NCBI GenBank assembly: GCA_025934955.1
Contig: JAICWE010000006.1
Span: 1-64,000, forward strand
DNA: 64,000 nucleotides
Source of the DNA: Gemmatimonadales bacterium
GTDB lineage: Bacteria > Gemmatimonadota > Gemmatimonadetes > Gemmatimonadales > GWC2-71-9
Direction of reading: 5' to 3'
How positions within the stretch are numbered: the stretch's first letter is position 1; each line of letters begins with the position of its first letter. The translations under genes and the position numbers were made by a program. Shown piece by piece: positions 1 through 64,000 of this stretch. The notes beneath the pieces are model-generated. The model searched no databases, was not told the DNA's origin, and saw only the letters and a list, made by a program, of their open reading frames with translations.

Positions 1-449
1 CAGCGCCTCCACCGCCTTCGCCACCGCGAGATACGTCTTGCCGGTGCCGGCGGGGCCGATGCCGACGACGATGTCGTGCGCGCTGATCGCCTGGAGATAA
101 TCGCGCTGGCCCGGCGTCTTCGGCATGATGGCGCGGCGGAGCCCCGGCAGGATGATCCGGCCATCCCCGCCGGCCGGCGTTCCGTCGGCCGGCCCCTCGC
201 TCATCAGGCGGAGGATGTCGTCCGGGGTGGTCGCCTCGCCCATGCGCGCCAGATCGATCAGTCCCTGCACCACCGGCGTCGCGCGCTCCACCTGCTCGGG
301 CGTGCCGCTGAGCGAGAGCGTGTCGCCGCGGAACGCCACCCGCACGCCGAGCGAGCGCTGGAGCTCCTGCAGGTTGGCGTCGTTCACGCCGGCGAGCAGC
401 AGCGGGTCGGCGCCTTCGGTCGAGAGTTTGTGCTGGATGTCGTCGGCCA

Positions 450-450
<1 letters not shown>
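1..450 (-). CDS. PhoH-like ATPase (partial, runs off window start)
   Basis: Minus-strand translation from ATG at 450 begins MADDIQHKLSTEGADPLLLAGVNDANLQ and reaches the Walker A segment VGIGPAGTGKTYLAVAKAVEAL; start overlaps aspS stop (TAATG). Confidence 0.85.
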
Positions 451-2270
<1,820 letters not shown>

Positions 2271-2282
2271 CGAGTGAGAGGG

Positions 2283-2738
2283 TCACCGCGCGTCGGCGCC
2301 GATCAGGACGTCGTAGAACTCCCGGGGTGACCCCGCCGCGACGAGCTGCGCGCGGAGAGCGTCGCGCCGGACCAGGCGAGCGATGCGGCTCAGCACCTTG
2401 ACGTGCCGGCCGGCGGACGATTCCGGGCCGACGACGAGGAAGAAGAGCCGGACCGGCTCGCCGTCCAGCGCGTCGAAGGCCACCGGCGCGTCGGTGACGC
2501 CGCAGACCAGCGCCAGCTCCCGCACCGTCGGTGAGCGGCCGTGCGGGATCGCGACGCCGAGCCCGATTCCGGTGCTCATGACGCGCTCGCGCTCTTCGAC
2601 CGCCCCGAGGACGTCCTGGTACGATCCGCCGGCCCGCTGCACCAGCACCCGGACCAGCTCCTGAAGCGCCGCGCGCTTCTCGTGCGCCGCCATCGGGATG
2701 ACGACGCGGTCGGGTGACAGCAGATCGCTCAGCAGCAC
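2283..2738 (-). CDS. PTS EIIA (Ntr/fructose-type) domain protein
   Basis: MLLSDLLSPDRVVIPMAAHEKRAALQELV with active-site context GLGVAIPHGRS. Confidence 0.8.
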   Translation of the reverse strand: MLLSDLLSPDRVVIPMAAHEKRAALQELVRVLVQRAGGSYQDVLGAVEERERVMSTGIGLGVAIPHGRSPTVRELALVCGVTDAPVAFDALDGEPVRLFFLVVGPESSAGRHVKVLSRIARLVRRDALRAQLVAAGSPREFYDVLIGADAR

Positions 2739-2787
2739 GGCCGGATCGGTGGGCGCACCGCCCCAAAATAACCACTATCTTGACCCC

Positions 2788-3927
2788 ATGTCGGACGCCC
2801 GCACGCCGCTGAATCTGCTCGATCGCACCCCGGCCGCGGCCCGCGCCGCGGTCGCCGCATGGATCGCATCGCAGGAGCTGCCGCGCTACCGCGCCGATCA
2901 GATCGTGCGCCGGCTCTGGACCGCGCCCGTGGCCGACTGGGCCGACGCCACCGAGCTTCCCGCCGCGCTCCGCGCCGGCCTCGCGCGCGACTTCCCCCTG
3001 GCCCGGCTCGCCGAGTCGGTGGTGCAACGCTCCGCCGATGGCACGGTGAAGTACCTGTTCCGGCTGGCCGACGGCGAGGCGATCGAGTCGGTGCTGATCC
3101 CGTCAGGCACGCGCCGCACGCTCTGTATTTCGTCGCAGGCGGGTTGCGCCCTCAAGTGCGCCTTCTGCGCCACGGGCACCATGGGCTTCCGCCGCAACCT
3201 CTCGGCGTTCGAGATCGCGGGCCAGGTGCGCGAGATCATTCTGCGCGATCCGGCCGACAAGCCGACCAACGTCGTCTTCATGGGCATGGGCGAGCCGCTG
3301 CTCAACTGGCCGGCGGTGGACACCGCGCTCACCATCCTGAACGATCCCGCCGGCCTCGGGATCGGCGCCCGGCGCATCACGGTCTCGACCGTCGGCATTC
3401 TGCCGGGCATGACCGAGTTCGCCCGGCGGCCCGAGCAGTTCCGTCTCGCCATCTCGCTCCACGCGCCGACCTCGCCCCAGCGGCTCGCCATCATGCCGGT
3501 CGAGAAGAAGTACGCGCTGGACGACGTGCTGAAGGCGGCGGAGGCGTTCCGCAAGCGGGTGACGTTCGAGTACGTGATGATCGGCGGCGTGAACGACGCC
3601 GACACCGACGCCGACCACCTGGCGAAGCTGGCGCGGCGGCTCGGAGCGCTGGTGAATATCCTGCCGCTGCACCCGGGCGGCGCGCCCGGACTGGCTCCGA
3701 CCAGGGCGCCGCGCATCCGTGCCTTCGCCGAGCGGCTGCGCCATCAGGGCATCGAGGCGACGGTGCGCCGGAGCCGCGGGCTCGATATCAACGCGGCGTG
3801 CGGGCAGCTCAGGGTCGAAGTGGAGAAGAATCGGCGGCGGGACGCGACGGCGGCGCGCACCGGGGCGGCGGAGGCGATCGCGGAGGCGATCGAGGTGGTG
3901 CCGGCGCACGAGGTCGAGGTGGAGTGA
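2788..3927 (+). CDS. rlmN: 23S rRNA (adenine-C2)-methyltransferase RlmN (radical SAM)
   Basis: CALKCAFCATGTMGFRRNL radical SAM CxxxCxxC, VVFMGMGEPLLN, SLHAPT; ATG at 2788 chosen over the upstream in-frame start. Confidence 0.95.
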   Translation: MSDARTPLNLLDRTPAAARAAVAAWIASQELPRYRADQIVRRLWTAPVADWADATELPAALRAGLARDFPLARLAESVVQRSADGTVKYLFRLADGEAIESVLIPSGTRRTLCISSQAGCALKCAFCATGTMGFRRNLSAFEIAGQVREIILRDPADKPTNVVFMGMGEPLLNWPAVDTALTILNDPAGLGIGARRITVSTVGILPGMTEFARRPEQFRLAISLHAPTSPQRLAIMPVEKKYALDDVLKAAEAFRKRVTFEYVMIGGVNDADTDADHLAKLARRLGALVNILPLHPGGAPGLAPTRAPRIRAFAERLRHQGIEATVRRSRGLDINAACGQLRVEVEKNRRRDATAARTGAAEAIAEAIEVVPAHEVEVE

Positions 3928-3936
3928 GCCCGCGGC

Positions 3937-6690
3937 TCATCCGGTCGCGCCGAAGCCCGCCGCGATGCAATTGATGCTGAGGAGGAGCGCCGAGAGCTGC
4001 TCCTCCTCGACGTTCCCCGGGCCGGCCTCCCGCACCCGCCGGAGCAGCTGGACCTGCTGCCGGCTCACCTGGTTCAGCGTGCCGAGCCGCCGGCCGAGCC
4101 GGCGCAGGAAGCGCGGGTAGCGCTCGACCAGCGTCCGCCCGCCGCTCACGTGCAACACCGCCGCCACCGTGCGATGGTATTCCTCCTCCACCATCGCGAA
4201 CACCGCGGAGCGGGCATGCTCCTCCGGGACCAGCGCCGCGTACTCGCGCGCCAGGTCCAGGTCCACGTAGGTCAGCGTCTTCTCCACCTCGTCCACCACC
4301 AGCCGGAAGAGCCGCGACTCGGCGAACATGCGCTTGAGCAGCGCGTCGCCGCGGGCGCCACGGACCTGCAGAAAGGTCTCGATCCCGCTGCCGACACCGT
4401 ACCACCCCGGCACGAAATGGCGGTTCTGCGACCAGGCAAAGACCCAGGGGATTGCGCGCAGATCTGCCAGCGACTTGGCGCCGAAGCGCCGCGCCGGCCG
4501 GCTCCCCATGTTGAGCAGCGACAGCTCCTCCAGCGGACTCGCCGCCTGGTAGTAGAGCAGCAGGTCGGGATGATCGATCAGCACGCGATACGCCGCCTGG
4601 GCGGCGCCGGAGAGGGCCTCCATCGCCTCGTCGAACTCGCCGCTCGGCGTGAGCGCCTCCTCCCGCTCCGACTTGAGCGTGTGCTCCAGCACGCTGGCCG
4701 CGAGCAGTTCGAGCTGATACTGCGCGGTGCCGCGGTTGGCGTACTTGAAGCTGACGACCTCGCCCTGCTCCGTGAGGCGGAGCCTGCCGCGCACCGACCC
4801 GGCCGGCTGCGCGGCGATGGCACGGCCGGTCGGCGCGCCGCCGCGGCTCACCGAGCCGCCGCGCCCATGGAAGAAGCTGGTCGGCGTACCCGACTCATTG
4901 CCCGCGCGGCTCAGCTTCACCTGCGCCTTGCTCAGCTCCCAGTTGCTGGTGAGAAACCCGCCGTCCTTGTTCGAGTCGGAGTAGCCGATCATCACCTCCT
5001 GGACCCCGCCCTGCCCCCGCACGCTGCGGCGCACCACCGGCACCGCCAGCAGCTCGCGCATGATCTGCGGCGCCCGCTGGAGATCGTCGATGGTCTCGAA
5101 CAGCGGCACGATCGGGAGCGTGCAGCTCTCGACGCCGGCGGCGTCGGCGAAGAGGCCGCCTTCCTTGGCCAGCAGATAGACCGCGAGCATGTCGGCGACG
5201 CTCCGCGTCATGCTCAGCACGAAGCAGCCGAACGCCTCGCGGTCCACCTCGCCGCGGAGCGCCGTCACCAGCGGAAACATGCCTAACGTCTCGGCGGACC
5301 CTGCCGGCAGCGCGGGGGCGGTGTGATCGGCGGGAAGCGGCCGCGCGAGCTCGGCCAGGAGCCAGCTCTTCCAAGCGTCGCTCGCCGGGTCGGGCGGCTC
5401 GCCGCCCGGATGGCGCGCGCGCCAGAGATCGGCCACGGCGGCGTTCACCTTGGTCGAGTTGTCGCGCAGGTCCAGTCGGACGGTGCTGAAGCGGAACGCC
5501 TCGACCTCGCGCAGCACCGGCCGCACCAGCAGGTCGGCGGAGGCGGCGATACCGCTCTCCCGGAGCCCGCAGTCGAGCGTGCGCAGATCGGCGAGCAGCG
5601 CGTCCGCGGTGCGGTAGCCCCGCTCTCCGGCCGCGTTGCCTCCCTCGGCTGCCTCCACGGTCTGGTCCAGCCGGCGCAGCATGGCCGCGACGAACTGGCG
5701 GAAGATCTCGCCCGGGTTGCGCGACGCGATGCCGGCGCCGTCGCCGCTCGCGGCCAGCGCCTTCTCCAGCGCGGCGCGGAACGGCGCCGGCACCGGCAGC
5801 CCGCGTTCGGTGATGCTCAGCGCGCGCAGCAACTCGCCGATGCGCTGGCGATAGCGGCGCAGCACCGCGAGCCGGTTTTCCTTCACCGTCTGTCGCGTGA
5901 CCGCGTTGGTCACATTGGGATTCCCGTCGCGGTCGCCGCCGATCCAGGAGCCGAACTGGATGAACGCGCCGGCCTCGCCCGCCGCGCTGCCGTAGTGCTG
6001 CTCGACGGCGCGGTCGAGCCGCTCGTGCAGCTCCGCGACTGCCTCGAACAGCGTCTCGTTGAAGAAGTGGAGACCCCAGTACACCTCCTGCGGCACCGTC
6101 GGACGCTCGAGCTTGAGCTCGCCGGTGAGCCAGAGGAGATCGATCTCGTTCCGGAGCGCGTCGTGCAGCGCGCGGCGCTCGCGCGGCGTCCAGCGGGGGG
6201 ACTCGAGGTCCACCAGCCGGCGATAAATGCGGCGGTGTTTCTCCAGCACCGTCACGCGCTTCGCCTCGGTCGGGTGCGCGGTGATGGTGGGCCGCACCTG
6301 GAGCTGCCGCAGCGTCGCGGCGAGCTCGTCCGCCCGGGTGCCCGCGGCCGCGGCCTCCGCGATCACCTGCGCGAAGGTGCCGCGCACCTGCTCCTGGCCC
6401 CGCTCCGCCTCGGTCTGCCGGCGGCGGCGCATCGCCGCATTCTGTTCGGCGATGGAGAGGAGCTGGAACCAGATGCCCTGGGCCTGCAGCGCGCGGCCGA
6501 CCAGCTCCGGCGCCAGCGAGTCGGGCGGCGCCTCGCCGCGGAGCACCGGCTCGACCTCCGGCTGCCGGGTGCGGACGACGTCCACCAGCATCGCGAACAA
6601 GAGCTCGGCGACTTCGGTGGCGTACTGCGCGGCGCTGGCCGCGGCCGGATCGGCCGAGGGCGGCAGCGTGGTGGCTTCGAAGATGGTCAC
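3937..6690 (-). CDS. ppc: Phosphoenolpyruvate carboxylase (bacterial type)
   Basis: PTITAHPTEAKRVTVLEKHRRIYR, GSWIGGDRDGNPNVT, MIGYSDSNKDGGFLTSNWEL, FFHGRGGSVSRGG; last gene of the serine-cycle operon. Confidence 0.97.
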   Translation of the reverse strand: MTIFEATTLPPSADPAAASAAQYATEVAELLFAMLVDVVRTRQPEVEPVLRGEAPPDSLAPELVGRALQAQGIWFQLLSIAEQNAAMRRRRQTEAERGQEQVRGTFAQVIAEAAAAGTRADELAATLRQLQVRPTITAHPTEAKRVTVLEKHRRIYRRLVDLESPRWTPRERRALHDALRNEIDLLWLTGELKLERPTVPQEVYWGLHFFNETLFEAVAELHERLDRAVEQHYGSAAGEAGAFIQFGSWIGGDRDGNPNVTNAVTRQTVKENRLAVLRRYRQRIGELLRALSITERGLPVPAPFRAALEKALAASGDGAGIASRNPGEIFRQFVAAMLRRLDQTVEAAEGGNAAGERGYRTADALLADLRTLDCGLRESGIAASADLLVRPVLREVEAFRFSTVRLDLRDNSTKVNAAVADLWRARHPGGEPPDPASDAWKSWLLAELARPLPADHTAPALPAGSAETLGMFPLVTALRGEVDREAFGCFVLSMTRSVADMLAVYLLAKEGGLFADAAGVESCTLPIVPLFETIDDLQRAPQIMRELLAVPVVRRSVRGQGGVQEVMIGYSDSNKDGGFLTSNWELSKAQVKLSRAGNESGTPTSFFHGRGGSVSRGGAPTGRAIAAQPAGSVRGRLRLTEQGEVVSFKYANRGTAQYQLELLAASVLEHTLKSEREEALTPSGEFDEAMEALSGAAQAAYRVLIDHPDLLLYYQAASPLEELSLLNMGSRPARRFGAKSLADLRAIPWVFAWSQNRHFVPGWYGVGSGIETFLQVRGARGDALLKRMFAESRLFRLVVDEVEKTLTYVDLDLAREYAALVPEEHARSAVFAMVEEEYHRTVAAVLHVSGGRTLVERYPRFLRRLGRRLGTLNQVSRQQVQLLRRVREAGPGNVEEEQLSALLLSINCIAAGFGATG

Positions 6691-6700
6691 GCGCGGCGAC

Positions 6701-7687
6701 TCAGACGACGCGATCGCGCAGCGGCGAGCCGGCGAAGAAGAGCCGGAGATTCTCCAGTGCGCGCATCCCCATCCCGATCCGCGCCTCCCGCGTCGCGCTG
6801 CCGAGATGCGGCAGCAGCACGACGTTCTCCATCTGGAGCAGCGCCGGCGTCACCTCCGGCTCCCGCTCGAACACGTCGAGCCCGGCGCCGGCGAGATGAC
6901 CGCTGCGGAGCGCCTCCACCAGGGCCGCTTCGTCCACGACGTCGCCCCGCGCCGTATTCACCAGGTAGGCGCCGCGCTTCATGAGCGCCAGCCGCCCGGC
7001 ATTCATCAGGTGCCGCGTCTCCGGCGTCGCGGGACAGTGGAGGCTCACCACGTCGGCCTCCTCCAGCACCGCCTCCAGCGACGACCGGCCCTCGGCGCCT
7101 AACGCCGCGGCGTCCTCCGGCTTCGGCGGGAAGGGGTCGTGGTAGATCACCTTCATCCCGAAGCCGTGATGCGCCCGCCGCGCGACGCCCCGCGCAATCC
7201 GCCCCATGCCGACCAGGCCGAGGGTCTTGCCGGTGATCGCGGTGCCGACCATGTGGGTCGGCCGCCAGCCGGTCCAGCCGCCGGCGCGCAGCTCGCGCTC
7301 GCCCTCGCCGGTCCGGCGGGTCACCATCAGGAGCAGGGTGACCGCGAGATCGGCGGTCGCGTCGGTGAGCACGTCGGGTGTGTTGGACACGGCGATCCCG
7401 CGTGCCCCGGCCGCCGCGGTGTCGATGTGATTGAAGCCGACGCCGTAGTTGGCCAGCAGCTTCGTCCGCAGCGGCTCCGCTGCCAGCACGGCGGCGGTGA
7501 GCCGGTCGGTGACGGTGGGGAGCAGCGCGTCGGCCTCGCGCAGCGCCTGCGCGAGCCCGTCCGCGCCTAACGGGGTGTCGCTCTCGTTGAGCCGGACGTC
7601 GAACTCGGCGCAGAGCGCCCGCTCCACCTCCGCCGGCAGCTTGCGGGTGACGACGACGCGCGGCCGCGAGCCCGCGGGCGCGCTCAT
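6701..7687 (-). CDS. hprA: D-2-hydroxyacid dehydrogenase; glyoxylate/hydroxypyruvate reductase (serine-cycle HprA role inferred)
   Basis: ANYGVGFNHID, GKTLGLVGMGRIARGVARRA (Rossmann), NTARGDVVDEAALVEAL, LLPHLGSAT. Role assigned by operon context. Confidence 0.85.
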   Translation of the reverse strand: MSAPAGSRPRVVVTRKLPAEVERALCAEFDVRLNESDTPLGADGLAQALREADALLPTVTDRLTAAVLAAEPLRTKLLANYGVGFNHIDTAAAGARGIAVSNTPDVLTDATADLAVTLLLMVTRRTGEGERELRAGGWTGWRPTHMVGTAITGKTLGLVGMGRIARGVARRAHHGFGMKVIYHDPFPPKPEDAAALGAEGRSSLEAVLEEADVVSLHCPATPETRHLMNAGRLALMKRGAYLVNTARGDVVDEAALVEALRSGHLAGAGLDVFEREPEVTPALLQMENVVLLPHLGSATREARIGMGMRALENLRLFFAGSPLRDRVV

Positions 7688-8598
7688 GTGCCGACCATCA
7701 CGGGCCGGCTCGGCGCCTTGCGCAACGCCTCCGCCACGGCGCTTCCCAACTCGGCCGCGCTCGGCGCCACGGTGAGGCCCGCCGTGCGCATGATCTCCAC
7801 CTTCTCCGCCGCGCTGTCGCCGAACGCCGAGATGATCGCACCCGCGTGCCCCATCCGGCGTCCGCTCGGCGCCGTCAGGCCGGCGACGTAGCCGACGACC
7901 GGCTTCCGCATGTTCTCCTTGACGAACAGCGACGCCTCGGCCTCCTGGGGACCGCCGATCTCGCCGATCATCATTACCGCTTCGGTCTCAGGATCCTCCT
8001 CGAACAGCTTCAGCATGTCCACGAAGGACGAGCCATTGATCGGGTCGCCGCCGATGCCGACGCTGGTGGTCTGCCCGATGCCGAGCTCGTTCATCTGGCT
8101 CGCGGCCTCGTAGCCCAGCGTGCCCGAGCGGGTCACGACGCCGACGCTCCCGCGCTTGTAGATGTGGCCCGGCATGATGCCGAGCATCGCCTTCCCCGCG
8201 CTGATGATGCCGGCGCAGTTGGGGCCGATCAGCGTCGCCTTCCGCTCCTTGGGGAAGCGCAGCATGTAGCGCTTCACCATCATCATGTCCTGCGCCGGAA
8301 TGCCGTCGGTGATGCAGCAGACGAGACGGACCCCGGCATTGGCGGCTTCCATGATCGCGTCGGCGCAGAACGGCGCCGGCACGAAGATCAGCGTGGCCTC
8401 GGCAGCGGTTTCGGAGACCGCTTCCTTCACCGTGTTGAACACCGGGCGGTCGAGGTGCCGCGTGCCGCCTTTGCCCGGCGTCACCCCGCCGACGACGTTG
8501 GTGCCGTACGCGATCATCTCTTTGGCGTGGAACGTCCCCTTGTCGCCGGTGAAGCCCTGGATGATGACCCGCGTCTTCTCGTCGATGAGGATGCTCAT
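7684..8598 (-). CDS. mtkB: Malate-CoA ligase (malate thiokinase) alpha/ADP-forming subunit, SucD-like
   Basis: [45 protein letters not shown]; MtkB-like segment [40 protein letters not shown], unlike SucD as I recall it; catalytic [10 protein letters not shown]; genomic context. Confidence 0.85.
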
Positions 8599-9767
8599 GC
8601 GGACACTCCCTGCTTGGCGGCGACCACGCGATCGGCGGCCTCCGCGAGCGTGTCGGCGCTGATGATGGGAAGGCCGCTCTCCCTGATGATGCGGCGGCCC
8701 TCCTCCACGTTGGTCCCGGCGAGGCGCACGACCAGCGGCACCCGCGGCTTGAGCTCGCGCGCCGCCTGCACCACGCCCTGCGCCACCCAGTCGCACCGAT
8801 TGATGCCGGCGAAGATGTTCACGAGCATGGCGCTCACCTTGACGTCGGAGAGCACCAGCTTGAACGCGTTGGCCACCCGCTCGGGACTCGCGCCGCCGCC
8901 GATGTCGAGGAAGTTGGCCGGCTCGCCGCCGGCGTGCTTGATCATGTCCATCGTGGCCATCGCGAGCCCGGCGCCGTTGATGATGCACCCGATGTCGCCG
9001 TCGAGCGCGACGTAGTTGAGGCCATACTCCGCCGCCTGCGCTTCGCGCGGATCCTCCTCGGCGTAGTCGCGCAGCTCGGCGACGTTGGGCCGGCGGAAGA
9101 GCGCGTTGTCGTCGAACGCCATCTTGGCGTCGAGTGCCAGGATCTGGGTGTCCTCGGTGAGCACCAGCGGATTGATCTCCACCATCGTCGCGTCGAGCTC
9201 GCGAAAGGCGCGGTGGCAACCGAGAAGCACGGTGACCATGCGATTCACCTGCGCGGCCGGCAGTCCGAGCGCGAACGCGATTTCGCGCGCCTGAAAGGCG
9301 CTGAGGCCGATCGCCGGCTCCACCACCTCGCGCACGATGGAGTCGGGATGCCGCTTCGCCACCTCCTCGATTTCCATCCCGCCGTTGGCCGACGCGACGA
9401 TCATGATGCGCTGCGACTTGCGATCCAGCACGAAGCCGATGTACAGCTCGCGCGCGATCGGCACCGCCTGCTCGACGTAGAGCCGGTGCACGACGCGTCC
9501 CTCGGGGCCGGTCTGGTGGGTGACGAGCTTCTTGCCCAGCAGCGCCTTGGCCGCCTGACGGACCTCGTCCTCGCTGCTGCAGACCTTCACGCCGCCGGCC
9601 TTGCCGCGCGCGCCGGAGTGGATCTGCGCTTTCACCACCCAGCGCGCGCCGCCGATCTCGGCCGCCCGGTAGACCGCCTGCTCCGGGCTGTACGCCACCC
9701 CGCCGCGCGGGATCGCGACCCCGAAGCCGGCCAGCAGCTCCTTCGCCTGATATTCGTGGATCTCCAC
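8595..9767 (-). CDS. mtkA: Malate-CoA ligase (malate thiokinase) beta subunit, SucC-like
   Basis: GTG start at 9767 preceded by [113 protein letters not shown]. Confidence 0.87.
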
Positions 9768-9815
9768 GATGATCTCCTGTGTGCGGCGCCTCACCGGACG
9801 CCGCGTGGGAGTGGA

Positions 9816-10778
9816 CTACCGCGTTGCGGCGAGCTCCTTCGACTTCGCTTCGATGGCCGCCGCGGTGCGGACGACGTTGTCCGCCATCCGCGCGCTCGCG
9901 GCGTCGATCATCTTGCCGTCGAGCTGGGCCGCGCCCTTCCCCTGCGCCGCCGCCTCGTCCAGCGCCGCGAGGATCCGGCGCGCACGCTCGAGCTCCGCGG
10001 GGGGCGGGGAGAACACCTCGTTGGCCAGCGCGATCTGCGACGGATGGATGGCCCACTTCCCCTCGATGCCTAACGCGGCACCCCGCCGCGCCGCGAGCCG
10101 GTAGCCGTCCGTATCCTTGAAGTCGCCGAAGGGGCCGTCGATCGGACGGAGTCCGTACGCGCGACAGGCCACCAGCATGCGCGAGAGGCCGGCGTGCCAC
10201 TGGTCGCCGGGGTAATCGGGATTGAGGCCACCGATGTTGACGGTGCGGGCCCGGCAGCTCGCCGCGTAGTCCGCCACGCCGAAGTGCATCGCCTCCAGCC
10301 GGGGTGAACTCCGGGCGATGGACTCGACGTTGGCCATGCCCAGCGCCGTCTCGATCAGGACGTCGATGCCGATCCGGTGCGGGATCCGCTTCGCCGCCTC
10401 GATCTGGGTGAGCAAGGCGTCGGTGAGATACACGTCCGCCGCCACGCCCACCTTGGGGATCAGCACGGTGTCGAGCCGGTGTCCCGCCTGCTCGATCACG
10501 TCCACCATGTCGCGATAGAAATAGTGGGTGTCGATCCCGTTGACGCGCACGCAGATGGTCTTCCCCGCGCCGCGCCAGTCGTGCTCCAGCAGCGAGGCGA
10601 CGACGTTGCGCCGCGCCTGCTCCTTGTCCGCCGGCGCGACCGCATCCTCCAGGTCGAGGAAGACGACGTCCGCGTCGCTGTCGAGCGCCTTCGGGAACAT
10701 CGCCGGTGCGGAGCCCGGGACCGCCAGCTCGCTTCGCTGCAGCCGGGGATGCGCGGGCTCGTGGCGCGTGTGGCTCAT
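9816..10778 (-). CDS. mclA: L-malyl-CoA lyase (HpcH/HpaI aldolase family CoA-ester lyase)
   Basis: PRLQRSELAVPGSAPAMFPKALDSDADVVFLDLEDAVAPADKEQARRNV, VRVNGIDTHYFYRDMVDVIE, IPKVGVAADVY, LIETALGMANVESIA, GKWAIHPSQI. Confidence 0.9.
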   Translation of the reverse strand: MSHTRHEPAHPRLQRSELAVPGSAPAMFPKALDSDADVVFLDLEDAVAPADKEQARRNVVASLLEHDWRGAGKTICVRVNGIDTHYFYRDMVDVIEQAGHRLDTVLIPKVGVAADVYLTDALLTQIEAAKRIPHRIGIDVLIETALGMANVESIARSSPRLEAMHFGVADYAASCRARTVNIGGLNPDYPGDQWHAGLSRMLVACRAYGLRPIDGPFGDFKDTDGYRLAARRGAALGIEGKWAIHPSQIALANEVFSPPPAELERARRILAALDEAAAQGKGAAQLDGKMIDAASARMADNVVRTAAAIEAKSKELAATR

Positions 10779-10785
10779 CGCCGGC

Positions 10786-12036
10786 TCACGCGGGCACCGC
10801 GGCGCGCGCCTTGGGCGCGGCGGCCTGCGGCTCCGGCGCCCGGGCCGGCAGCTCCCGCTGCTCCAGCTTCGGGGCGGTGCGGCGCCAGTACTCCTCGGCC
10901 GCGGCGACGCCGCTGCCCGGCTCGATCTTGACGCCGGCGTCGCGCATGGCCATCTCCGCGCCGGCCAGCCCGCCGAGCAGCATGAGCTCGTTCAGATCGC
11001 CCAGGTGACCGATGCGGAAGAGCCGGCCTGCCATCCGCGCGAGCCCGGCGCCGAGCGCCAGGTCGTAGCGCCGGTACGCGATGTCGATCACCTCGGCGCC
11101 GTTGATGCCGGCCGGCACCATGACCGCCGAGACCGTGTCGGAGTACCACTTCGGCTGGCGGGCGCAGAGCTCGAGGCCCCAGGCCTTCACCGCGGCACGG
11201 GTCCCCTCGGCCAGCCGGTGGTGCCGCGCGAAGACGTTGTCGAGGCCTTCCTCAAGCAGCAGGTCGATCGACTCGCGCAGCCCGTAGAGCAGCGGCAGCG
11301 ACGGCGTGTACGGGAAGTAACCGGTCGCGTTCTGCTTGGTCATGTCGCCCAGATCGAAGAAGACCCGGTTCAGCTTGGCCGACTCGTACTTCGAGAGCGC
11401 CTTCTGGCTCACGCCGAGGATGCCGAGACCGGCCGGCAGCATGAAGCCCTTCTGCGAGCCGGTGACGGCGAGGTCCACGCCCCAGTCGTCCATCCGGAAA
11501 TCGATGCTGCCGATCGAGCTCACGCCGTCCACCGCGAGCAGCGCCGGATGCTTCGCGTCGTCCAGCGCCGTGCGCATGCCGGCGACATCACTGGTGACAC
11601 CGGTGGCCGTCTCGTTGTGGGTGAAGAGCACCGCCTTGATCGCGTGAGCCTTGTCGGCGGCGAGCGCTTCGGCATAGCGGTCGATCGGCGCGCCCTCGCC
11701 CCACTCGGTCTCGAGGATGTCCACCGTGAGGCCGAGCCGCTGAGCCATGTCGATCCAGAGCTGGCTGAACATGCCGAACCGTGCCGCGAGCACGCGGTCG
11801 CCCGGCGAGAGCGTGTTGCAGAGCGCCGCTTCCCACGCGCCGGTGCCACTCGCCGGGAAGATGAAGGCCTGACCGTCGGCGGTCTTGAAGATCTTCTTGA
11901 GATCGCGCAGGACCGGCGCCGCCAGCTTGGGGAAGTCGGGCGAGCGGTGATCCTCCATGGCACGGTGCATGGCACGGAGGATCCGGTCGGGCACGTTGGT
12001 GGGTCCGGGAACGAAGAGGAAATTTCGGCCAGGCAT
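10786..12036 (-). CDS. sgaA: Serine-glyoxylate aminotransferase
   Basis: MPGRNFLFVPGPTNVPDRILRAMHRAMEDHRSPDFP, FIFPASGTGAWEAAL, HNETATGVTSDV, DGVSSIGSIDFRMDDWGVDLAVTGSQKGFMLPAGLG (PLP lysine), LLEEGLDNVFARHHRLAEG. Confidence 0.94.
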   Translation of the reverse strand: MPGRNFLFVPGPTNVPDRILRAMHRAMEDHRSPDFPKLAAPVLRDLKKIFKTADGQAFIFPASGTGAWEAALCNTLSPGDRVLAARFGMFSQLWIDMAQRLGLTVDILETEWGEGAPIDRYAEALAADKAHAIKAVLFTHNETATGVTSDVAGMRTALDDAKHPALLAVDGVSSIGSIDFRMDDWGVDLAVTGSQKGFMLPAGLGILGVSQKALSKYESAKLNRVFFDLGDMTKQNATGYFPYTPSLPLLYGLRESIDLLLEEGLDNVFARHHRLAEGTRAAVKAWGLELCARQPKWYSDTVSAVMVPAGINGAEVIDIAYRRYDLALGAGLARMAGRLFRIGHLGDLNELMLLGGLAGAEMAMRDAGVKIEPGSGVAAAEEYWRRTAPKLEQRELPARAPEPQAAAPKARAAVPA

Positions 12037-12099
12037 GTCGCAACCCCGTCGAATAGAGAGAACAACTTCGCGCGCGCTCACCGGCGCCCGCGACTGCCA

Positions 12100-12131
12100 C
12101 ACTGCGTCCGCACTGCGTCGGTCACTGCATC
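12100..12131. promoter_or_regulatory. Three phased direct repeats CACTGCRTC in the divergent sgaA/gck intergenic region; candidate regulator binding site
   Basis: CACTGCGTC at 12100-12108 and 12111-12119, CACTGCATC at 12123-12131 (11 and 12 bp periods), inside the 147-bp gap between divergent start codons. Confidence 0.45.
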
Positions 12132-12183
12132 GCAGCCGACGGCGCGGGCGCATTGACCCCGCCGTCGTATATTGTGCGGCGCC

Positions 12184-13521
12184 ATGGCCGCCGATACCGC
12201 CGTCGTTACCGCCCCCTCGCGATCGCGCGACATTCTCGCGGATCTCTACGCCCACGCGGTCGCCGCCGCCATGCCGGGGCCGGCGATCCGCGCCGCGCTC
12301 GATCGCGACCCTCCGCCCGCCGGCCGCCGCGTCTGGCTCTTCGCGCTCGGCAAGGCGGCGCTGCCGATGGCCGACGCCGCGGTGGCCGCGCTCCACGCGT
12401 CGGGCGCGGCGCCGATCGGCGGAGTCGTCGTAGTGCCGGAGGCCGCTGCCGCGCCCCACTCGGCGCTCACGCTCGCCGTCGGCGACCACCCCGAGCCCGG
12501 CGCCGGCTCGTTCACCGCGGCCGCGCAGCTCGCCGTCGCGGCCGCCCGGGTGCGCGACGATGACGAAGCGTGGGTGCTGCTCTCCGGCGGCACCACCAGC
12601 CTCATCGGCGCGCCCGACGAAGGGATCAGCGCCGCCGACCTCACCGCGCTCTACGCGCTCCTGCTCCGCTCCGGCCTCGACATCGGCGCGATGAACCAGG
12701 TCCGCAAGCGATTCACCCGCTGGGGCGGCGGCCGGCTCGCGCGGGCACTCGCCCGCGCCGCGCGAGTGCGGCTCTACGTCGTCTCCGATGTCATCGGCGA
12801 CGATCTCGCCGCCATCGGCTCGGGCCCCTGCGTCCCCGATCCATCCAGCGCCGCCGACGTGCGGCGGCTCCTCGATGCCGCGGGGCTTCTCACGCGGCTA
12901 CCGCCGGCGCTCCGGCAACGGCTCGACATGGCTCAATGCGGCGAAACGGACGAAACCCCGAAGCCCGGGGATCCCGTCTTCGACCGCGTCCACATCGAGC
13001 TGATTGCGAGTAATCATCTGGCGCTCGAAGCCGCGGCCAGACGCGCGGCAGCGTTGGGCCTCGCTCCCGAGATCTTCGGCGATCCGATCGCCGGGGAGGC
13101 GTCGGTGGCCGGAGCGAGTGTAGCCGCAATGATTCTAAGGTATGTAACGTCGGCGGGAGCGCAACCGCCGGGATCACATTGTCTGATCTGGGGCGGCGAG
13201 ACCACGGTGACGATCGCCGGCGACGCGGGGCTCGGCGGACGCAGCCAGGAGCTGGCGCTCGCCGCGGCAGAGCGGCTCAGCGGCGCACCGGTCGGCGTGG
13301 CGCTGCTCGCGGCGGGCACCGACGGCCGCGACGGGCCGACCGACGCCGCCGGCGCGATCGTCGACGGCGGGACCTGGAACGCTATCGCCGCGGCGAACGG
13401 TGATCCCCGGCGCGCGCTCGCACGACACGACGCGTATCACGCGCTGGACGCCGCCGGCGCGCTGCTCCGGCCGGGGATGACCGGCACCAACGTGATGGAT
13501 GTGGTGATCGCGCTGGCTTAG
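12184..13521 (+). CDS. gck: Glycerate 2-kinase (MOFRL family)
   Basis: VWLFALGKAALPMADAA, LSGGTTSLIGAPDEGISAADLTALYALLLRSGLDIGAMNQVRKRFTRWGGGRLA, IWGGETTVTIAGDAGLGGRSQELALAAA, AAGTDGRDGPTDAAGA. Confidence 0.93.
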   Translation: MAADTAVVTAPSRSRDILADLYAHAVAAAMPGPAIRAALDRDPPPAGRRVWLFALGKAALPMADAAVAALHASGAAPIGGVVVVPEAAAAPHSALTLAVGDHPEPGAGSFTAAAQLAVAAARVRDDDEAWVLLSGGTTSLIGAPDEGISAADLTALYALLLRSGLDIGAMNQVRKRFTRWGGGRLARALARAARVRLYVVSDVIGDDLAAIGSGPCVPDPSSAADVRRLLDAAGLLTRLPPALRQRLDMAQCGETDETPKPGDPVFDRVHIELIASNHLALEAAARRAAALGLAPEIFGDPIAGEASVAGASVAAMILRYVTSAGAQPPGSHCLIWGGETTVTIAGDAGLGGRSQELALAAAERLSGAPVGVALLAAGTDGRDGPTDAAGAIVDGGTWNAIAAANGDPRRALARHDAYHALDAAGALLRPGMTGTNVMDVVIALA

Positions 13522-13985
13522 GGGTGGATCGGCTCGTGCGGCCGGAAGTCCCGGCCGAGCACGACGGTCACGTCAACCCGTCTGAGCGTGTCGGCCCGCG
13601 CGCTCACCGACCCGGCGCCGAGCACCGCGCGCACCTCGTCGCCGTGGGAGCGATCGCCCCGGCGCACCAGCACGCGGGTCGAGTCCGTAGCGCTGTCCGC
13701 GTTTGCCAGCAGTACGACGTCCACGCCTTCCCGCCGCAGCATCCGCGTCGCGACCCGCGCCAAGCCTTGTCGCCCGCTCCCGTTCAACACTTCCGCCACG
13801 ATGCGATCGGGGCCGGATGGAATGGCGTAGGCATGCCCCGCGACCCGATCGGGCGCGCGATGGAAGACGGCGAACGCGACCGCAGCGGCGCCGGCGATGA
13901 GCGCCGCCCCGATCAGCGCGCCGCGGGCGAGGGCGGTGCGGCGAGGCTGTTCCAGAAGCGGACCGTGGGCTCGGGAAGAGGCCAC
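13518..13985 (-). CDS. LytR C-terminal-domain (LytR_C) membrane-anchored protein
   Basis: TM segment ALARGALIGAALIAGAAAVAFAVF then IVAEVLNGSGRQGLARVATRMLRREGVDVVLLANAD...TRVLVRRGD; GTG start at 13985 overlaps the HD gene; start uncertain. Confidence 0.65.
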   Translation of the reverse strand: MASSRAHGPLLEQPRRTALARGALIGAALIAGAAAVAFAVFHRAPDRVAGHAYAIPSGPDRIVAEVLNGSGRQGLARVATRMLRREGVDVVLLANADSATDSTRVLVRRGDRSHGDEVRAVLGAGSVSARADTLRRVDVTVVLGRDFRPHEPIHP

Positions 13986-14500
13986 CCGGCGCGGATGACG
14001 TGAACCAGTCGCGCCTTCGCGACCTCGATCAGCACGCGGCGCGGATTGTCGGGCAATTCGTCGGCGAGCGCCGCGCGGAGATCGCGGTCGAACGGGCGAC
14101 CCGGCTCCAGGTAGTCGGCGCAGTAGAGCATCCGTCCCACCATATCCCACTCGGCGAGGCCCACCGAGTGGTAGCGCACCGCGTCGAGCACGCCGCGATC
14201 GAGCTCGCCGTCGGCCTTCGCCCGGGCGGCGCTCGCCGGGCCGTGGCGCAGTTCGGCCGGGCCGGGCGTGCCCGGCGCGAGGTGCGCCAGCTCGTCGTCA
14301 GGCGCGTCGCGCAACGCGTCGTGCAGCCACACCGCGCGAAGCCAGCGGTTGCGCTCGGAGTCCGGCACGCCGAGCGCTTCGGCCCAGCCGTGCACCAGCT
14401 CGGCGACGCGATGGATGTGGTCGAGGCGTTCCGGCGTGACAACGGCCCACACGGGGAGCGTGGGCCGTAGCTCGGACGGGGAGGGCCGGCCGCTGGGCAA
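13913..14500 (-). CDS. YqeK-like HD-domain hydrolase
   Basis: HIHRVAELVHGWAEALG, AVWLHDALRDAPDDEL, LRHGPASAARA, DAVRYHSVGLAEWDMVGRMLYCADYLEPGRPFD. Confidence 0.8.
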   Translation of the reverse strand: MPSGRPSPSELRPTLPVWAVVTPERLDHIHRVAELVHGWAEALGVPDSERNRWLRAVWLHDALRDAPDDELAHLAPGTPGPAELRHGPASAARAKADGELDRGVLDAVRYHSVGLAEWDMVGRMLYCADYLEPGRPFDRDLRAALADELPDNPRRVLIEVAKARLVHVIRAGWPLPEPTVRFWNSLAAPPSPAAR

Positions 14501-14505
14501 GGCCG

Positions 14506-14877
14506 CTAGCTCTCCGCGCGCAGCGACGGACGGACGATGCGGTTCCGATCGTCCACGAAGACGACGCGCGGCCGGTGGTGCGCGACTTCCTTCTCGTCGT
14601 ACATGCCGTAGGAGATCAGGATCACCAGGTCGCCCGGCATGCCGAGCCGCGCGGCGGCGCCGTTGAGCTGGATGACGCCGGAGCCGCGCGGGCCAGGGAT
14701 GACGTAGGTGCCGAGCCGCGCGCCGTTGTTCACGTTGACGATCTGGATCTCCTCGTAGGTGACCAGATCGGCGGCGTCGAGCAGATCCTCGTCCACGGTG
14801 AGCGACCCTTCGTAGTGCAGGTCGGCCGAGGTGATCGTGGCGCGATGGATCTTGGACTTCATCAGGTGACGCTGCAT
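14506..14877 (-). CDS. panD: Aspartate 1-decarboxylase
   Basis: [28 protein letters not shown] (self-processing GS site), [41 protein letters not shown]. Confidence 0.95.
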
Positions 14878-15728
14878 CAGACTCCGACTCCGAGGATGAT
14901 GTTGTCGATCAGGCGGGTCTGTCCGACCCGCGCGGCGACGGCGACGATCGTGTCGTCGCTCACCACGTTCAATGGATCGAGTCGGTCCGGATCGACGACC
15001 GCAATATAGTCGGCGGCGAGTCCCCCAGACACCTCGATCACGTCGCACACGACGCGCTCGATCGCCGCGGCGGAGCGCTCGCCCGCGACGTACGCGGCGT
15101 GCGCCGCCGCCAGGGCGCGGCTCAGCGCGAGCGCCCGCGTGCGCGCGGCCGGATCGAGGTAGCTGTTGCGGCTGCTGAGCGCGAGTCCGTCGGGCTCGCG
15201 CACCGTCGGCGCCACCGCAAGCTCGACCGGCCAGTCGAGGTCCCGCAGCATCCGCCGGATCAGGGCGGCCTGCTGAATGTCCTTCCGGCCGAACACCGCG
15301 ACGTCCGGCTGCACCAGATTGAGGAGCTTGGCGACGACGGTGAGCACGCCGGCGAAGTGGCCCGGCCGCACGGCGCCTTCCCAGCGCGCCGCCGCCGGGC
15401 CCGGCACGACGACGGTCTCCGCGCCCGGAGGGTACATCGTGGCGACGTCGGGCGTGAAGAGCAGCGCCACCCCGCGCGAGGCCGCGAGCGCGCGATCGCG
15501 CGGCAGATCGCGCGGATAGCGGGCGAGGTCCTCCGCCGGCGCGAACTGAAGCGGGTTGACGAAGATGCTCATGACGACGGCGTCGCTCAGGCGCCGCGCC
15601 TCGTCCACCAGCGCGAGGTGGCCCTCGTGCAGGAAACCCATCGTGGGCACGAAGCCGATCCGTCGCCCGGCGCGCCGCTGCCCGGCCGTCCAGGCGCGCA
15701 GCTCGGGAATGGAGGAGACTTCGAGCAT
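14877..15728 (-). CDS. panC: Pantothenate synthetase
   Basis: [90 protein letters not shown]. Confidence 0.96.
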
Positions 15729-15729
15729 G

Positions 15730-16542
15730 CTACTCGAAGCTGTGCTCCGGCCCCGGATACCGGCCCGACCGCACGTCGGCCGCGAAGCGGTCCGCGGCCT
15801 CGCGAACCGTGGAGGCGAGGTCAGCGTACCGGCGGAGGAACCGGGGCGAGAAGTCGGGATTGAGGCCGAGCATGTCGTGGAGCACCAGCACCTGCCCGTC
15901 ACACCCGGCGCCGGCCCCGATGCCGATGGTCGGCACCGTGAGCGTGCCGGAGATGCGCGCGGCGAGCGGCGCCGGCACCAGCTCGAGCACCACGCCGCAC
16001 GCGCCGGCGTCCTCGAGGTACTGGGCGTCGGCCATCAGGCGGTTGGCGGTCAGCTCGTCGCGCCCCTGCACCCGGTAGCCGCCGAGCGCGTGCACCGACT
16101 GCGGCGTGAGCCCGAGATGCCCGAGCACCGGGATCCCCCGCTCCACCAGCGCGCGCACCGTCGGCGCCATCGCCGCGCCGCCCTCGAGCTTGACGCCGTG
16201 CGCGCCGCTCCCGGCCAGCACCCGGCCGGCGTTCCGGATCGCTTCCTCGATCGACACCTGATAGGTGAGGAACGGCAGGTCCACGAAGACCAGCCGGTCG
16301 GGCGCGCCGCGCCGAACCGACGCGGCGTGATAGACCATCTGATCCAGCGTCGCGCCCAAGGTCGTCTCGTGACCGCCGAGCACCTGGTGCAGCGAGTCGC
16401 CCACCAGCAGCAGGTCGATGTCGGCCGCGGCGAGCAATCGCGCGAAGAGCGCGTCGTAGCAGGTCAGCATCGTGATCTTCCGGCCCGCCGCCTTCATGGC
16501 GACGAGATCGAGCACGGTGCGCGGGCGCGCCTCAGCGGCCAT
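15730..16542 (-). CDS. panB: 3-methyl-2-oxobutanoate hydroxymethyltransferase
   Basis: MLTCYDALFARLLAAADIDLLLVGDSLHQVLGGHETTLGATLDQMVYHAASV, VKLEGG, GHLGLTPQSVH, GIGAGAGCDGQVLVLHDMLGL. Confidence 0.96.
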   Translation of the reverse strand: MAAEARPRTVLDLVAMKAAGRKITMLTCYDALFARLLAAADIDLLLVGDSLHQVLGGHETTLGATLDQMVYHAASVRRGAPDRLVFVDLPFLTYQVSIEEAIRNAGRVLAGSGAHGVKLEGGAAMAPTVRALVERGIPVLGHLGLTPQSVHALGGYRVQGRDELTANRLMADAQYLEDAGACGVVLELVPAPLAARISGTLTVPTIGIGAGAGCDGQVLVLHDMLGLNPDFSPRFLRRYADLASTVREAADRFAADVRSGRYPGPEHSFE

Positions 16543-16945
16543 GGCTGCTCAGCTCCGCCAGCTCCCGGCGCCAGAAGTCGCGCCGCGGAAGGCCGGGGTG
16601 AGGAATGACGAGATCGGGCTCGGCGATCACGCGCTCGCCGTAGCGGACGATGTCGAGGTCGAGCGTGCGCGAGCCCCAGTGCTCGCCGCGGGACCGGCCC
16701 GCGGCGCGCTCGATCTCCTGACAGGCGTGGAGCAGCGCGCGGGGCTCGAGCGCAGTCTCCAGCAGCACCATCTGATTGAGGTACGCCGGCTGCGCCTTCC
16801 CTTCCAGCGGCGCGGTCTCCTCGACCGCGCTCGCGCCCACGAGGGCCGTGTCCGGCAGGGCCGCGAGGGCGGCGCGGGCAGCGGCGAGGTAGCCCGCGCG
16901 ATCGCCGAGGTTGCTGCCGAGCGCGATCCAGGCCAGCTCGGCCAC
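16532..16945 (-). CDS. folK: 2-amino-4-hydroxy-6-hydroxymethyldihydropteridine pyrophosphokinase
   Basis: AWIALGSNLGDRAGYLAAAR, SRTLDLDIVRYGERVIAEPDLVIPHP. Confidence 0.94.
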   Translation of the reverse strand: MAELAWIALGSNLGDRAGYLAAARAALAALPDTALVGASAVEETAPLEGKAQPAYLNQMVLLETALEPRALLHACQEIERAAGRSRGEHWGSRTLDLDIVRYGERVIAEPDLVIPHPGLPRRDFWRRELAELSSHGR

Positions 16946-16946
16946 G

Positions 16947-19019
16947 TCAGCCGCTCGCGACGAAGTGGCGCGCGATCGCCTGCAGCTCCATGGCGACGTC
17001 GCCCAGCTCGGCGATGGTGCGCTCGAGATCGGCCTGGCCCCGCGCGGCGAGCTGCGCCTGCTCCGCGAGCGCGTCGGTTTCGCTGCGGGCCCGGCGGCTC
17101 ACCGCGGCAACTTCGCCGATGCGCGCGGCGAGCCGTTCGAAGTCGGTCACCTGCGCCGCCGCCGTGCCGGCGATCCGCCCGGCATGGCCGCCGGCCTCGC
17201 CGGTCGCGGCGGTGATGGCGTCGAGCGCGCGCGCGGCGTTGCTGCTCAGCTCCTCGACGTCGGCGACGACGCTCTGTCCGCGATCCATCTGGGTCGTGAC
17301 CCGCTCCATCCGCTCCGCGATCGCGGTGGTGAGGGTGCCGGCCTCGCGCGCCGCCTGGAGACTCTGCGCGGCGAGCTGCCGCACCTCCTCCGCCACGATG
17401 GCGAAGCCCCGCCCCTCACGGCCGGCGCGCGCCGCCTCGATGGCGGCGTTGAGCGCGATCAGGTTGGTCGCGTCCGCGATCTCGCGAATGGCGCCGATGA
17501 ATCCGGTGATCCGCCGTGTCACCGCGCCGAGCTCCGTCACCTGCTGCGTGCTGTCGCCGACGAACTGCTTGAGTCGCACCAGCCGCTCGATCGCGTCGCC
17601 CACGACGGCGCGGTTCCGGCTCGCGACCTCGGCGGCGTCGCGGCTGGCCGCGGCGGCCCGCGCGCCCTGCTCCGCCATGCTCTGCGAGCCGCGGGCGAGC
17701 GCGGTCGTCGCCTCCAACCCGCTGGCGACGAACGCGTCCTGCTCCGCCACGGTGCGCTGCATCGCCTGGGACGCCGTGGCGAGCGCGGCGGCGGAGGCGC
17801 GGAGCGACTCGGTGGCGCGGGCGAGCGCGCCCACCTGCGTGCCGATCTGCCCGACGGTGTTCACCAGCGGCCGCCGCAATTCGGCGATATGGATCGCGGT
17901 GGCGACCTGGGTGGCGAGCGTCGCCAGCGCCGCGAGGTCCTTGGCGCCGTATATGTGGCGCTTGGGATGATCGATCTCGATCGTGCCCAGCGCCTCCTCG
18001 CCGAACCGGATCGGATAGACCACGATGCTCCCGACGCCGTCCGCGGCGGAGGTGATCCGCGGGTCGCGCGAGGCGTCGCGGATCTGCACCGGGCGCAAGC
18101 CGTCGAGCGCCTCGCGGCGGAGCCGCGGGCCGTCCGCGGGCGGCGCGCCGCGGCCGGGCCGCCCGGACTCGCTGCGATAGACGAGTGAGGTCTCGTCGAC
18201 GCCCCGGTAGATCCGGAAATCGCCCCAATCGAGCAGCCGGTAGCCCAGCCGCTCGATCTGGTCGAACGATGCGGCGAGCGTCGCGGTACTCGCGATCGAC
18301 GTCTCCATCAGGTGGACCTTGTTCAGGTCCTCCGCGGCGATCGCCTCCTCCAGGATCCGCTTGGTGACGAGCCCGGCCACCGCGAGCACCAGGCCCACCG
18401 CGACCCAGCCGAGCGGCGAGACGGCCCGGAGTGCCGCCACCACGAGCACGGCGGCCACCGTGCCGATGCCGTACGACACGACCTCCCAGCGGAGGATCAG
18501 CAGCCGCTCGGCGCTCTCGAGCTTGTCCCGAAGCAGCAGGGTGAAGTAGAAGAGCGTGCGACTGGCGATGAAGTAGAGCAGCGCGAGCGTCGCCGCCGCC
18601 GGCAGGAACGCGAGGGTGAGCCCCGGACGATCGGTGGCGCGCAGCACCACGGCATAGCCGCCGAACGCGCTCACGAACGCCAGGACCTCGCGTCCGGCGT
18701 TGACCAGCGCGGCGTAGCCGGGCTTCCGTTGCCAGACTCCGTCCGCCACGAGCGTGCCTAACGCCAGCGCGATGACCACCGGCGACGGGCCCACGGTGAC
18801 CGCGCCGGCCAGCACGGCGATGGTCGTCTGGGTCAGATACGAATACTTGCTGAGCCGTACCGGGAACCCGCGCAGCAGCACGACGCTCGCCAGCAGCACC
18901 AGTGTCGCCAGCGGCTGGTGCACCCAGCGATGGTCGAGACCGACCACCAGCAGCGCCACCCCGAGGCCGCCGATGACGAGCCCGGCGGCGTAGCGCTCCA
19001 GCACCCGGCTCACGGTCAT
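16947..19019 (-). CDS. Polytopic-membrane/GAF/methyl-accepting-chemotaxis-type signal transducer
   Basis: N-terminal run of hydrophobic helices, GAF-like segment ([38 protein letters not shown]), then MCP signalling core ([43 protein letters not shown]). Confidence 0.85.
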
Positions 19020-19846
19020 CGCGCCGCTCCGCTCACCACCCGGGTCACGGGGGCCGCGGTGCGCTCGTCCATGGCGAGCCGCAGCTCGCGGAGGACCGCC
19101 GCCGCGGCCGCCACCCCCTCGCGTCCGAGCCGTTCCACCAGCGCGCTCCCGACGACGACACCGTCGGCGAGCGCCGCGACATCCGCCGCCTGCGCCGGCG
19201 TCGAGATGCCGAAGCCGACCGCGACCGGCAGTGCCGTCGCCGCGCGGACCCGCGCGACCGACTCGGCGAGCCCCGTCGCGAGATCGCGCGACGCGCCGGT
19301 CAGGCCCAGTCGGCCGACGAGATAAATGAAGCCCTCGGCGCCGCGCACCGTGTCACGGAGCCGCTCGTCGCGCGTGGTCGGCGCCACCAGCCGGATCAGC
19401 TCCAGCGGGCTCTCGGCGACCATCCGCTCGAGCGCGGGGTCGGCGCCGGCGGGCAGATCGGTGAGCAGCAGCCCGGCGACGCCGAGCGCCGCCGCATCGG
19501 CCAGGAAGCGCGTGACACCGTAACGCAGGATCGGATTGACGTAGCTGAACACCACCACCGGCTTCCGCAGCCCCGCCTCGCGGATCAGCGCGAGGGTGCC
19601 GGCCAACGTCATCCCGCCGCCGAGCGCGTCGAAGGTCGATCGCTGGATCGTGGGGCCGTCGGCGAGCGGATCGCTGAACGGCACGCCGACCTCGATGATG
19701 TCGGCGATCTCGTCCGCGGCCCGCAACGCGGCAAGACTCGATGCGCGGTCGGGATGGCCGGCCGTGAGGTACGGCACCAGCGCGGCGCGGCGCTCGGCGC
19801 GGAGCGCGCTCCACGTGCGGGCGAGGCGTGACGGCATGTCAGACAA
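19016..19846 (-). CDS. trpA: Tryptophan synthase alpha chain
   Basis: [93 protein letters not shown]. Confidence 0.96.
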
Positions 19847-21296
19847 AGTAGTCGCCGACGGTGAGGCCGAAGCGCGCCGGATTGGAGACTTTCACCACCG
19901 AGCGGACGAACGCCCCGCTGCCGTCGGTCTCCGACAGATCGACCGGCCGGCCCGGCGGCGGAACCGTGCCGCCGTCCACGTCGATCGCGATCCGCACCAG
20001 CGGCCGATTGAGATGCTGGCCCTCCGGGTTGGGCGCGTAGACCACCCCCACCTCGAGTGTGTCGAGGATGACGCAGGTGCCGACCGGGTAGATGCCGATC
20101 AGGTTGATCAGGGCCTTCACCAGCACCAGGTCGTAGCCGCGCTTCGGGTTCTCCCACATCTCGCGCAGCACCTGGTCCGGCTCGATCGGCACCGTCTGGT
20201 AGCTGCGCCGCGTGGTCGCCGCGTCGAAGCCGTCGGCCACGGCGACGATCCGGGAGAAGATGCCGAGCTCGCGCGGCCGCACGGTACGGGGATAGCCGGT
20301 CAGGTCGGTCTTCATGTGGTGCTCGAACGCGGTGAGAATCGAGCGATAGGGGATCTCGTCGTAGCCGCGTAGCCCGAACAGCGTCAGGGCGCCGAGCCAC
20401 GGATGCGCCTGCATGGCGAACCACTCGCGCTCGTCGAGGCCGCCGGCCTTGTTGAGGATCTCGAGCGGCACCCGCGCCTTGCCGATGTCGTGCATCAGCG
20501 CGGTCATGCCGAGATCGTAGAGCTGGAGCTTGGAGAAGCCGAGCTTCTTGCCCAGCGCGACGGAGAAGATGCAGACGTTCACCGAGTGGGTGAAGGTGTA
20601 CTCGTCGTAGTCGCGGAGGGTGGTGAGTCCCACCAGCGACGTCTCGTTGTTGAGCACCTGATCCACGATCATCTGCACCGCGCGCTTCACCCGCTTCACA
20701 CCGGTCGCGCGGCCCATGCGGACGCTGGTGATGACGTCACGGGTGACGGCGACGCCCTGCGCGTAGGTCCGCTTGGCGACCTCGCGCTGCCGCTCGATGT
20801 CGTCCAGGGTCTCCGGCGCCACCGTCGCGCGCTCGACGTCGAGGTGTCCGACGTCCGCCGCCGCGAGCCGCTCGTGCAGCTCCTCGAACAGCTCGGTATC
20901 CGTGCCCTTCGCGGACAGGCTGAGCAGGATGCTGAGGAACGCCTGCCATTCTCGGCGGTCGACGCCGGCGTGCACCCGCAGCACGCCGATGTCGAAGCCG
21001 CGGAACAGCGCGAGCATATGGCTGAACGAGGCGTAGTTGTCCAGCTCGAGGCGGAGGCGGGTCTGATTGACGAAGATGAAATCGCCGGCGAGCCGGATCT
21101 CCAGCGGACTCTCGACCGCCAGGAGGTGCTGGGCCGAGGCGCCAAGATCGTCGAGCGACTTCTGCACCGTGGCGTTCTCGACCGGATAGAGCTTGAGACT
21201 GCGGAGCGCGGCGTAGAGCGTGAGCAGGAGCCCGCGCCCGCCCGAGCGCATCAGCGCGTCACCGGAGAGCTGGGTGTCGGGCGACGCGCCGGTCAC
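19839..21296 (-). CDS. HD-GYP domain protein with N-terminal domain shared with the adjacent HEAT-repeat gene
   Basis: HSVNVCIFSVALGKKLGFSKLQLYDLGMTALMHDIGKARVP...EHHMKTDLTGYPRTV...IVAVADGFDA; GTG start overlaps upstream stop. Confidence 0.88.
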   Translation of the reverse strand: MTGASPDTQLSGDALMRSGGRGLLLTLYAALRSLKLYPVENATVQKSLDDLGASAQHLLAVESPLEIRLAGDFIFVNQTRLRLELDNYASFSHMLALFRGFDIGVLRVHAGVDRREWQAFLSILLSLSAKGTDTELFEELHERLAAADVGHLDVERATVAPETLDDIERQREVAKRTYAQGVAVTRDVITSVRMGRATGVKRVKRAVQMIVDQVLNNETSLVGLTTLRDYDEYTFTHSVNVCIFSVALGKKLGFSKLQLYDLGMTALMHDIGKARVPLEILNKAGGLDEREWFAMQAHPWLGALTLFGLRGYDEIPYRSILTAFEHHMKTDLTGYPRTVRPRELGIFSRIVAVADGFDAATTRRSYQTVPIEPDQVLREMWENPKRGYDLVLVKALINLIGIYPVGTCVILDTLEVGVVYAPNPEGQHLNRPLVRIAIDVDGGTVPPPGRPVDLSETDGSGAFVRSVVKVSNPARFGLTVGDYFV

Positions 21297-22965
21297 GCGC
21301 CGGCCTCGCGGAGCGCGCGGCTCACCGCGCTTCTGACCACCAGCTCCTTGTCGTCGGCGGCGCGCTGGAGCAGTGCGCGGGCTTCGGCCGTGCGGATCTT
21401 GGCGATCGCCATGGCGGCGCAGGCGCGGGTCTCGGGCGGGTAGCGGTAGCCGATCAGCCCGCGGCCCAGCAGCATCCCCTCCAGCTGCTGGAGCCCGGGC
21501 CCGCCCGCGATGGCGCCGTACGCCTCGAAGAACGCCATCTTCTCCGTCAGGTCCAGCTCCTTCACGTGTTTCCCGGCCACCACCGTCTCCACCCGCCGGA
21601 GCGCGCCCTTGAATCCCCGCGCGCCGCACGCCCGCACCGCGGCGAGGCGCACCAGCCGATCGTCGTCGTCGATCGCGCGCTCGAGGTGCTGCAGCGCCCC
21701 GGCGGTGCCGATCTCGTTCAGCGCCTGCACCGCCGCGAGCCGCACCGACGCGTCGGCGTGGCCCAGGGTGTCACCCAGTCCGGCCACCGCGCCCTGCAGC
21801 TTGAGCCGGCCGCAGATCGCGACCACGCCCGCGAGCGCCTCGGACTCCGGCAGTCGCAGCAGCCGCAGCACCTCCGGCTGGTGCGCCGTGGCAAGGCGGT
21901 CCGCGGCCTGCTCGAGCAGTTGGCGTACCGCCGGCGTCGCGACCATCGGCAGCGCGGCCACGATCGGCTCGAGCGCCGCGGGACGCAGCTCCTTCAACAG
22001 CTCGTTCACGTCGGCATCGTCCGGACGCACGCTGGCCTCGTCGAGCGCCTGCACCAGCTGGCGGACGATCGTCGGCTCGCTCAGCTGGGCGTCGAACTGC
22101 GCCAGCTGGGCCCGGTGCGCCGGGTCGAGCGACGGCGTGCGCGCCGCGAGCGTGCGGGTTTCCCGCAGCACCGCGGCCACGGTGCGGAATTCGTTCTTGT
22201 TGAGCAGGTTCGGGAAGAGGTGCTCGACGATGCCGATGATCTCGCCGCGCACCTGCGCGTCGCCGTGGCCCTCGAAGATGTCGTACAGCGCGGCGAGGGC
22301 GGAGCTGCGCACGTCGCGCCGGTACTCCTTGCCCACCTCGTCGACGACGTACTGGATCTCGGCTTCGTCGAGGAAGTAGAGCGTGGAGTCGAAGTCATCG
22401 AGATCGACGACACCCTTCGGGCGCGGCGCCTCCCGCTCCTGCTCGACCACGGCGCGCCGCTGCTCCGGGGCCACCTCCGCCGCCGGCGCCGCCGCCGGCG
22501 TCTGCTCGTCGCCGAACGCCTCGGCAAACTGGTACTGGATGTAGGCGAACTCCCGCTCCCAGAGCAGCGTCAGCAGATCGTCGCCCGCATCGGCGGGGAG
22601 GAACCGCGCGCGATTCACCAGTTCCAGGAACGCCACGATCTCCTCGTCCTGCGCGCCGCGGCGCAGCGTGAGGCTGCGCATGCCGTCCTTGAACAGCCAC
22701 CACGCCAGACTCTCCGTCTTGGTCGGCTGGTGGTAGACGACCTCGTCCTCCCAGTGGAAATCCGTCTCCACCACCTGCAGCGTGATCTCGTCGGTCAGCG
22801 CCCACAGCGGCTCGAACGCCGAGCGCACGCCGGCGATGGCGCGCTGGTAGATCGGATTGTTGGGGAGATAGATCTGAAAGGCGCGGAGTGCCTTCACCAC
22901 ACTCTGCACCACGTCGCTGATCGCGGCGGCGACGGGCGACGCGGTCTCCTGCCCCGTCCCCGCCG

Positions 22966-22969
<4 letters not shown>
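21293..22969 (-). CDS. HEAT-repeat protein with N-terminal domain related to that of the neighbouring HD-GYP protein
   Basis: C-terminal repeats ([54 protein letters not shown]...); N-term [22 protein letters not shown] resembles the HD-GYP N-term ALRSLKLYPVENATVQKSLDDL. Confidence 0.75.
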
Positions 22970-24145
<1,176 letters not shown>

Positions 24146-24168
<23 letters not shown>

Positions 24169-24295
24169 CGACCGCCTCCAGGGAACGACGGACCCGTTCG
24201 GGGTCCTTGATACCGGATTGGGATTCGACGCCGGAAGTTACATCGAGGGGCGCGGTCGAGACGAGGGCGGCCGGCACGCCGGCGGTTTCCGGCGC
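24146..24295 (-). pseudogene. trpF: C-terminal remnant of phosphoribosylanthranilate isomerase (trpF)
   Basis: Minus-strand translation ...[49 protein letters not shown] matches the TrpF C-terminal signature (DVSSGVE..GxKDPxRVR); the N-terminal ~150 residues are absent because the trpC stop (24315) lies immediately upstream. Confidence 0.7.
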
Positions 24296-24314
24296 GACGC
24301 CGAAACCGGTCACC

Positions 24315-25103
24315 TCAACGGCCACGGCGCGACACGCCGGCCAGCGCGCCAAGCAGCGCGGCGGGATCGTCCGCCCGGGAGAGCGCCGTACCGATCAGCA
24401 CGGCGTCGGCGCCGAACCCGGCGGCGCGTTCGACGTCGGCACGCGTCGCCATGCCGCTTTCGGCGACGGCGACGCAGTCGGCCGGCACGGCGCGGAGCAG
24501 CGCCCACGCCGCCGCGACGTCGATCTCGAAGGTGTCGAGATCGCGGCTGTTGACGCCCACGATGCCGCCGCCGGCGCCGAGCGCAATGTCCAGCTCACGG
24601 CGGTCGTGCACCTCGATCAGCGCCTCGAGTCCCGCGCCGTGCGCCGCCGACAGCAGCGCTCGCAACCGCGCCGGCGCCAGCGCCCGCACGATCAGCAGCA
24701 CCGCCGCCGCGCCGGCCGCGCGGGCCTCGACGATCTGCTCCTCTGCGAGAATGAAATCCTTCCGCAGGAGCGGCACCCCTCCCCGCGCCGCCGCGGCGCG
24801 GAGATCCGCCACCGATCCGCCGAAGTGCGGGCCGTCGGTCAGCACCGAGATCGCCGCGGCGCCGCCGGCGGCATACCGCGCCGCCTGCTCCGCCGGATCG
24901 AGCGCTTCGTTGATCGCGCCCGCCGACGGGGACCGCCGCTTCACCTCCGCGACGACCGCGACCGCCTCGCGGCGGAGCGCCGCGCCGAACGGCGGCGGCA
25001 CCGCGGCGTCCGCCGCTTCGCGCTCCAGCGCCGCGCGCCGATGGCGCAGCGCCGGGAGCGTTCGCCGAGTCGCGTCCAGAATCAGATCGAGCGTCGTTGC
25101 CAT
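24315..25103 (-). CDS. trpC: Indole-3-glycerol-phosphate synthase
   Basis: VVAEVKRRSPSAGAI, AISVLTDGPHFGGSVADL, PLLRKDFILAEEQIVEARAAGAAAVLLI, LIEVHDRREL, VGVNSRDLDTFEID, AESGM. Confidence 0.96.
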   Translation of the reverse strand: MATTLDLILDATRRTLPALRHRRAALEREAADAAVPPPFGAALRREAVAVVAEVKRRSPSAGAINEALDPAEQAARYAAGGAAAISVLTDGPHFGGSVADLRAAAARGGVPLLRKDFILAEEQIVEARAAGAAAVLLIVRALAPARLRALLSAAHGAGLEALIEVHDRRELDIALGAGGGIVGVNSRDLDTFEIDVAAAWALLRAVPADCVAVAESGMATRADVERAAGFGADAVLIGTALSRADDPAALLGALAGVSRRGR

Positions 25104-25174
25104 CTTGCCCTTCGGGCCGTCTTCGGGTAACGTAGTTCGGACTCTATTCGGTCAACAGCTCTCCGGGAGCCCCG

Positions 25175-25783
25175 ATGCCGCTCACCAGGCGCCAAAGCGA
25201 AATCCTCGAATACCTGCGCGGGCACATCGCCGATCAGGGCTACGCACCGAGCTTCGAGGAAATCGCCGAGCACTTCACCTTCCAGTCGCTCGCCACGGTT
25301 CACGAGCACCTCACCAATCTCGAGCGCAAAGGCTACATCCGGCGCGCGTACAACGAGAGCCGCTCCATCGAGGTGCTGCCGCCGCGCGGCACCGTACAGG
25401 CCTCCGAGATTCCGCTGCTCGGCACCGTGGCCGCCGGTATGCCGATCGAATCGCTCATGCACCAGGAATCGATCGCCGTGCCGGACGGCATGCTCCCCCG
25501 GCGCGGGCCCAACTACGCGCTCCGGGTCCAGGGCCAGTCCATGATCGACGAGCATATCCTCGACGGTGACTACGTCGTGGTGCACGGCAAGCAGAAGGCG
25601 GAGAATGGCGAGATGGTCATCGCGCTCGTGAACGGCGCCGAGGCCACGGTGAAGAAGTTCTACCGCGAGCCGGGCGGCTGGATCCGCCTTCAGCCGGCCA
25701 ATCCCACCATGCAGCCGCTGCGCTACCAGGAGCGCGAGGTGCTGATCCAGGGCATCGTCGTCGGCGTCATCCGGAAGTACTGA
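25175..25783 (+). CDS. lexA: LexA repressor
   Basis: MPLTRRQSEILEYLRGHIADQGYAPSFEEIAEHF (wHTH), autocleavage AG in TVAAGMPIE, LRVQGQSMIDEHILDGDYVVV (catalytic Ser), GAEATVKKFYRE (Lys). Confidence 0.96.
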   Translation: MPLTRRQSEILEYLRGHIADQGYAPSFEEIAEHFTFQSLATVHEHLTNLERKGYIRRAYNESRSIEVLPPRGTVQASEIPLLGTVAAGMPIESLMHQESIAVPDGMLPRRGPNYALRVQGQSMIDEHILDGDYVVVHGKQKAENGEMVIALVNGAEATVKKFYREPGGWIRLQPANPTMQPLRYQEREVLIQGIVVGVIRKY

Positions 25784-26807
25784 CCGGCCGCCGGAGTCGC
25801 TCCAGCGCGGCCGCGGCGCTCCCGTCGTCCAGCGCTGCGGCCGCGCGGCCCACCGCCTCCTCGAAGCTCCATCCCCGCCCCGCCACATAGAGCGCCGCCC
25901 CGGCGTTCAGCACCACCGCGGCCCGCTCGACGGGCGCGCCGCGGCCGGCGAGCACCGCCTCGATGCGCGCGGCGTTCTCCGCCGGCTCACCGCCCGCGAG
26001 CGGCGTCAGATCGTCGTGCCCCAGCCCGAGAGGGGCAGGGTCGAGCCGCCACTCCCGCACGGTCCCGTCGCAAACTTCCCACACGCGCGTTCCGCCCGCC
26101 GGACTCACCTCGTCCATCCCGATCTCCGCCGAGAGCACCAGCGCGTGCGCACTGCCCAGCTCGGCGAGCGCGCCGGCCACGATCGGCCCGCGGTCCGGGT
26201 CGGCGACACCGATCACCTGCCGCCGGACGCCGGCGGGATTGAGCAGCGGCCCGAGCAGATTCATCACCGTCGGCACGCCGAGCTCCCGTCGCGCCGCCGC
26301 CACGTGGCGCATCGCCGGGTGATAGGTCGGCGCGAACAGGAACACGATCCCGGCCGCGGCGAACCGCTCCGCCGCGCGCGCCGGCGACAGCGCGATGTCG
26401 ACGCCGAGCGCCTCGAGCACGTCGGCCGAGCCGGAGCGGGAGGTGTAGCTCCGGTTACCGTGCTTCGCGACCGGAACGCCGGCGCCGGCAACGGCGAATG
26501 CCGCCGCAGTCGAGATGTTGAGCGTGCCGACCCGCCCGCCGCCGGTGCCGCAGGTGTCGACCGCGCCGTCCGCCGCGACGGCAAGCGGCACCATCGCGCC
26601 GCGCATGGCGCGGACGAGACCGGCGAGCTCGGCCGCGGTTTCGCCCTTTACTCTCAGCGCCATCAGGAGCGCGGCGATCTGCGCCTCCGTCGCCTCGCCC
26701 CGCAGCACGACGTCGAACGCCCCGGCCGCCGCGTCCTGCGTGAGCGAGGCGCCGTGCGCGAGGCGTCGAATGGCGTAGCTGAGCGGGGGCTCGGCGGCGA
26801 AGGTCAC
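25767..26807 (-). CDS. trpD: Anthranilate phosphoribosyltransferase
   Basis: DTCGTGGGRVGTLNISTAAAFAVAGAGVPVAKHGNRSYTSRSGSADVLEALG, LFAPTYHPAMRHVAAARRELGVPTVMNLLGPLLNPAG. Confidence 0.97.
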   Translation of the reverse strand: MTFAAEPPLSYAIRRLAHGASLTQDAAAGAFDVVLRGEATEAQIAALLMALRVKGETAAELAGLVRAMRGAMVPLAVAADGAVDTCGTGGGRVGTLNISTAAAFAVAGAGVPVAKHGNRSYTSRSGSADVLEALGVDIALSPARAAERFAAAGIVFLFAPTYHPAMRHVAAARRELGVPTVMNLLGPLLNPAGVRRQVIGVADPDRGPIVAGALAELGSAHALVLSAEIGMDEVSPAGGTRVWEVCDGTVREWRLDPAPLGLGHDDLTPLAGGEPAENAARIEAVLAGRGAPVERAAVVLNAGAALYVAGRGWSFEEAVGRAAAALDDGSAAAALERLRRPVSTSG

Positions 26808-26870
26808 AGGCGTCGGGATTGTAGGGGGCGGAACTGCGCTTTTCTCAAATCTGACAAGGATTTGCGCTGC

Positions 26871-26899
26871 TTGCCAGCCCCCCCGGCCGAAACTAGATT
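26871..26899 (+). promoter_or_regulatory. Sigma-70-type promoter for truA/pur operon: TTGCCA-17 bp-TAGATT
   Basis: TTGCCA at 26871-26876, TAGATT at 26894-26899, 17-bp spacer; -10 ends 9 nt before the truA ATG, implying a leaderless or near-leaderless transcript. Confidence 0.5.
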
Positions 26900-26907
26900 C
26901 TCGCCCG

Positions 26908-27717
26908 ATGAGCCGGAGCTTTCTCGCGCTGCTCCACTACGATGGCGGCGACTTCATCGGCTGGCAGCGGCAACGGGCCGGACGGTCGGTGCAGGCGGAG
27001 TTGGAGCAGGTGCTCGAGCGCCTCTTCGGCCGCCGGCAGCCGGCGCATGCCGCCGGCCGCACCGACGCCGGCGTCCACGCGCTCGGCATGGGCGTGAGTT
27101 TCACCGCCCCGATTCGTTGGGAGTCCGCGGCCCTGCTCCGCGCTCTCAACGCGCTGCTGCCGCGCGACTGCTGGGTCGAATCGGTGCGTCAGATGGAGCC
27201 CGGGTTCCACGCGCGGAAGAGCGCGGTCGCGCGGCGCTATCGCTACGACGTCGGCACCGATGCCGCGGCCCGGTCCCCCTTCCGCCATCGTTGGGAGTGG
27301 GCGCTGTCCCGGCCGCTCGACTCGGCTGCGCTCGATGCAGCCGCCGCCCTCATTCGCGGCGAGCACGACTTCCGCGCCTTCGCCGTCAGGGGCGAGCCGA
27401 AGCCGCACTGGCGCTCTCGCATCGCCGTCGCCGAGTGGGAGCCGCGGCCCGGCGACACCGGCTTCCGCTTCCACGTCGAAGCCGACCGCTTCCTGCACCA
27501 CATGGTGCGGATGCTCGTCGGGACGATGGTGGACGTCGGTCTGGGGCGTCGGCCGGTGAGCGACATGAACGCGCTGCTCGGCCGCACCGACGACGCCGAC
27601 ACCAGTCCGCCGGCGCCGCCGCAGGGCCTCTTCTTCGTCGGCGCGACCTATCCCCTCGACTGCTACGCCCGCTCCGGCGAGCCGGCGGCAAGGAGTCTGA
27701 CGAATGAGGCGCGGTAG
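26908..27717 (+). CDS. truA: tRNA pseudouridine(38-40) synthase
   Basis: LLHYDGGDFIGWQRQRAGRSVQAELEQVL, AAGRTDAGVHALGMGVSF, ARKSAVARRYRYDV, FLHHMVRMLVGTMVDVGLGR. Confidence 0.96.
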   Translation: MSRSFLALLHYDGGDFIGWQRQRAGRSVQAELEQVLERLFGRRQPAHAAGRTDAGVHALGMGVSFTAPIRWESAALLRALNALLPRDCWVESVRQMEPGFHARKSAVARRYRYDVGTDAAARSPFRHRWEWALSRPLDSAALDAAAALIRGEHDFRAFAVRGEPKPHWRSRIAVAEWEPRPGDTGFRFHVEADRFLHHMVRMLVGTMVDVGLGRRPVSDMNALLGRTDDADTSPPAPPQGLFFVGATYPLDCYARSGEPAARSLTNEAR

Positions 27718-29170
27718 CGCACGGCTGGGATTCCTCGCTCTCGCATCGGCCGCCGCGCTCGCCGCGTGCGAGCGGCCCGGCGGCGCCCCCGCCGATCCCG
27801 GCATCGCCACCGCATCACTCGGCGCCGAGACGACACAGCACCAGGCGGCCGCGCCGGCCGTCGCGCGCGCCGCCGCGAACCGTGCGACGACCGCGAGCCG
27901 CCGCACCGCGCTGGTGGACGCCACCCAGCGCCTCGCGCCCGCGGTCGTCTCGATCCACGTCGTCGCGCGGCAGCGGGTGGCCAACCGGTCGGGCTTCGAC
28001 CTCTTCTTCCTGCCGCAGCAGGACGAGCAGGTGATCGAGGGCTACGGCACCGGCTTCGTCTTCCGCTCCGATGGTTACATCATCACCAATCAGCACGTCG
28101 TCGCGGGCGCGGAGAAGATCACCGTGAGCCTCGCCGACGGCTCCGACGTCCCTGGCGAGGTGGTCGGGCAGGATCCGACGACCGATATCGCCGTCGTGCG
28201 GGTCAAGCGCACCGGCCTCTCCACCGCGCCCATCGGCCGCAGCAACGACCTGATGATCGGCGAGTGGGTCGTGGCCCTGGGGAATCCGTATGCGTACCTG
28301 CTTGGCAATTCGGAGCCGACCGTCACCGTCGGCGTGGTGAGCGCCACCGGCCGCAACATCCTCCCCACCGGCGAGCAGCCGGGCCTGTACCTCGACATGA
28401 TCCAGACCGACGCGGCCATCAACCCCGGCAACTCCGGCGGCCCGCTCGCCAACGCCAGCGGCGAGGTGGTCGGCGTCAACTCCTCGATCTTCTCCAGCAG
28501 CGGCGGCTCCATCGGCTTGGGCTTCGCGATTCCGATCGAGCGCGCGACCAGCGTCGCCGAGGAGCTGATCCGGAGCGGTGCCGTGCGGCGCGCCTGGCTC
28601 GGCCTCGACGTCGAGGGCGCGAGCGGCATGCGCGACTGGCGCGCCGCCGGCGGCGTCCCGGTCACCGCGGTCACACCGGACGGTCCCGCCGCGCACGCCG
28701 GCATCAAGCGGGGCGACGTGCTCATCACCGCCAACGGCCACCGCCTCCGCAACTATCTCGACTGGGAAGCGGCGAAGCTCGACTCGCACGTGGGCGACGC
28801 GATCACCGTCACCGTGCGGAGCGGGAGCGACACCGCGGCGCGCCGCATCGTCACCGGCGACCTGCCGACGACCACCGCCGCGAAGGTGACGGTGCTCAAG
28901 AGCATGCAGCTCGTCACCGTGGACGCCGGGATCCGCGCCGAGAAGAACATTCGCAGCCAGCAGGGCGCGCTGATCTTCCACATCGAGCCGGCGGTGAGCC
29001 GGAGTACGGGGCTGCAGGCAGGCGACGTGATCCTCGCGATCAACAACGTGCGGATCCGCGACGCGGCGCAGGTGGCCGAGCTGCTGGGCGCGCTCCCGCC
29101 GCGCCAGGCCATCCGGGTGTACTTCGAGCGCGACGGGCAGATCCTCTTCACCGACCTGGCGTTCGCATGA
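27704..29170 (+). CDS. HtrA/DegP-like periplasmic serine protease with two PDZ domains; lipoprotein signal
   Basis: Lipobox LAAC; GTGFVFRSDGYIITNQHVVAGA (His), PTTDIAVVRVK (Asp), QTDAAINPGNSGGPLANASGEVVGVNSSI (Ser); two PDZ-like segments. Confidence 0.94.
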   Translation: MRRGSARLGFLALASAAALAACERPGGAPADPGIATASLGAETTQHQAAAPAVARAAANRATTASRRTALVDATQRLAPAVVSIHVVARQRVANRSGFDLFFLPQQDEQVIEGYGTGFVFRSDGYIITNQHVVAGAEKITVSLADGSDVPGEVVGQDPTTDIAVVRVKRTGLSTAPIGRSNDLMIGEWVVALGNPYAYLLGNSEPTVTVGVVSATGRNILPTGEQPGLYLDMIQTDAAINPGNSGGPLANASGEVVGVNSSIFSSSGGSIGLGFAIPIERATSVAEELIRSGAVRRAWLGLDVEGASGMRDWRAAGGVPVTAVTPDGPAAHAGIKRGDVLITANGHRLRNYLDWEAAKLDSHVGDAITVTVRSGSDTAARRIVTGDLPTTTAAKVTVLKSMQLVTVDAGIRAEKNIRSQQGALIFHIEPAVSRSTGLQAGDVILAINNVRIRDAAQVAELLGALPPRQAIRVYFERDGQILFTDLAFA

Positions 29171-30606
29171 CCGACGATCGCTGGCGCTCGCCGCTCGGTA
29201 CCCGCTACGCGTCGCCGGCGATGCAGACGCTCTGGGGCGAGGCGCACCGCGTCGCGCTGTGGCGGCGGCTCTGGCTCGCGCTGATGGAAGCGGAGAAGGA
29301 GTTGGGGCTCGACATCCCGGACGCCGCGATCGCCGAGGTGCGGGCCCACCTCGACGACGCCGACCTCGCGGCCGCGGCCAGGTACGAGCGCCGCTTCCGG
29401 CACGACGTGATGGCGCACGTACACGCGTTAGGCGACCAGGCCCCGGCGGCGCGGCCGTTCCTGCACCTCGGCGCCACCAGCGCGTTCGTCACCGACAACG
29501 CCGATCTGATCGTCGTCCGGGAAGGGCTGCGGATCCTGCTCGGCCGGCTGGTCGCGGTGCTCGACGCGCTCCAGGGCTTTGCCCGCCGCTGGGCCGCGCT
29601 CCCCTGCCTCGCCTACACCCACTTCCAGCCGGCGCAGCTCACCACCGTGGGCAAGCGGGCAACGCTCTGGATGCAGGACCTGGCGCTCGACGTCGAGGAG
29701 CTGTCGCACCGGCTGGAGACGATCCGGTTCCGCGGCTGCCAGGGCACGACGGGGACGCAGGCGTCGTTCCTCGAGCTGTTCGGCGGCGATCACGCCAAGG
29801 TGCGCGAGCTGGAGCGCCGGGTCACCCGGAAGCTCGGCTTCGCCGAACAGTACGCCGTGACCGGTCAGACGTATCCGCGGAAGGCGGACAGCGCGGTGCT
29901 CGACGCGCTGAGTGGCATCGCGCAGAGCGCGGCGAAGATGGCGCTGGATCTCCGGCTGCTGCAGCACGAGGGGGAGCTGCTGGAGCCGTTCGAGTCGGAA
30001 CAGATCGGCTCCAGCGCGATGGCGTACAAGCGGAATCCGATGCGCGCCGAGCGGATCGGCGCGCTGGCGCGGTTCGTCATCTCGCTCCAGGCCAACGGCG
30101 CACACACCGCCGCGAGCCAGTGGCTGGAGCGTACGCTCGACGACAGCGCCAACCGCCGCCTCGCCTTGCCCGAGGCGTTCCTCGCCGCCGATGCGATCCT
30201 GATCCTGCTCACCAACGTCGCCGCCGGCCTCGAGGTGCGCGAAGGCGTGATCCGGCGGCATGTGGACGAGCAGATGCCGTTCATGGCGACGGAGCGCTGG
30301 CTCATGGCCGGCGTCGCGGCAGGCGGCGACCGGCAGGCGCTGCACGAGGTCATCCGCCGGCATGGTCTGGCGGTGGCCGACGCGGTCGCCGGCGGCGCGC
30401 CTAACGACCTCCTCGCGCGCCTCGGCGCCGACCCCGCGTTCGCCGCCGTGTCGCCCGACCGCCTCCGGGCCGAGCTCGACCCGCACCGCTACACCGGCCG
30501 GGCGGAACAGCAGGTCGCGGAGTTCCTCACCGGGTTCCTCGCGCCGCTGCTCACCCGCGTCCGCCCGCTCGCGGCGGACGCGGACCCCGCGGAGATCCGC
30601 GTGTGA
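29167..30606 (+). CDS. purB: Adenylosuccinate lyase
   Basis: [78 protein letters not shown]. Confidence 0.95.
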
Positions 30607-31508
30607 CGGCGCCGCCCCTGCCGCTGCTACGGCGCGGAAAGGTACGCGAGGTCTACCAGGTGGACGCCGACCTGCTGCTCCTGGTGGCGAGCGACCGGGT
30701 GAGCGCGTTCGACGTCATCATGCGCGAGCGGGTGCCGCAGAAGGGCGCGGTGCTCACGCAACTCAGCGCCTTCTGGTTCGAGCGGCTGCGCGGCGTCGTC
30801 CCGTCGCACTTCATCACCGCGCGGATCGCCGACATCGTCGCACGGGTGCCGTCGCTCATGCCGCACCGCGGCGCGCTCGCCGGCCGCGCCATGCTGGTGC
30901 GGCGCACGACGCCGGTGCCGTTCGAGTGCGTGGTCCGCGGTTACCTTTCGGGCTCGGCGTGGCAGGAGTATCGCCAGCGCGGCACGCTCGCCGGTGAGCC
31001 GCTGGCCGCGGGGCTGGAAGAGAGCGCGCGGCTGGAACCGCCGGTCTTCTCGCCGGCAACCAAGGCGGAGAGCGGCCACGACGTCAACGTCACGCCGGCG
31101 GCCGTTGCGGCGGCGCTCGGCAGCGACACCGCCGATCGGCTGGAGCGGTCGAGTTTCGCGGTGTACGCCGCCGGCCGGGACTACGCCGCGGAGCGCGGAA
31201 TCATCATCGCGGATACCAAGTTCGAGTTCGGCCACGCCGCCGACGGAGCGCTGCTGCTGATCGACGAAGTGCTGACCCCCGATTCGTCCCGCTTCTGGCC
31301 CGCCGCCCGGTACGCGCCGGGACGCGCACAGCCGAGCTTCGACAAGCAGCCGCTGCGGGACTATCTGGCGGGCGTGAAGGCGGCGGGCGGCTGGAACGGC
31401 GAGGCGCCGCCGCCGCCGCTCCCCGACGAGGTCGTCGCCGCGACGAGCCGCCGCTACCTCGAGGCATTCCGGCTGCTCACCGGCCGCGAGCTGGAGGAGG
31501 ACCGGTGA
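30603..31508 (+). CDS. purC: Phosphoribosylaminoimidazole-succinocarboxamide synthase
   Basis: [75 protein letters not shown]. Confidence 0.96.
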
Positions 31509-32134
31509 TCCGCACCGCGCCCGAGGGACGCTGGTTCATCGCCGGCGGCATCGTCATCGCGCTGCTCTTCGCGGCGTGGGGCTGGTGGATCGCGCTCGTG
31601 CTCTGGTTGCCGGTGGCGATCTGGATCGTCGCCTTCTTTCGCGATCCCGAGCGCGCGTGGCAGAAGGGGGCCGACCTCATCGTCGCGCCGGCGGACGGCC
31701 GCGTGGTGGACATCCGCACGGTGGACGAGCCGGCGTTCTTCCACGGCGCGGCGCAGCGGATCTCGATCTTCATGAACGTCTTCGATTGCCACGTGAACCG
31801 CTATCCGGCCGACGGCGTCGTCGCCTACCGGCAGTACAACCCCGGCAAGTTCCTCCACGCCGCCGACGAGAAGGCAAGCGCCGACAACGAGCAGTCCACC
31901 GTCGGACTCGAGACACCGCGCGGCAAGCTGCTGATCCGCCAGATCGCGGGGCTGATCGCGCGGCGCATCATTACCGATGATCCGGAGGGCACCGCCGTGC
32001 ACCAGGGCGATCGGCTCGGCATGATCCGCTTCGGCTCGCGGGTGGACCTCTTCGTGCCGGTCGGCGCGGAGATCCTGGTCCGGACCGGCGACGCGACCCG
32101 CGTCGGCATGACGGTGGTCGCGAAATGGGCGTGA
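31505..32134 (+). CDS. psd: Phosphatidylserine decarboxylase (short, archaeal-like type)
   Basis: [67 protein letters not shown] (GS processing site). Confidence 0.94.
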
Positions 32135-33000
32135 TCCCGGGCGGGCGGCGACTGCGGGCGCCGGGCATGCGGCGCGCCGTCATCGTGATGCCGAGCGCCT
32201 TCACGCTCGGCAATCTGTTCTTCGGCTTCTGGTCCATCGTCTCGGCGTTCAACGGCAACTTCCGCTGGGCCGGCTGGTTCATCGTCTTCGCCGGCATCCT
32301 TGACATGCTGGACGGCCGCGTCGCGCGGCTCTCCGGCACCGGCACCAAGTTCGGCGCGGAGCTCGACTCGCTGATCGACATCGTCTCGTTCGGCGTCGCA
32401 CCGGCGCTGCTGATGTACTTCCTCGAGTTCGCCACCGGCGGCCGCTTCGCCTGGATCCTCTGCTACATCTACGTCGTCGCGGTGGCGCTCCGGCTCGCCC
32501 GCTACAACGTCATGAGCCATAGCGGGCCGCACTCGAGCTGGTTCACCGGCATGCCGTCGCCGTCGGCCGGGATGACGCTCGCCGTGTACTATCCGTTCAG
32601 CCAGACCGACTGGTATCGGCTCTCGCTGCAGTACCTCGATCTGCAGCGGCAGGGACTCGTCGTCCTCATGCTGCTGCTCGCGGTGCTGATGGTGAGCAAC
32701 GTGAAGTATCCGCGCTTCCCCGCCATCGGCGTGCGCAGCGTGCGCGGCATCATCGGACTGGTGGTGCACCTGGTCCTGCTCGCGGGCGGACTCCTTGCCC
32801 CGAGCTATTTTCTCTTTCCGCTGGCGCTGGCGTACATGCTGTTCGGCCTGGCGCGCGCGACCATCCTGGGGTTGATGGAGCGGCGCGAGCCGCAGCTCGC
32901 CGTCGACGATCAGCTGGCAGACGGCGAGGACGACGGCGACGAGGCCGTCACTGACGAGCGGCGCCACCGCTGGGGCGACCGCAGGGAGATCGGCGAATGA
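32125..33000 (+). CDS. pssA: CDP-diacylglycerol-serine O-phosphatidyltransferase
   Basis: CDP-alcohol phosphotransferase motif [26 protein letters not shown] (DGxxAR..G..D..D); multiple TM helices. Confidence 0.94.
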
Positions 33001-33248
33001 CCTACCGTGTGCACGTCCGCGTCATGCCACGCGCCGGACTGCTCGACCCGCAGGGCAAGGCCGTGGAGCACGCGCTCTCGGCGCTCGGCTTCCAGGGCGC
33101 CGACGCCGTGCGGATCGGCCGGGCCATCGAGCTGAGCGTCGCCGCCGAGTCGCAGGACGAAGCCGAGGCGCGCGCGCGGCAGATGTGCGACAAGCTGCTC
33201 GCCAATCCGGTGACCGAGGACTACCTGCTCGAGGTGGAGGAGGCGTGA
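32997..33248 (+). CDS. purS: Phosphoribosylformylglycinamidine synthase subunit PurS
   Basis: [44 protein letters not shown]; position before purQ/purL. Confidence 0.95.
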
Positions 33249-33951
33249 CGCTGCGCGCCGCCGTCGTGCGGTTTCCCGGCAGCAACTGCGATGAGGACGC
33301 GCTCCGCGCCTGCGCCCGCGTCGGCATGGACGCCTGCTACGTCTGGCACCGCGACACCGGACTGGGCGGCGCCGACGTCGTCATCCTGCCGGGCGGCTTC
33401 AGCTACGGCGATTACCTGCGCGCCGGCGCCATCGCTCGCTTCAGCCCGATCATGCGCGCGGTGCAGCGCCACGCCGCGGCCGGCGGTCCCACGCTCGGGG
33501 TGTGCAATGGATTTCAGATTCTCTGCGAGGCGCACCTGCTCCCCGGCGCGCTGGCGCGGAACGAGCGGCTGACCTTCGTCTCGAAGCCGGTGGACGTCCT
33601 CGTCGAGCGCACCGATACGATCTTCACCTCGGCGTATCAGCCGGGCCAGCGGATTCGCATTCCGGTCGCGCACGGCGAAGGCCGCTTCACCGCCGACGCC
33701 GAGACGCTGCGCATGCTGGAGGCGGAGGGCCGGGTGGTGCTTCGCTACGTGCCGAGCGGCAGCGAGACCGGCTTGCCGAATCCCAACGGCTCGGCCGGCG
33801 ACATCGCCGGCGTCAGCAACGCGGCGGGCAACGTGCTCGGCATCATGCCGCACCCCGAGCGCGCCGCCGATCCGATCCTCGGCACCGCCGACGGTGCCGC
33901 GTTCTTCGAGTCGCTCGCCGCGTGGTCGCCCGGCGTGAAGGCGGGGCGCTG

Positions 33952-33952
<1 letters not shown>
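33245..33952 (+). CDS. purQ: Phosphoribosylformylglycinamidine synthase subunit PurQ (GATase I)
   Basis: GTG start; [49 protein letters not shown] (Cys), [12 protein letters not shown]. Confidence 0.96.
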
Positions 33953-36276
<2,324 letters not shown>

Positions 36277-36280
36277 CACG

Positions 36281-37671
36281 ATGTGCGGCATCTTCGGCGT
36301 ATCGGCGCTGCCTGACGCGGCGCGACTCACCTACCTCGGCCTCTACGCCCTGCAGCACCGCGGGCAGGAGAGCGCCGGCATCATCGCGATCGATCGCGAT
36401 GGCAACGCACGGATGCACCGCGGCATGGGGCTCGTCTCGGAGAACTTCGACGAGCCCGCGCTCGCCGGCCTGCCCGGTGATGTCGCGGTCGGCCACACCC
36501 GCTACTCCACCACCGGCAGCAGCGTGCTGGCCAACGCGCAGCCGTGCTACGCCAACACCCGCTGCGGTCCGCTCACGCTGGCGCACAACGGCAATCTCAC
36601 CAACGCCGACGAGATCAAGGAGCGCCTGGTCGAGCAGGGCGCGATCTTCCAATCGTCCTCGGATTCCGAGGTGCTGGTCCACCTGATCGCTCGCTCGCAC
36701 GCGGAGGGCGCGGAGGCGCAGATCCGCGACGCGCTGGAGCAGGTGGACGGCGCGTACAGTCTCGTCATCACCGTGGGCCGCGAGATGTACGCGGCGGTGG
36801 ACAGCCGCGGCTTCCGCCCGCTCATTCTCGGCCGCCTCGGACATGGTATCGTCGTTTCGTCGGAGACCTGCGCGCTCGACCTCGTCGGCGCCAGCGTGGT
36901 CCGCGAGCTCAAGCCGGGAGACTTTGTCCGGATCGTGGACGGCAACGTCCAGGAGCTGCCGCGGCTCCGCCCCCGGCCGGTGCACCGCTGCGTCTTCGAG
37001 CTGGTGTACTTCGCCCGGCCGGACAGCACGATCTTCGGCCGGTCGGTGGACGCCGCACGCCGCGAGCTGGGCCGCGCGCTCGCGCGCGAGCACCCCGCCC
37101 CCGCCGCCGAAGTCGTCTTCAGCGTTCCCGACAGCTCCAACGCCATGGCGCTCGGGTTCGCCGAGGAGTCCGGTATCAAGCTGGAGCACGGGCTGATCCG
37201 CAATCACTATGTGGGTCGCACGTTCATCAATCCGACGCAGGCGCTCCGCGTCGCCAAGGTGCGGATCAAGTTCAATGCGGTGCGCGAGGTGATCGAGGGG
37301 AAGTCGGTCGTCGTGGTGGACGACAGTCTGGTGCGTGGCAATACCAGCAAGGGACTGGTCCAGCTCATCCGCGGCGCCGGCGCGCGCGAGGTCCACCTGC
37401 GCCTCGGCTCGCCGCCGATCACCGGCCCGTGTCTCTACGGGATCGACACGCCGACCCGCGACGAGCTGATCGCCGCCACGCACTCGCACGAAGAGATCCG
37501 TGAGTTCCTCGGCGTCGACACGCTCGGCTACTTGTCGCTCGACGGGATGCTGCGCGCGGCGGGGCCACAGACCAGCTACTGCCACGCCTGCTTTTCCGGC
37601 GACTACCCCACCCCGGTGCCTGACGAGCTGGTGCAGCTCGGCCACGCGGCGGCCGCCGCTGCGGTCGGGGC

Positions 37672-37675
<4 letters not shown>
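36281..37675 (+). CDS. purF: Amidophosphoribosyltransferase
   Basis: MCGIFGVSALPDAARLTYLGLYALQHRGQESAGI (N-terminal Cys), VGHTRYSTTGSS, VVVVDDSLVRGNTSKGLVQLIRGAGAREVHLRLGSPPI. Confidence 0.97.
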
Positions 37676-40335
<2,660 letters not shown>

Positions 40336-40358
40336 CCGACTCTCCCGCCGAGGTGACG

Positions 40359-40853
40359 ATGACGCAGCCGCTGGTCGGTGTGGTGATGGGCAGCGATTCG
40401 GACTGGGAGGTGATGCAGCGCGCGGCCGAGCAGCTGGCCGCGTTCGACGTGCCGCACGAGTTGCGCGTCGTGTCCGCGCATCGCACGCCGGACCTGCTGT
40501 TCGAGTACGCCGCGGGCGCGCGCGCGCGCGGACTCCGCTGCATCATCGCGGGTGCCGGCGGCGCGGCGCACCTTCCGGGCATGCTCGCCGCCAAGACGTC
40601 GCTTCCCGTCCTCGGCGTGCCGGTGCCGGGCAAGCACCTCCAGGGTCTCGACTCGTTGCTGTCCATCGTGCAGATGCCCGCAGGCGTTCCGGTCGCCACG
40701 TTTGCCGTCGGCGCCGCGGGAGCGGGCAACGCCGGCCTCTTCGCCGTCGCGCTCCTCGCCGCCACCGACACGCGTCTTGCCGAGCGGCTCGATGGGTTTC
40801 GCCGCAGCCAGACCGATCGCGTGCTCGCCCAGAAGCTGCCGGAGTCCCGTTGA
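40359..40853 (+). CDS. purE: N5-carboxyaminoimidazole ribonucleotide mutase
   Basis: [68 protein letters not shown]. Confidence 0.97.
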
Positions 40854-41977
40854 TTCTGCCGGGCGCCACGCTCGGCGTCCTCGGCGGCGGGCAGCTCGGG
40901 CGGATGTTCACCATCCGCGCGCGCACGCTCGGCTACGGCGTCGTCGTGCTCGACCCGGATGCCGGGAGTCCGGCCGGCGCCATGGCCGACCGGCACCTCT
41001 GTGCGGCGTACGATGATCGGGCCGCCCTCGAGGAGCTCGCGCGGAGCTGCGCCGCGGTCACCACCGAGTTCGAGAACGTTCCCGCCGGCGTGCTGGAGCA
41101 GCTCGCCGGGCACGTGCCGGTGAGTCCGCCGCCGCACGCGGTGGCCATCGCGCAGGACCGGATCCTGGAGAAGCGCTTCCTCGCCGAGCACGGCTTCCCC
41201 ACGGCGGCGTGGCGGCCGGTTCTGAGCGCCGCCGACCTGGCCGACGCCGCGACGCTCGGCGCTCCCGCAATCCTCAAGACCAGCCGGTTCGGGTACGATG
41301 GCAAGGGTCAGATCAGCGTGGAGCGCGTGGAGGAGCTGGCGACGGCACAGCAGCGGCTGCGCGGCGTCGCCTGCGTGTTCGAGCGGCGTCTCGCCCTCGA
41401 GTGTGAGCTGTCGGTGGTGCTGGCGCGCGGGCGCGACGGCGCCCTCGTCGCGTTCCCGCCGGCGGAGAACGTTCATCGTGGCGGAATCCTGGAGACGTCC
41501 ACCATTCCCGCGCGGGTGCCCGCGCAGTTGGCGCAGAGCGCAGCGGAGCTTGCCGCCGCCGTGGCCACCGCCCTGGATTACGTCGGCGTGCTCGGCGTGG
41601 AATTGTTCGTCGCGGACGGCGGGCGGCTTTACGTCAACGAGCTGGCACCGCGACCGCACAATAGCGGGCACTTCACCCTGGATGCGACCGCCACCGATCA
41701 GTTCGAGCAACAGGTGCGCGCGCTCTGCGGACTGCCGCTCGGCAGCCCCGTCCTGCTTTCCCCGGCCACGATGATCAACCTGCTGGGTGACGCGTGGGTC
41801 GGAGGCGAGCCGCGCTGGGAGGAAGCCTTTGCGCGGCCGGGAGTGAAGCTGCACCTCTACGGCAAGCGCGAGCCGCGGCCGGGCCGGAAGATGGGCCATC
41901 TTACCTGCCTCGCCGCGACGGCCGACGCCTCGTTCCACCTGGCGCACGAGACGCTGCAGGCGCTCGAGCGGCGGTAG
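40850..41977 (+). CDS. purK: N5-carboxyaminoimidazole ribonucleotide synthase
   Basis: TTG start overlapping purE stop; [66 protein letters not shown]. Confidence 0.95.
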
Positions 41978-41994
41978 CGCGTCCGGCCGGCGAC

Positions 41995-43254
41995 CTAGAG
42001 CGCCGCCACCCCGGCGATCAGCCGCTCCACCTCATCGGCCGTCGTGTAGCAGGCGCAGCCCGCGCGCACCAATCCATCCCGCGCATGCCCGAGTCGCTCC
42101 ACAACCGTCGTCGCGTAGAAATCCCCGTTCGACACGAAGACTCCCCGCTCCGCCAGCCGCTCGGCCACGACGCGTGAGGGTACGTCACGTACGGTAAACG
42201 AGAGCGTCGGTGTGCGCGGCCGCCCCGGTTGCGGTCCGTAGAGCCGCACCTTCTCCAGTCGCGCGAGCCCGTCCCACATTTGTCGCAGCAACGTCTCTCC
42301 GCGCGCGTGGAGGGCCGCGTACGTGCGCGCAAGGCGGTCGCGCCGGCTACCGCCCGGCCCGGCCAGTGCGGCCAGGAAGTCCACCGCGGCTCCGGCGCCG
42401 GTGATCCCCTCGTGGTTCAGCGTTCCGCTCTCCAGCCGCTCAGGCGGCGTGTCGGGGGCTGGCTCGAGCTTTGGCGCGTCAATGGTGCGGAGCCGGTCCC
42501 GCCGCCCGTAGAGGACGCCGAGATGCGGGCCGTAGAACTTGTATGGCGAGCAGGCCAGGAAGTCGCAACCCAGTGCGCGGACGTCCACCAGCTCGTGCGG
42601 CGCGAAGTGGACGGCGTCGACGAACGTCAGCGCACCGGCCTCGCGGGCCAGCTCGCGCGCGTGGGCCACATCGGAGATCGTGCCGAGTGCGTTCGACGCA
42701 GCGCCGATCGCCAGGAGGCGGGTGCGCGGTCCCAGGCTCCGCTCGAGCGCCGGCCAGTTCAGTTCACCCGTGGCCGGGTTCATCGGAATCGTGCGTACCA
42801 CCGCGCCGCGCTCCCGCGCCGCCCTGCGCCACGGGGCCACGTTCGCGTGGTGGTCCAGCTCGGTGACGATCACCTCGTCACCCGGGCCCCAGCCGCTCGC
42901 GACGGCCCGAGCCAGGTGGAACGTGAGCGTCGTCATGTTGGCGCCAAAGACGATCTCGTCCGGTGCGGCGTTGAGGAGGTCTGCCATTGCCGAGCGGGCG
43001 GCCGCGATCGCCGCGTCGGTCTCCGCGCTCGTGGCGTAGACCCAGTGGGTGTTCGCGTTGTGGTGCAGGAGATAATCTCGGACTGTGTCGGCCACCCCCC
43101 CGGGCACCTGGGTACCGCCAGGCCCGTCGAAGTAGGCCACCGGCTGGCCGCCTTCGCGCCGCTCCAGCGCCGGGAACGCCCGGCGGATCTCGCCTACGGA
43201 AAGAACGTCTCGCTCGGGAGGTGCTGCGGCCGGGACCACGCTCGACATTGGCAT
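41995..43254 (-). CDS. Class V aminotransferase / cysteine desulfurase-like protein
   Basis: PVAYFDGPGGTQVPGGVADTVRDYL, ELDHHANVAPWRRAAR, FVDAVHFAPHELVDVRALGCDFLACSPYKFYGPHLGVLYG (PLP Lys), LESGTLNHEGITG. Confidence 0.88.
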   Translation of the reverse strand: MPMSSVVPAAAPPERDVLSVGEIRRAFPALERREGGQPVAYFDGPGGTQVPGGVADTVRDYLLHHNANTHWVYATSAETDAAIAAARSAMADLLNAAPDEIVFGANMTTLTFHLARAVASGWGPGDEVIVTELDHHANVAPWRRAARERGAVVRTIPMNPATGELNWPALERSLGPRTRLLAIGAASNALGTISDVAHARELAREAGALTFVDAVHFAPHELVDVRALGCDFLACSPYKFYGPHLGVLYGRRDRLRTIDAPKLEPAPDTPPERLESGTLNHEGITGAGAAVDFLAALAGPGGSRRDRLARTYAALHARGETLLRQMWDGLARLEKVRLYGPQPGRPRTPTLSFTVRDVPSRVVAERLAERGVFVSNGDFYATTVVERLGHARDGLVRAGCACYTTADEVERLIAGVAAL

Positions 43255-43415
43255 TCCGGGGAGGGGGCGAAGGCAGAATACCACGAACCCCGCGGCGCGG
43301 CGAGTCCGCGCCCGGGGACTTCCCTCGGTATAACCTGAGAAGTCAGATGATGTATGTCGCCGGGACTGGTTGGCGCTTTGGCACTTAGCTGCGAGTTGAG
43401 TCTCGGTGTAAGCGC

Positions 43416-43457
43416 CCATTCTCAACCGCTCGGCAGTCCGCCGGCGGCTGAGAATGG
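43416..43457. repeat. Imperfect 13-bp inverted repeat (hairpin) downstream of the SWIM-domain gene
   Basis: CCATTCTCAACCG (43416-43428) / CGGCTGAGAATGG (43445-43457), 1 mismatch, 16-nt loop. Confidence 0.5.
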
Positions 43458-43492
43458 CTGAATGGAGCTGGATTTTTCGGGGGACGGTTCGG

Positions 43493-43813
43493 TCAGGTCA
43501 CGCGGGCGATGGCGGCCCGGCTGAAGAGCGGGGCCAACGCCCGCACGACGCGCTCGTTGCCCTCCCTGAGCAGCGCCGCAAGAATGTGCTTGCAGATCCG
43601 CTCGCGCCACAGGTGGTCGCCGCAGTCGCAGCGGGGGTGGCTCGTGGTGTACAGGTCCACCCAATGCTCGTGCTCGCCACCGCTCACTCGGTACTGCCCC
43701 GCCCCCACCCGCTCGCCGTCGAGCGTCAGACTGCGCTGGAGGCGGTCAAGGTCCACGCCGCCGGCGGCGGCGAAGTCAATCGCCGGAATCATTACCGCTA
43801 CCTCGGAATTCAA
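43493..43813 (-). CDS. Small SWIM zinc-finger protein
   Basis: CxCx(n)CxH motif in HPRCDCGDHLWRERICKHILAALLREGN; 106 aa. Confidence 0.75.
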   Translation of the reverse strand: MNSEVAVMIPAIDFAAAGGVDLDRLQRSLTLDGERVGAGQYRVSGGEHEHWVDLYTTSHPRCDCGDHLWRERICKHILAALLREGNERVVRALAPLFSRAAIARVT

Positions 43814-43900
43814 AGTGAAGTTGCCTCATGACACATCACAAATATAGTCTGTGCTTCGGCGTATTGCCGGTCTGATCCGCGACCGCCGACCCCAACGCAG

Positions 43901-43931
43901 AACGGCCCCGCCTGCGTCAGGCGGGGCCGTT
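43901..43931 (-). terminator. Perfect 14-bp stem / 3-nt loop hairpin immediately 3' of ssrA
   Basis: AACGGCCCCGCCTG-CGT-CAGGCGGGGCCGTT. Confidence 0.75.
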
Positions 43932-43936
43932 CCGAG

Positions 43937-44298
43937 TGGAGGCGCAGGGAATTGAACCCTGGTCCGAATCAGCGTCCGAAACAGCGTCTACGTGCGTAGG
44001 CCTGGCTTCTTGCCGTCGCTCCCGGGCCGCTGCCAAGCCGACCTTCCCGTGAGCTAGCCCCTGAATCTCACCCTCGTCGGCGGGGCATCCGCCGAGGGCC
44101 AGCCCGGATTTTCGATTCGGTCATGGCGCGCCGGACGCGCTCCGATGTCCGAAGGTGCGTAGAGCGAGCTTAGCTCAGCTTACGCAGCCATTGCCAGTTC
44201 AGTGTTGGCAGATAAAGCGTTCCAAGCGGTTTTACCAGGGACCTGGACCTGGGCACGCTGCCATTCCATCTACTAACCCGTCGAAGCCGTTCGCCCCC
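43937..44298 (-). ncRNA. ssrA: Transfer-messenger RNA (tmRNA)
   Basis: Minus strand begins GGGGGCGAACGGCTTCGACGGGTTAG (canonical 5' tmRNA) and ends ..GGTTCAATTCCCTGCGCCTCCA (T-arm/acceptor, pairs with 5' GGGGGCG); internal ORF ends ..ANTELAMAA-stop at 44180-44182. CCA not encoded. Confidence 0.95.
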
Positions 44299-44338
44299 GT
44301 TTTGGAGTTGGTGAAATATAGCCATACTTTACCCTTCC

Positions 44339-45160
44339 GTGAACCGCCGCACATTCGTCGCTGCACTCGGCGCCCTGCCCCTCATGGCGCCGCCCGTCGC
44401 CGCCGCCGAGCGGCTCGGCCCGCTCGGCCTCCAGCTCTACACCGTGCGCGCCGCCATGGCCGCCGACCTTGAGGCGACGCTGGCACGGGTCGCCGCGATC
44501 GGATACCAGGAGGTCGAGTTCGCCGGCTTCTTCGGTCGCACGCCCGCGGCGCTCCGGCGCGCCCTTGCGGTCGAGGGACTGCGCGCGCCGTCGGCCCACG
44601 TGCCGTTCGAGCAGCTCGAGGACGACTGGGAGCGCACGGTCGCCGACGGCCGCGAGCGCGGCCTCGAGTGGATCGTTGCCGCGTGGGTACCGGAAGCGCA
44701 GCGCGGCGGCCCTGACGCGTGGCGCCGCATCGCCGACCGGCTCAACGCCGCAGGTCGCACCGCGCGCGCGGCGGGACTTCGGCTTGCGTATCACAATCAC
44801 AGCTATGAGTTCATCCCCGCGGGCGACGCACTGCCGTATGACATACTGCTCGAGCACACGGATCCGTCCGTCGTGGAGCTCGAGATGGACGTCTTCTGGC
44901 TCCGCCGCGGCGGCGGTGATCCGCTGGCGTACTTCGGCCGCTGGCCCGGCCGCTTTCCGTTGGTGCACCTGAAGGACATGGATGGCGGCGCCGAGCGCCG
45001 GATGGTGGACGTTGGCCGCGGCGTGATTCCGTGGGGCCCGCTGCTGCACCAGCGGCGGCTCGCCGGCATCCGGCACGTATTCGTCGAGCACGACGAGGCG
45101 GCCGATCCGTTCGCGTCGGCGCGCACCAGCTACGCATATCTCCGCCGGTTGCGTTTCTGA
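44339..45160 (+). CDS. Sugar phosphate isomerase/epimerase (xylose isomerase-like TIM barrel) with Tat-like signal
   Basis: GTG start; MNRRTFVAALGALPLMAPPVAAAERLGPLGLQLYTVR, AAIGYQEVEFAGFFG, AYHNHSYEFIP, VELEMDVFWLRRGGGDPLAYFGRWPGRFPLVHLKDM. Confidence 0.88.
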   Translation: MNRRTFVAALGALPLMAPPVAAAERLGPLGLQLYTVRAAMAADLEATLARVAAIGYQEVEFAGFFGRTPAALRRALAVEGLRAPSAHVPFEQLEDDWERTVADGRERGLEWIVAAWVPEAQRGGPDAWRRIADRLNAAGRTARAAGLRLAYHNHSYEFIPAGDALPYDILLEHTDPSVVELEMDVFWLRRGGGDPLAYFGRWPGRFPLVHLKDMDGGAERRMVDVGRGVIPWGPLLHQRRLAGIRHVFVEHDEAADPFASARTSYAYLRRLRF

Positions 45161-45295
45161 CTTCGCAGGACCACTCGCCAGCTCACGGGAGGCTCGATTG
45201 CGGTCCGTTGTTCCGGTCGTCCTCGTTCCGCTCGTCGATCATCAGCCGGTTCGCTTCCGGAACATCTGGATCCGCCCGATTCCGGAGCGCGCGCC

Positions 45296-46987
45296 GTGAC
45301 GGCCCCGCGCGAGGACGCGTTCGACGTCTGCATCGTGGGCTCCGGCGCGGGCGGCGGCATGGCCGCCTACCAGCTCACCCGCGCCGGCGCGCGGGTCGTG
45401 CTGCTGGAGGCCGGCGTGCCGTGGGACAACACGACGGACTCGGCGATGATGAAGTGGCCGTACGAATCGCCCCGGCGCGGCATGAGCACGCCCGAGCGGC
45501 CGTTCGGGGAGTTCGACGGCTGCATCGGCGGCTGGGAGATCGATGGCGAGCCGTACACCGTCGCGGCCGGCGAGCAGTTCGGCTGGTGGCGCGCGCGCAT
45601 GGTGGGCGGCCGCACCAATCACTGGGGCCGCATCTCGCTCCGCTTCGGGCCGGACGACTTTCGCCGCCGCACGCTCGACGGCCTGGGCGACGACTGGCCG
45701 GTGAGCTACGACGACGTGGCGCCGTACTACGATGCAGTCGAGCGGCTGATCGGCGTTTTCGGCAGCGCGGAAGGCATCCACAACCAGCCGGACGGCATTT
45801 TCCTGCCGCCGCCACGGCCGCGCTGCTGGGAGCTGCTGATCCAGCGGGCGTCGCACCAGCTCGGGATTCCCTGCGTCGCCTCGCGGCTCTCGATCCTCAC
45901 CCGCCCGCTGGGCGACCGCCCCGCCTGTCACTACTGCGGCCAGTGCTCCCGCGGCTGCCGCACCAACTCGAATTTCTCCTCGACCAACGTGCTGGTGGCG
46001 CCGGCCGTCGCGACCGGGCGGCTCACGCTTCGTACCGGGTCCATGGCGCGCGAGGTGACGGTGGACGCCCGCGGCCGCGCCACCGGCGTCACCTACATCG
46101 ACAAGGCCACGGGCGCTGAGCGGCATGTCGGCGCCCGAGTCGTGGTGCTCGCCGCGAGCGCCTGCGAATCGGCGCGGCTGCTGCTCAACTCCACGTCGCC
46201 GCAGTTTCCGCACGGGCTCGCCAACGGCGCCGGCGTCGTCGGCCGCTATCTCACCGACACGACCGGCACCGACGTCGCGGCCTTCATCCCGCGTCTGATG
46301 GATCACGTGCCGCACAACGAGGACGGCGTCGGCGGCGCGCACCTCTATATGCCCTGGTGGCTCGACAACCGGCGGCTCGGCTTCCCGCGCGGCTACCACA
46401 TCGAGATCTGGGGCGGCCTCGATCAGCCGAGTTACGGCTTTCTCGGCGGCGTCGAACAGTTCCCCGCCGGCGGGGGCTGGGGGCGGCAGCTCAAGGCCGA
46501 TTACCGCCGCTACTACGGCTCCGTCGTCGGTTTCTCCGGCCGGGGCGAAATGGTGCCTAACGCCGACTGCTACTGTGAGCTCGACCCGGCGGTGAAGGAT
46601 CGCTGGGGCATTCCGGTGCTCCGCTTCCACTGGCAATGGGCCGACAGCGAGCGGGCCCAGGTCAAGCACATGCAGGAGACCTTCCGCGCGATCATCGCCG
46701 AGATGGGCGGGACGCCGACCTCGGCGATGCCGGGCGCCGACCAGGGCTACGGCATCGCCGACGGCGGTCGCATCATCCACGAGCTCGGCACCACGCGCAT
46801 GGGCCGCGACCCGGCGACCTCGGTCGTGAACGAGCACTGCCGCGCGCACGAGGTGCCGAACCTGTTCATCGCCGACGGCGGGCCGTTCGTCTCCCAGGCG
46901 GACAAGAATCCGACCTGGACCATCCTGGCGCTCAGCATGCGGACCAGCGACTACATCGTCGCGCAACGCAAGGCGGGCGCGCTGTGA
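45296..46987 (+). CDS. GMC-family FAD-dependent oxidoreductase
   Basis: GTG start; FDVCIVGSGAGGGMAAYQLTRAGARVVLLEAG, RMVGGRTNHWGRISLRF, CHYCGQCSRGCRTNSNFSS, HELGTTRMGRDPATSVVNEHCRAHEVPNLFIADGGPF. Confidence 0.92.
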   Translation: MTAPREDAFDVCIVGSGAGGGMAAYQLTRAGARVVLLEAGVPWDNTTDSAMMKWPYESPRRGMSTPERPFGEFDGCIGGWEIDGEPYTVAAGEQFGWWRARMVGGRTNHWGRISLRFGPDDFRRRTLDGLGDDWPVSYDDVAPYYDAVERLIGVFGSAEGIHNQPDGIFLPPPRPRCWELLIQRASHQLGIPCVASRLSILTRPLGDRPACHYCGQCSRGCRTNSNFSSTNVLVAPAVATGRLTLRTGSMAREVTVDARGRATGVTYIDKATGAERHVGARVVVLAASACESARLLLNSTSPQFPHGLANGAGVVGRYLTDTTGTDVAAFIPRLMDHVPHNEDGVGGAHLYMPWWLDNRRLGFPRGYHIEIWGGLDQPSYGFLGGVEQFPAGGGWGRQLKADYRRYYGSVVGFSGRGEMVPNADCYCELDPAVKDRWGIPVLRFHWQWADSERAQVKHMQETFRAIIAEMGGTPTSAMPGADQGYGIADGGRIIHELGTTRMGRDPATSVVNEHCRAHEVPNLFIADGGPFVSQADKNPTWTILALSMRTSDYIVAQRKAGAL

Positions 46988-47571
46988 CCGACCTCTCCCG
47001 GCGCGACTTCGCCCGCCTTCTCGCGGCGGCGCCGCTCGTGGCGCTCGGCGTCTCGCCGGCGACCATCGAGCGGGCGCTCGACCGCGACGCGGCGCGCGGT
47101 GGCTACCAGCCGCGCTTCTTCACCGCGGACGAGTGGCCCGCCGTCCGGCTGCTCGCCGACCTGGTGCTCCCGCGCGATGAGCGCTCCGGCAGCGCGACTG
47201 ACGCGGGCAGCCACGAGTTCATGGATTTCGTTCTCGACGCCGAGCCGTCGCTCCGCGGTCCGATCCGGAACGGCCTCGCCTGGCTCGATGCACAGGCGCG
47301 TGGCCGCTACGGCGCCGGCTTCACCGGCATCACCGACGCGGAGCGTGCGGCGTTGCTTGACGACATCGCCTGGCCGACACGGGTGCGCCCCGAGATGGGG
47401 CCCGGCGCGACCTTCTTCAGCGCGTTCCGCGATCTCGTCGCCTCCGGCTTCTGGTCCAGCCGCATCGGCGTCCAGGATCTCCAGTATCTCGGCAACACCG
47501 GCCTGCCCGCGTGGACCGGGTGTCCGCCGGCCGCGCTCGCCAAGCTCGGCGTGTCGTACGAGGGCAACTGA
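46984..47571 (+). CDS. Gluconate 2-dehydrogenase subunit 3-family protein
   Basis: GTG start; Tat-like LSRRDFARLLAAAPLVALG, FFTADEWPAVRLLADLVLPRDERSGSATDAGSHEFMDFVL; 4-bp overlap with GMC gene. Confidence 0.87.
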   Translation: MTDLSRRDFARLLAAAPLVALGVSPATIERALDRDAARGGYQPRFFTADEWPAVRLLADLVLPRDERSGSATDAGSHEFMDFVLDAEPSLRGPIRNGLAWLDAQARGRYGAGFTGITDAERAALLDDIAWPTRVRPEMGPGATFFSAFRDLVASGFWSSRIGVQDLQYLGNTGLPAWTGCPPAALAKLGVSYEGN

Positions 47572-47610
47572 GCCGCTGCGCCGGCCATTCACGCACAGTC
47601 AGGGGAGACG

Positions 47611-48858
47611 ATGACGGCACGTCGGCTGGGGATCGGAATCGTCGGCAGCGGCTTCAACGCGCGCTTCCACCTGCAGGCGCTTACCGCCGTGCGCGACGCC
47701 GATGTGCTCGGCGTCTGGAGTCCCACGCGCCGGAACGCCGAGACCACGACGGCGCTGGCGCGCTCGCTCGGCGTCGGCGAGGCGCGGCCCTACCGCTCGA
47801 TCACCGCGATGGTGGCGGATCCGGCGATCGACGCGATCTGGCTCTGCGGACCGAACCACGCGCGGATCGAGAACGTGGAGGAGATCTCCGAGACGGTCGT
47901 CGGCGGCAGGGGCGAACTGGTCGGCCTCGCGTGCGAGAAGCCGCTCGCCCGCACCGTGGGCGAGGCGAAGCATGTCGCGCGGCTGGCGCGGCGCGCGGGC
48001 ATCGCCACCGGCTACCTCGAGAATCAGCTCTTTGCGCCGGCCATCCAGCGCGGCCGCGAGCTGATCTGGTCGCGCGGCGCGCGGAGCAGCGGCCGACCGT
48101 ACCTCGCGCGCGCGGCGGAAGAGCACGGCGGACCCCACATGCCGTGGTTCTGGCAGGGCCGGCTCCAGGGCGGCGGCGTGCTGAACGACATGATGTGCCA
48201 TTCGGTCGAGGTCGTGCGCTTCCTGCTTACCGAGCCGGGCCGCCCGCGCGCGTCGCTTCGTCCGGTCCGGGTGAGCGGCCGGATCGCCAGCCTCAAGTGG
48301 AGCCGGCCGGCGTACGCGAAGCGCCTGCGCCGCGCGATGGGCCGCGCCGTCGACTACGCGCGGAGCCCGGCGGAGGACTTCGCCGGCGTGACCATCGAGT
48401 ACCAGGCCGAGACCGGCGAGCGCCTCGTCGCGGAGGCGAGCACGTCGTGGAGCTTCGTCGGCGCGGGGCTCAGGCTGTCGGCCGAACTGCTGGGTCCCGA
48501 GTACTCGATGGCGTGGAACACGCTGGACACGAGTCTCCGCTGCTTCTTCTCGCGCGAAGTTCGCGGCGCGGCGGGCGAGGATCTGGTCGAGAAGCAGAAC
48601 GCGGAGACGGGCCTCATGCCGGTGGTGCCGGACGAGGCGGCGGCCTACGGCTACGAGGCGGAGGACCGCCATTTCGTGCGGGCCTTCCTGACGGGCGAGA
48701 CGCCGCTCCTCACCTTCGCCGACGGCATAGAGGTGATGGAGATCCTGATGACCGCGTACATGAGCGCCGAGCAGGGCCGCACGCTGTCGTTCCGTCCCCG
48801 TGGCCTCGACCGCTTCGTGCCGGCGGTGGCGCGGGGAGCGTGGAAGCCGGGCCGCTAG
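47611..48858 (+). CDS. Gfo/Idh/MocA-family NAD(P)-dependent oxidoreductase
   Basis: LGIGIVGSGFNARFHLQALTAVRDADVLGVWSPTRRNAE, DAIWLCGPNHARIENV, GLACEKPLARTVGEAKHVARLARRAGIATGYLENQLF. Confidence 0.92.
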   Translation: MTARRLGIGIVGSGFNARFHLQALTAVRDADVLGVWSPTRRNAETTTALARSLGVGEARPYRSITAMVADPAIDAIWLCGPNHARIENVEEISETVVGGRGELVGLACEKPLARTVGEAKHVARLARRAGIATGYLENQLFAPAIQRGRELIWSRGARSSGRPYLARAAEEHGGPHMPWFWQGRLQGGGVLNDMMCHSVEVVRFLLTEPGRPRASLRPVRVSGRIASLKWSRPAYAKRLRRAMGRAVDYARSPAEDFAGVTIEYQAETGERLVAEASTSWSFVGAGLRLSAELLGPEYSMAWNTLDTSLRCFFSREVRGAAGEDLVEKQNAETGLMPVVPDEAAAYGYEAEDRHFVRAFLTGETPLLTFADGIEVMEILMTAYMSAEQGRTLSFRPRGLDRFVPAVARGAWKPGR

Positions 48859-48865
48859 CGGCGCG

Positions 48866-50095
48866 TCAGGCGGCGGCTCGCAGCGCCACGGGCTCCGCCG
48901 TGGGCGTCGGGGCGGAGCTGGGCCGGAACAGCAGCGCGAACAGCAGCAGCACGACGACGGCGCCCACGGCCGGCACGATCCAGATCTCCCGCCAGTCGTG
49001 CGTGGCGGCGCCGGCGCCCGCGATCCGGTAGGCGTCCACTACCCTGCCCGACGCCCACGAGCCGACGAACTGCCCCACGCCGATCGTGACGAAGGCGAGG
49101 AAGCCCTGCGCCGCGGCGCGGATCCGCACATCGGCGCGCTGGTCCACGTAGATCTGCCCGGTCACGAAGAAGAAGTCGTAGCAGACGCCGTGCAGCAGGA
49201 TGCCCGCGTACAGGAGCGACATACCGGCGCCGGCATCGCCCCGGCTGAACGCGAGATAGCGGAGCACCCACGCCGCCATGCCGACCAGCAGCATCCGCTT
49301 CACGCCGAGCCGCACCAGGAACCACGGCATCAGCAACATGAAGCCGAGCTCGGACACCTGGCCGAGCGTCATCTTGCTCGCCGCCTGTACCACGCCGATC
49401 TCGTTCAGGAACAGATTGGTGAAGGCGTAGTAGAACTGGAGCGGGATGCAGATCAGGAGCGAGCCGATGATGAATACCGCGAACGACCGGTCGCGCAGCA
49501 GCGCGAGCGCGTCGAGGCCGAGCACGTCGCGCGCGGCGATCCGGCCGGTGGCTTTGGGCGGCGTATGCGGCAGCGCCAGCGAGAAGATGCCCAGCGCAAG
49601 CGAGGCGCCGGCCGCCAGCCGGAGCGGCAGCGCCGTCGCCTCCACGCCGAGCTTTCCGATGATGATCCCCGCCACGATCCAGCCGATCGTGCCGAGCACG
49701 CGGACGCGGGGAAACTGCGCGGCGGAGTCGGAGAGGTGATGGAACGAGAGCGAATTGGTGAGCGCGAGCGTCGGCATGTAGCACAGCGCGTAGGCGAGCA
49801 GCAGTCCGTACACCGGGCCGAACGCCGTCGCCCGTGAGGCGAGCAGCATCAGCACCGCGCCGCCGAGGTGCAGGAGCGCGAGAATACGCTCCGTCGCAAA
49901 GAAGCGATCGGCGACGAGCCCGACGAAGAACGGCGACACCATGGCCGCGAGTGCGGTGGTGCCGTACACCAGCCCGATCTGCGCCCCGTCGAAGCGCAGC
50001 GCGGTCGCCAGATACGTCCCCAGCGTCACGTACCACGCGCCCCAGATGAAGTACTCGAGGAACATCATGGCGGAGAGGCGGACGCGGACGCTCAT
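48866..50095 (-). CDS. MFS transporter (NupG-like nucleoside:H+ symporter/sugar permease)
   Basis: About 12 hydrophobic helices; [55 protein letters not shown]. Confidence 0.88.
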
Positions 50096-50796
50096 GGCAG
50101 CACCCGGATCCTGATGTCGCGGAAGGCGACCTCGTCGCCGTGGTCCTGGAGGCTGATGTAGCCGTCGGCGTTCCGGCCGTAGCCCGGCATCGCGGCGAAC
50201 TTGCTCGCCTTGACCCGACGCTCCCAGTCGGGACTGCCGAGCTCGTAGCTGACCACCATGTGTCCGTTGAGCCAGTGCTCGACGTGCGAGCCGCGCACGA
50301 CGATCCGCGCGTGATTCCATTCACCAGCGGCGTGCGCGGCGCTCCGCGGCGCCGGATACACGGCAAAGCACGAGCCGGCGGCGGTGAGCTCCGACTTTCC
50401 GTCCGGATGCCGGGCGTTGTCGAGCACCTGCATCTCAGGGCCGGTCTCCCAGGGGTATTCCCGGTCTTCACTCACGCGGTACATCACGCCGCCGTTGCCG
50501 CCCTTTGCGATCTTCCAGTCGAGCCGCAGGTCGAAGTCCTTGTAGCGGTCGCGGGTGACGATGTCTCCCGCCTCCGCGACGCGGGTGAGCGCGCCGTCCA
50601 CCACCTGCCAGCCGGCCGGCATCGAATCCCGGCGATAGCCGCGCCAGCCCGCGCTGGTGTGTCCGTTGAAGAGCAGCACCCAGCCGGCATCACGCTCGGC
50701 GGGGCCGAGCACGTTGTGCAGCTGCTGCGCGCCAGCGGGCGCCGGGAGGATGAGAGCGATGGCCGCGACGACGGCGGCGAGGGACGCGCGCAGCAT
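50092..50796 (-). CDS. DUF1080 (3-keto-disaccharide hydrolase-like) secreted protein
   Basis: Signal peptide; [92 protein letters not shown]. Confidence 0.9.
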
Positions 50797-50828
50797 GGCA
50801 CCTCGGCAGTGAGAGCTGAACCCGCGTG

Positions 50829-52244
50829 CTACGATTGGAGCCGCGCCGCCGCCTCCACCCGATTCCGACCGGTACTCTTGGCCACATACAGCGCCGCGTC
50901 GGCCTGCGCCGGCAGATTGTCGCGGTGGCGACTGGTTTCGGGGCAGCTCGCCACTCCGAACGACGCGCTGAGCGGCCATCGCCGTCCCTGCCAGTCCCAC
51001 GAGGTCGTGCCCAGCTTGATCCTGATGCGCTCCGCGACCTGACGGGCGACATCGAGCGACGTGTTCGGGAGCCAGACCGCGAACTCCTCGCCGCCGGTGC
51101 GGGCGGCGGTGTCCGTCCCGCGCACCTGCTCGCGCAACAGCCGCGCGAAGTGCGCCAGCGCGGCATCGCCGGCGGCGTGACCCAGCGTGTCGTTCAGAAC
51201 CTTGAAGTTGTCGACATCGCAGGCGATCAGCGCGGCGTCCTGAACGTCGAAGCGGCGCGTGGCGATCTCCAGCCCGCGGCGGTTGGGCAGCGACGTGAGC
51301 GGGTCGGTGAGAGCGTTGGCCTGCCGCGCATCGGCCTCCTGCGCCTCGCTCATGCGCGGCGCCGCGTTCGCGACTGCCTCCAGCACCTCCGCGAGCTGGG
51401 GCCCGACGAGCTCGACGCCTTCCCGCGGCCAGATCGCCACCGCGCCCACGATCCTTCTTCCAGCCTCGAGCGGAAGGACCAGGGCGCGGGTCGCGCGGCG
51501 CCGCCGATCGGCAACCACGCCGCCGAGCGGATCGGCCACCGCGCTCGTCTGCGCCACGTGACCTCCGGCCACACGCGCCAGGTCGCTCTCAGGCGCGGCG
51601 TAGGTGCCGCGAAGCCGCTGGTCCGCTCCGGCCGAAACCCCGACGATGCGCGTGCCCCCCGGCTCCTCGGCGCCGACCACGACATCGGCGCCGGTGGCGC
51701 GCTCCAGCTGGTACGCCAGCCGCAGGGCCACGCTCTCCAGCGATTCGAGCGCGCCCCCCTGCCCGCTGGCCTGGGCGAGCGCCACGATCTGCGGCCGCCG
51801 CCGTACTCCCTCGAAGAGATGCTGCAGGTCAGCCTCCACGGCTGCGAGCGCCGCGGGGTCCGCACCGTCCGGCAGGAGCAGCGCGACACCGACGTCGTTC
51901 GCGCCGCGGTACACCAGCGTGCCGCCGTCCACCCGCTCGGCGCCGGACTGCGCCTGGTCCCGCGCGTGCTCCACTCGCCGATTGATCGCCGCGATCTGCG
52001 CCACCTCGAGCCGCTCGACGTCCACGACGCGCTCCGCGACGGGCCCGCCGTCGTCCGGATCGCGCTCCGCGATCCACACGCCGAGCGCCCCGTGGGCGCG
52101 CATCAGCCAGCGGAGCGCGGGATCGGGCAGCAGGTGCGCGCCGGCGGCGCCGCCCGTAGCGGTCGCTGCGCCGGCACCGCGCGGGCGCACGACGATCCAT
52201 GCGGCCGCGCCGCCGACGACGAGGCCGAGAACGAAGCCGATCAC
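50829..52244 (-). CDS. GGDEF-domain diguanylate cyclase with N-terminal TM and central GAF-like region
   Basis: DPLTSLPNRRGLEIA, ALIACDVDNFKVLNDTLGHAAGDAALAHFARLL, DTAARTGGEEFAVWLPNT (GGEEF), SFGVASC, ADAALYVAKSTGRNRV. Confidence 0.92.
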   Translation of the reverse strand: MIGFVLGLVVGGAAAWIVVRPRGAGAATATGGAAGAHLLPDPALRWLMRAHGALGVWIAERDPDDGGPVAERVVDVERLEVAQIAAINRRVEHARDQAQSGAERVDGGTLVYRGANDVGVALLLPDGADPAALAAVEADLQHLFEGVRRRPQIVALAQASGQGGALESLESVALRLAYQLERATGADVVVGAEEPGGTRIVGVSAGADQRLRGTYAAPESDLARVAGGHVAQTSAVADPLGGVVADRRRRATRALVLPLEAGRRIVGAVAIWPREGVELVGPQLAEVLEAVANAAPRMSEAQEADARQANALTDPLTSLPNRRGLEIATRRFDVQDAALIACDVDNFKVLNDTLGHAAGDAALAHFARLLREQVRGTDTAARTGGEEFAVWLPNTSLDVARQVAERIRIKLGTTSWDWQGRRWPLSASFGVASCPETSRHRDNLPAQADAALYVAKSTGRNRVEAAARLQS

Positions 52245-52990
52245 CGGCTCAGGATCCGACTCGCTGCCACCGCGGCGCCGAATCCGTTGTCGATGTTCAC
52301 CACCGTCACCCCCGACGCGCAGGAGTTGAGCATCGTGAGCAATGCCGCCAGTCCGCCGAACGACGCGCCGTAGCCGACGCTGGTCGGCACCGCGATCACC
52401 GGCGCCCGCACCAGGCCGCCGACGACACTCGGCAGCGCGCCGTCCATGCCGGCAATGACGATGATCACCTTCGCGCGGTCGAGCTGGTCACCCGCCGCGA
52501 GGATCCGGTGCAAGCCGGCGACGCCGACGTCGGTCAGTCGCTCGACGACGTGGCCGAACGCCTCGGCGACGATCGCCGCCTCTTCGGCGACGGGCAGGTC
52601 GCTGGTGCCTGCGGAGATCACCAGCACGGCGTCGCCGGACGGGCCTGGTGCGTCGGACGCCGCGAGGTGCGCGACGCGGGCGACCGGGTGCCAGCGAAGT
52701 GCCGGGAAGCGCGCGCGCAGCGCATCGGCCTGCGCGTCGCTGGCGCGGGTGCCGAGAAAGCCGCCGGTCGCGGCCGCGAGCCGCTCGCAGATGGCGACGG
52801 TGTGCTCGATGCTCTTGCCGGCGCAGTACACCACCTCCGGCCGTCCCTGCCGGAGCGCGCGGTGGTGATCGATGGTCGCGAAGTCCAGCCGTTCGAAGGG
52901 AAGGTGCCGCAAGCGCTCGAGGGCGGCCTCAGGCGTGAGCCGGCCGTCGGCGACCTCGGCGAGAAGGCCTGCCAGCTGCTCCGAGGTCAC
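52241..52990 (-). CDS. larB: Nickel pincer cofactor biosynthesis protein LarB (PurE/AIR carboxylase-like)
   Basis: FATIDHHRALRQGRPEVVYCAGKS, VISAGTSDLPVAEEAAIVAEAFG, DVGVAGLHRIL, VIAGMDGALPSVVGGLVRAPVIAVPTSVGYGASFGGLAALLTMLNSCASGVTVVNIDNGFGAA. Confidence 0.9.
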   Translation of the reverse strand: MTSEQLAGLLAEVADGRLTPEAALERLRHLPFERLDFATIDHHRALRQGRPEVVYCAGKSIEHTVAICERLAAATGGFLGTRASDAQADALRARFPALRWHPVARVAHLAASDAPGPSGDAVLVISAGTSDLPVAEEAAIVAEAFGHVVERLTDVGVAGLHRILAAGDQLDRAKVIIVIAGMDGALPSVVGGLVRAPVIAVPTSVGYGASFGGLAALLTMLNSCASGVTVVNIDNGFGAAVAASRILSR

Positions 52991-53970
52991 GCCACCTGGG
53001 CGAGCGGTGCGAGGTAGTTCATGAAGATCGCCTCGGCTTCGGCGATGGTCTCGACCTGGAAGAGCCGCTGCCGCAGATCGCTGGCGCCGTGCAGCCCCCT
53101 CGTGTACCAGCCGAGGTGCTTGCGGAACTCGATCACGGTCCGGCGGCTGTCACCCTGGAGCCGGATGGCGAGCCGCGCGTGTGCCAGTGCCACCCGGAAG
53201 CGCTCGGTCGCGTCGGCTGCGGGCGGACGGTCGTCACCCGCGAGCAGCGCCTGCGCGTCGCGGAAGAGCCACGGGTTGCCGAACGCGCCGCGTCCGACCA
53301 TGGCGCCGGCACAGCCGGTGTGCGCCCGCATGCGGACCACGTCATCCGCCGATGCGATGTCGCCGTTGCCGATGACCGGGATCTCGAGCGCCTCGACCAC
53401 CCGCGCGATCTCGTCCCAGTTGGCGTTCCCGGAAAACATCTGCGTGCGGGTGCGCGCGTGCAACGTGAACGCGCGGGCGCCCGCGTCCTGCATCCGCAGC
53501 GCGATGCTCACCGGATCGCGGCTCTCGTCGTTCCAGCCGCTCCGGGTCTTCACCGTTACCGGCAGGTCCGTGGCGCCGATGACGGCCTTGATGATCCGCT
53601 CGACCAGGTCCATGTCGCGCAGGCAGCCGGAACCGCCGTTTCGCAGGACGACCTTCTTCACCGGACAGCCGAAGTTGATGTCGATGAACTCCGGCCGATA
53701 GTGCTCGGTGATGAGACCCGCGGCCTCCGCCATCGCGTTCGCATCCGAGCCGTAGATCTGGATGCCGATCGGCCGCTCGCACTCCTCGAACTCCGCACCC
53801 TCGAGCGTGGTGCGGATGCGTCGGCGGATCGCCTCCGACGACAGGAACTCGGAGATGACGACGTCCGCGCCCATTCCGCGGCAGATCTGGCGGAACGGCG
53901 CCTCCGAGACTCCGGCCATCGGAGCCAGGATCAGCGGGAAGGGGTGCGCGTGCGGATAGGGCAACTGCAT
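52987..53970 (-). CDS. dusB: tRNA-dihydrouridine synthase
   Basis: MQLPYPHAHPFPLILAPMAGVSEAPFRQICRGMGADVVISEF, IGIQIYGSDANAMAEAA, DINFGCPVKKVVLRNGGSGCLRDM, HARTRTQMFSGNANWDEI, VIGNGDI. Confidence 0.94.
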   Translation of the reverse strand: MQLPYPHAHPFPLILAPMAGVSEAPFRQICRGMGADVVISEFLSSEAIRRRIRTTLEGAEFEECERPIGIQIYGSDANAMAEAAGLITEHYRPEFIDINFGCPVKKVVLRNGGSGCLRDMDLVERIIKAVIGATDLPVTVKTRSGWNDESRDPVSIALRMQDAGARAFTLHARTRTQMFSGNANWDEIARVVEALEIPVIGNGDIASADDVVRMRAHTGCAGAMVGRGAFGNPWLFRDAQALLAGDDRPPAADATERFRVALAHARLAIRLQGDSRRTVIEFRKHLGWYTRGLHGASDLRQRLFQVETIAEAEAIFMNYLAPLAQVA

Positions 53971-54022
53971 GAGCACAAAATACTTGCGCCTGCGTTCCTC
54001 GACAACTACGTTCTCCCGCCGC

Positions 54023-54475
54023 ATGCGCCTCAGCGACTTCCTCAGCCCCGAGTGCGTCTCGCTCGCGCTCGCCGGCTCGACCAGAGAGGAGATTCTGGCC
54101 GAGCTGGTCCGTCTGCTGCGCATTCCCGAGAGCGACTCGGCGGCCCTTATTCAGGTGCTCCAGCGTCGCGAGCAGCTCGGCTCGACCGGTGTGGGGCGCG
54201 GCATCGCGATTCCGCACTGCCGCACGCCGATCGCCTCGCGGCTGCGGCTGGCGTTCGGCCAGCATCCAACCGGCGTCGCGTACAATGCGATTGACGGGCA
54301 GCCGGTGTTCAGCTTCTTCCTGATCGTCGCGCCGCCGATCGAGATCTCGAACGTCTACCTGCCGGTGCTCGGCCGCATCGCGCAGCTCGCCAAGGAGCCC
54401 GATGTGCCGGAGCGGCTCCGCACCCTCACGTCAGCGGACGCGCTGCTCGGTCTGCTCGCGGAGAAGGGCGTGTAG
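54023..54475 (+). CDS. PTS EIIA (Ntr-type) domain protein
   Basis: MRLSDFLSPECVSLALAGSTREEILAELVRLL, STGVGRGIAIPHCRTPIA (active-site His), divergent from dusB. Confidence 0.82.
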   Translation: MRLSDFLSPECVSLALAGSTREEILAELVRLLRIPESDSAALIQVLQRREQLGSTGVGRGIAIPHCRTPIASRLRLAFGQHPTGVAYNAIDGQPVFSFFLIVAPPIEISNVYLPVLGRIAQLAKEPDVPERLRTLTSADALLGLLAEKGV

Positions 54476-54519
54476 CTCCGCTCTTGCCGGCACGTCTCCC
54501 GCGACGGAGGTTGGGAGAG

Positions 54520-56454
54520 ATGCCGCGCTGCCTGCTGTTCCCGCTCATTCTCGTCCTGGTCCCGTCGCTCGCGGCGCAGACTGCGCCGGCCGATCGCGCG
54601 TACGCGCGGGCGCAATCGTTGGAGCAGGTCGCCCGGCGCCGCGCCGCCGATCCGCTGGAGCTCGGCACTCGCGTGGGCCTGGGACCGATGGCGGGCGCGG
54701 CGGCCGGCTACGCCGAGGCGCTGGCGCTCGATCCTGCGCGCACCGACGCAGCCCTCGGGCTCATCCGCACGGCGGAAGCCCTGCGCGACACGAGCCGCCT
54801 GCGCAAGGCGCTGGAGGCGGTACGACGCGCCGGACGGGGCCGCCCCGGCGACGACGCCGCGCTGCTCCTGGCCCGCGGCCGGATGGAGCGCGCGCTGAGT
54901 CATCCGGATTCGGCGCGGGCCCTCTTCGTTCGGTATCGAGCGACGGACGCGGATACCGGGCTCGCTGCGGTCGAGCTCGCCCGAACGGTGCTCGGCGCCG
55001 ACACCGGCGTCGCGAGCACCGCCGCGGCGGAATCGCTCTACTACGCGGCCGCCGCGCTCGACGACAGCGCCGCGGTCGCCGGCCTCCGCGCCGACCTGGC
55101 GCCGCTGGTGGACAGCATGGAGCTCGGCCGCTTCGACGCGGTGCGCGGCGCCGCGCGCGCGGCGTGGCTACGGCGGTTCTGGACCGATCGTGACCGCGTG
55201 GATCTCCGTATCCCGGGTGAGCGGCTGCGGGAGCACTACCGCCGCCTGACGATCGCCCGCCGCGACTTCGCCCTCAGCATCAATCGCCGCTACTACGCGT
55301 GGCGCGACGCGTACCGCTCCGGCAGCACCGAGTTCGACGACCGCGGCATCGTCTTCCTCCGTCACGGCGAGCCCACCGACCGCCTCCGGCCGTTCATTCT
55401 GCACGCCATGCCCAACGAGACCTGGCGCTACGCGCGGCCGGACGGCGACCTCGTGCTTCACTTCAGCGCCGGGGGCGGCGGCGGCGATGGCGGCGACCTC
55501 TACGACTACCGGCTGGTGAGCAGCGTCCTCGATCTCCGCGGTGACGGCATGTCCCCGGAGGACGCGGTGCTCTCGCGGGCGCCGATCGGGGACATCTACA
55601 GCGACCTGGCCGGGCGCGGGCCGTACGCGCAGACGCGACTGGCCGAGGAGGAGCGGGCGCGCGGCGGCGCGAGCATCGCGGTCGCGACGACCACCGACAG
55701 CCATCTGCTCCGATTCCCCCACCACCTCGAGGTCGCGGCCGACCTGCTGGCCGTGAGCGGCGGCGGGCCCTCCGCACAACTCGCGTTCGCCATCCGCGAC
55801 AGCACGCTCGCGCGCCCTTCGCCCGACGCCGCGCGTCGCGTGCGGGTACGGCTCGCGGCGACGGACCGGGACGAGCGCCCGGTGACGACGCTGGACACGC
55901 TGGTGACGTATCGCGACACCGCCGGCGGGAGCGACGGATGGCTGGTCGGCCACGTGGCGGTGGCACTGCCGGCGGGCGGATGGCGCTGGCGCGCGGCGAT
56001 CTCGATCGACGACAGCACCGGCGCGCTGCTCCGGACCGGTGCGGTGCGCGTGCCCTCGAGCGGATGGGACCTGGGCGACATCGCGATCGGCGGCCCCGGC
56101 ATCGCCGCCCGCTGGGAGGCGGCGCCAGGCGACACCGTCTTCCTCACGCCGTTCGCGGCGTTCCGCCGGGTGCAGGCGCTCGAGCTCTACTACGAGCTGC
56201 ACGGCGCGGTGCCCGGCCACCGCTATCGCCACGAAATCACGCTGTCGCGCCGTCGCGCCGACCAGCGCCAGGACCGCCATCCCGCGATGAGTCTCGCCTT
56301 CGACGAAGCGGCCCCGGCGGCGCTCGCGCGCATCCACCGGGGCCTCGACCTCACTCGCCTGAAGGCGGGTGACTACGTGCTGCGCGTCCGCGTCAGCGAC
56401 GACTCGGGCCGCACGGTCGAGCGGCGGCGGCCGTTCGAGATCGTGGACCGCTGA
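54520..56454 (+). CDS. GWxTD domain-containing secreted protein
   Basis: Signal peptide; WLRRFWTDRDRVDLRIPGERLREHYRRLTIARRDF, RGIVFLRHGEPTDR, ETWRYARPDGDLVLHF. Confidence 0.8.
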   Translation: MPRCLLFPLILVLVPSLAAQTAPADRAYARAQSLEQVARRRAADPLELGTRVGLGPMAGAAAGYAEALALDPARTDAALGLIRTAEALRDTSRLRKALEAVRRAGRGRPGDDAALLLARGRMERALSHPDSARALFVRYRATDADTGLAAVELARTVLGADTGVASTAAAESLYYAAAALDDSAAVAGLRADLAPLVDSMELGRFDAVRGAARAAWLRRFWTDRDRVDLRIPGERLREHYRRLTIARRDFALSINRRYYAWRDAYRSGSTEFDDRGIVFLRHGEPTDRLRPFILHAMPNETWRYARPDGDLVLHFSAGGGGGDGGDLYDYRLVSSVLDLRGDGMSPEDAVLSRAPIGDIYSDLAGRGPYAQTRLAEEERARGGASIAVATTTDSHLLRFPHHLEVAADLLAVSGGGPSAQLAFAIRDSTLARPSPDAARRVRVRLAATDRDERPVTTLDTLVTYRDTAGGSDGWLVGHVAVALPAGGWRWRAAISIDDSTGALLRTGAVRVPSSGWDLGDIAIGGPGIAARWEAAPGDTVFLTPFAAFRRVQALELYYELHGAVPGHRYRHEITLSRRRADQRQDRHPAMSLAFDEAAPAALARIHRGLDLTRLKAGDYVLRVRVSDDSGRTVERRRPFEIVDR

Positions 56455-56467
56455 CACCCGCGGCGAG

Positions 56468-58018
56468 TCACTCCCATTCGATGGTCGCCGGCGGCTTGGA
56501 GCTGACGTCGTACACCACCCGGTTCACGCCGTCCACCTCGTTGGCGATCCGATTGGAGATCCGAGCGAGCACCTCGGGCGGGAACGGATACCAGTCGGCC
56601 GTCATCCCGTCGCGGCTGGTCACCGCGCGCAGGGCGATCACCTGGTCGTAGCTCCGCTCGTCGCCCTGCACGCCGACCGAGCGGATCGGCAGCAGCACCG
56701 CGAACGCCTGCCAGATCTCGTCGTACAGCCCCGCCGCGCGGATCTCCTCGATGTAGATGTGATCGGCCCGGCGGAGGATCTCGAGAGTCGGTCGCGTGAC
56801 GTCGCCCAGAATGCGGATCGCGAGGCCGGGACCCGGAAACGGGTGCCGCCCGACCATCTCCTCCGGCAGCCCCAGCTCGCGGCCCACCTGCCGCACCTCG
56901 TCCTTGAACAGCTCGCGCAGCGGCTCGATCAGCTTGAACGGCAGCTTCTCCGGCAGTCCGCCGACGTTGTGATGGGTCTTGATCGTCACTGACGGCCCGC
57001 CGGTGGGCGACACCGACTCGATCACGTCGGGATAGAGCGTGCCCTGCACCAGCCAGCGCACGTCGCCGCCGACGCTCCGCGCCTCGCGCTCGAACACCTC
57101 GATGAAGGTGTGGCCGATGCGCCGTCGCTTGAGCTCGGGATCGGTGACGCCGGCGAGTTGCCGGAGAAACGCATCGCTCGCGTCCACCACCCGCAGGTCG
57201 ATGCCGAGGTGCCGGCGGAACGTCGCCTCGACCTGGTCGCGCTCGTGCAGCCGGAGCAGGCCATGGTCCACGAAGATGCAGGTGAGCCGGTCGCCGACCG
57301 CGCGGTGCACCAGCACCGCCGCCACCGATGAATCCACGCCGCCGGAGAGCCCGCAGATCACCCGGTCGCTCGGGCCCGCCAGCTCCCGGATGCGGGCGAT
57401 CTCGCTCTCGACGAAATGACCCGGCGTCCAGTCCGGCGTGCAGCCGCAGATGTCGAAGAGGAAGTTGCTGAGCAGCTCGCCCCCCCGCGGCGTGTGGGCG
57501 ACCTCGGGATGGAACTGCACGCCGTAGAGCGGCGCGCGTTCGTGCTCGATCGCGGCGATGGGACAGTTGTCGCTCGAAGCGACGACGCGGTAGCCGGGCG
57601 GCGGAACGTCCACGTGATCGCCGTGACTCATCCACACCGGCGTCTCCTCGCCGATGCCGAAGCCGCGGAACAGTCGCCCGCCGTCCACCCGCACGTTCGC
57701 GCGGCCGTACTCGCGCCGGTCGGCGCGCACCACCTTGCCGCCGGACAGATGCGCCATGAGCTGCATGCCGTAGCAGAGGCCGAGCACCGGCACGCCGAGC
57801 GAGAGGAGCGCGGGATCGGCGGTGGGCACGTTCTCGCCGTAGACCGACGCGGGGCCGCCGGACAGGATGATCCCCTGCGGCTTCCACCCCCTGATCCACT
57901 CGACGGTGCGCGACGGCGGATGGATCTCGCAGTAGACGTGCGCCTCACGCACGCGCCGGGCGATGAGCTGCGTGTACTGCGCGCCGAAGTCGATGATCAG
58001 GATGCCGGGATGGTGCAT
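56468..58018 (-). CDS. guaA: GMP synthase (glutamine-hydrolysing)
   Basis: [103 protein letters not shown]. Confidence 0.98.
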
Positions 58019-58027
58019 CGTCCCTCG

Positions 58028-59320
58028 TCAGTCGGAGTCGGCCGTCGCGCGCTCGCCGGCCCAGAGCGATTCGAGCGCCTCTCGCGGCCGCGTCACCCAC
58101 CACCGCCCGCCGTCCACCATCACCTCGGCGGGGCGCGGGCGGGTGTTGTAGTTCGACGCCATCACGAAGCCGTACGCGCCGGCGCCGAGCACCGCGAGGC
58201 GCTCCCCGCGCTCGAGTGCCGGAAGCGGTCGGTCGAGCGCGAGGAAGTCGCCGGTCTCGCACACCGGGCCGACCACGTCTACCGCTCCGACCGCACGCCC
58301 GCGACGCTGGAGCTCGACGATCTCGTGATACGCCTTGTAGCGGCTGGGGCGCTCCAGATCGTTCATGCCGGCGTCCACGATCACGAAATCCTTCCCGCCC
58401 GAATGCTTGCGTGACAGCACCTCGGTGAGCAGCACGCCGGCGCTGCCGACGAGATACCGCCCGGGCTCGAGCACGAGCGCGAGCCCGCTCCCGAGCACCA
58501 GCGGCACGACCGCCTCCGCCAGTGTCGCCGGCGCGAGCGGCGTCTCACCCCGGTAGCGGATGCCGAGACCGCCGCCGATGTCGAGCGTCCGGACGGTGGC
58601 GATGCCGGTCGCGCGCAGTGTGGCGATGAGATCGAGCAGCCGCGCCACGCCCTCGCGGTATGGCGCGACGTCGAGCAGCTGGCTGCCGATGTGCATGGCG
58701 ATGGTGTCGAGCGTGAGCTGCGGATGCTCCGCCACGGCCCGGGCGAGCGGCAGCACCTGATCGAACGGCACGCCGAACTTGATGCCGCCGGCGCCGGTCG
58801 CGATGTAGGGATGGGTCTCCGCCGTCACGTCGGGATTGGCGCGGATGCCGACGCGCATCGGTCGGCCCAGCTCCCTCGCGATCCGCGCGAGTGATGCCAG
58901 CTCCGCCGGCGATTCGAGGTGCAGGTGCCCCACCCCGGCCTCGACCGCCGCCACCAGTTCGGCGTCCGACTTCCCCACTCCGCTGAACACGATGCGGTCC
59001 GCCGGAAATCCCGCGGCCAGCGCGCGCGCCATCTCGCCGCCCGACACGATGTCGGCGCCGGCGCCGAGGTCGCGCAGCACCCGCAGCACGCCGAGGGAGG
59101 AGTTGGCCTTCACGGCGAACGCGATCCGGTGCGGCACCGGCGCGAGCGCGTCATCCAGTGCGCGGAACTGCCGGCGGATCACCGCGGCGCTGTAGACGTA
59201 GGTGGGGGTGCCGGCGGCCTCGGCGATCGCGTCGAGCGGCACGCCGTCGAGGCGGAGCGCGCCGTCGCAGCGCTCGAGCCCTGCGTCGGCGAAGAGCGCC
59301 GTCAGTACGCTTTCGCCCAC
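58028..59320 (-). CDS. lysA: Diaminopimelate decarboxylase
   Basis: GTPTYVYSAAVIRRQF, IAFAVKANSSLGVLRVL (PLP Lys), DIVSGGEMARALAAG, VLEPGRYLVGSAGVLLTEVL, VGPVCETGDFLA, GAYGFVMASNYNTRPRPAEVMVDG. Confidence 0.95.
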   Translation of the reverse strand: MGESVLTALFADAGLERCDGALRLDGVPLDAIAEAAGTPTYVYSAAVIRRQFRALDDALAPVPHRIAFAVKANSSLGVLRVLRDLGAGADIVSGGEMARALAAGFPADRIVFSGVGKSDAELVAAVEAGVGHLHLESPAELASLARIARELGRPMRVGIRANPDVTAETHPYIATGAGGIKFGVPFDQVLPLARAVAEHPQLTLDTIAMHIGSQLLDVAPYREGVARLLDLIATLRATGIATVRTLDIGGGLGIRYRGETPLAPATLAEAVVPLVLGSGLALVLEPGRYLVGSAGVLLTEVLSRKHSGGKDFVIVDAGMNDLERPSRYKAYHEIVELQRRGRAVGAVDVVGPVCETGDFLALDRPLPALERGERLAVLGAGAYGFVMASNYNTRPRPAEVMVDGGRWWVTRPREALESLWAGERATADSD

Positions 59321-60750
59321 ACTGCCTCACTCACGCTCGGGCCGTTGCACCAGAGGCAGTGCGTCGGCGCCACCGGCGAGCGGAACTCCGCGTCAGGCAG
59401 CACCCGGATCGTCGCCTTGGTGCGCTCCTTGATCTCCGCCTCGCACGCCGCCGAGCCGCAGAAGCCGCCGTACACGAAGCCGCCCGCGCCTTCCATGATC
59501 TCGATGAACTGCTCCTTGCTGGCGCCGCGCACGCTGGCCGCCTCCCGACGCGCCAGTGCGGCATCGAGCAGTGAGCGCTGCATCGCGTCCATCTCGGCGG
59601 CGAGCCGCGGCGCCAGCCCGGTCATCGGGAGCGAATCCTTCCCGCCGCCGGTCCGCCGGGCCAGCATCACGGTTCCGGCGGCCACGTCGCGGGGGCCGAC
59701 CTCGAGCCGGAGCGGGACGCCGCGGGCCTCCCACTCGTAGTACTTGGCGCCCGGCTTCATGCCGTCGCGCGCGTCGAGGTGAACGCGGATATCGGCTGCC
59801 ACCAGCTCACGGCGGATCCGCTCCGCCGCCTCGAGCACCGTCGCGCGCTCGCTGTCGGTCCGGTAGATCGGCACGATGACGACCTGCCACTGCGCCAGGC
59901 GCGGCGGGCAGACCAGCCCCTTGTCGTCGCTGTGCGTCATGATGAGCGCGCCGACCAGCCGGGTCGAGACGCCCCACGATGTGTTCCATACGAAGTCGAG
60001 GCTCCCCTCTTCCGTCTGGAAGGTGACCTCGAATGCGCGAGCGAAGTTCTGGCCGAGGTTATGGCTGGTGCCGGCCTGCAGCGCGCGGTTGTCCTGCATC
60101 AGCGCCTCGCACGAGTAGGTGCGGAGCGCGCCGGCGAAGCGCTCGCTGTCGGTCTTCCGGCCGGTGAGGACCGGCATCGCCATCCACTCTTCCATGAACG
60201 TGCGGTAGACGCCCAGCATGCGGAGCGTCTCCTCCTCCGCGTCGGCTTCGGTGGCGTGCGCGGTGTGGCCCTCCTGCCAGAGGAACTCGGTGGTGCGCAG
60301 GAAGAGCCGCGTGCGCATCTCCCAGCGCACGACGTTGGCCCACTGGTTGATGAGGAGCGGCAGGTCCCGATAGCTCTGGATCCACTTCGCGTACATCGCG
60401 TAGATGATCGTCTCGGAGGTGGGGCGCACGACCAGCGGCTCCTCCAGCTCCTTGCCGCCGCCATGCGTCACCACCGCGGTCTCCGGCGCGAAACCCTCGA
60501 CGTGTTCCGCCTCGCGGGAGAGAAAACTCTGCGGGATGAACAGCGGGAAGTAGGCGTTCTGGTGGCCGGTGTCCTTGAACATCCGGTCGAGTGCCCGCTG
60601 CATGTGCTCCCAGATGGCGTAGCCGTTGGGCCGGATCACCATGCAGCCGCGCACCGGGCTGTAGTCCGCCAGCTCGGCCCGCGCGATCACCTCGTTGTAC
60701 CACGCGGAGAAGTCCTGCTCGCGGGTAGTCAGTGCCTTGCTGTCAGCCAT
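59302..60750 (-). CDS. proS: Prolyl-tRNA synthetase (short archaeal/eukaryotic-type)
   Basis: FSAWYNEVIARAELADYSPVRGCMVIRPNGYAIWEHMQRALDRMFKDTGHQNAYFPLFIPQSFL, VVRPTSETIIYAMYAKWIQSYRDLPLLINQWANVVRWEMRTRLFLRTTEFLWQEGHTAHAT; SVWAKAY-type C-terminus. Confidence 0.97.
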   Translation of the reverse strand: MADSKALTTREQDFSAWYNEVIARAELADYSPVRGCMVIRPNGYAIWEHMQRALDRMFKDTGHQNAYFPLFIPQSFLSREAEHVEGFAPETAVVTHGGGKELEEPLVVRPTSETIIYAMYAKWIQSYRDLPLLINQWANVVRWEMRTRLFLRTTEFLWQEGHTAHATEADAEEETLRMLGVYRTFMEEWMAMPVLTGRKTDSERFAGALRTYSCEALMQDNRALQAGTSHNLGQNFARAFEVTFQTEEGSLDFVWNTSWGVSTRLVGALIMTHSDDKGLVCPPRLAQWQVVIVPIYRTDSERATVLEAAERIRRELVAADIRVHLDARDGMKPGAKYYEWEARGVPLRLEVGPRDVAAGTVMLARRTGGGKDSLPMTGLAPRLAAEMDAMQRSLLDAALARREAASVRGASKEQFIEIMEGAGGFVYGGFCGSAACEAEIKERTKATIRVLPDAEFRSPVAPTHCLWCNGPSVSEAVWAKAY

Positions 60751-62061
60751 TCACGTTCCAGGTCGAGTGTCGATGCCCGTCTGAAGCTCGGCGACGACGG
60801 CGGCGCGCGGGACGGCGCGTTGCTGCTTGGCGGCGAGGTCCTTGACCATCACCTCGCCGCGCGCGCGGTCGTCCGGGCCGATGACGACGGCGATGCGCGC
60901 GTTGCGCGCATCGGCCAGCTTGAGCTGCTTCCCCACCGCCTGCAGGTTGAGCGCGTACTCCGTCCGGAGGCCGGCGTCGCGCAGCTCGTGCGCCAGGGCG
61001 AGCACGTGCGGCACGTCGTCCCCGGTGATCGCGGCGACGAAGACGTCGATGCTCGCCGTGCCGCTCGGTACCAGGCCGCGCTCCTTCAGCAGCTCTCCCA
61101 GGACCACGTCGCCCATGCCGAAGCCGAGCGCCGGAAGATCCACGCCGCCGAGGCTCAGCAGCAGATTGTCGTAACGGCCGCCACCGCAGATCGCCCGCAG
61201 CGTGCGGCTCGCGTCGAACAGCTCGAAGACCGTGCCGGTGTAGTACGCCAGGCCGCGAACGATCGTCAGATCCACGTCCACGAAGCCGCCCAGCCCCATC
61301 GCGTCGAGTGCCGCCAGCGTACGACGCAGCGGCGCGCCTGCCTCGGCGCCGCCGGGGACGCCCTCGAGTGCCGCGGCGAGTGCCGGCGCGCCACGGATCG
61401 CCGCCGTCTCGAACACTCCGTCCGCCGCCGCGGCGTCGATCCCGCCTGCCGCGAGCTGCGCCGTGAGCTCCTCGCGCCGGCTCCGCTCCAGCTTGTCAAC
61501 CGCGGCGTACGCCGCCGGAAGCTGCGCCTCGGTGACACCGCCGCCGAGCAGCAAGGCGTTGAGCACCCGCCGGTCGCTCACCCGCACCCGCACGTCGCGC
61601 TCGGTCAGTCCGAAGGCGCGCATGATGTCCACCGCGAGCGCAATCAGCTCCGCATCGCCCTCCGGTCCCGGCTCGCCGATCAGGTCGCAGTTGAGCTGGA
61701 AGTGCTCCCGCAGCCGGCCGCGCTGGTGCCGCTCGTAGCGGAAGAGTTGCGGCACGGAGAACCACCGGATCGGCTTGCGGAGCCCGTTGGCCCGCGCGGC
61801 GACCATGCGCGCCAGCGTCGGCGTCATCTCCGGCCGCAGCGACACCTCGCGCCCGCCCTTGTCCACGAAGCCGTAAAGCTGGCCGGCGATCTCGGGGCCG
61901 CTCTTTGCCGTGTAGAGCTCCAGCGGCTCCAGCGGCGGCCCATCGTACTCCTCGAAGCCGTAACGCGCCGCGACCTCCCGCCAGACGCGGAAGATGTGGG
62001 CGCGCAGCAGGAACTCGTCGGGGTAGAAGTCGCGGAAGCCCGGAAGGGCCTGGGAGGGCAT
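60751..62061 (-). CDS. hisS: Histidyl-tRNA synthetase
   Basis: ALPGFRDFYPDEFLLRAHIFRVWREVAARYGFEEYDGPPLEPLELY, VSLRPEMTPTLARMVA, RYERHQRGRLREHFQLNCDLIG, GLAYYTGTVFELFD, AICGGGRYDNLL, PALGFGMGDVVL. Confidence 0.96.
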   Translation of the reverse strand: MPSQALPGFRDFYPDEFLLRAHIFRVWREVAARYGFEEYDGPPLEPLELYTAKSGPEIAGQLYGFVDKGGREVSLRPEMTPTLARMVAARANGLRKPIRWFSVPQLFRYERHQRGRLREHFQLNCDLIGEPGPEGDAELIALAVDIMRAFGLTERDVRVRVSDRRVLNALLLGGGVTEAQLPAAYAAVDKLERSRREELTAQLAAGGIDAAAADGVFETAAIRGAPALAAALEGVPGGAEAGAPLRRTLAALDAMGLGGFVDVDLTIVRGLAYYTGTVFELFDASRTLRAICGGGRYDNLLLSLGGVDLPALGFGMGDVVLGELLKERGLVPSGTASIDVFVAAITGDDVPHVLALAHELRDAGLRTEYALNLQAVGKQLKLADARNARIAVVIGPDDRARGEVMVKDLAAKQQRAVPRAAVVAELQTGIDTRPGT

Positions 62062-62084
62062 CGCGAGAAAATAGTCGGATTCGC

Positions 62085-63323
62085 CTACGGTTCCATCCCC
62101 AGCGCGGTCATCACGTCGCCCACCGTGTGGAACGATCCGGTCACCAGCACGGTGCCGGCGCCCTCCTGCACCGTGGACAGTGCCTCGCCAAAATCGGGCA
62201 CCAGCGTCCAGCGCGCCCGTGCCGCCGGGCGGTCCGGTGCGGCGAGCCAACGGCGCAGCCACTCGAGGTCCCAGCCGCGTCCGGCGGCGGACGGCGCGAT
62301 GGTCAGCACGCCCCGCTCCACGACCGTGTCGAGACCGACCAGCATCTCGGCCCACTCCTTGTCACCCAGAATCGAGACCAGCGCGTGCACCGGGCCCGGC
62401 GGCGGGCACGCGGTGAGGGCGGCGAGCAGCGCGCGCATGCCGTCCGGATTGTGGGCCACGTCGAACAGCCAGCGGCCGCGCCGATCCAGCCGGCCGGGCA
62501 CCCGGGCGCGGGCAAAGCCGATCGCGATCGCGTCCTGATCCGGACGCCAGCGATCCGGCAGCGCCGCGATCATCGCCTGGGCAACGGCGGCATTCCGCCG
62601 CTGATGCGGCCCGCGGAGCGCGAGTGGCCCAGGCCAGCGTGCCTCCGCCGGGACCACGCGGACGTCGGCGTGCGCGGTTCGCCGAACCCGGCGGACCGCC
62701 CGCTCCGCCTCGCGCGCCAGCACCGCGACCAGCGTCGGGTCCTCCTCGCCGATCACGAACGGCACCCCCGGCTTCGCGATCCCCGCCTTCTCGCAGGCGA
62801 TCTGCTCCAGCGTGTCGCCCAGATACTTCATGTGATCGCGGGCGATCTTGGTCACCCCGCTCACCAGCGGCGTGACGACGTTGGTGCTGTCCAGCCGCCC
62901 CCCGAGCCCCACTTCGGCCACGACGATCTCGGCGCCGCGTGCCGCGAAATCGGCAAAGGCGATCGCGGTGGATGCCTCGAAGAACGTCGCCTTGCGCGCA
63001 ATGATCAGCGGGCGGAGCCGCTCGGTCCAGGCCGCGACCGCCGCCTCCGGGATCGGCGCGCCGTCCACCGTGATGCGCTCGCGGAACGACACCAGGTGGG
63101 GCGACGTGTAGAGTCCCACGCGCCAGCCCGCCGCGAGCAGCGCCTCGGCAACCAGCGTCGAGACGCTGCCCTTCCCGTTGGTCCCGCCGATGTGCGCGAC
63201 GGGCATCAGCTGATGCGGGTCGCCCACCTCCTTGAGCAGGGCGCGCGTGGTCGCGAGCCCGAACTTGATCGAGGTCGTGCGGGGAAAGAGGAAGTCCAGC
63301 GCGTCGGTGTAGCTGAGGGCCAT
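62085..63323 (-). CDS. folC: Folylpolyglutamate synthase/dihydrofolate synthase (FolC, Mur ligase family)
   Basis: AHIGGTNGKGSVSTLVAEALLAAGWRVGLYTSPHLVSFRERITVDGAPI, GLGGRLDSTNVV, GRWLFDVAHNPDGMRALL. Confidence 0.95.
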   Translation of the reverse strand: MALSYTDALDFLFPRTTSIKFGLATTRALLKEVGDPHQLMPVAHIGGTNGKGSVSTLVAEALLAAGWRVGLYTSPHLVSFRERITVDGAPIPEAAVAAWTERLRPLIIARKATFFEASTAIAFADFAARGAEIVVAEVGLGGRLDSTNVVTPLVSGVTKIARDHMKYLGDTLEQIACEKAGIAKPGVPFVIGEEDPTLVAVLAREAERAVRRVRRTAHADVRVVPAEARWPGPLALRGPHQRRNAAVAQAMIAALPDRWRPDQDAIAIGFARARVPGRLDRRGRWLFDVAHNPDGMRALLAALTACPPPGPVHALVSILGDKEWAEMLVGLDTVVERGVLTIAPSAAGRGWDLEWLRRWLAAPDRPAARARWTLVPDFGEALSTVQEGAGTVLVTGSFHTVGDVMTALGMEP

Positions 63324-63367
63324 CCGGTCTCCGCCGCCTGCTCCGGGAGTCGTGCTCCGAAAAGTCG

Positions 63368-63399
63368 AACGCCCCGCCCGCGCGAGCGGGCGAGGCGTT
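63368..63399 (-). terminator. 14-bp stem / 4-nt loop hairpin 3' of accD, followed by T-run on minus strand
   Basis: AACGCCCCGCCCGC-GCGA-GCGGGCGAGGCGTT (one G.U-type mismatch); minus strand continues CGACTTTT. Confidence 0.7.
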
Positions 63400-63418
63400 T
63401 ACGGCCCTGCGCGTCCGC

Positions 63419-64000
<582 letters not shown>

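Follow-up and report, generated by a model that had tools for sequence, protein, structure and literature searches.

Six full-length genes occupy the minus strand between positions 3937 and 12036 of the window, which here means the whole 64,000-nucleotide stretch of Gemmatimonadales DNA that was analysed. In the direction of transcription they read sga-mcl-mtkA-mtkB-hpr-ppc, and a seventh gene, gck, lies beyond sga (Table 1). The original prediction described this arrangement as a minus-strand run of serine-cycle genes with a divergent MOFRL-type glycerate kinase gene, and all seven genes are indeed present at full length. It also gave the packing as gaps or overlaps of 4–50 bp; the packing is close, as stated, with spacings from ppc to sga of +10, −4, −4, +21 and +7 bp, so the measured range of −4 to +21 bp is slightly tighter. 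The start of sga is assigned to the ATG at position 12036 (MPGRNFLFVPGPTN...), and the listed 567-amino-acid open reading frame extends further upstream. No regulatory element and no Rfam match were identified in the gap that separates sga from gck.

Table 1 Features of the serine-cycle locus and the basis of each assignment.
Feature	Product or description	Position	Strand	Basis or remark
ppc	Phosphoenolpyruvate carboxylase	3937..6690	-	917 aa, GTG start
hpr	D-2-hydroxyacid dehydrogenase, probable hydroxypyruvate/glyoxylate reductase	6701..7687	-	Family level
mtkB	Malate-CoA ligase alpha subunit (SucD family)	7684..8598	-	Model, operon partner, tree
mtkA	Malate-CoA ligase beta subunit (SucC family)	8595..9794	-	NF010647
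mcl	L-malyl-CoA lyase	9816..10778	-	Structure match 5ugr and active-site residues
sga	Serine-glyoxylate aminotransferase (class V)	10786..12036	-	Structure match 6pk1 and tree
sga/gck gap	Intergenic; presumed site of both promoters, by position only	12037..12183	.	
gck	MOFRL/DUF4147-type glycerate 2-kinase	about 12184 (ATG)..13521	+	Divergent from sga

The ppc product matches the Pfam PEPcase family (PF00311) over nearly its full length (784 bits) and scores 761 bits on the NCBIfam model PRK00009, just below the curated cut-off of 815. Hpr and Gck are predicted at the family level to be a hydroxypyruvate reductase and a glycerate 2-kinase, respectively. The top model for Hpr is glyoxylate reductase, at 301 bits against a cut-off of 455, and among solved structures glyoxylate reductases and D-glycerate dehydrogenases come closest to it. 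Gck carries the Pfam domains DUF4147 (189 bits) and MOFRL (120 bits), and its scores of 174 and 141 bits on the NCBIfam glycerate 2-kinase models both fall below cut-off.

The serine cycle is a textbook pathway of C1 assimilation, and Methylobacterium is a reference methylotroph, with whose cycle the locus has the dedicated enzymes Sga, Hpr, Mtk, Ppc and Mcl in common. As noted in the original prediction, no C1-oxidation genes were identified within the window; such genes are found elsewhere in the genome, a draft of 110 contigs that is 88% complete. Methanol dehydrogenases of the XoxF type are encoded twice, together with XoxJ-like partners. The one on contig C105 scores 740 bits against the XoxF-type methanol dehydrogenase 4mae, carries the lanthanide-type WDYDG motif and precedes a XoxJ-like gene; contig C109 has another XoxF-like gene. 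On contig C68, fae, mtdB, a DUF1464 gene, an ATP-grasp gene, fhcBADC and mch are contiguous and constitute a complete formaldehyde-oxidation cluster, in which Fae scores 248 bits (cut-off 118) and FTR and MCH domains are both represented. The genes for C1 entry are likewise found, namely glyA (569 bits), fhs (862–880 bits) and folD (222 bits). The proposed check of the rest of the genome therefore recovered XoxF, Fae, mtdB, mch, Fhs, FolD and GlyA, and the last three supply the route into tetrahydrofolate (THF) on which the serine-cycle prediction had been made to depend.

This association extends across the phylum. Among 298 sampled Gemmatimonadota genomes, about 10% carry the serine-cycle operon (29 cassette-bearing genomes and 269 others). 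XoxF is encoded in 26 of the 29 but in only 52 of the 269 (Fisher P = 4e-14), and the difference persists when genera are counted instead (11 of 13 with the cassette versus 28 of 106 without; P = 7e-5). Fae is found in 24 of the cassette-bearing genomes; no XoxF match was obtained in three of the 29 and no Fae in five.

These family assignments and the content of the genome support the serine-cycle reading. We consider it highly probable (roughly 0.9) that the cluster is a serine-cycle operon for C1 assimilation in a member of the Gemmatimonadota that, by its gene content, oxidizes methanol. From the genes present, their operon structure, their families and their co-occurrence, we infer that the pathway is expressed and active and that it permits growth on C1 compounds. 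If this model is correct, methanol would be oxidized in the periplasm by XoxF, Fae and the tetrahydromethanopterin cluster would convert formaldehyde to formate, and Fhs and FolD would form methylene-THF, which GlyA would combine with glycine to yield serine. Sga would then convert serine and glyoxylate to hydroxypyruvate and glycine, Hpr would reduce hydroxypyruvate to glycerate and Gck would phosphorylate the glycerate. A presumed enolase would lead to phosphoenolpyruvate (PEP), which Ppc would carboxylate to oxaloacetate, and a presumed malate dehydrogenase would provide malate for conversion to malyl-CoA by MtkAB. Cleavage by Mcl would release glyoxylate and acetyl-CoA, with additional glyoxylate most likely coming from an isocitrate-lyase-family enzyme.

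The enzymes encoded in the window are all capable of a related chemistry that takes in no C1 units, in which the operon either assimilates glyoxylate or glycine, or splits malate to acetyl-CoA and glyoxylate in the style of a reverse glyoxylate shunt. A role of the former kind was the alternative offered originally, and the lack of identified C1 genes in the window and the three cassette-bearing genomes without an XoxF match are consistent with it. However, the same genome encodes XoxF, the C1-entry enzymes Fhs, FolD and GlyA, and Fae with the entire tetrahydromethanopterin cluster, and the co-occurrence of cassette and XoxF across the phylum is strong. The C1 gene content thus disfavours this alternative, which we regard as highly improbable.

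Even less probable is that the aminotransferase is BhcA of the beta-hydroxyaspartate cycle and the locus a catabolic system for glycolate or glyoxylate. BhcA is the highest-scoring NCBIfam model for Sga, but its score of 629 bits lies below the cut-off of 650; among controls on the same model, the genuine BhcA of a bhcABCD operon reaches 731 bits and the Sga of an Aminobacter serine operon reaches 600 bits. Moreover, BhcA sequences form their own fully supported clade in the tree, apart from Gemmatimonadota Sga. In every bhcA record examined the gene is adjoined by bhcB and bhcC, whereas none of bhcB, bhcC and bhcD lies next to sga, whose operon neighbours are mcl, mtkA, mtkB, hpr and ppc. Cut-off, tree and gene neighbourhood accordingly reject the beta-hydroxyaspartate cycle for Sga. 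The best solved structure for the protein is the serine-glyoxylate aminotransferase 6pk1 (493 bits), and the enzyme is assigned this function, with its donor specificity predicted from sequence.

The pair of SucCD-like proteins and the CitE-like lyase could instead represent a succinyl-CoA synthetase with a housekeeping role and a citrate-lyase-like protein, adjacent by chance, and the general models for succinyl-CoA ligase do accept both MtkA and MtkB. Nevertheless, a separate sucCD is encoded elsewhere in the same genome. On NF010647, the model for the malate-CoA ligase beta subunit, MtkA scores 702 bits against a cut-off of 604, which the genome's own SucC fails with 389 bits, and the two proteins share only 47% identity. 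MtkB passes the cut-off of NCBIfam PRK05678/TIGR01019, its gene shares an operon with that of the malate-CoA ligase beta subunit, and it clusters with methylotroph MtkB in a concatenated tree. The best solved structure for Mcl is the malyl-CoA/beta-methylmalyl-CoA lyase 5ugr (400 bits, 65% identity), while solved structures of the citrate-lyase family give at most 127 bits. An alignment further reveals that all six malyl-CoA lyase active-site residues named in PMC3832036 are retained (E44, D45, R78, E143, D170 and D292). Hence the proteins that might have sorted with succinyl-CoA synthetases and citrate lyases do not do so, as MtkA stands apart from SucC and Mcl falls with characterised malyl-CoA lyases. 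Given also that the gene order is kept across phyla, a housekeeping origin for these three genes can be put aside with near certainty.

Chance proximity does not account for the six-gene order, which is kept across genera of Gemmatimonadota and stands complete in 12 of 15 neighbourhoods from other genomes of the phylum; two of the remaining three lack an adjacent ppc and one retains only sga-mcl-hpr. Divergently adjacent gck is less constant, occurring in 6 of the 15. That the window contig came into the metagenome-assembled genome (MAG) as proteobacterial contamination, as the order shared with gammaproteobacterial MAGs and the draft state of the genome might suggest, is exceedingly unlikely in view of trees that place the window genes inside Gemmatimonadota sequences, flanking rlmN and aspS genes both here and in several relatives, and an estimated bin contamination of 0.

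The same order is also found in Gammaproteobacteria and in alphaproteobacteria (Mesorhizobium). The gammaproteobacterial MAGs KW1-S05_58, PMV_7.24 and Centralia_MAG_32 have an identical six-gene order and proteins with 50–76% identity to those of the window, yet they fall outside the well-supported set that contains Gemmatimonadota in a tree of Mcl, MtkA and MtkB. In this tree, the Gemmatimonadota sequences, those of the window included, form one fully supported set with a serine-cycle cluster of Methylobacterium bullatum. That cluster has a different order (sga, hpr, a gap, mtkA, mtkB, ppc, mcl), and its Hpr shares just 35% identity with that of the window. On plasmid pAA01 of Aminobacter aminovorans (NZ_CP015006), the run sga-mcl-mtkA-mtkB-hpr matches the window order and leads into a gene for a DUF4147 glycerate kinase, so that six of the seven types of gene are represented; the operon there lacks ppc, and its kinase gene is co-directional rather than divergent. 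The same order in proteobacteria and the near-identical order on a plasmid bear out the proposal of a portable cassette, and the operon is apparently mobile.

Gemmatimonadota are abundant in soil and are represented by few cultures. The original prediction saw novelty in an underappreciated phylum, but main-text passages of Butterfield et al. 2016 (PeerJ 4:e2687, PMC5103831) already describe methylotrophy with XoxF, tetrahydromethanopterin (H4MPT) and a malate-type serine pathway in soil Gemmatimonadetes, the phylum of the window genome, from a California grassland. In those passages the H4MPT genes are immediate neighbours of xoxF, a linkage that the window genome does not show, its H4MPT genes and xoxF being on separate contigs, and neither the operon gene order nor a divergent isocitrate-lyase-family protein is described there. 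A literature search combining Gemmatimonadota methylotrophy with malyl-CoA lyase found nothing. The locus is real and its mechanism ordinary; it is a well-supported new example, in a soil-type bacterium, and not a new system. It constitutes a compact, conserved serine-cycle operon outside the proteobacteria that is statistically tied to a lanthanide-type methanol dehydrogenase across the phylum. It lends further weight to the proteogenomic case made in 2016 for Gemmatimonadota as methanol users in soil, for whose detection the six-gene order offers a marker.

None of the 29 cassette-bearing genomes has a crotonyl-CoA reductase above cut-off, and the ethylmalonyl-CoA pathway is rejected on the ground that all matches are far below it. 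As no such reductase was found in the 29 genomes, the replenishment of glyoxylate probably falls to an enzyme of the isocitrate lyase family. A canonical isocitrate lyase is encoded in 16 of these genomes, a divergent form in 11, neither in two and both in none. The divergent form is about 380–395 amino acids long with roughly 30% identity to the canonical enzyme, reads RTCGH where that enzyme has KKCGH, and is 75–87% conserved among the cassette-bearing genomes that have it. Tentatively, and with rather more doubt than confidence, we suggest that it may have replaced the canonical enzyme as the glyoxylate supplier of the serine cycle in one set of Gemmatimonadota that includes this genome. 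How a lineage that lacks both the ethylmalonyl-CoA pathway and canonical isocitrate lyase regains glyoxylate from acetyl-CoA becomes a testable gap. The only family member in the source genome is such a divergent protein, encoded on contig C84 at positions 4991–6178 of locus L094, which fails both NCBIfam isocitrate lyase cut-offs (170 bits versus 562 and 165 versus 275.9). Of the isocitrate lyase active-site motifs, it keeps SGWQ, D-x-EAGFGG, CGH, ARTD, N-x-SPS and QF-x-TL, with KKCGH changed to RTCGH. Its membership in the family is clear from the sequence.

All seven serine-cycle genes named in the original prediction are present at full length in the window. The six genes from sga to ppc are separated by −4 (overlap) to +21 bp, and the glycerate 2-kinase gene gck is transcribed in the opposite direction.

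Coordinates of the operon and other features discussed (window positions unless a locus is named)
Feature	Location	Strand	Remark
sga	12036-10786	minus	first in transcription order
mcl	10778-9816	minus	second
mtkA	9794-8595	minus	third
mtkB	8598-7684	minus	fourth
hpr	7687-6701	minus	fifth
ppc	6690-3937	minus	sixth
gck	start ~150 bp upstream of sga, end 13521	opposite to sga	MOFRL/DUF4147 glycerate 2-kinase
tmRNA gene	43934-44298	minus	tag peptide ANTELAMAA
PQQ-type alcohol dehydrogenase (predicted)	L041:9379-11181		contig C105
PQQ-type alcohol dehydrogenase (predicted)	L043:8204-9976		contig C61
Divergent isocitrate lyase (ICL)-family protein	L094:4991-6178	minus	matched part, contig C84 7981-9036

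On a curated model for the malate-CoA ligase beta subunit, whose cut-off is 604, MtkA scores 702 bits. SucC of the same genome, 47% identical to MtkA and encoded on a different contig where sucD follows, fails at 389 bits, which sets MtkA apart from succinyl-CoA synthetase. Comparison MtkA proteins from Methylobacterium bullatum and Aminobacter reach 760 and 725 bits. Mcl shares 65% identity with malyl-CoA lyase structure 5ugr, and the six active-site residues that PMC3832036 names in the Rhodobacter enzyme are all conserved, consistent with its proposed identity. Sga is very probably not the beta-hydroxyaspartate-cycle aminotransferase BhcA: it scores 629 bits on the BhcA model, below the cut-off of 650 (genuine BhcA, 731; Sga from a serine operon, 600), and BhcA sequences form their own fully supported clade in the aminotransferase tree. 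For Hpr and Gck the assignment goes no further than the family.

The C1-oxidation and C1-entry genes sought outside the window are found in the same draft genome (3.05 Mb, 88% complete), which by gene content is predicted to possess a C1 route. Contig C105 encodes a methanol dehydrogenase of the XoxF type that scores 740 bits against 4mae, itself a XoxF-type enzyme; its WDYDGVNE aligns over the 4mae metal-binding motif, and a gene for a XoxJ-like periplasmic protein follows. A second xoxF-like gene adjoins a xoxJ-like gene on C109. Contig C68 carries a contiguous series of fae, mtdB, a DUF1464 gene, an ATP-grasp gene, fhcB, fhcA, fhcD, fhcC and mch, where the names fhcB, fhcA and fhcC rest on position and sequence, Pfam matches being absent or only general. 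Fhs, FolD and GlyA are also encoded. One of two further predicted PQQ-type alcohol dehydrogenase genes directly precedes xoxF.

An Mcl orthologue (at least 68% identity) occurs in 29 of 298 sampled Gemmatimonadota genomes (counted by hand; one Mcl is split in two pieces). XoxF-type dehydrogenases accompany it in 26 of these 29 genomes versus 52 of 269 others (Fisher 4e-14, inflated by shared ancestry); the fairer count by genus is 11/13 versus 28/106 (p 7e-5). Fae is present in 24/29. Association with Fhs is only mild (26/29 versus 188/269) because Fhs is common throughout the phylum. The six-gene order is kept in 12 of 15 neighbourhoods inspected. At loci L050-L055, gck does not adjoin the operon, and the neighbours upstream of sga resemble genes for a helicase of the RecQ type and for a small GroES-like protein. 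A reduced locus, sga-mcl-hpr without mtkAB and ppc (L059, G202:C77), lies in a genome with no match for XoxF or Fae; its Mcl may have a different role there.

Gammaproteobacterial MAGs share the identical six-gene order, as do Mesorhizobium loti and a genome named candidatus Porisulfidus, and Aminobacter aminovorans plasmid pAA01 carries sga-mcl-mtkA-mtkB-hpr plus a DUF4147 kinase. A quick, unrooted Mcl+MtkA+MtkB tree, which gives no direction of transfer, places Gemmatimonadota with M. bullatum and Paraburkholderia phymatum in a single set that has full support. The cassette has therefore probably moved horizontally, in keeping with the proposal that it is portable. A MAG named Actinobacteria bacterium Jr-7aug17-86 (L112) falls inside the Gemmatimonadota clade, its mcl-mtkA-mtkB being 75-78% identical to the window's, reflecting either recent transfer or a mis-binned contig.

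Contrary to what the original prediction implied, the phylum is not new ground for C1 assimilation: Butterfield et al. 2016 (PMC5103831) reported XoxF, H4MPT and serine-pathway methylotrophy in soil Gemmatimonadetes, and a 2024 survey of floodplain MAGs (PMC11264602) again places Gemmatimonadetes among classes with methanol dehydrogenase. The operon, which is real and has a well-supported mechanism, is thus a further case of a known kind of system.

As for glyoxylate replenishment, none of the 29 cassette-bearing genomes has a crotonyl-CoA reductase above cut-off. By hand count, canonical ICL occurs in 16, a divergent family member instead in 11 (the window's genome included), neither in two and both together in none. 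The divergent protein is ~30% identical to canonical ICL, scores below curated isocitrate-lyase cut-offs and keeps most active-site motifs, with RTCGH replacing KKCGH; those of ten other genomes are 75-87% identical to it. A gene reading by eye like malate synthase adjoins canonical ICL in one genome (G282); none was seen beside the divergent gene. This alternation suggests that the divergent form may replace canonical ICL, and the pattern also tracks genus boundaries.
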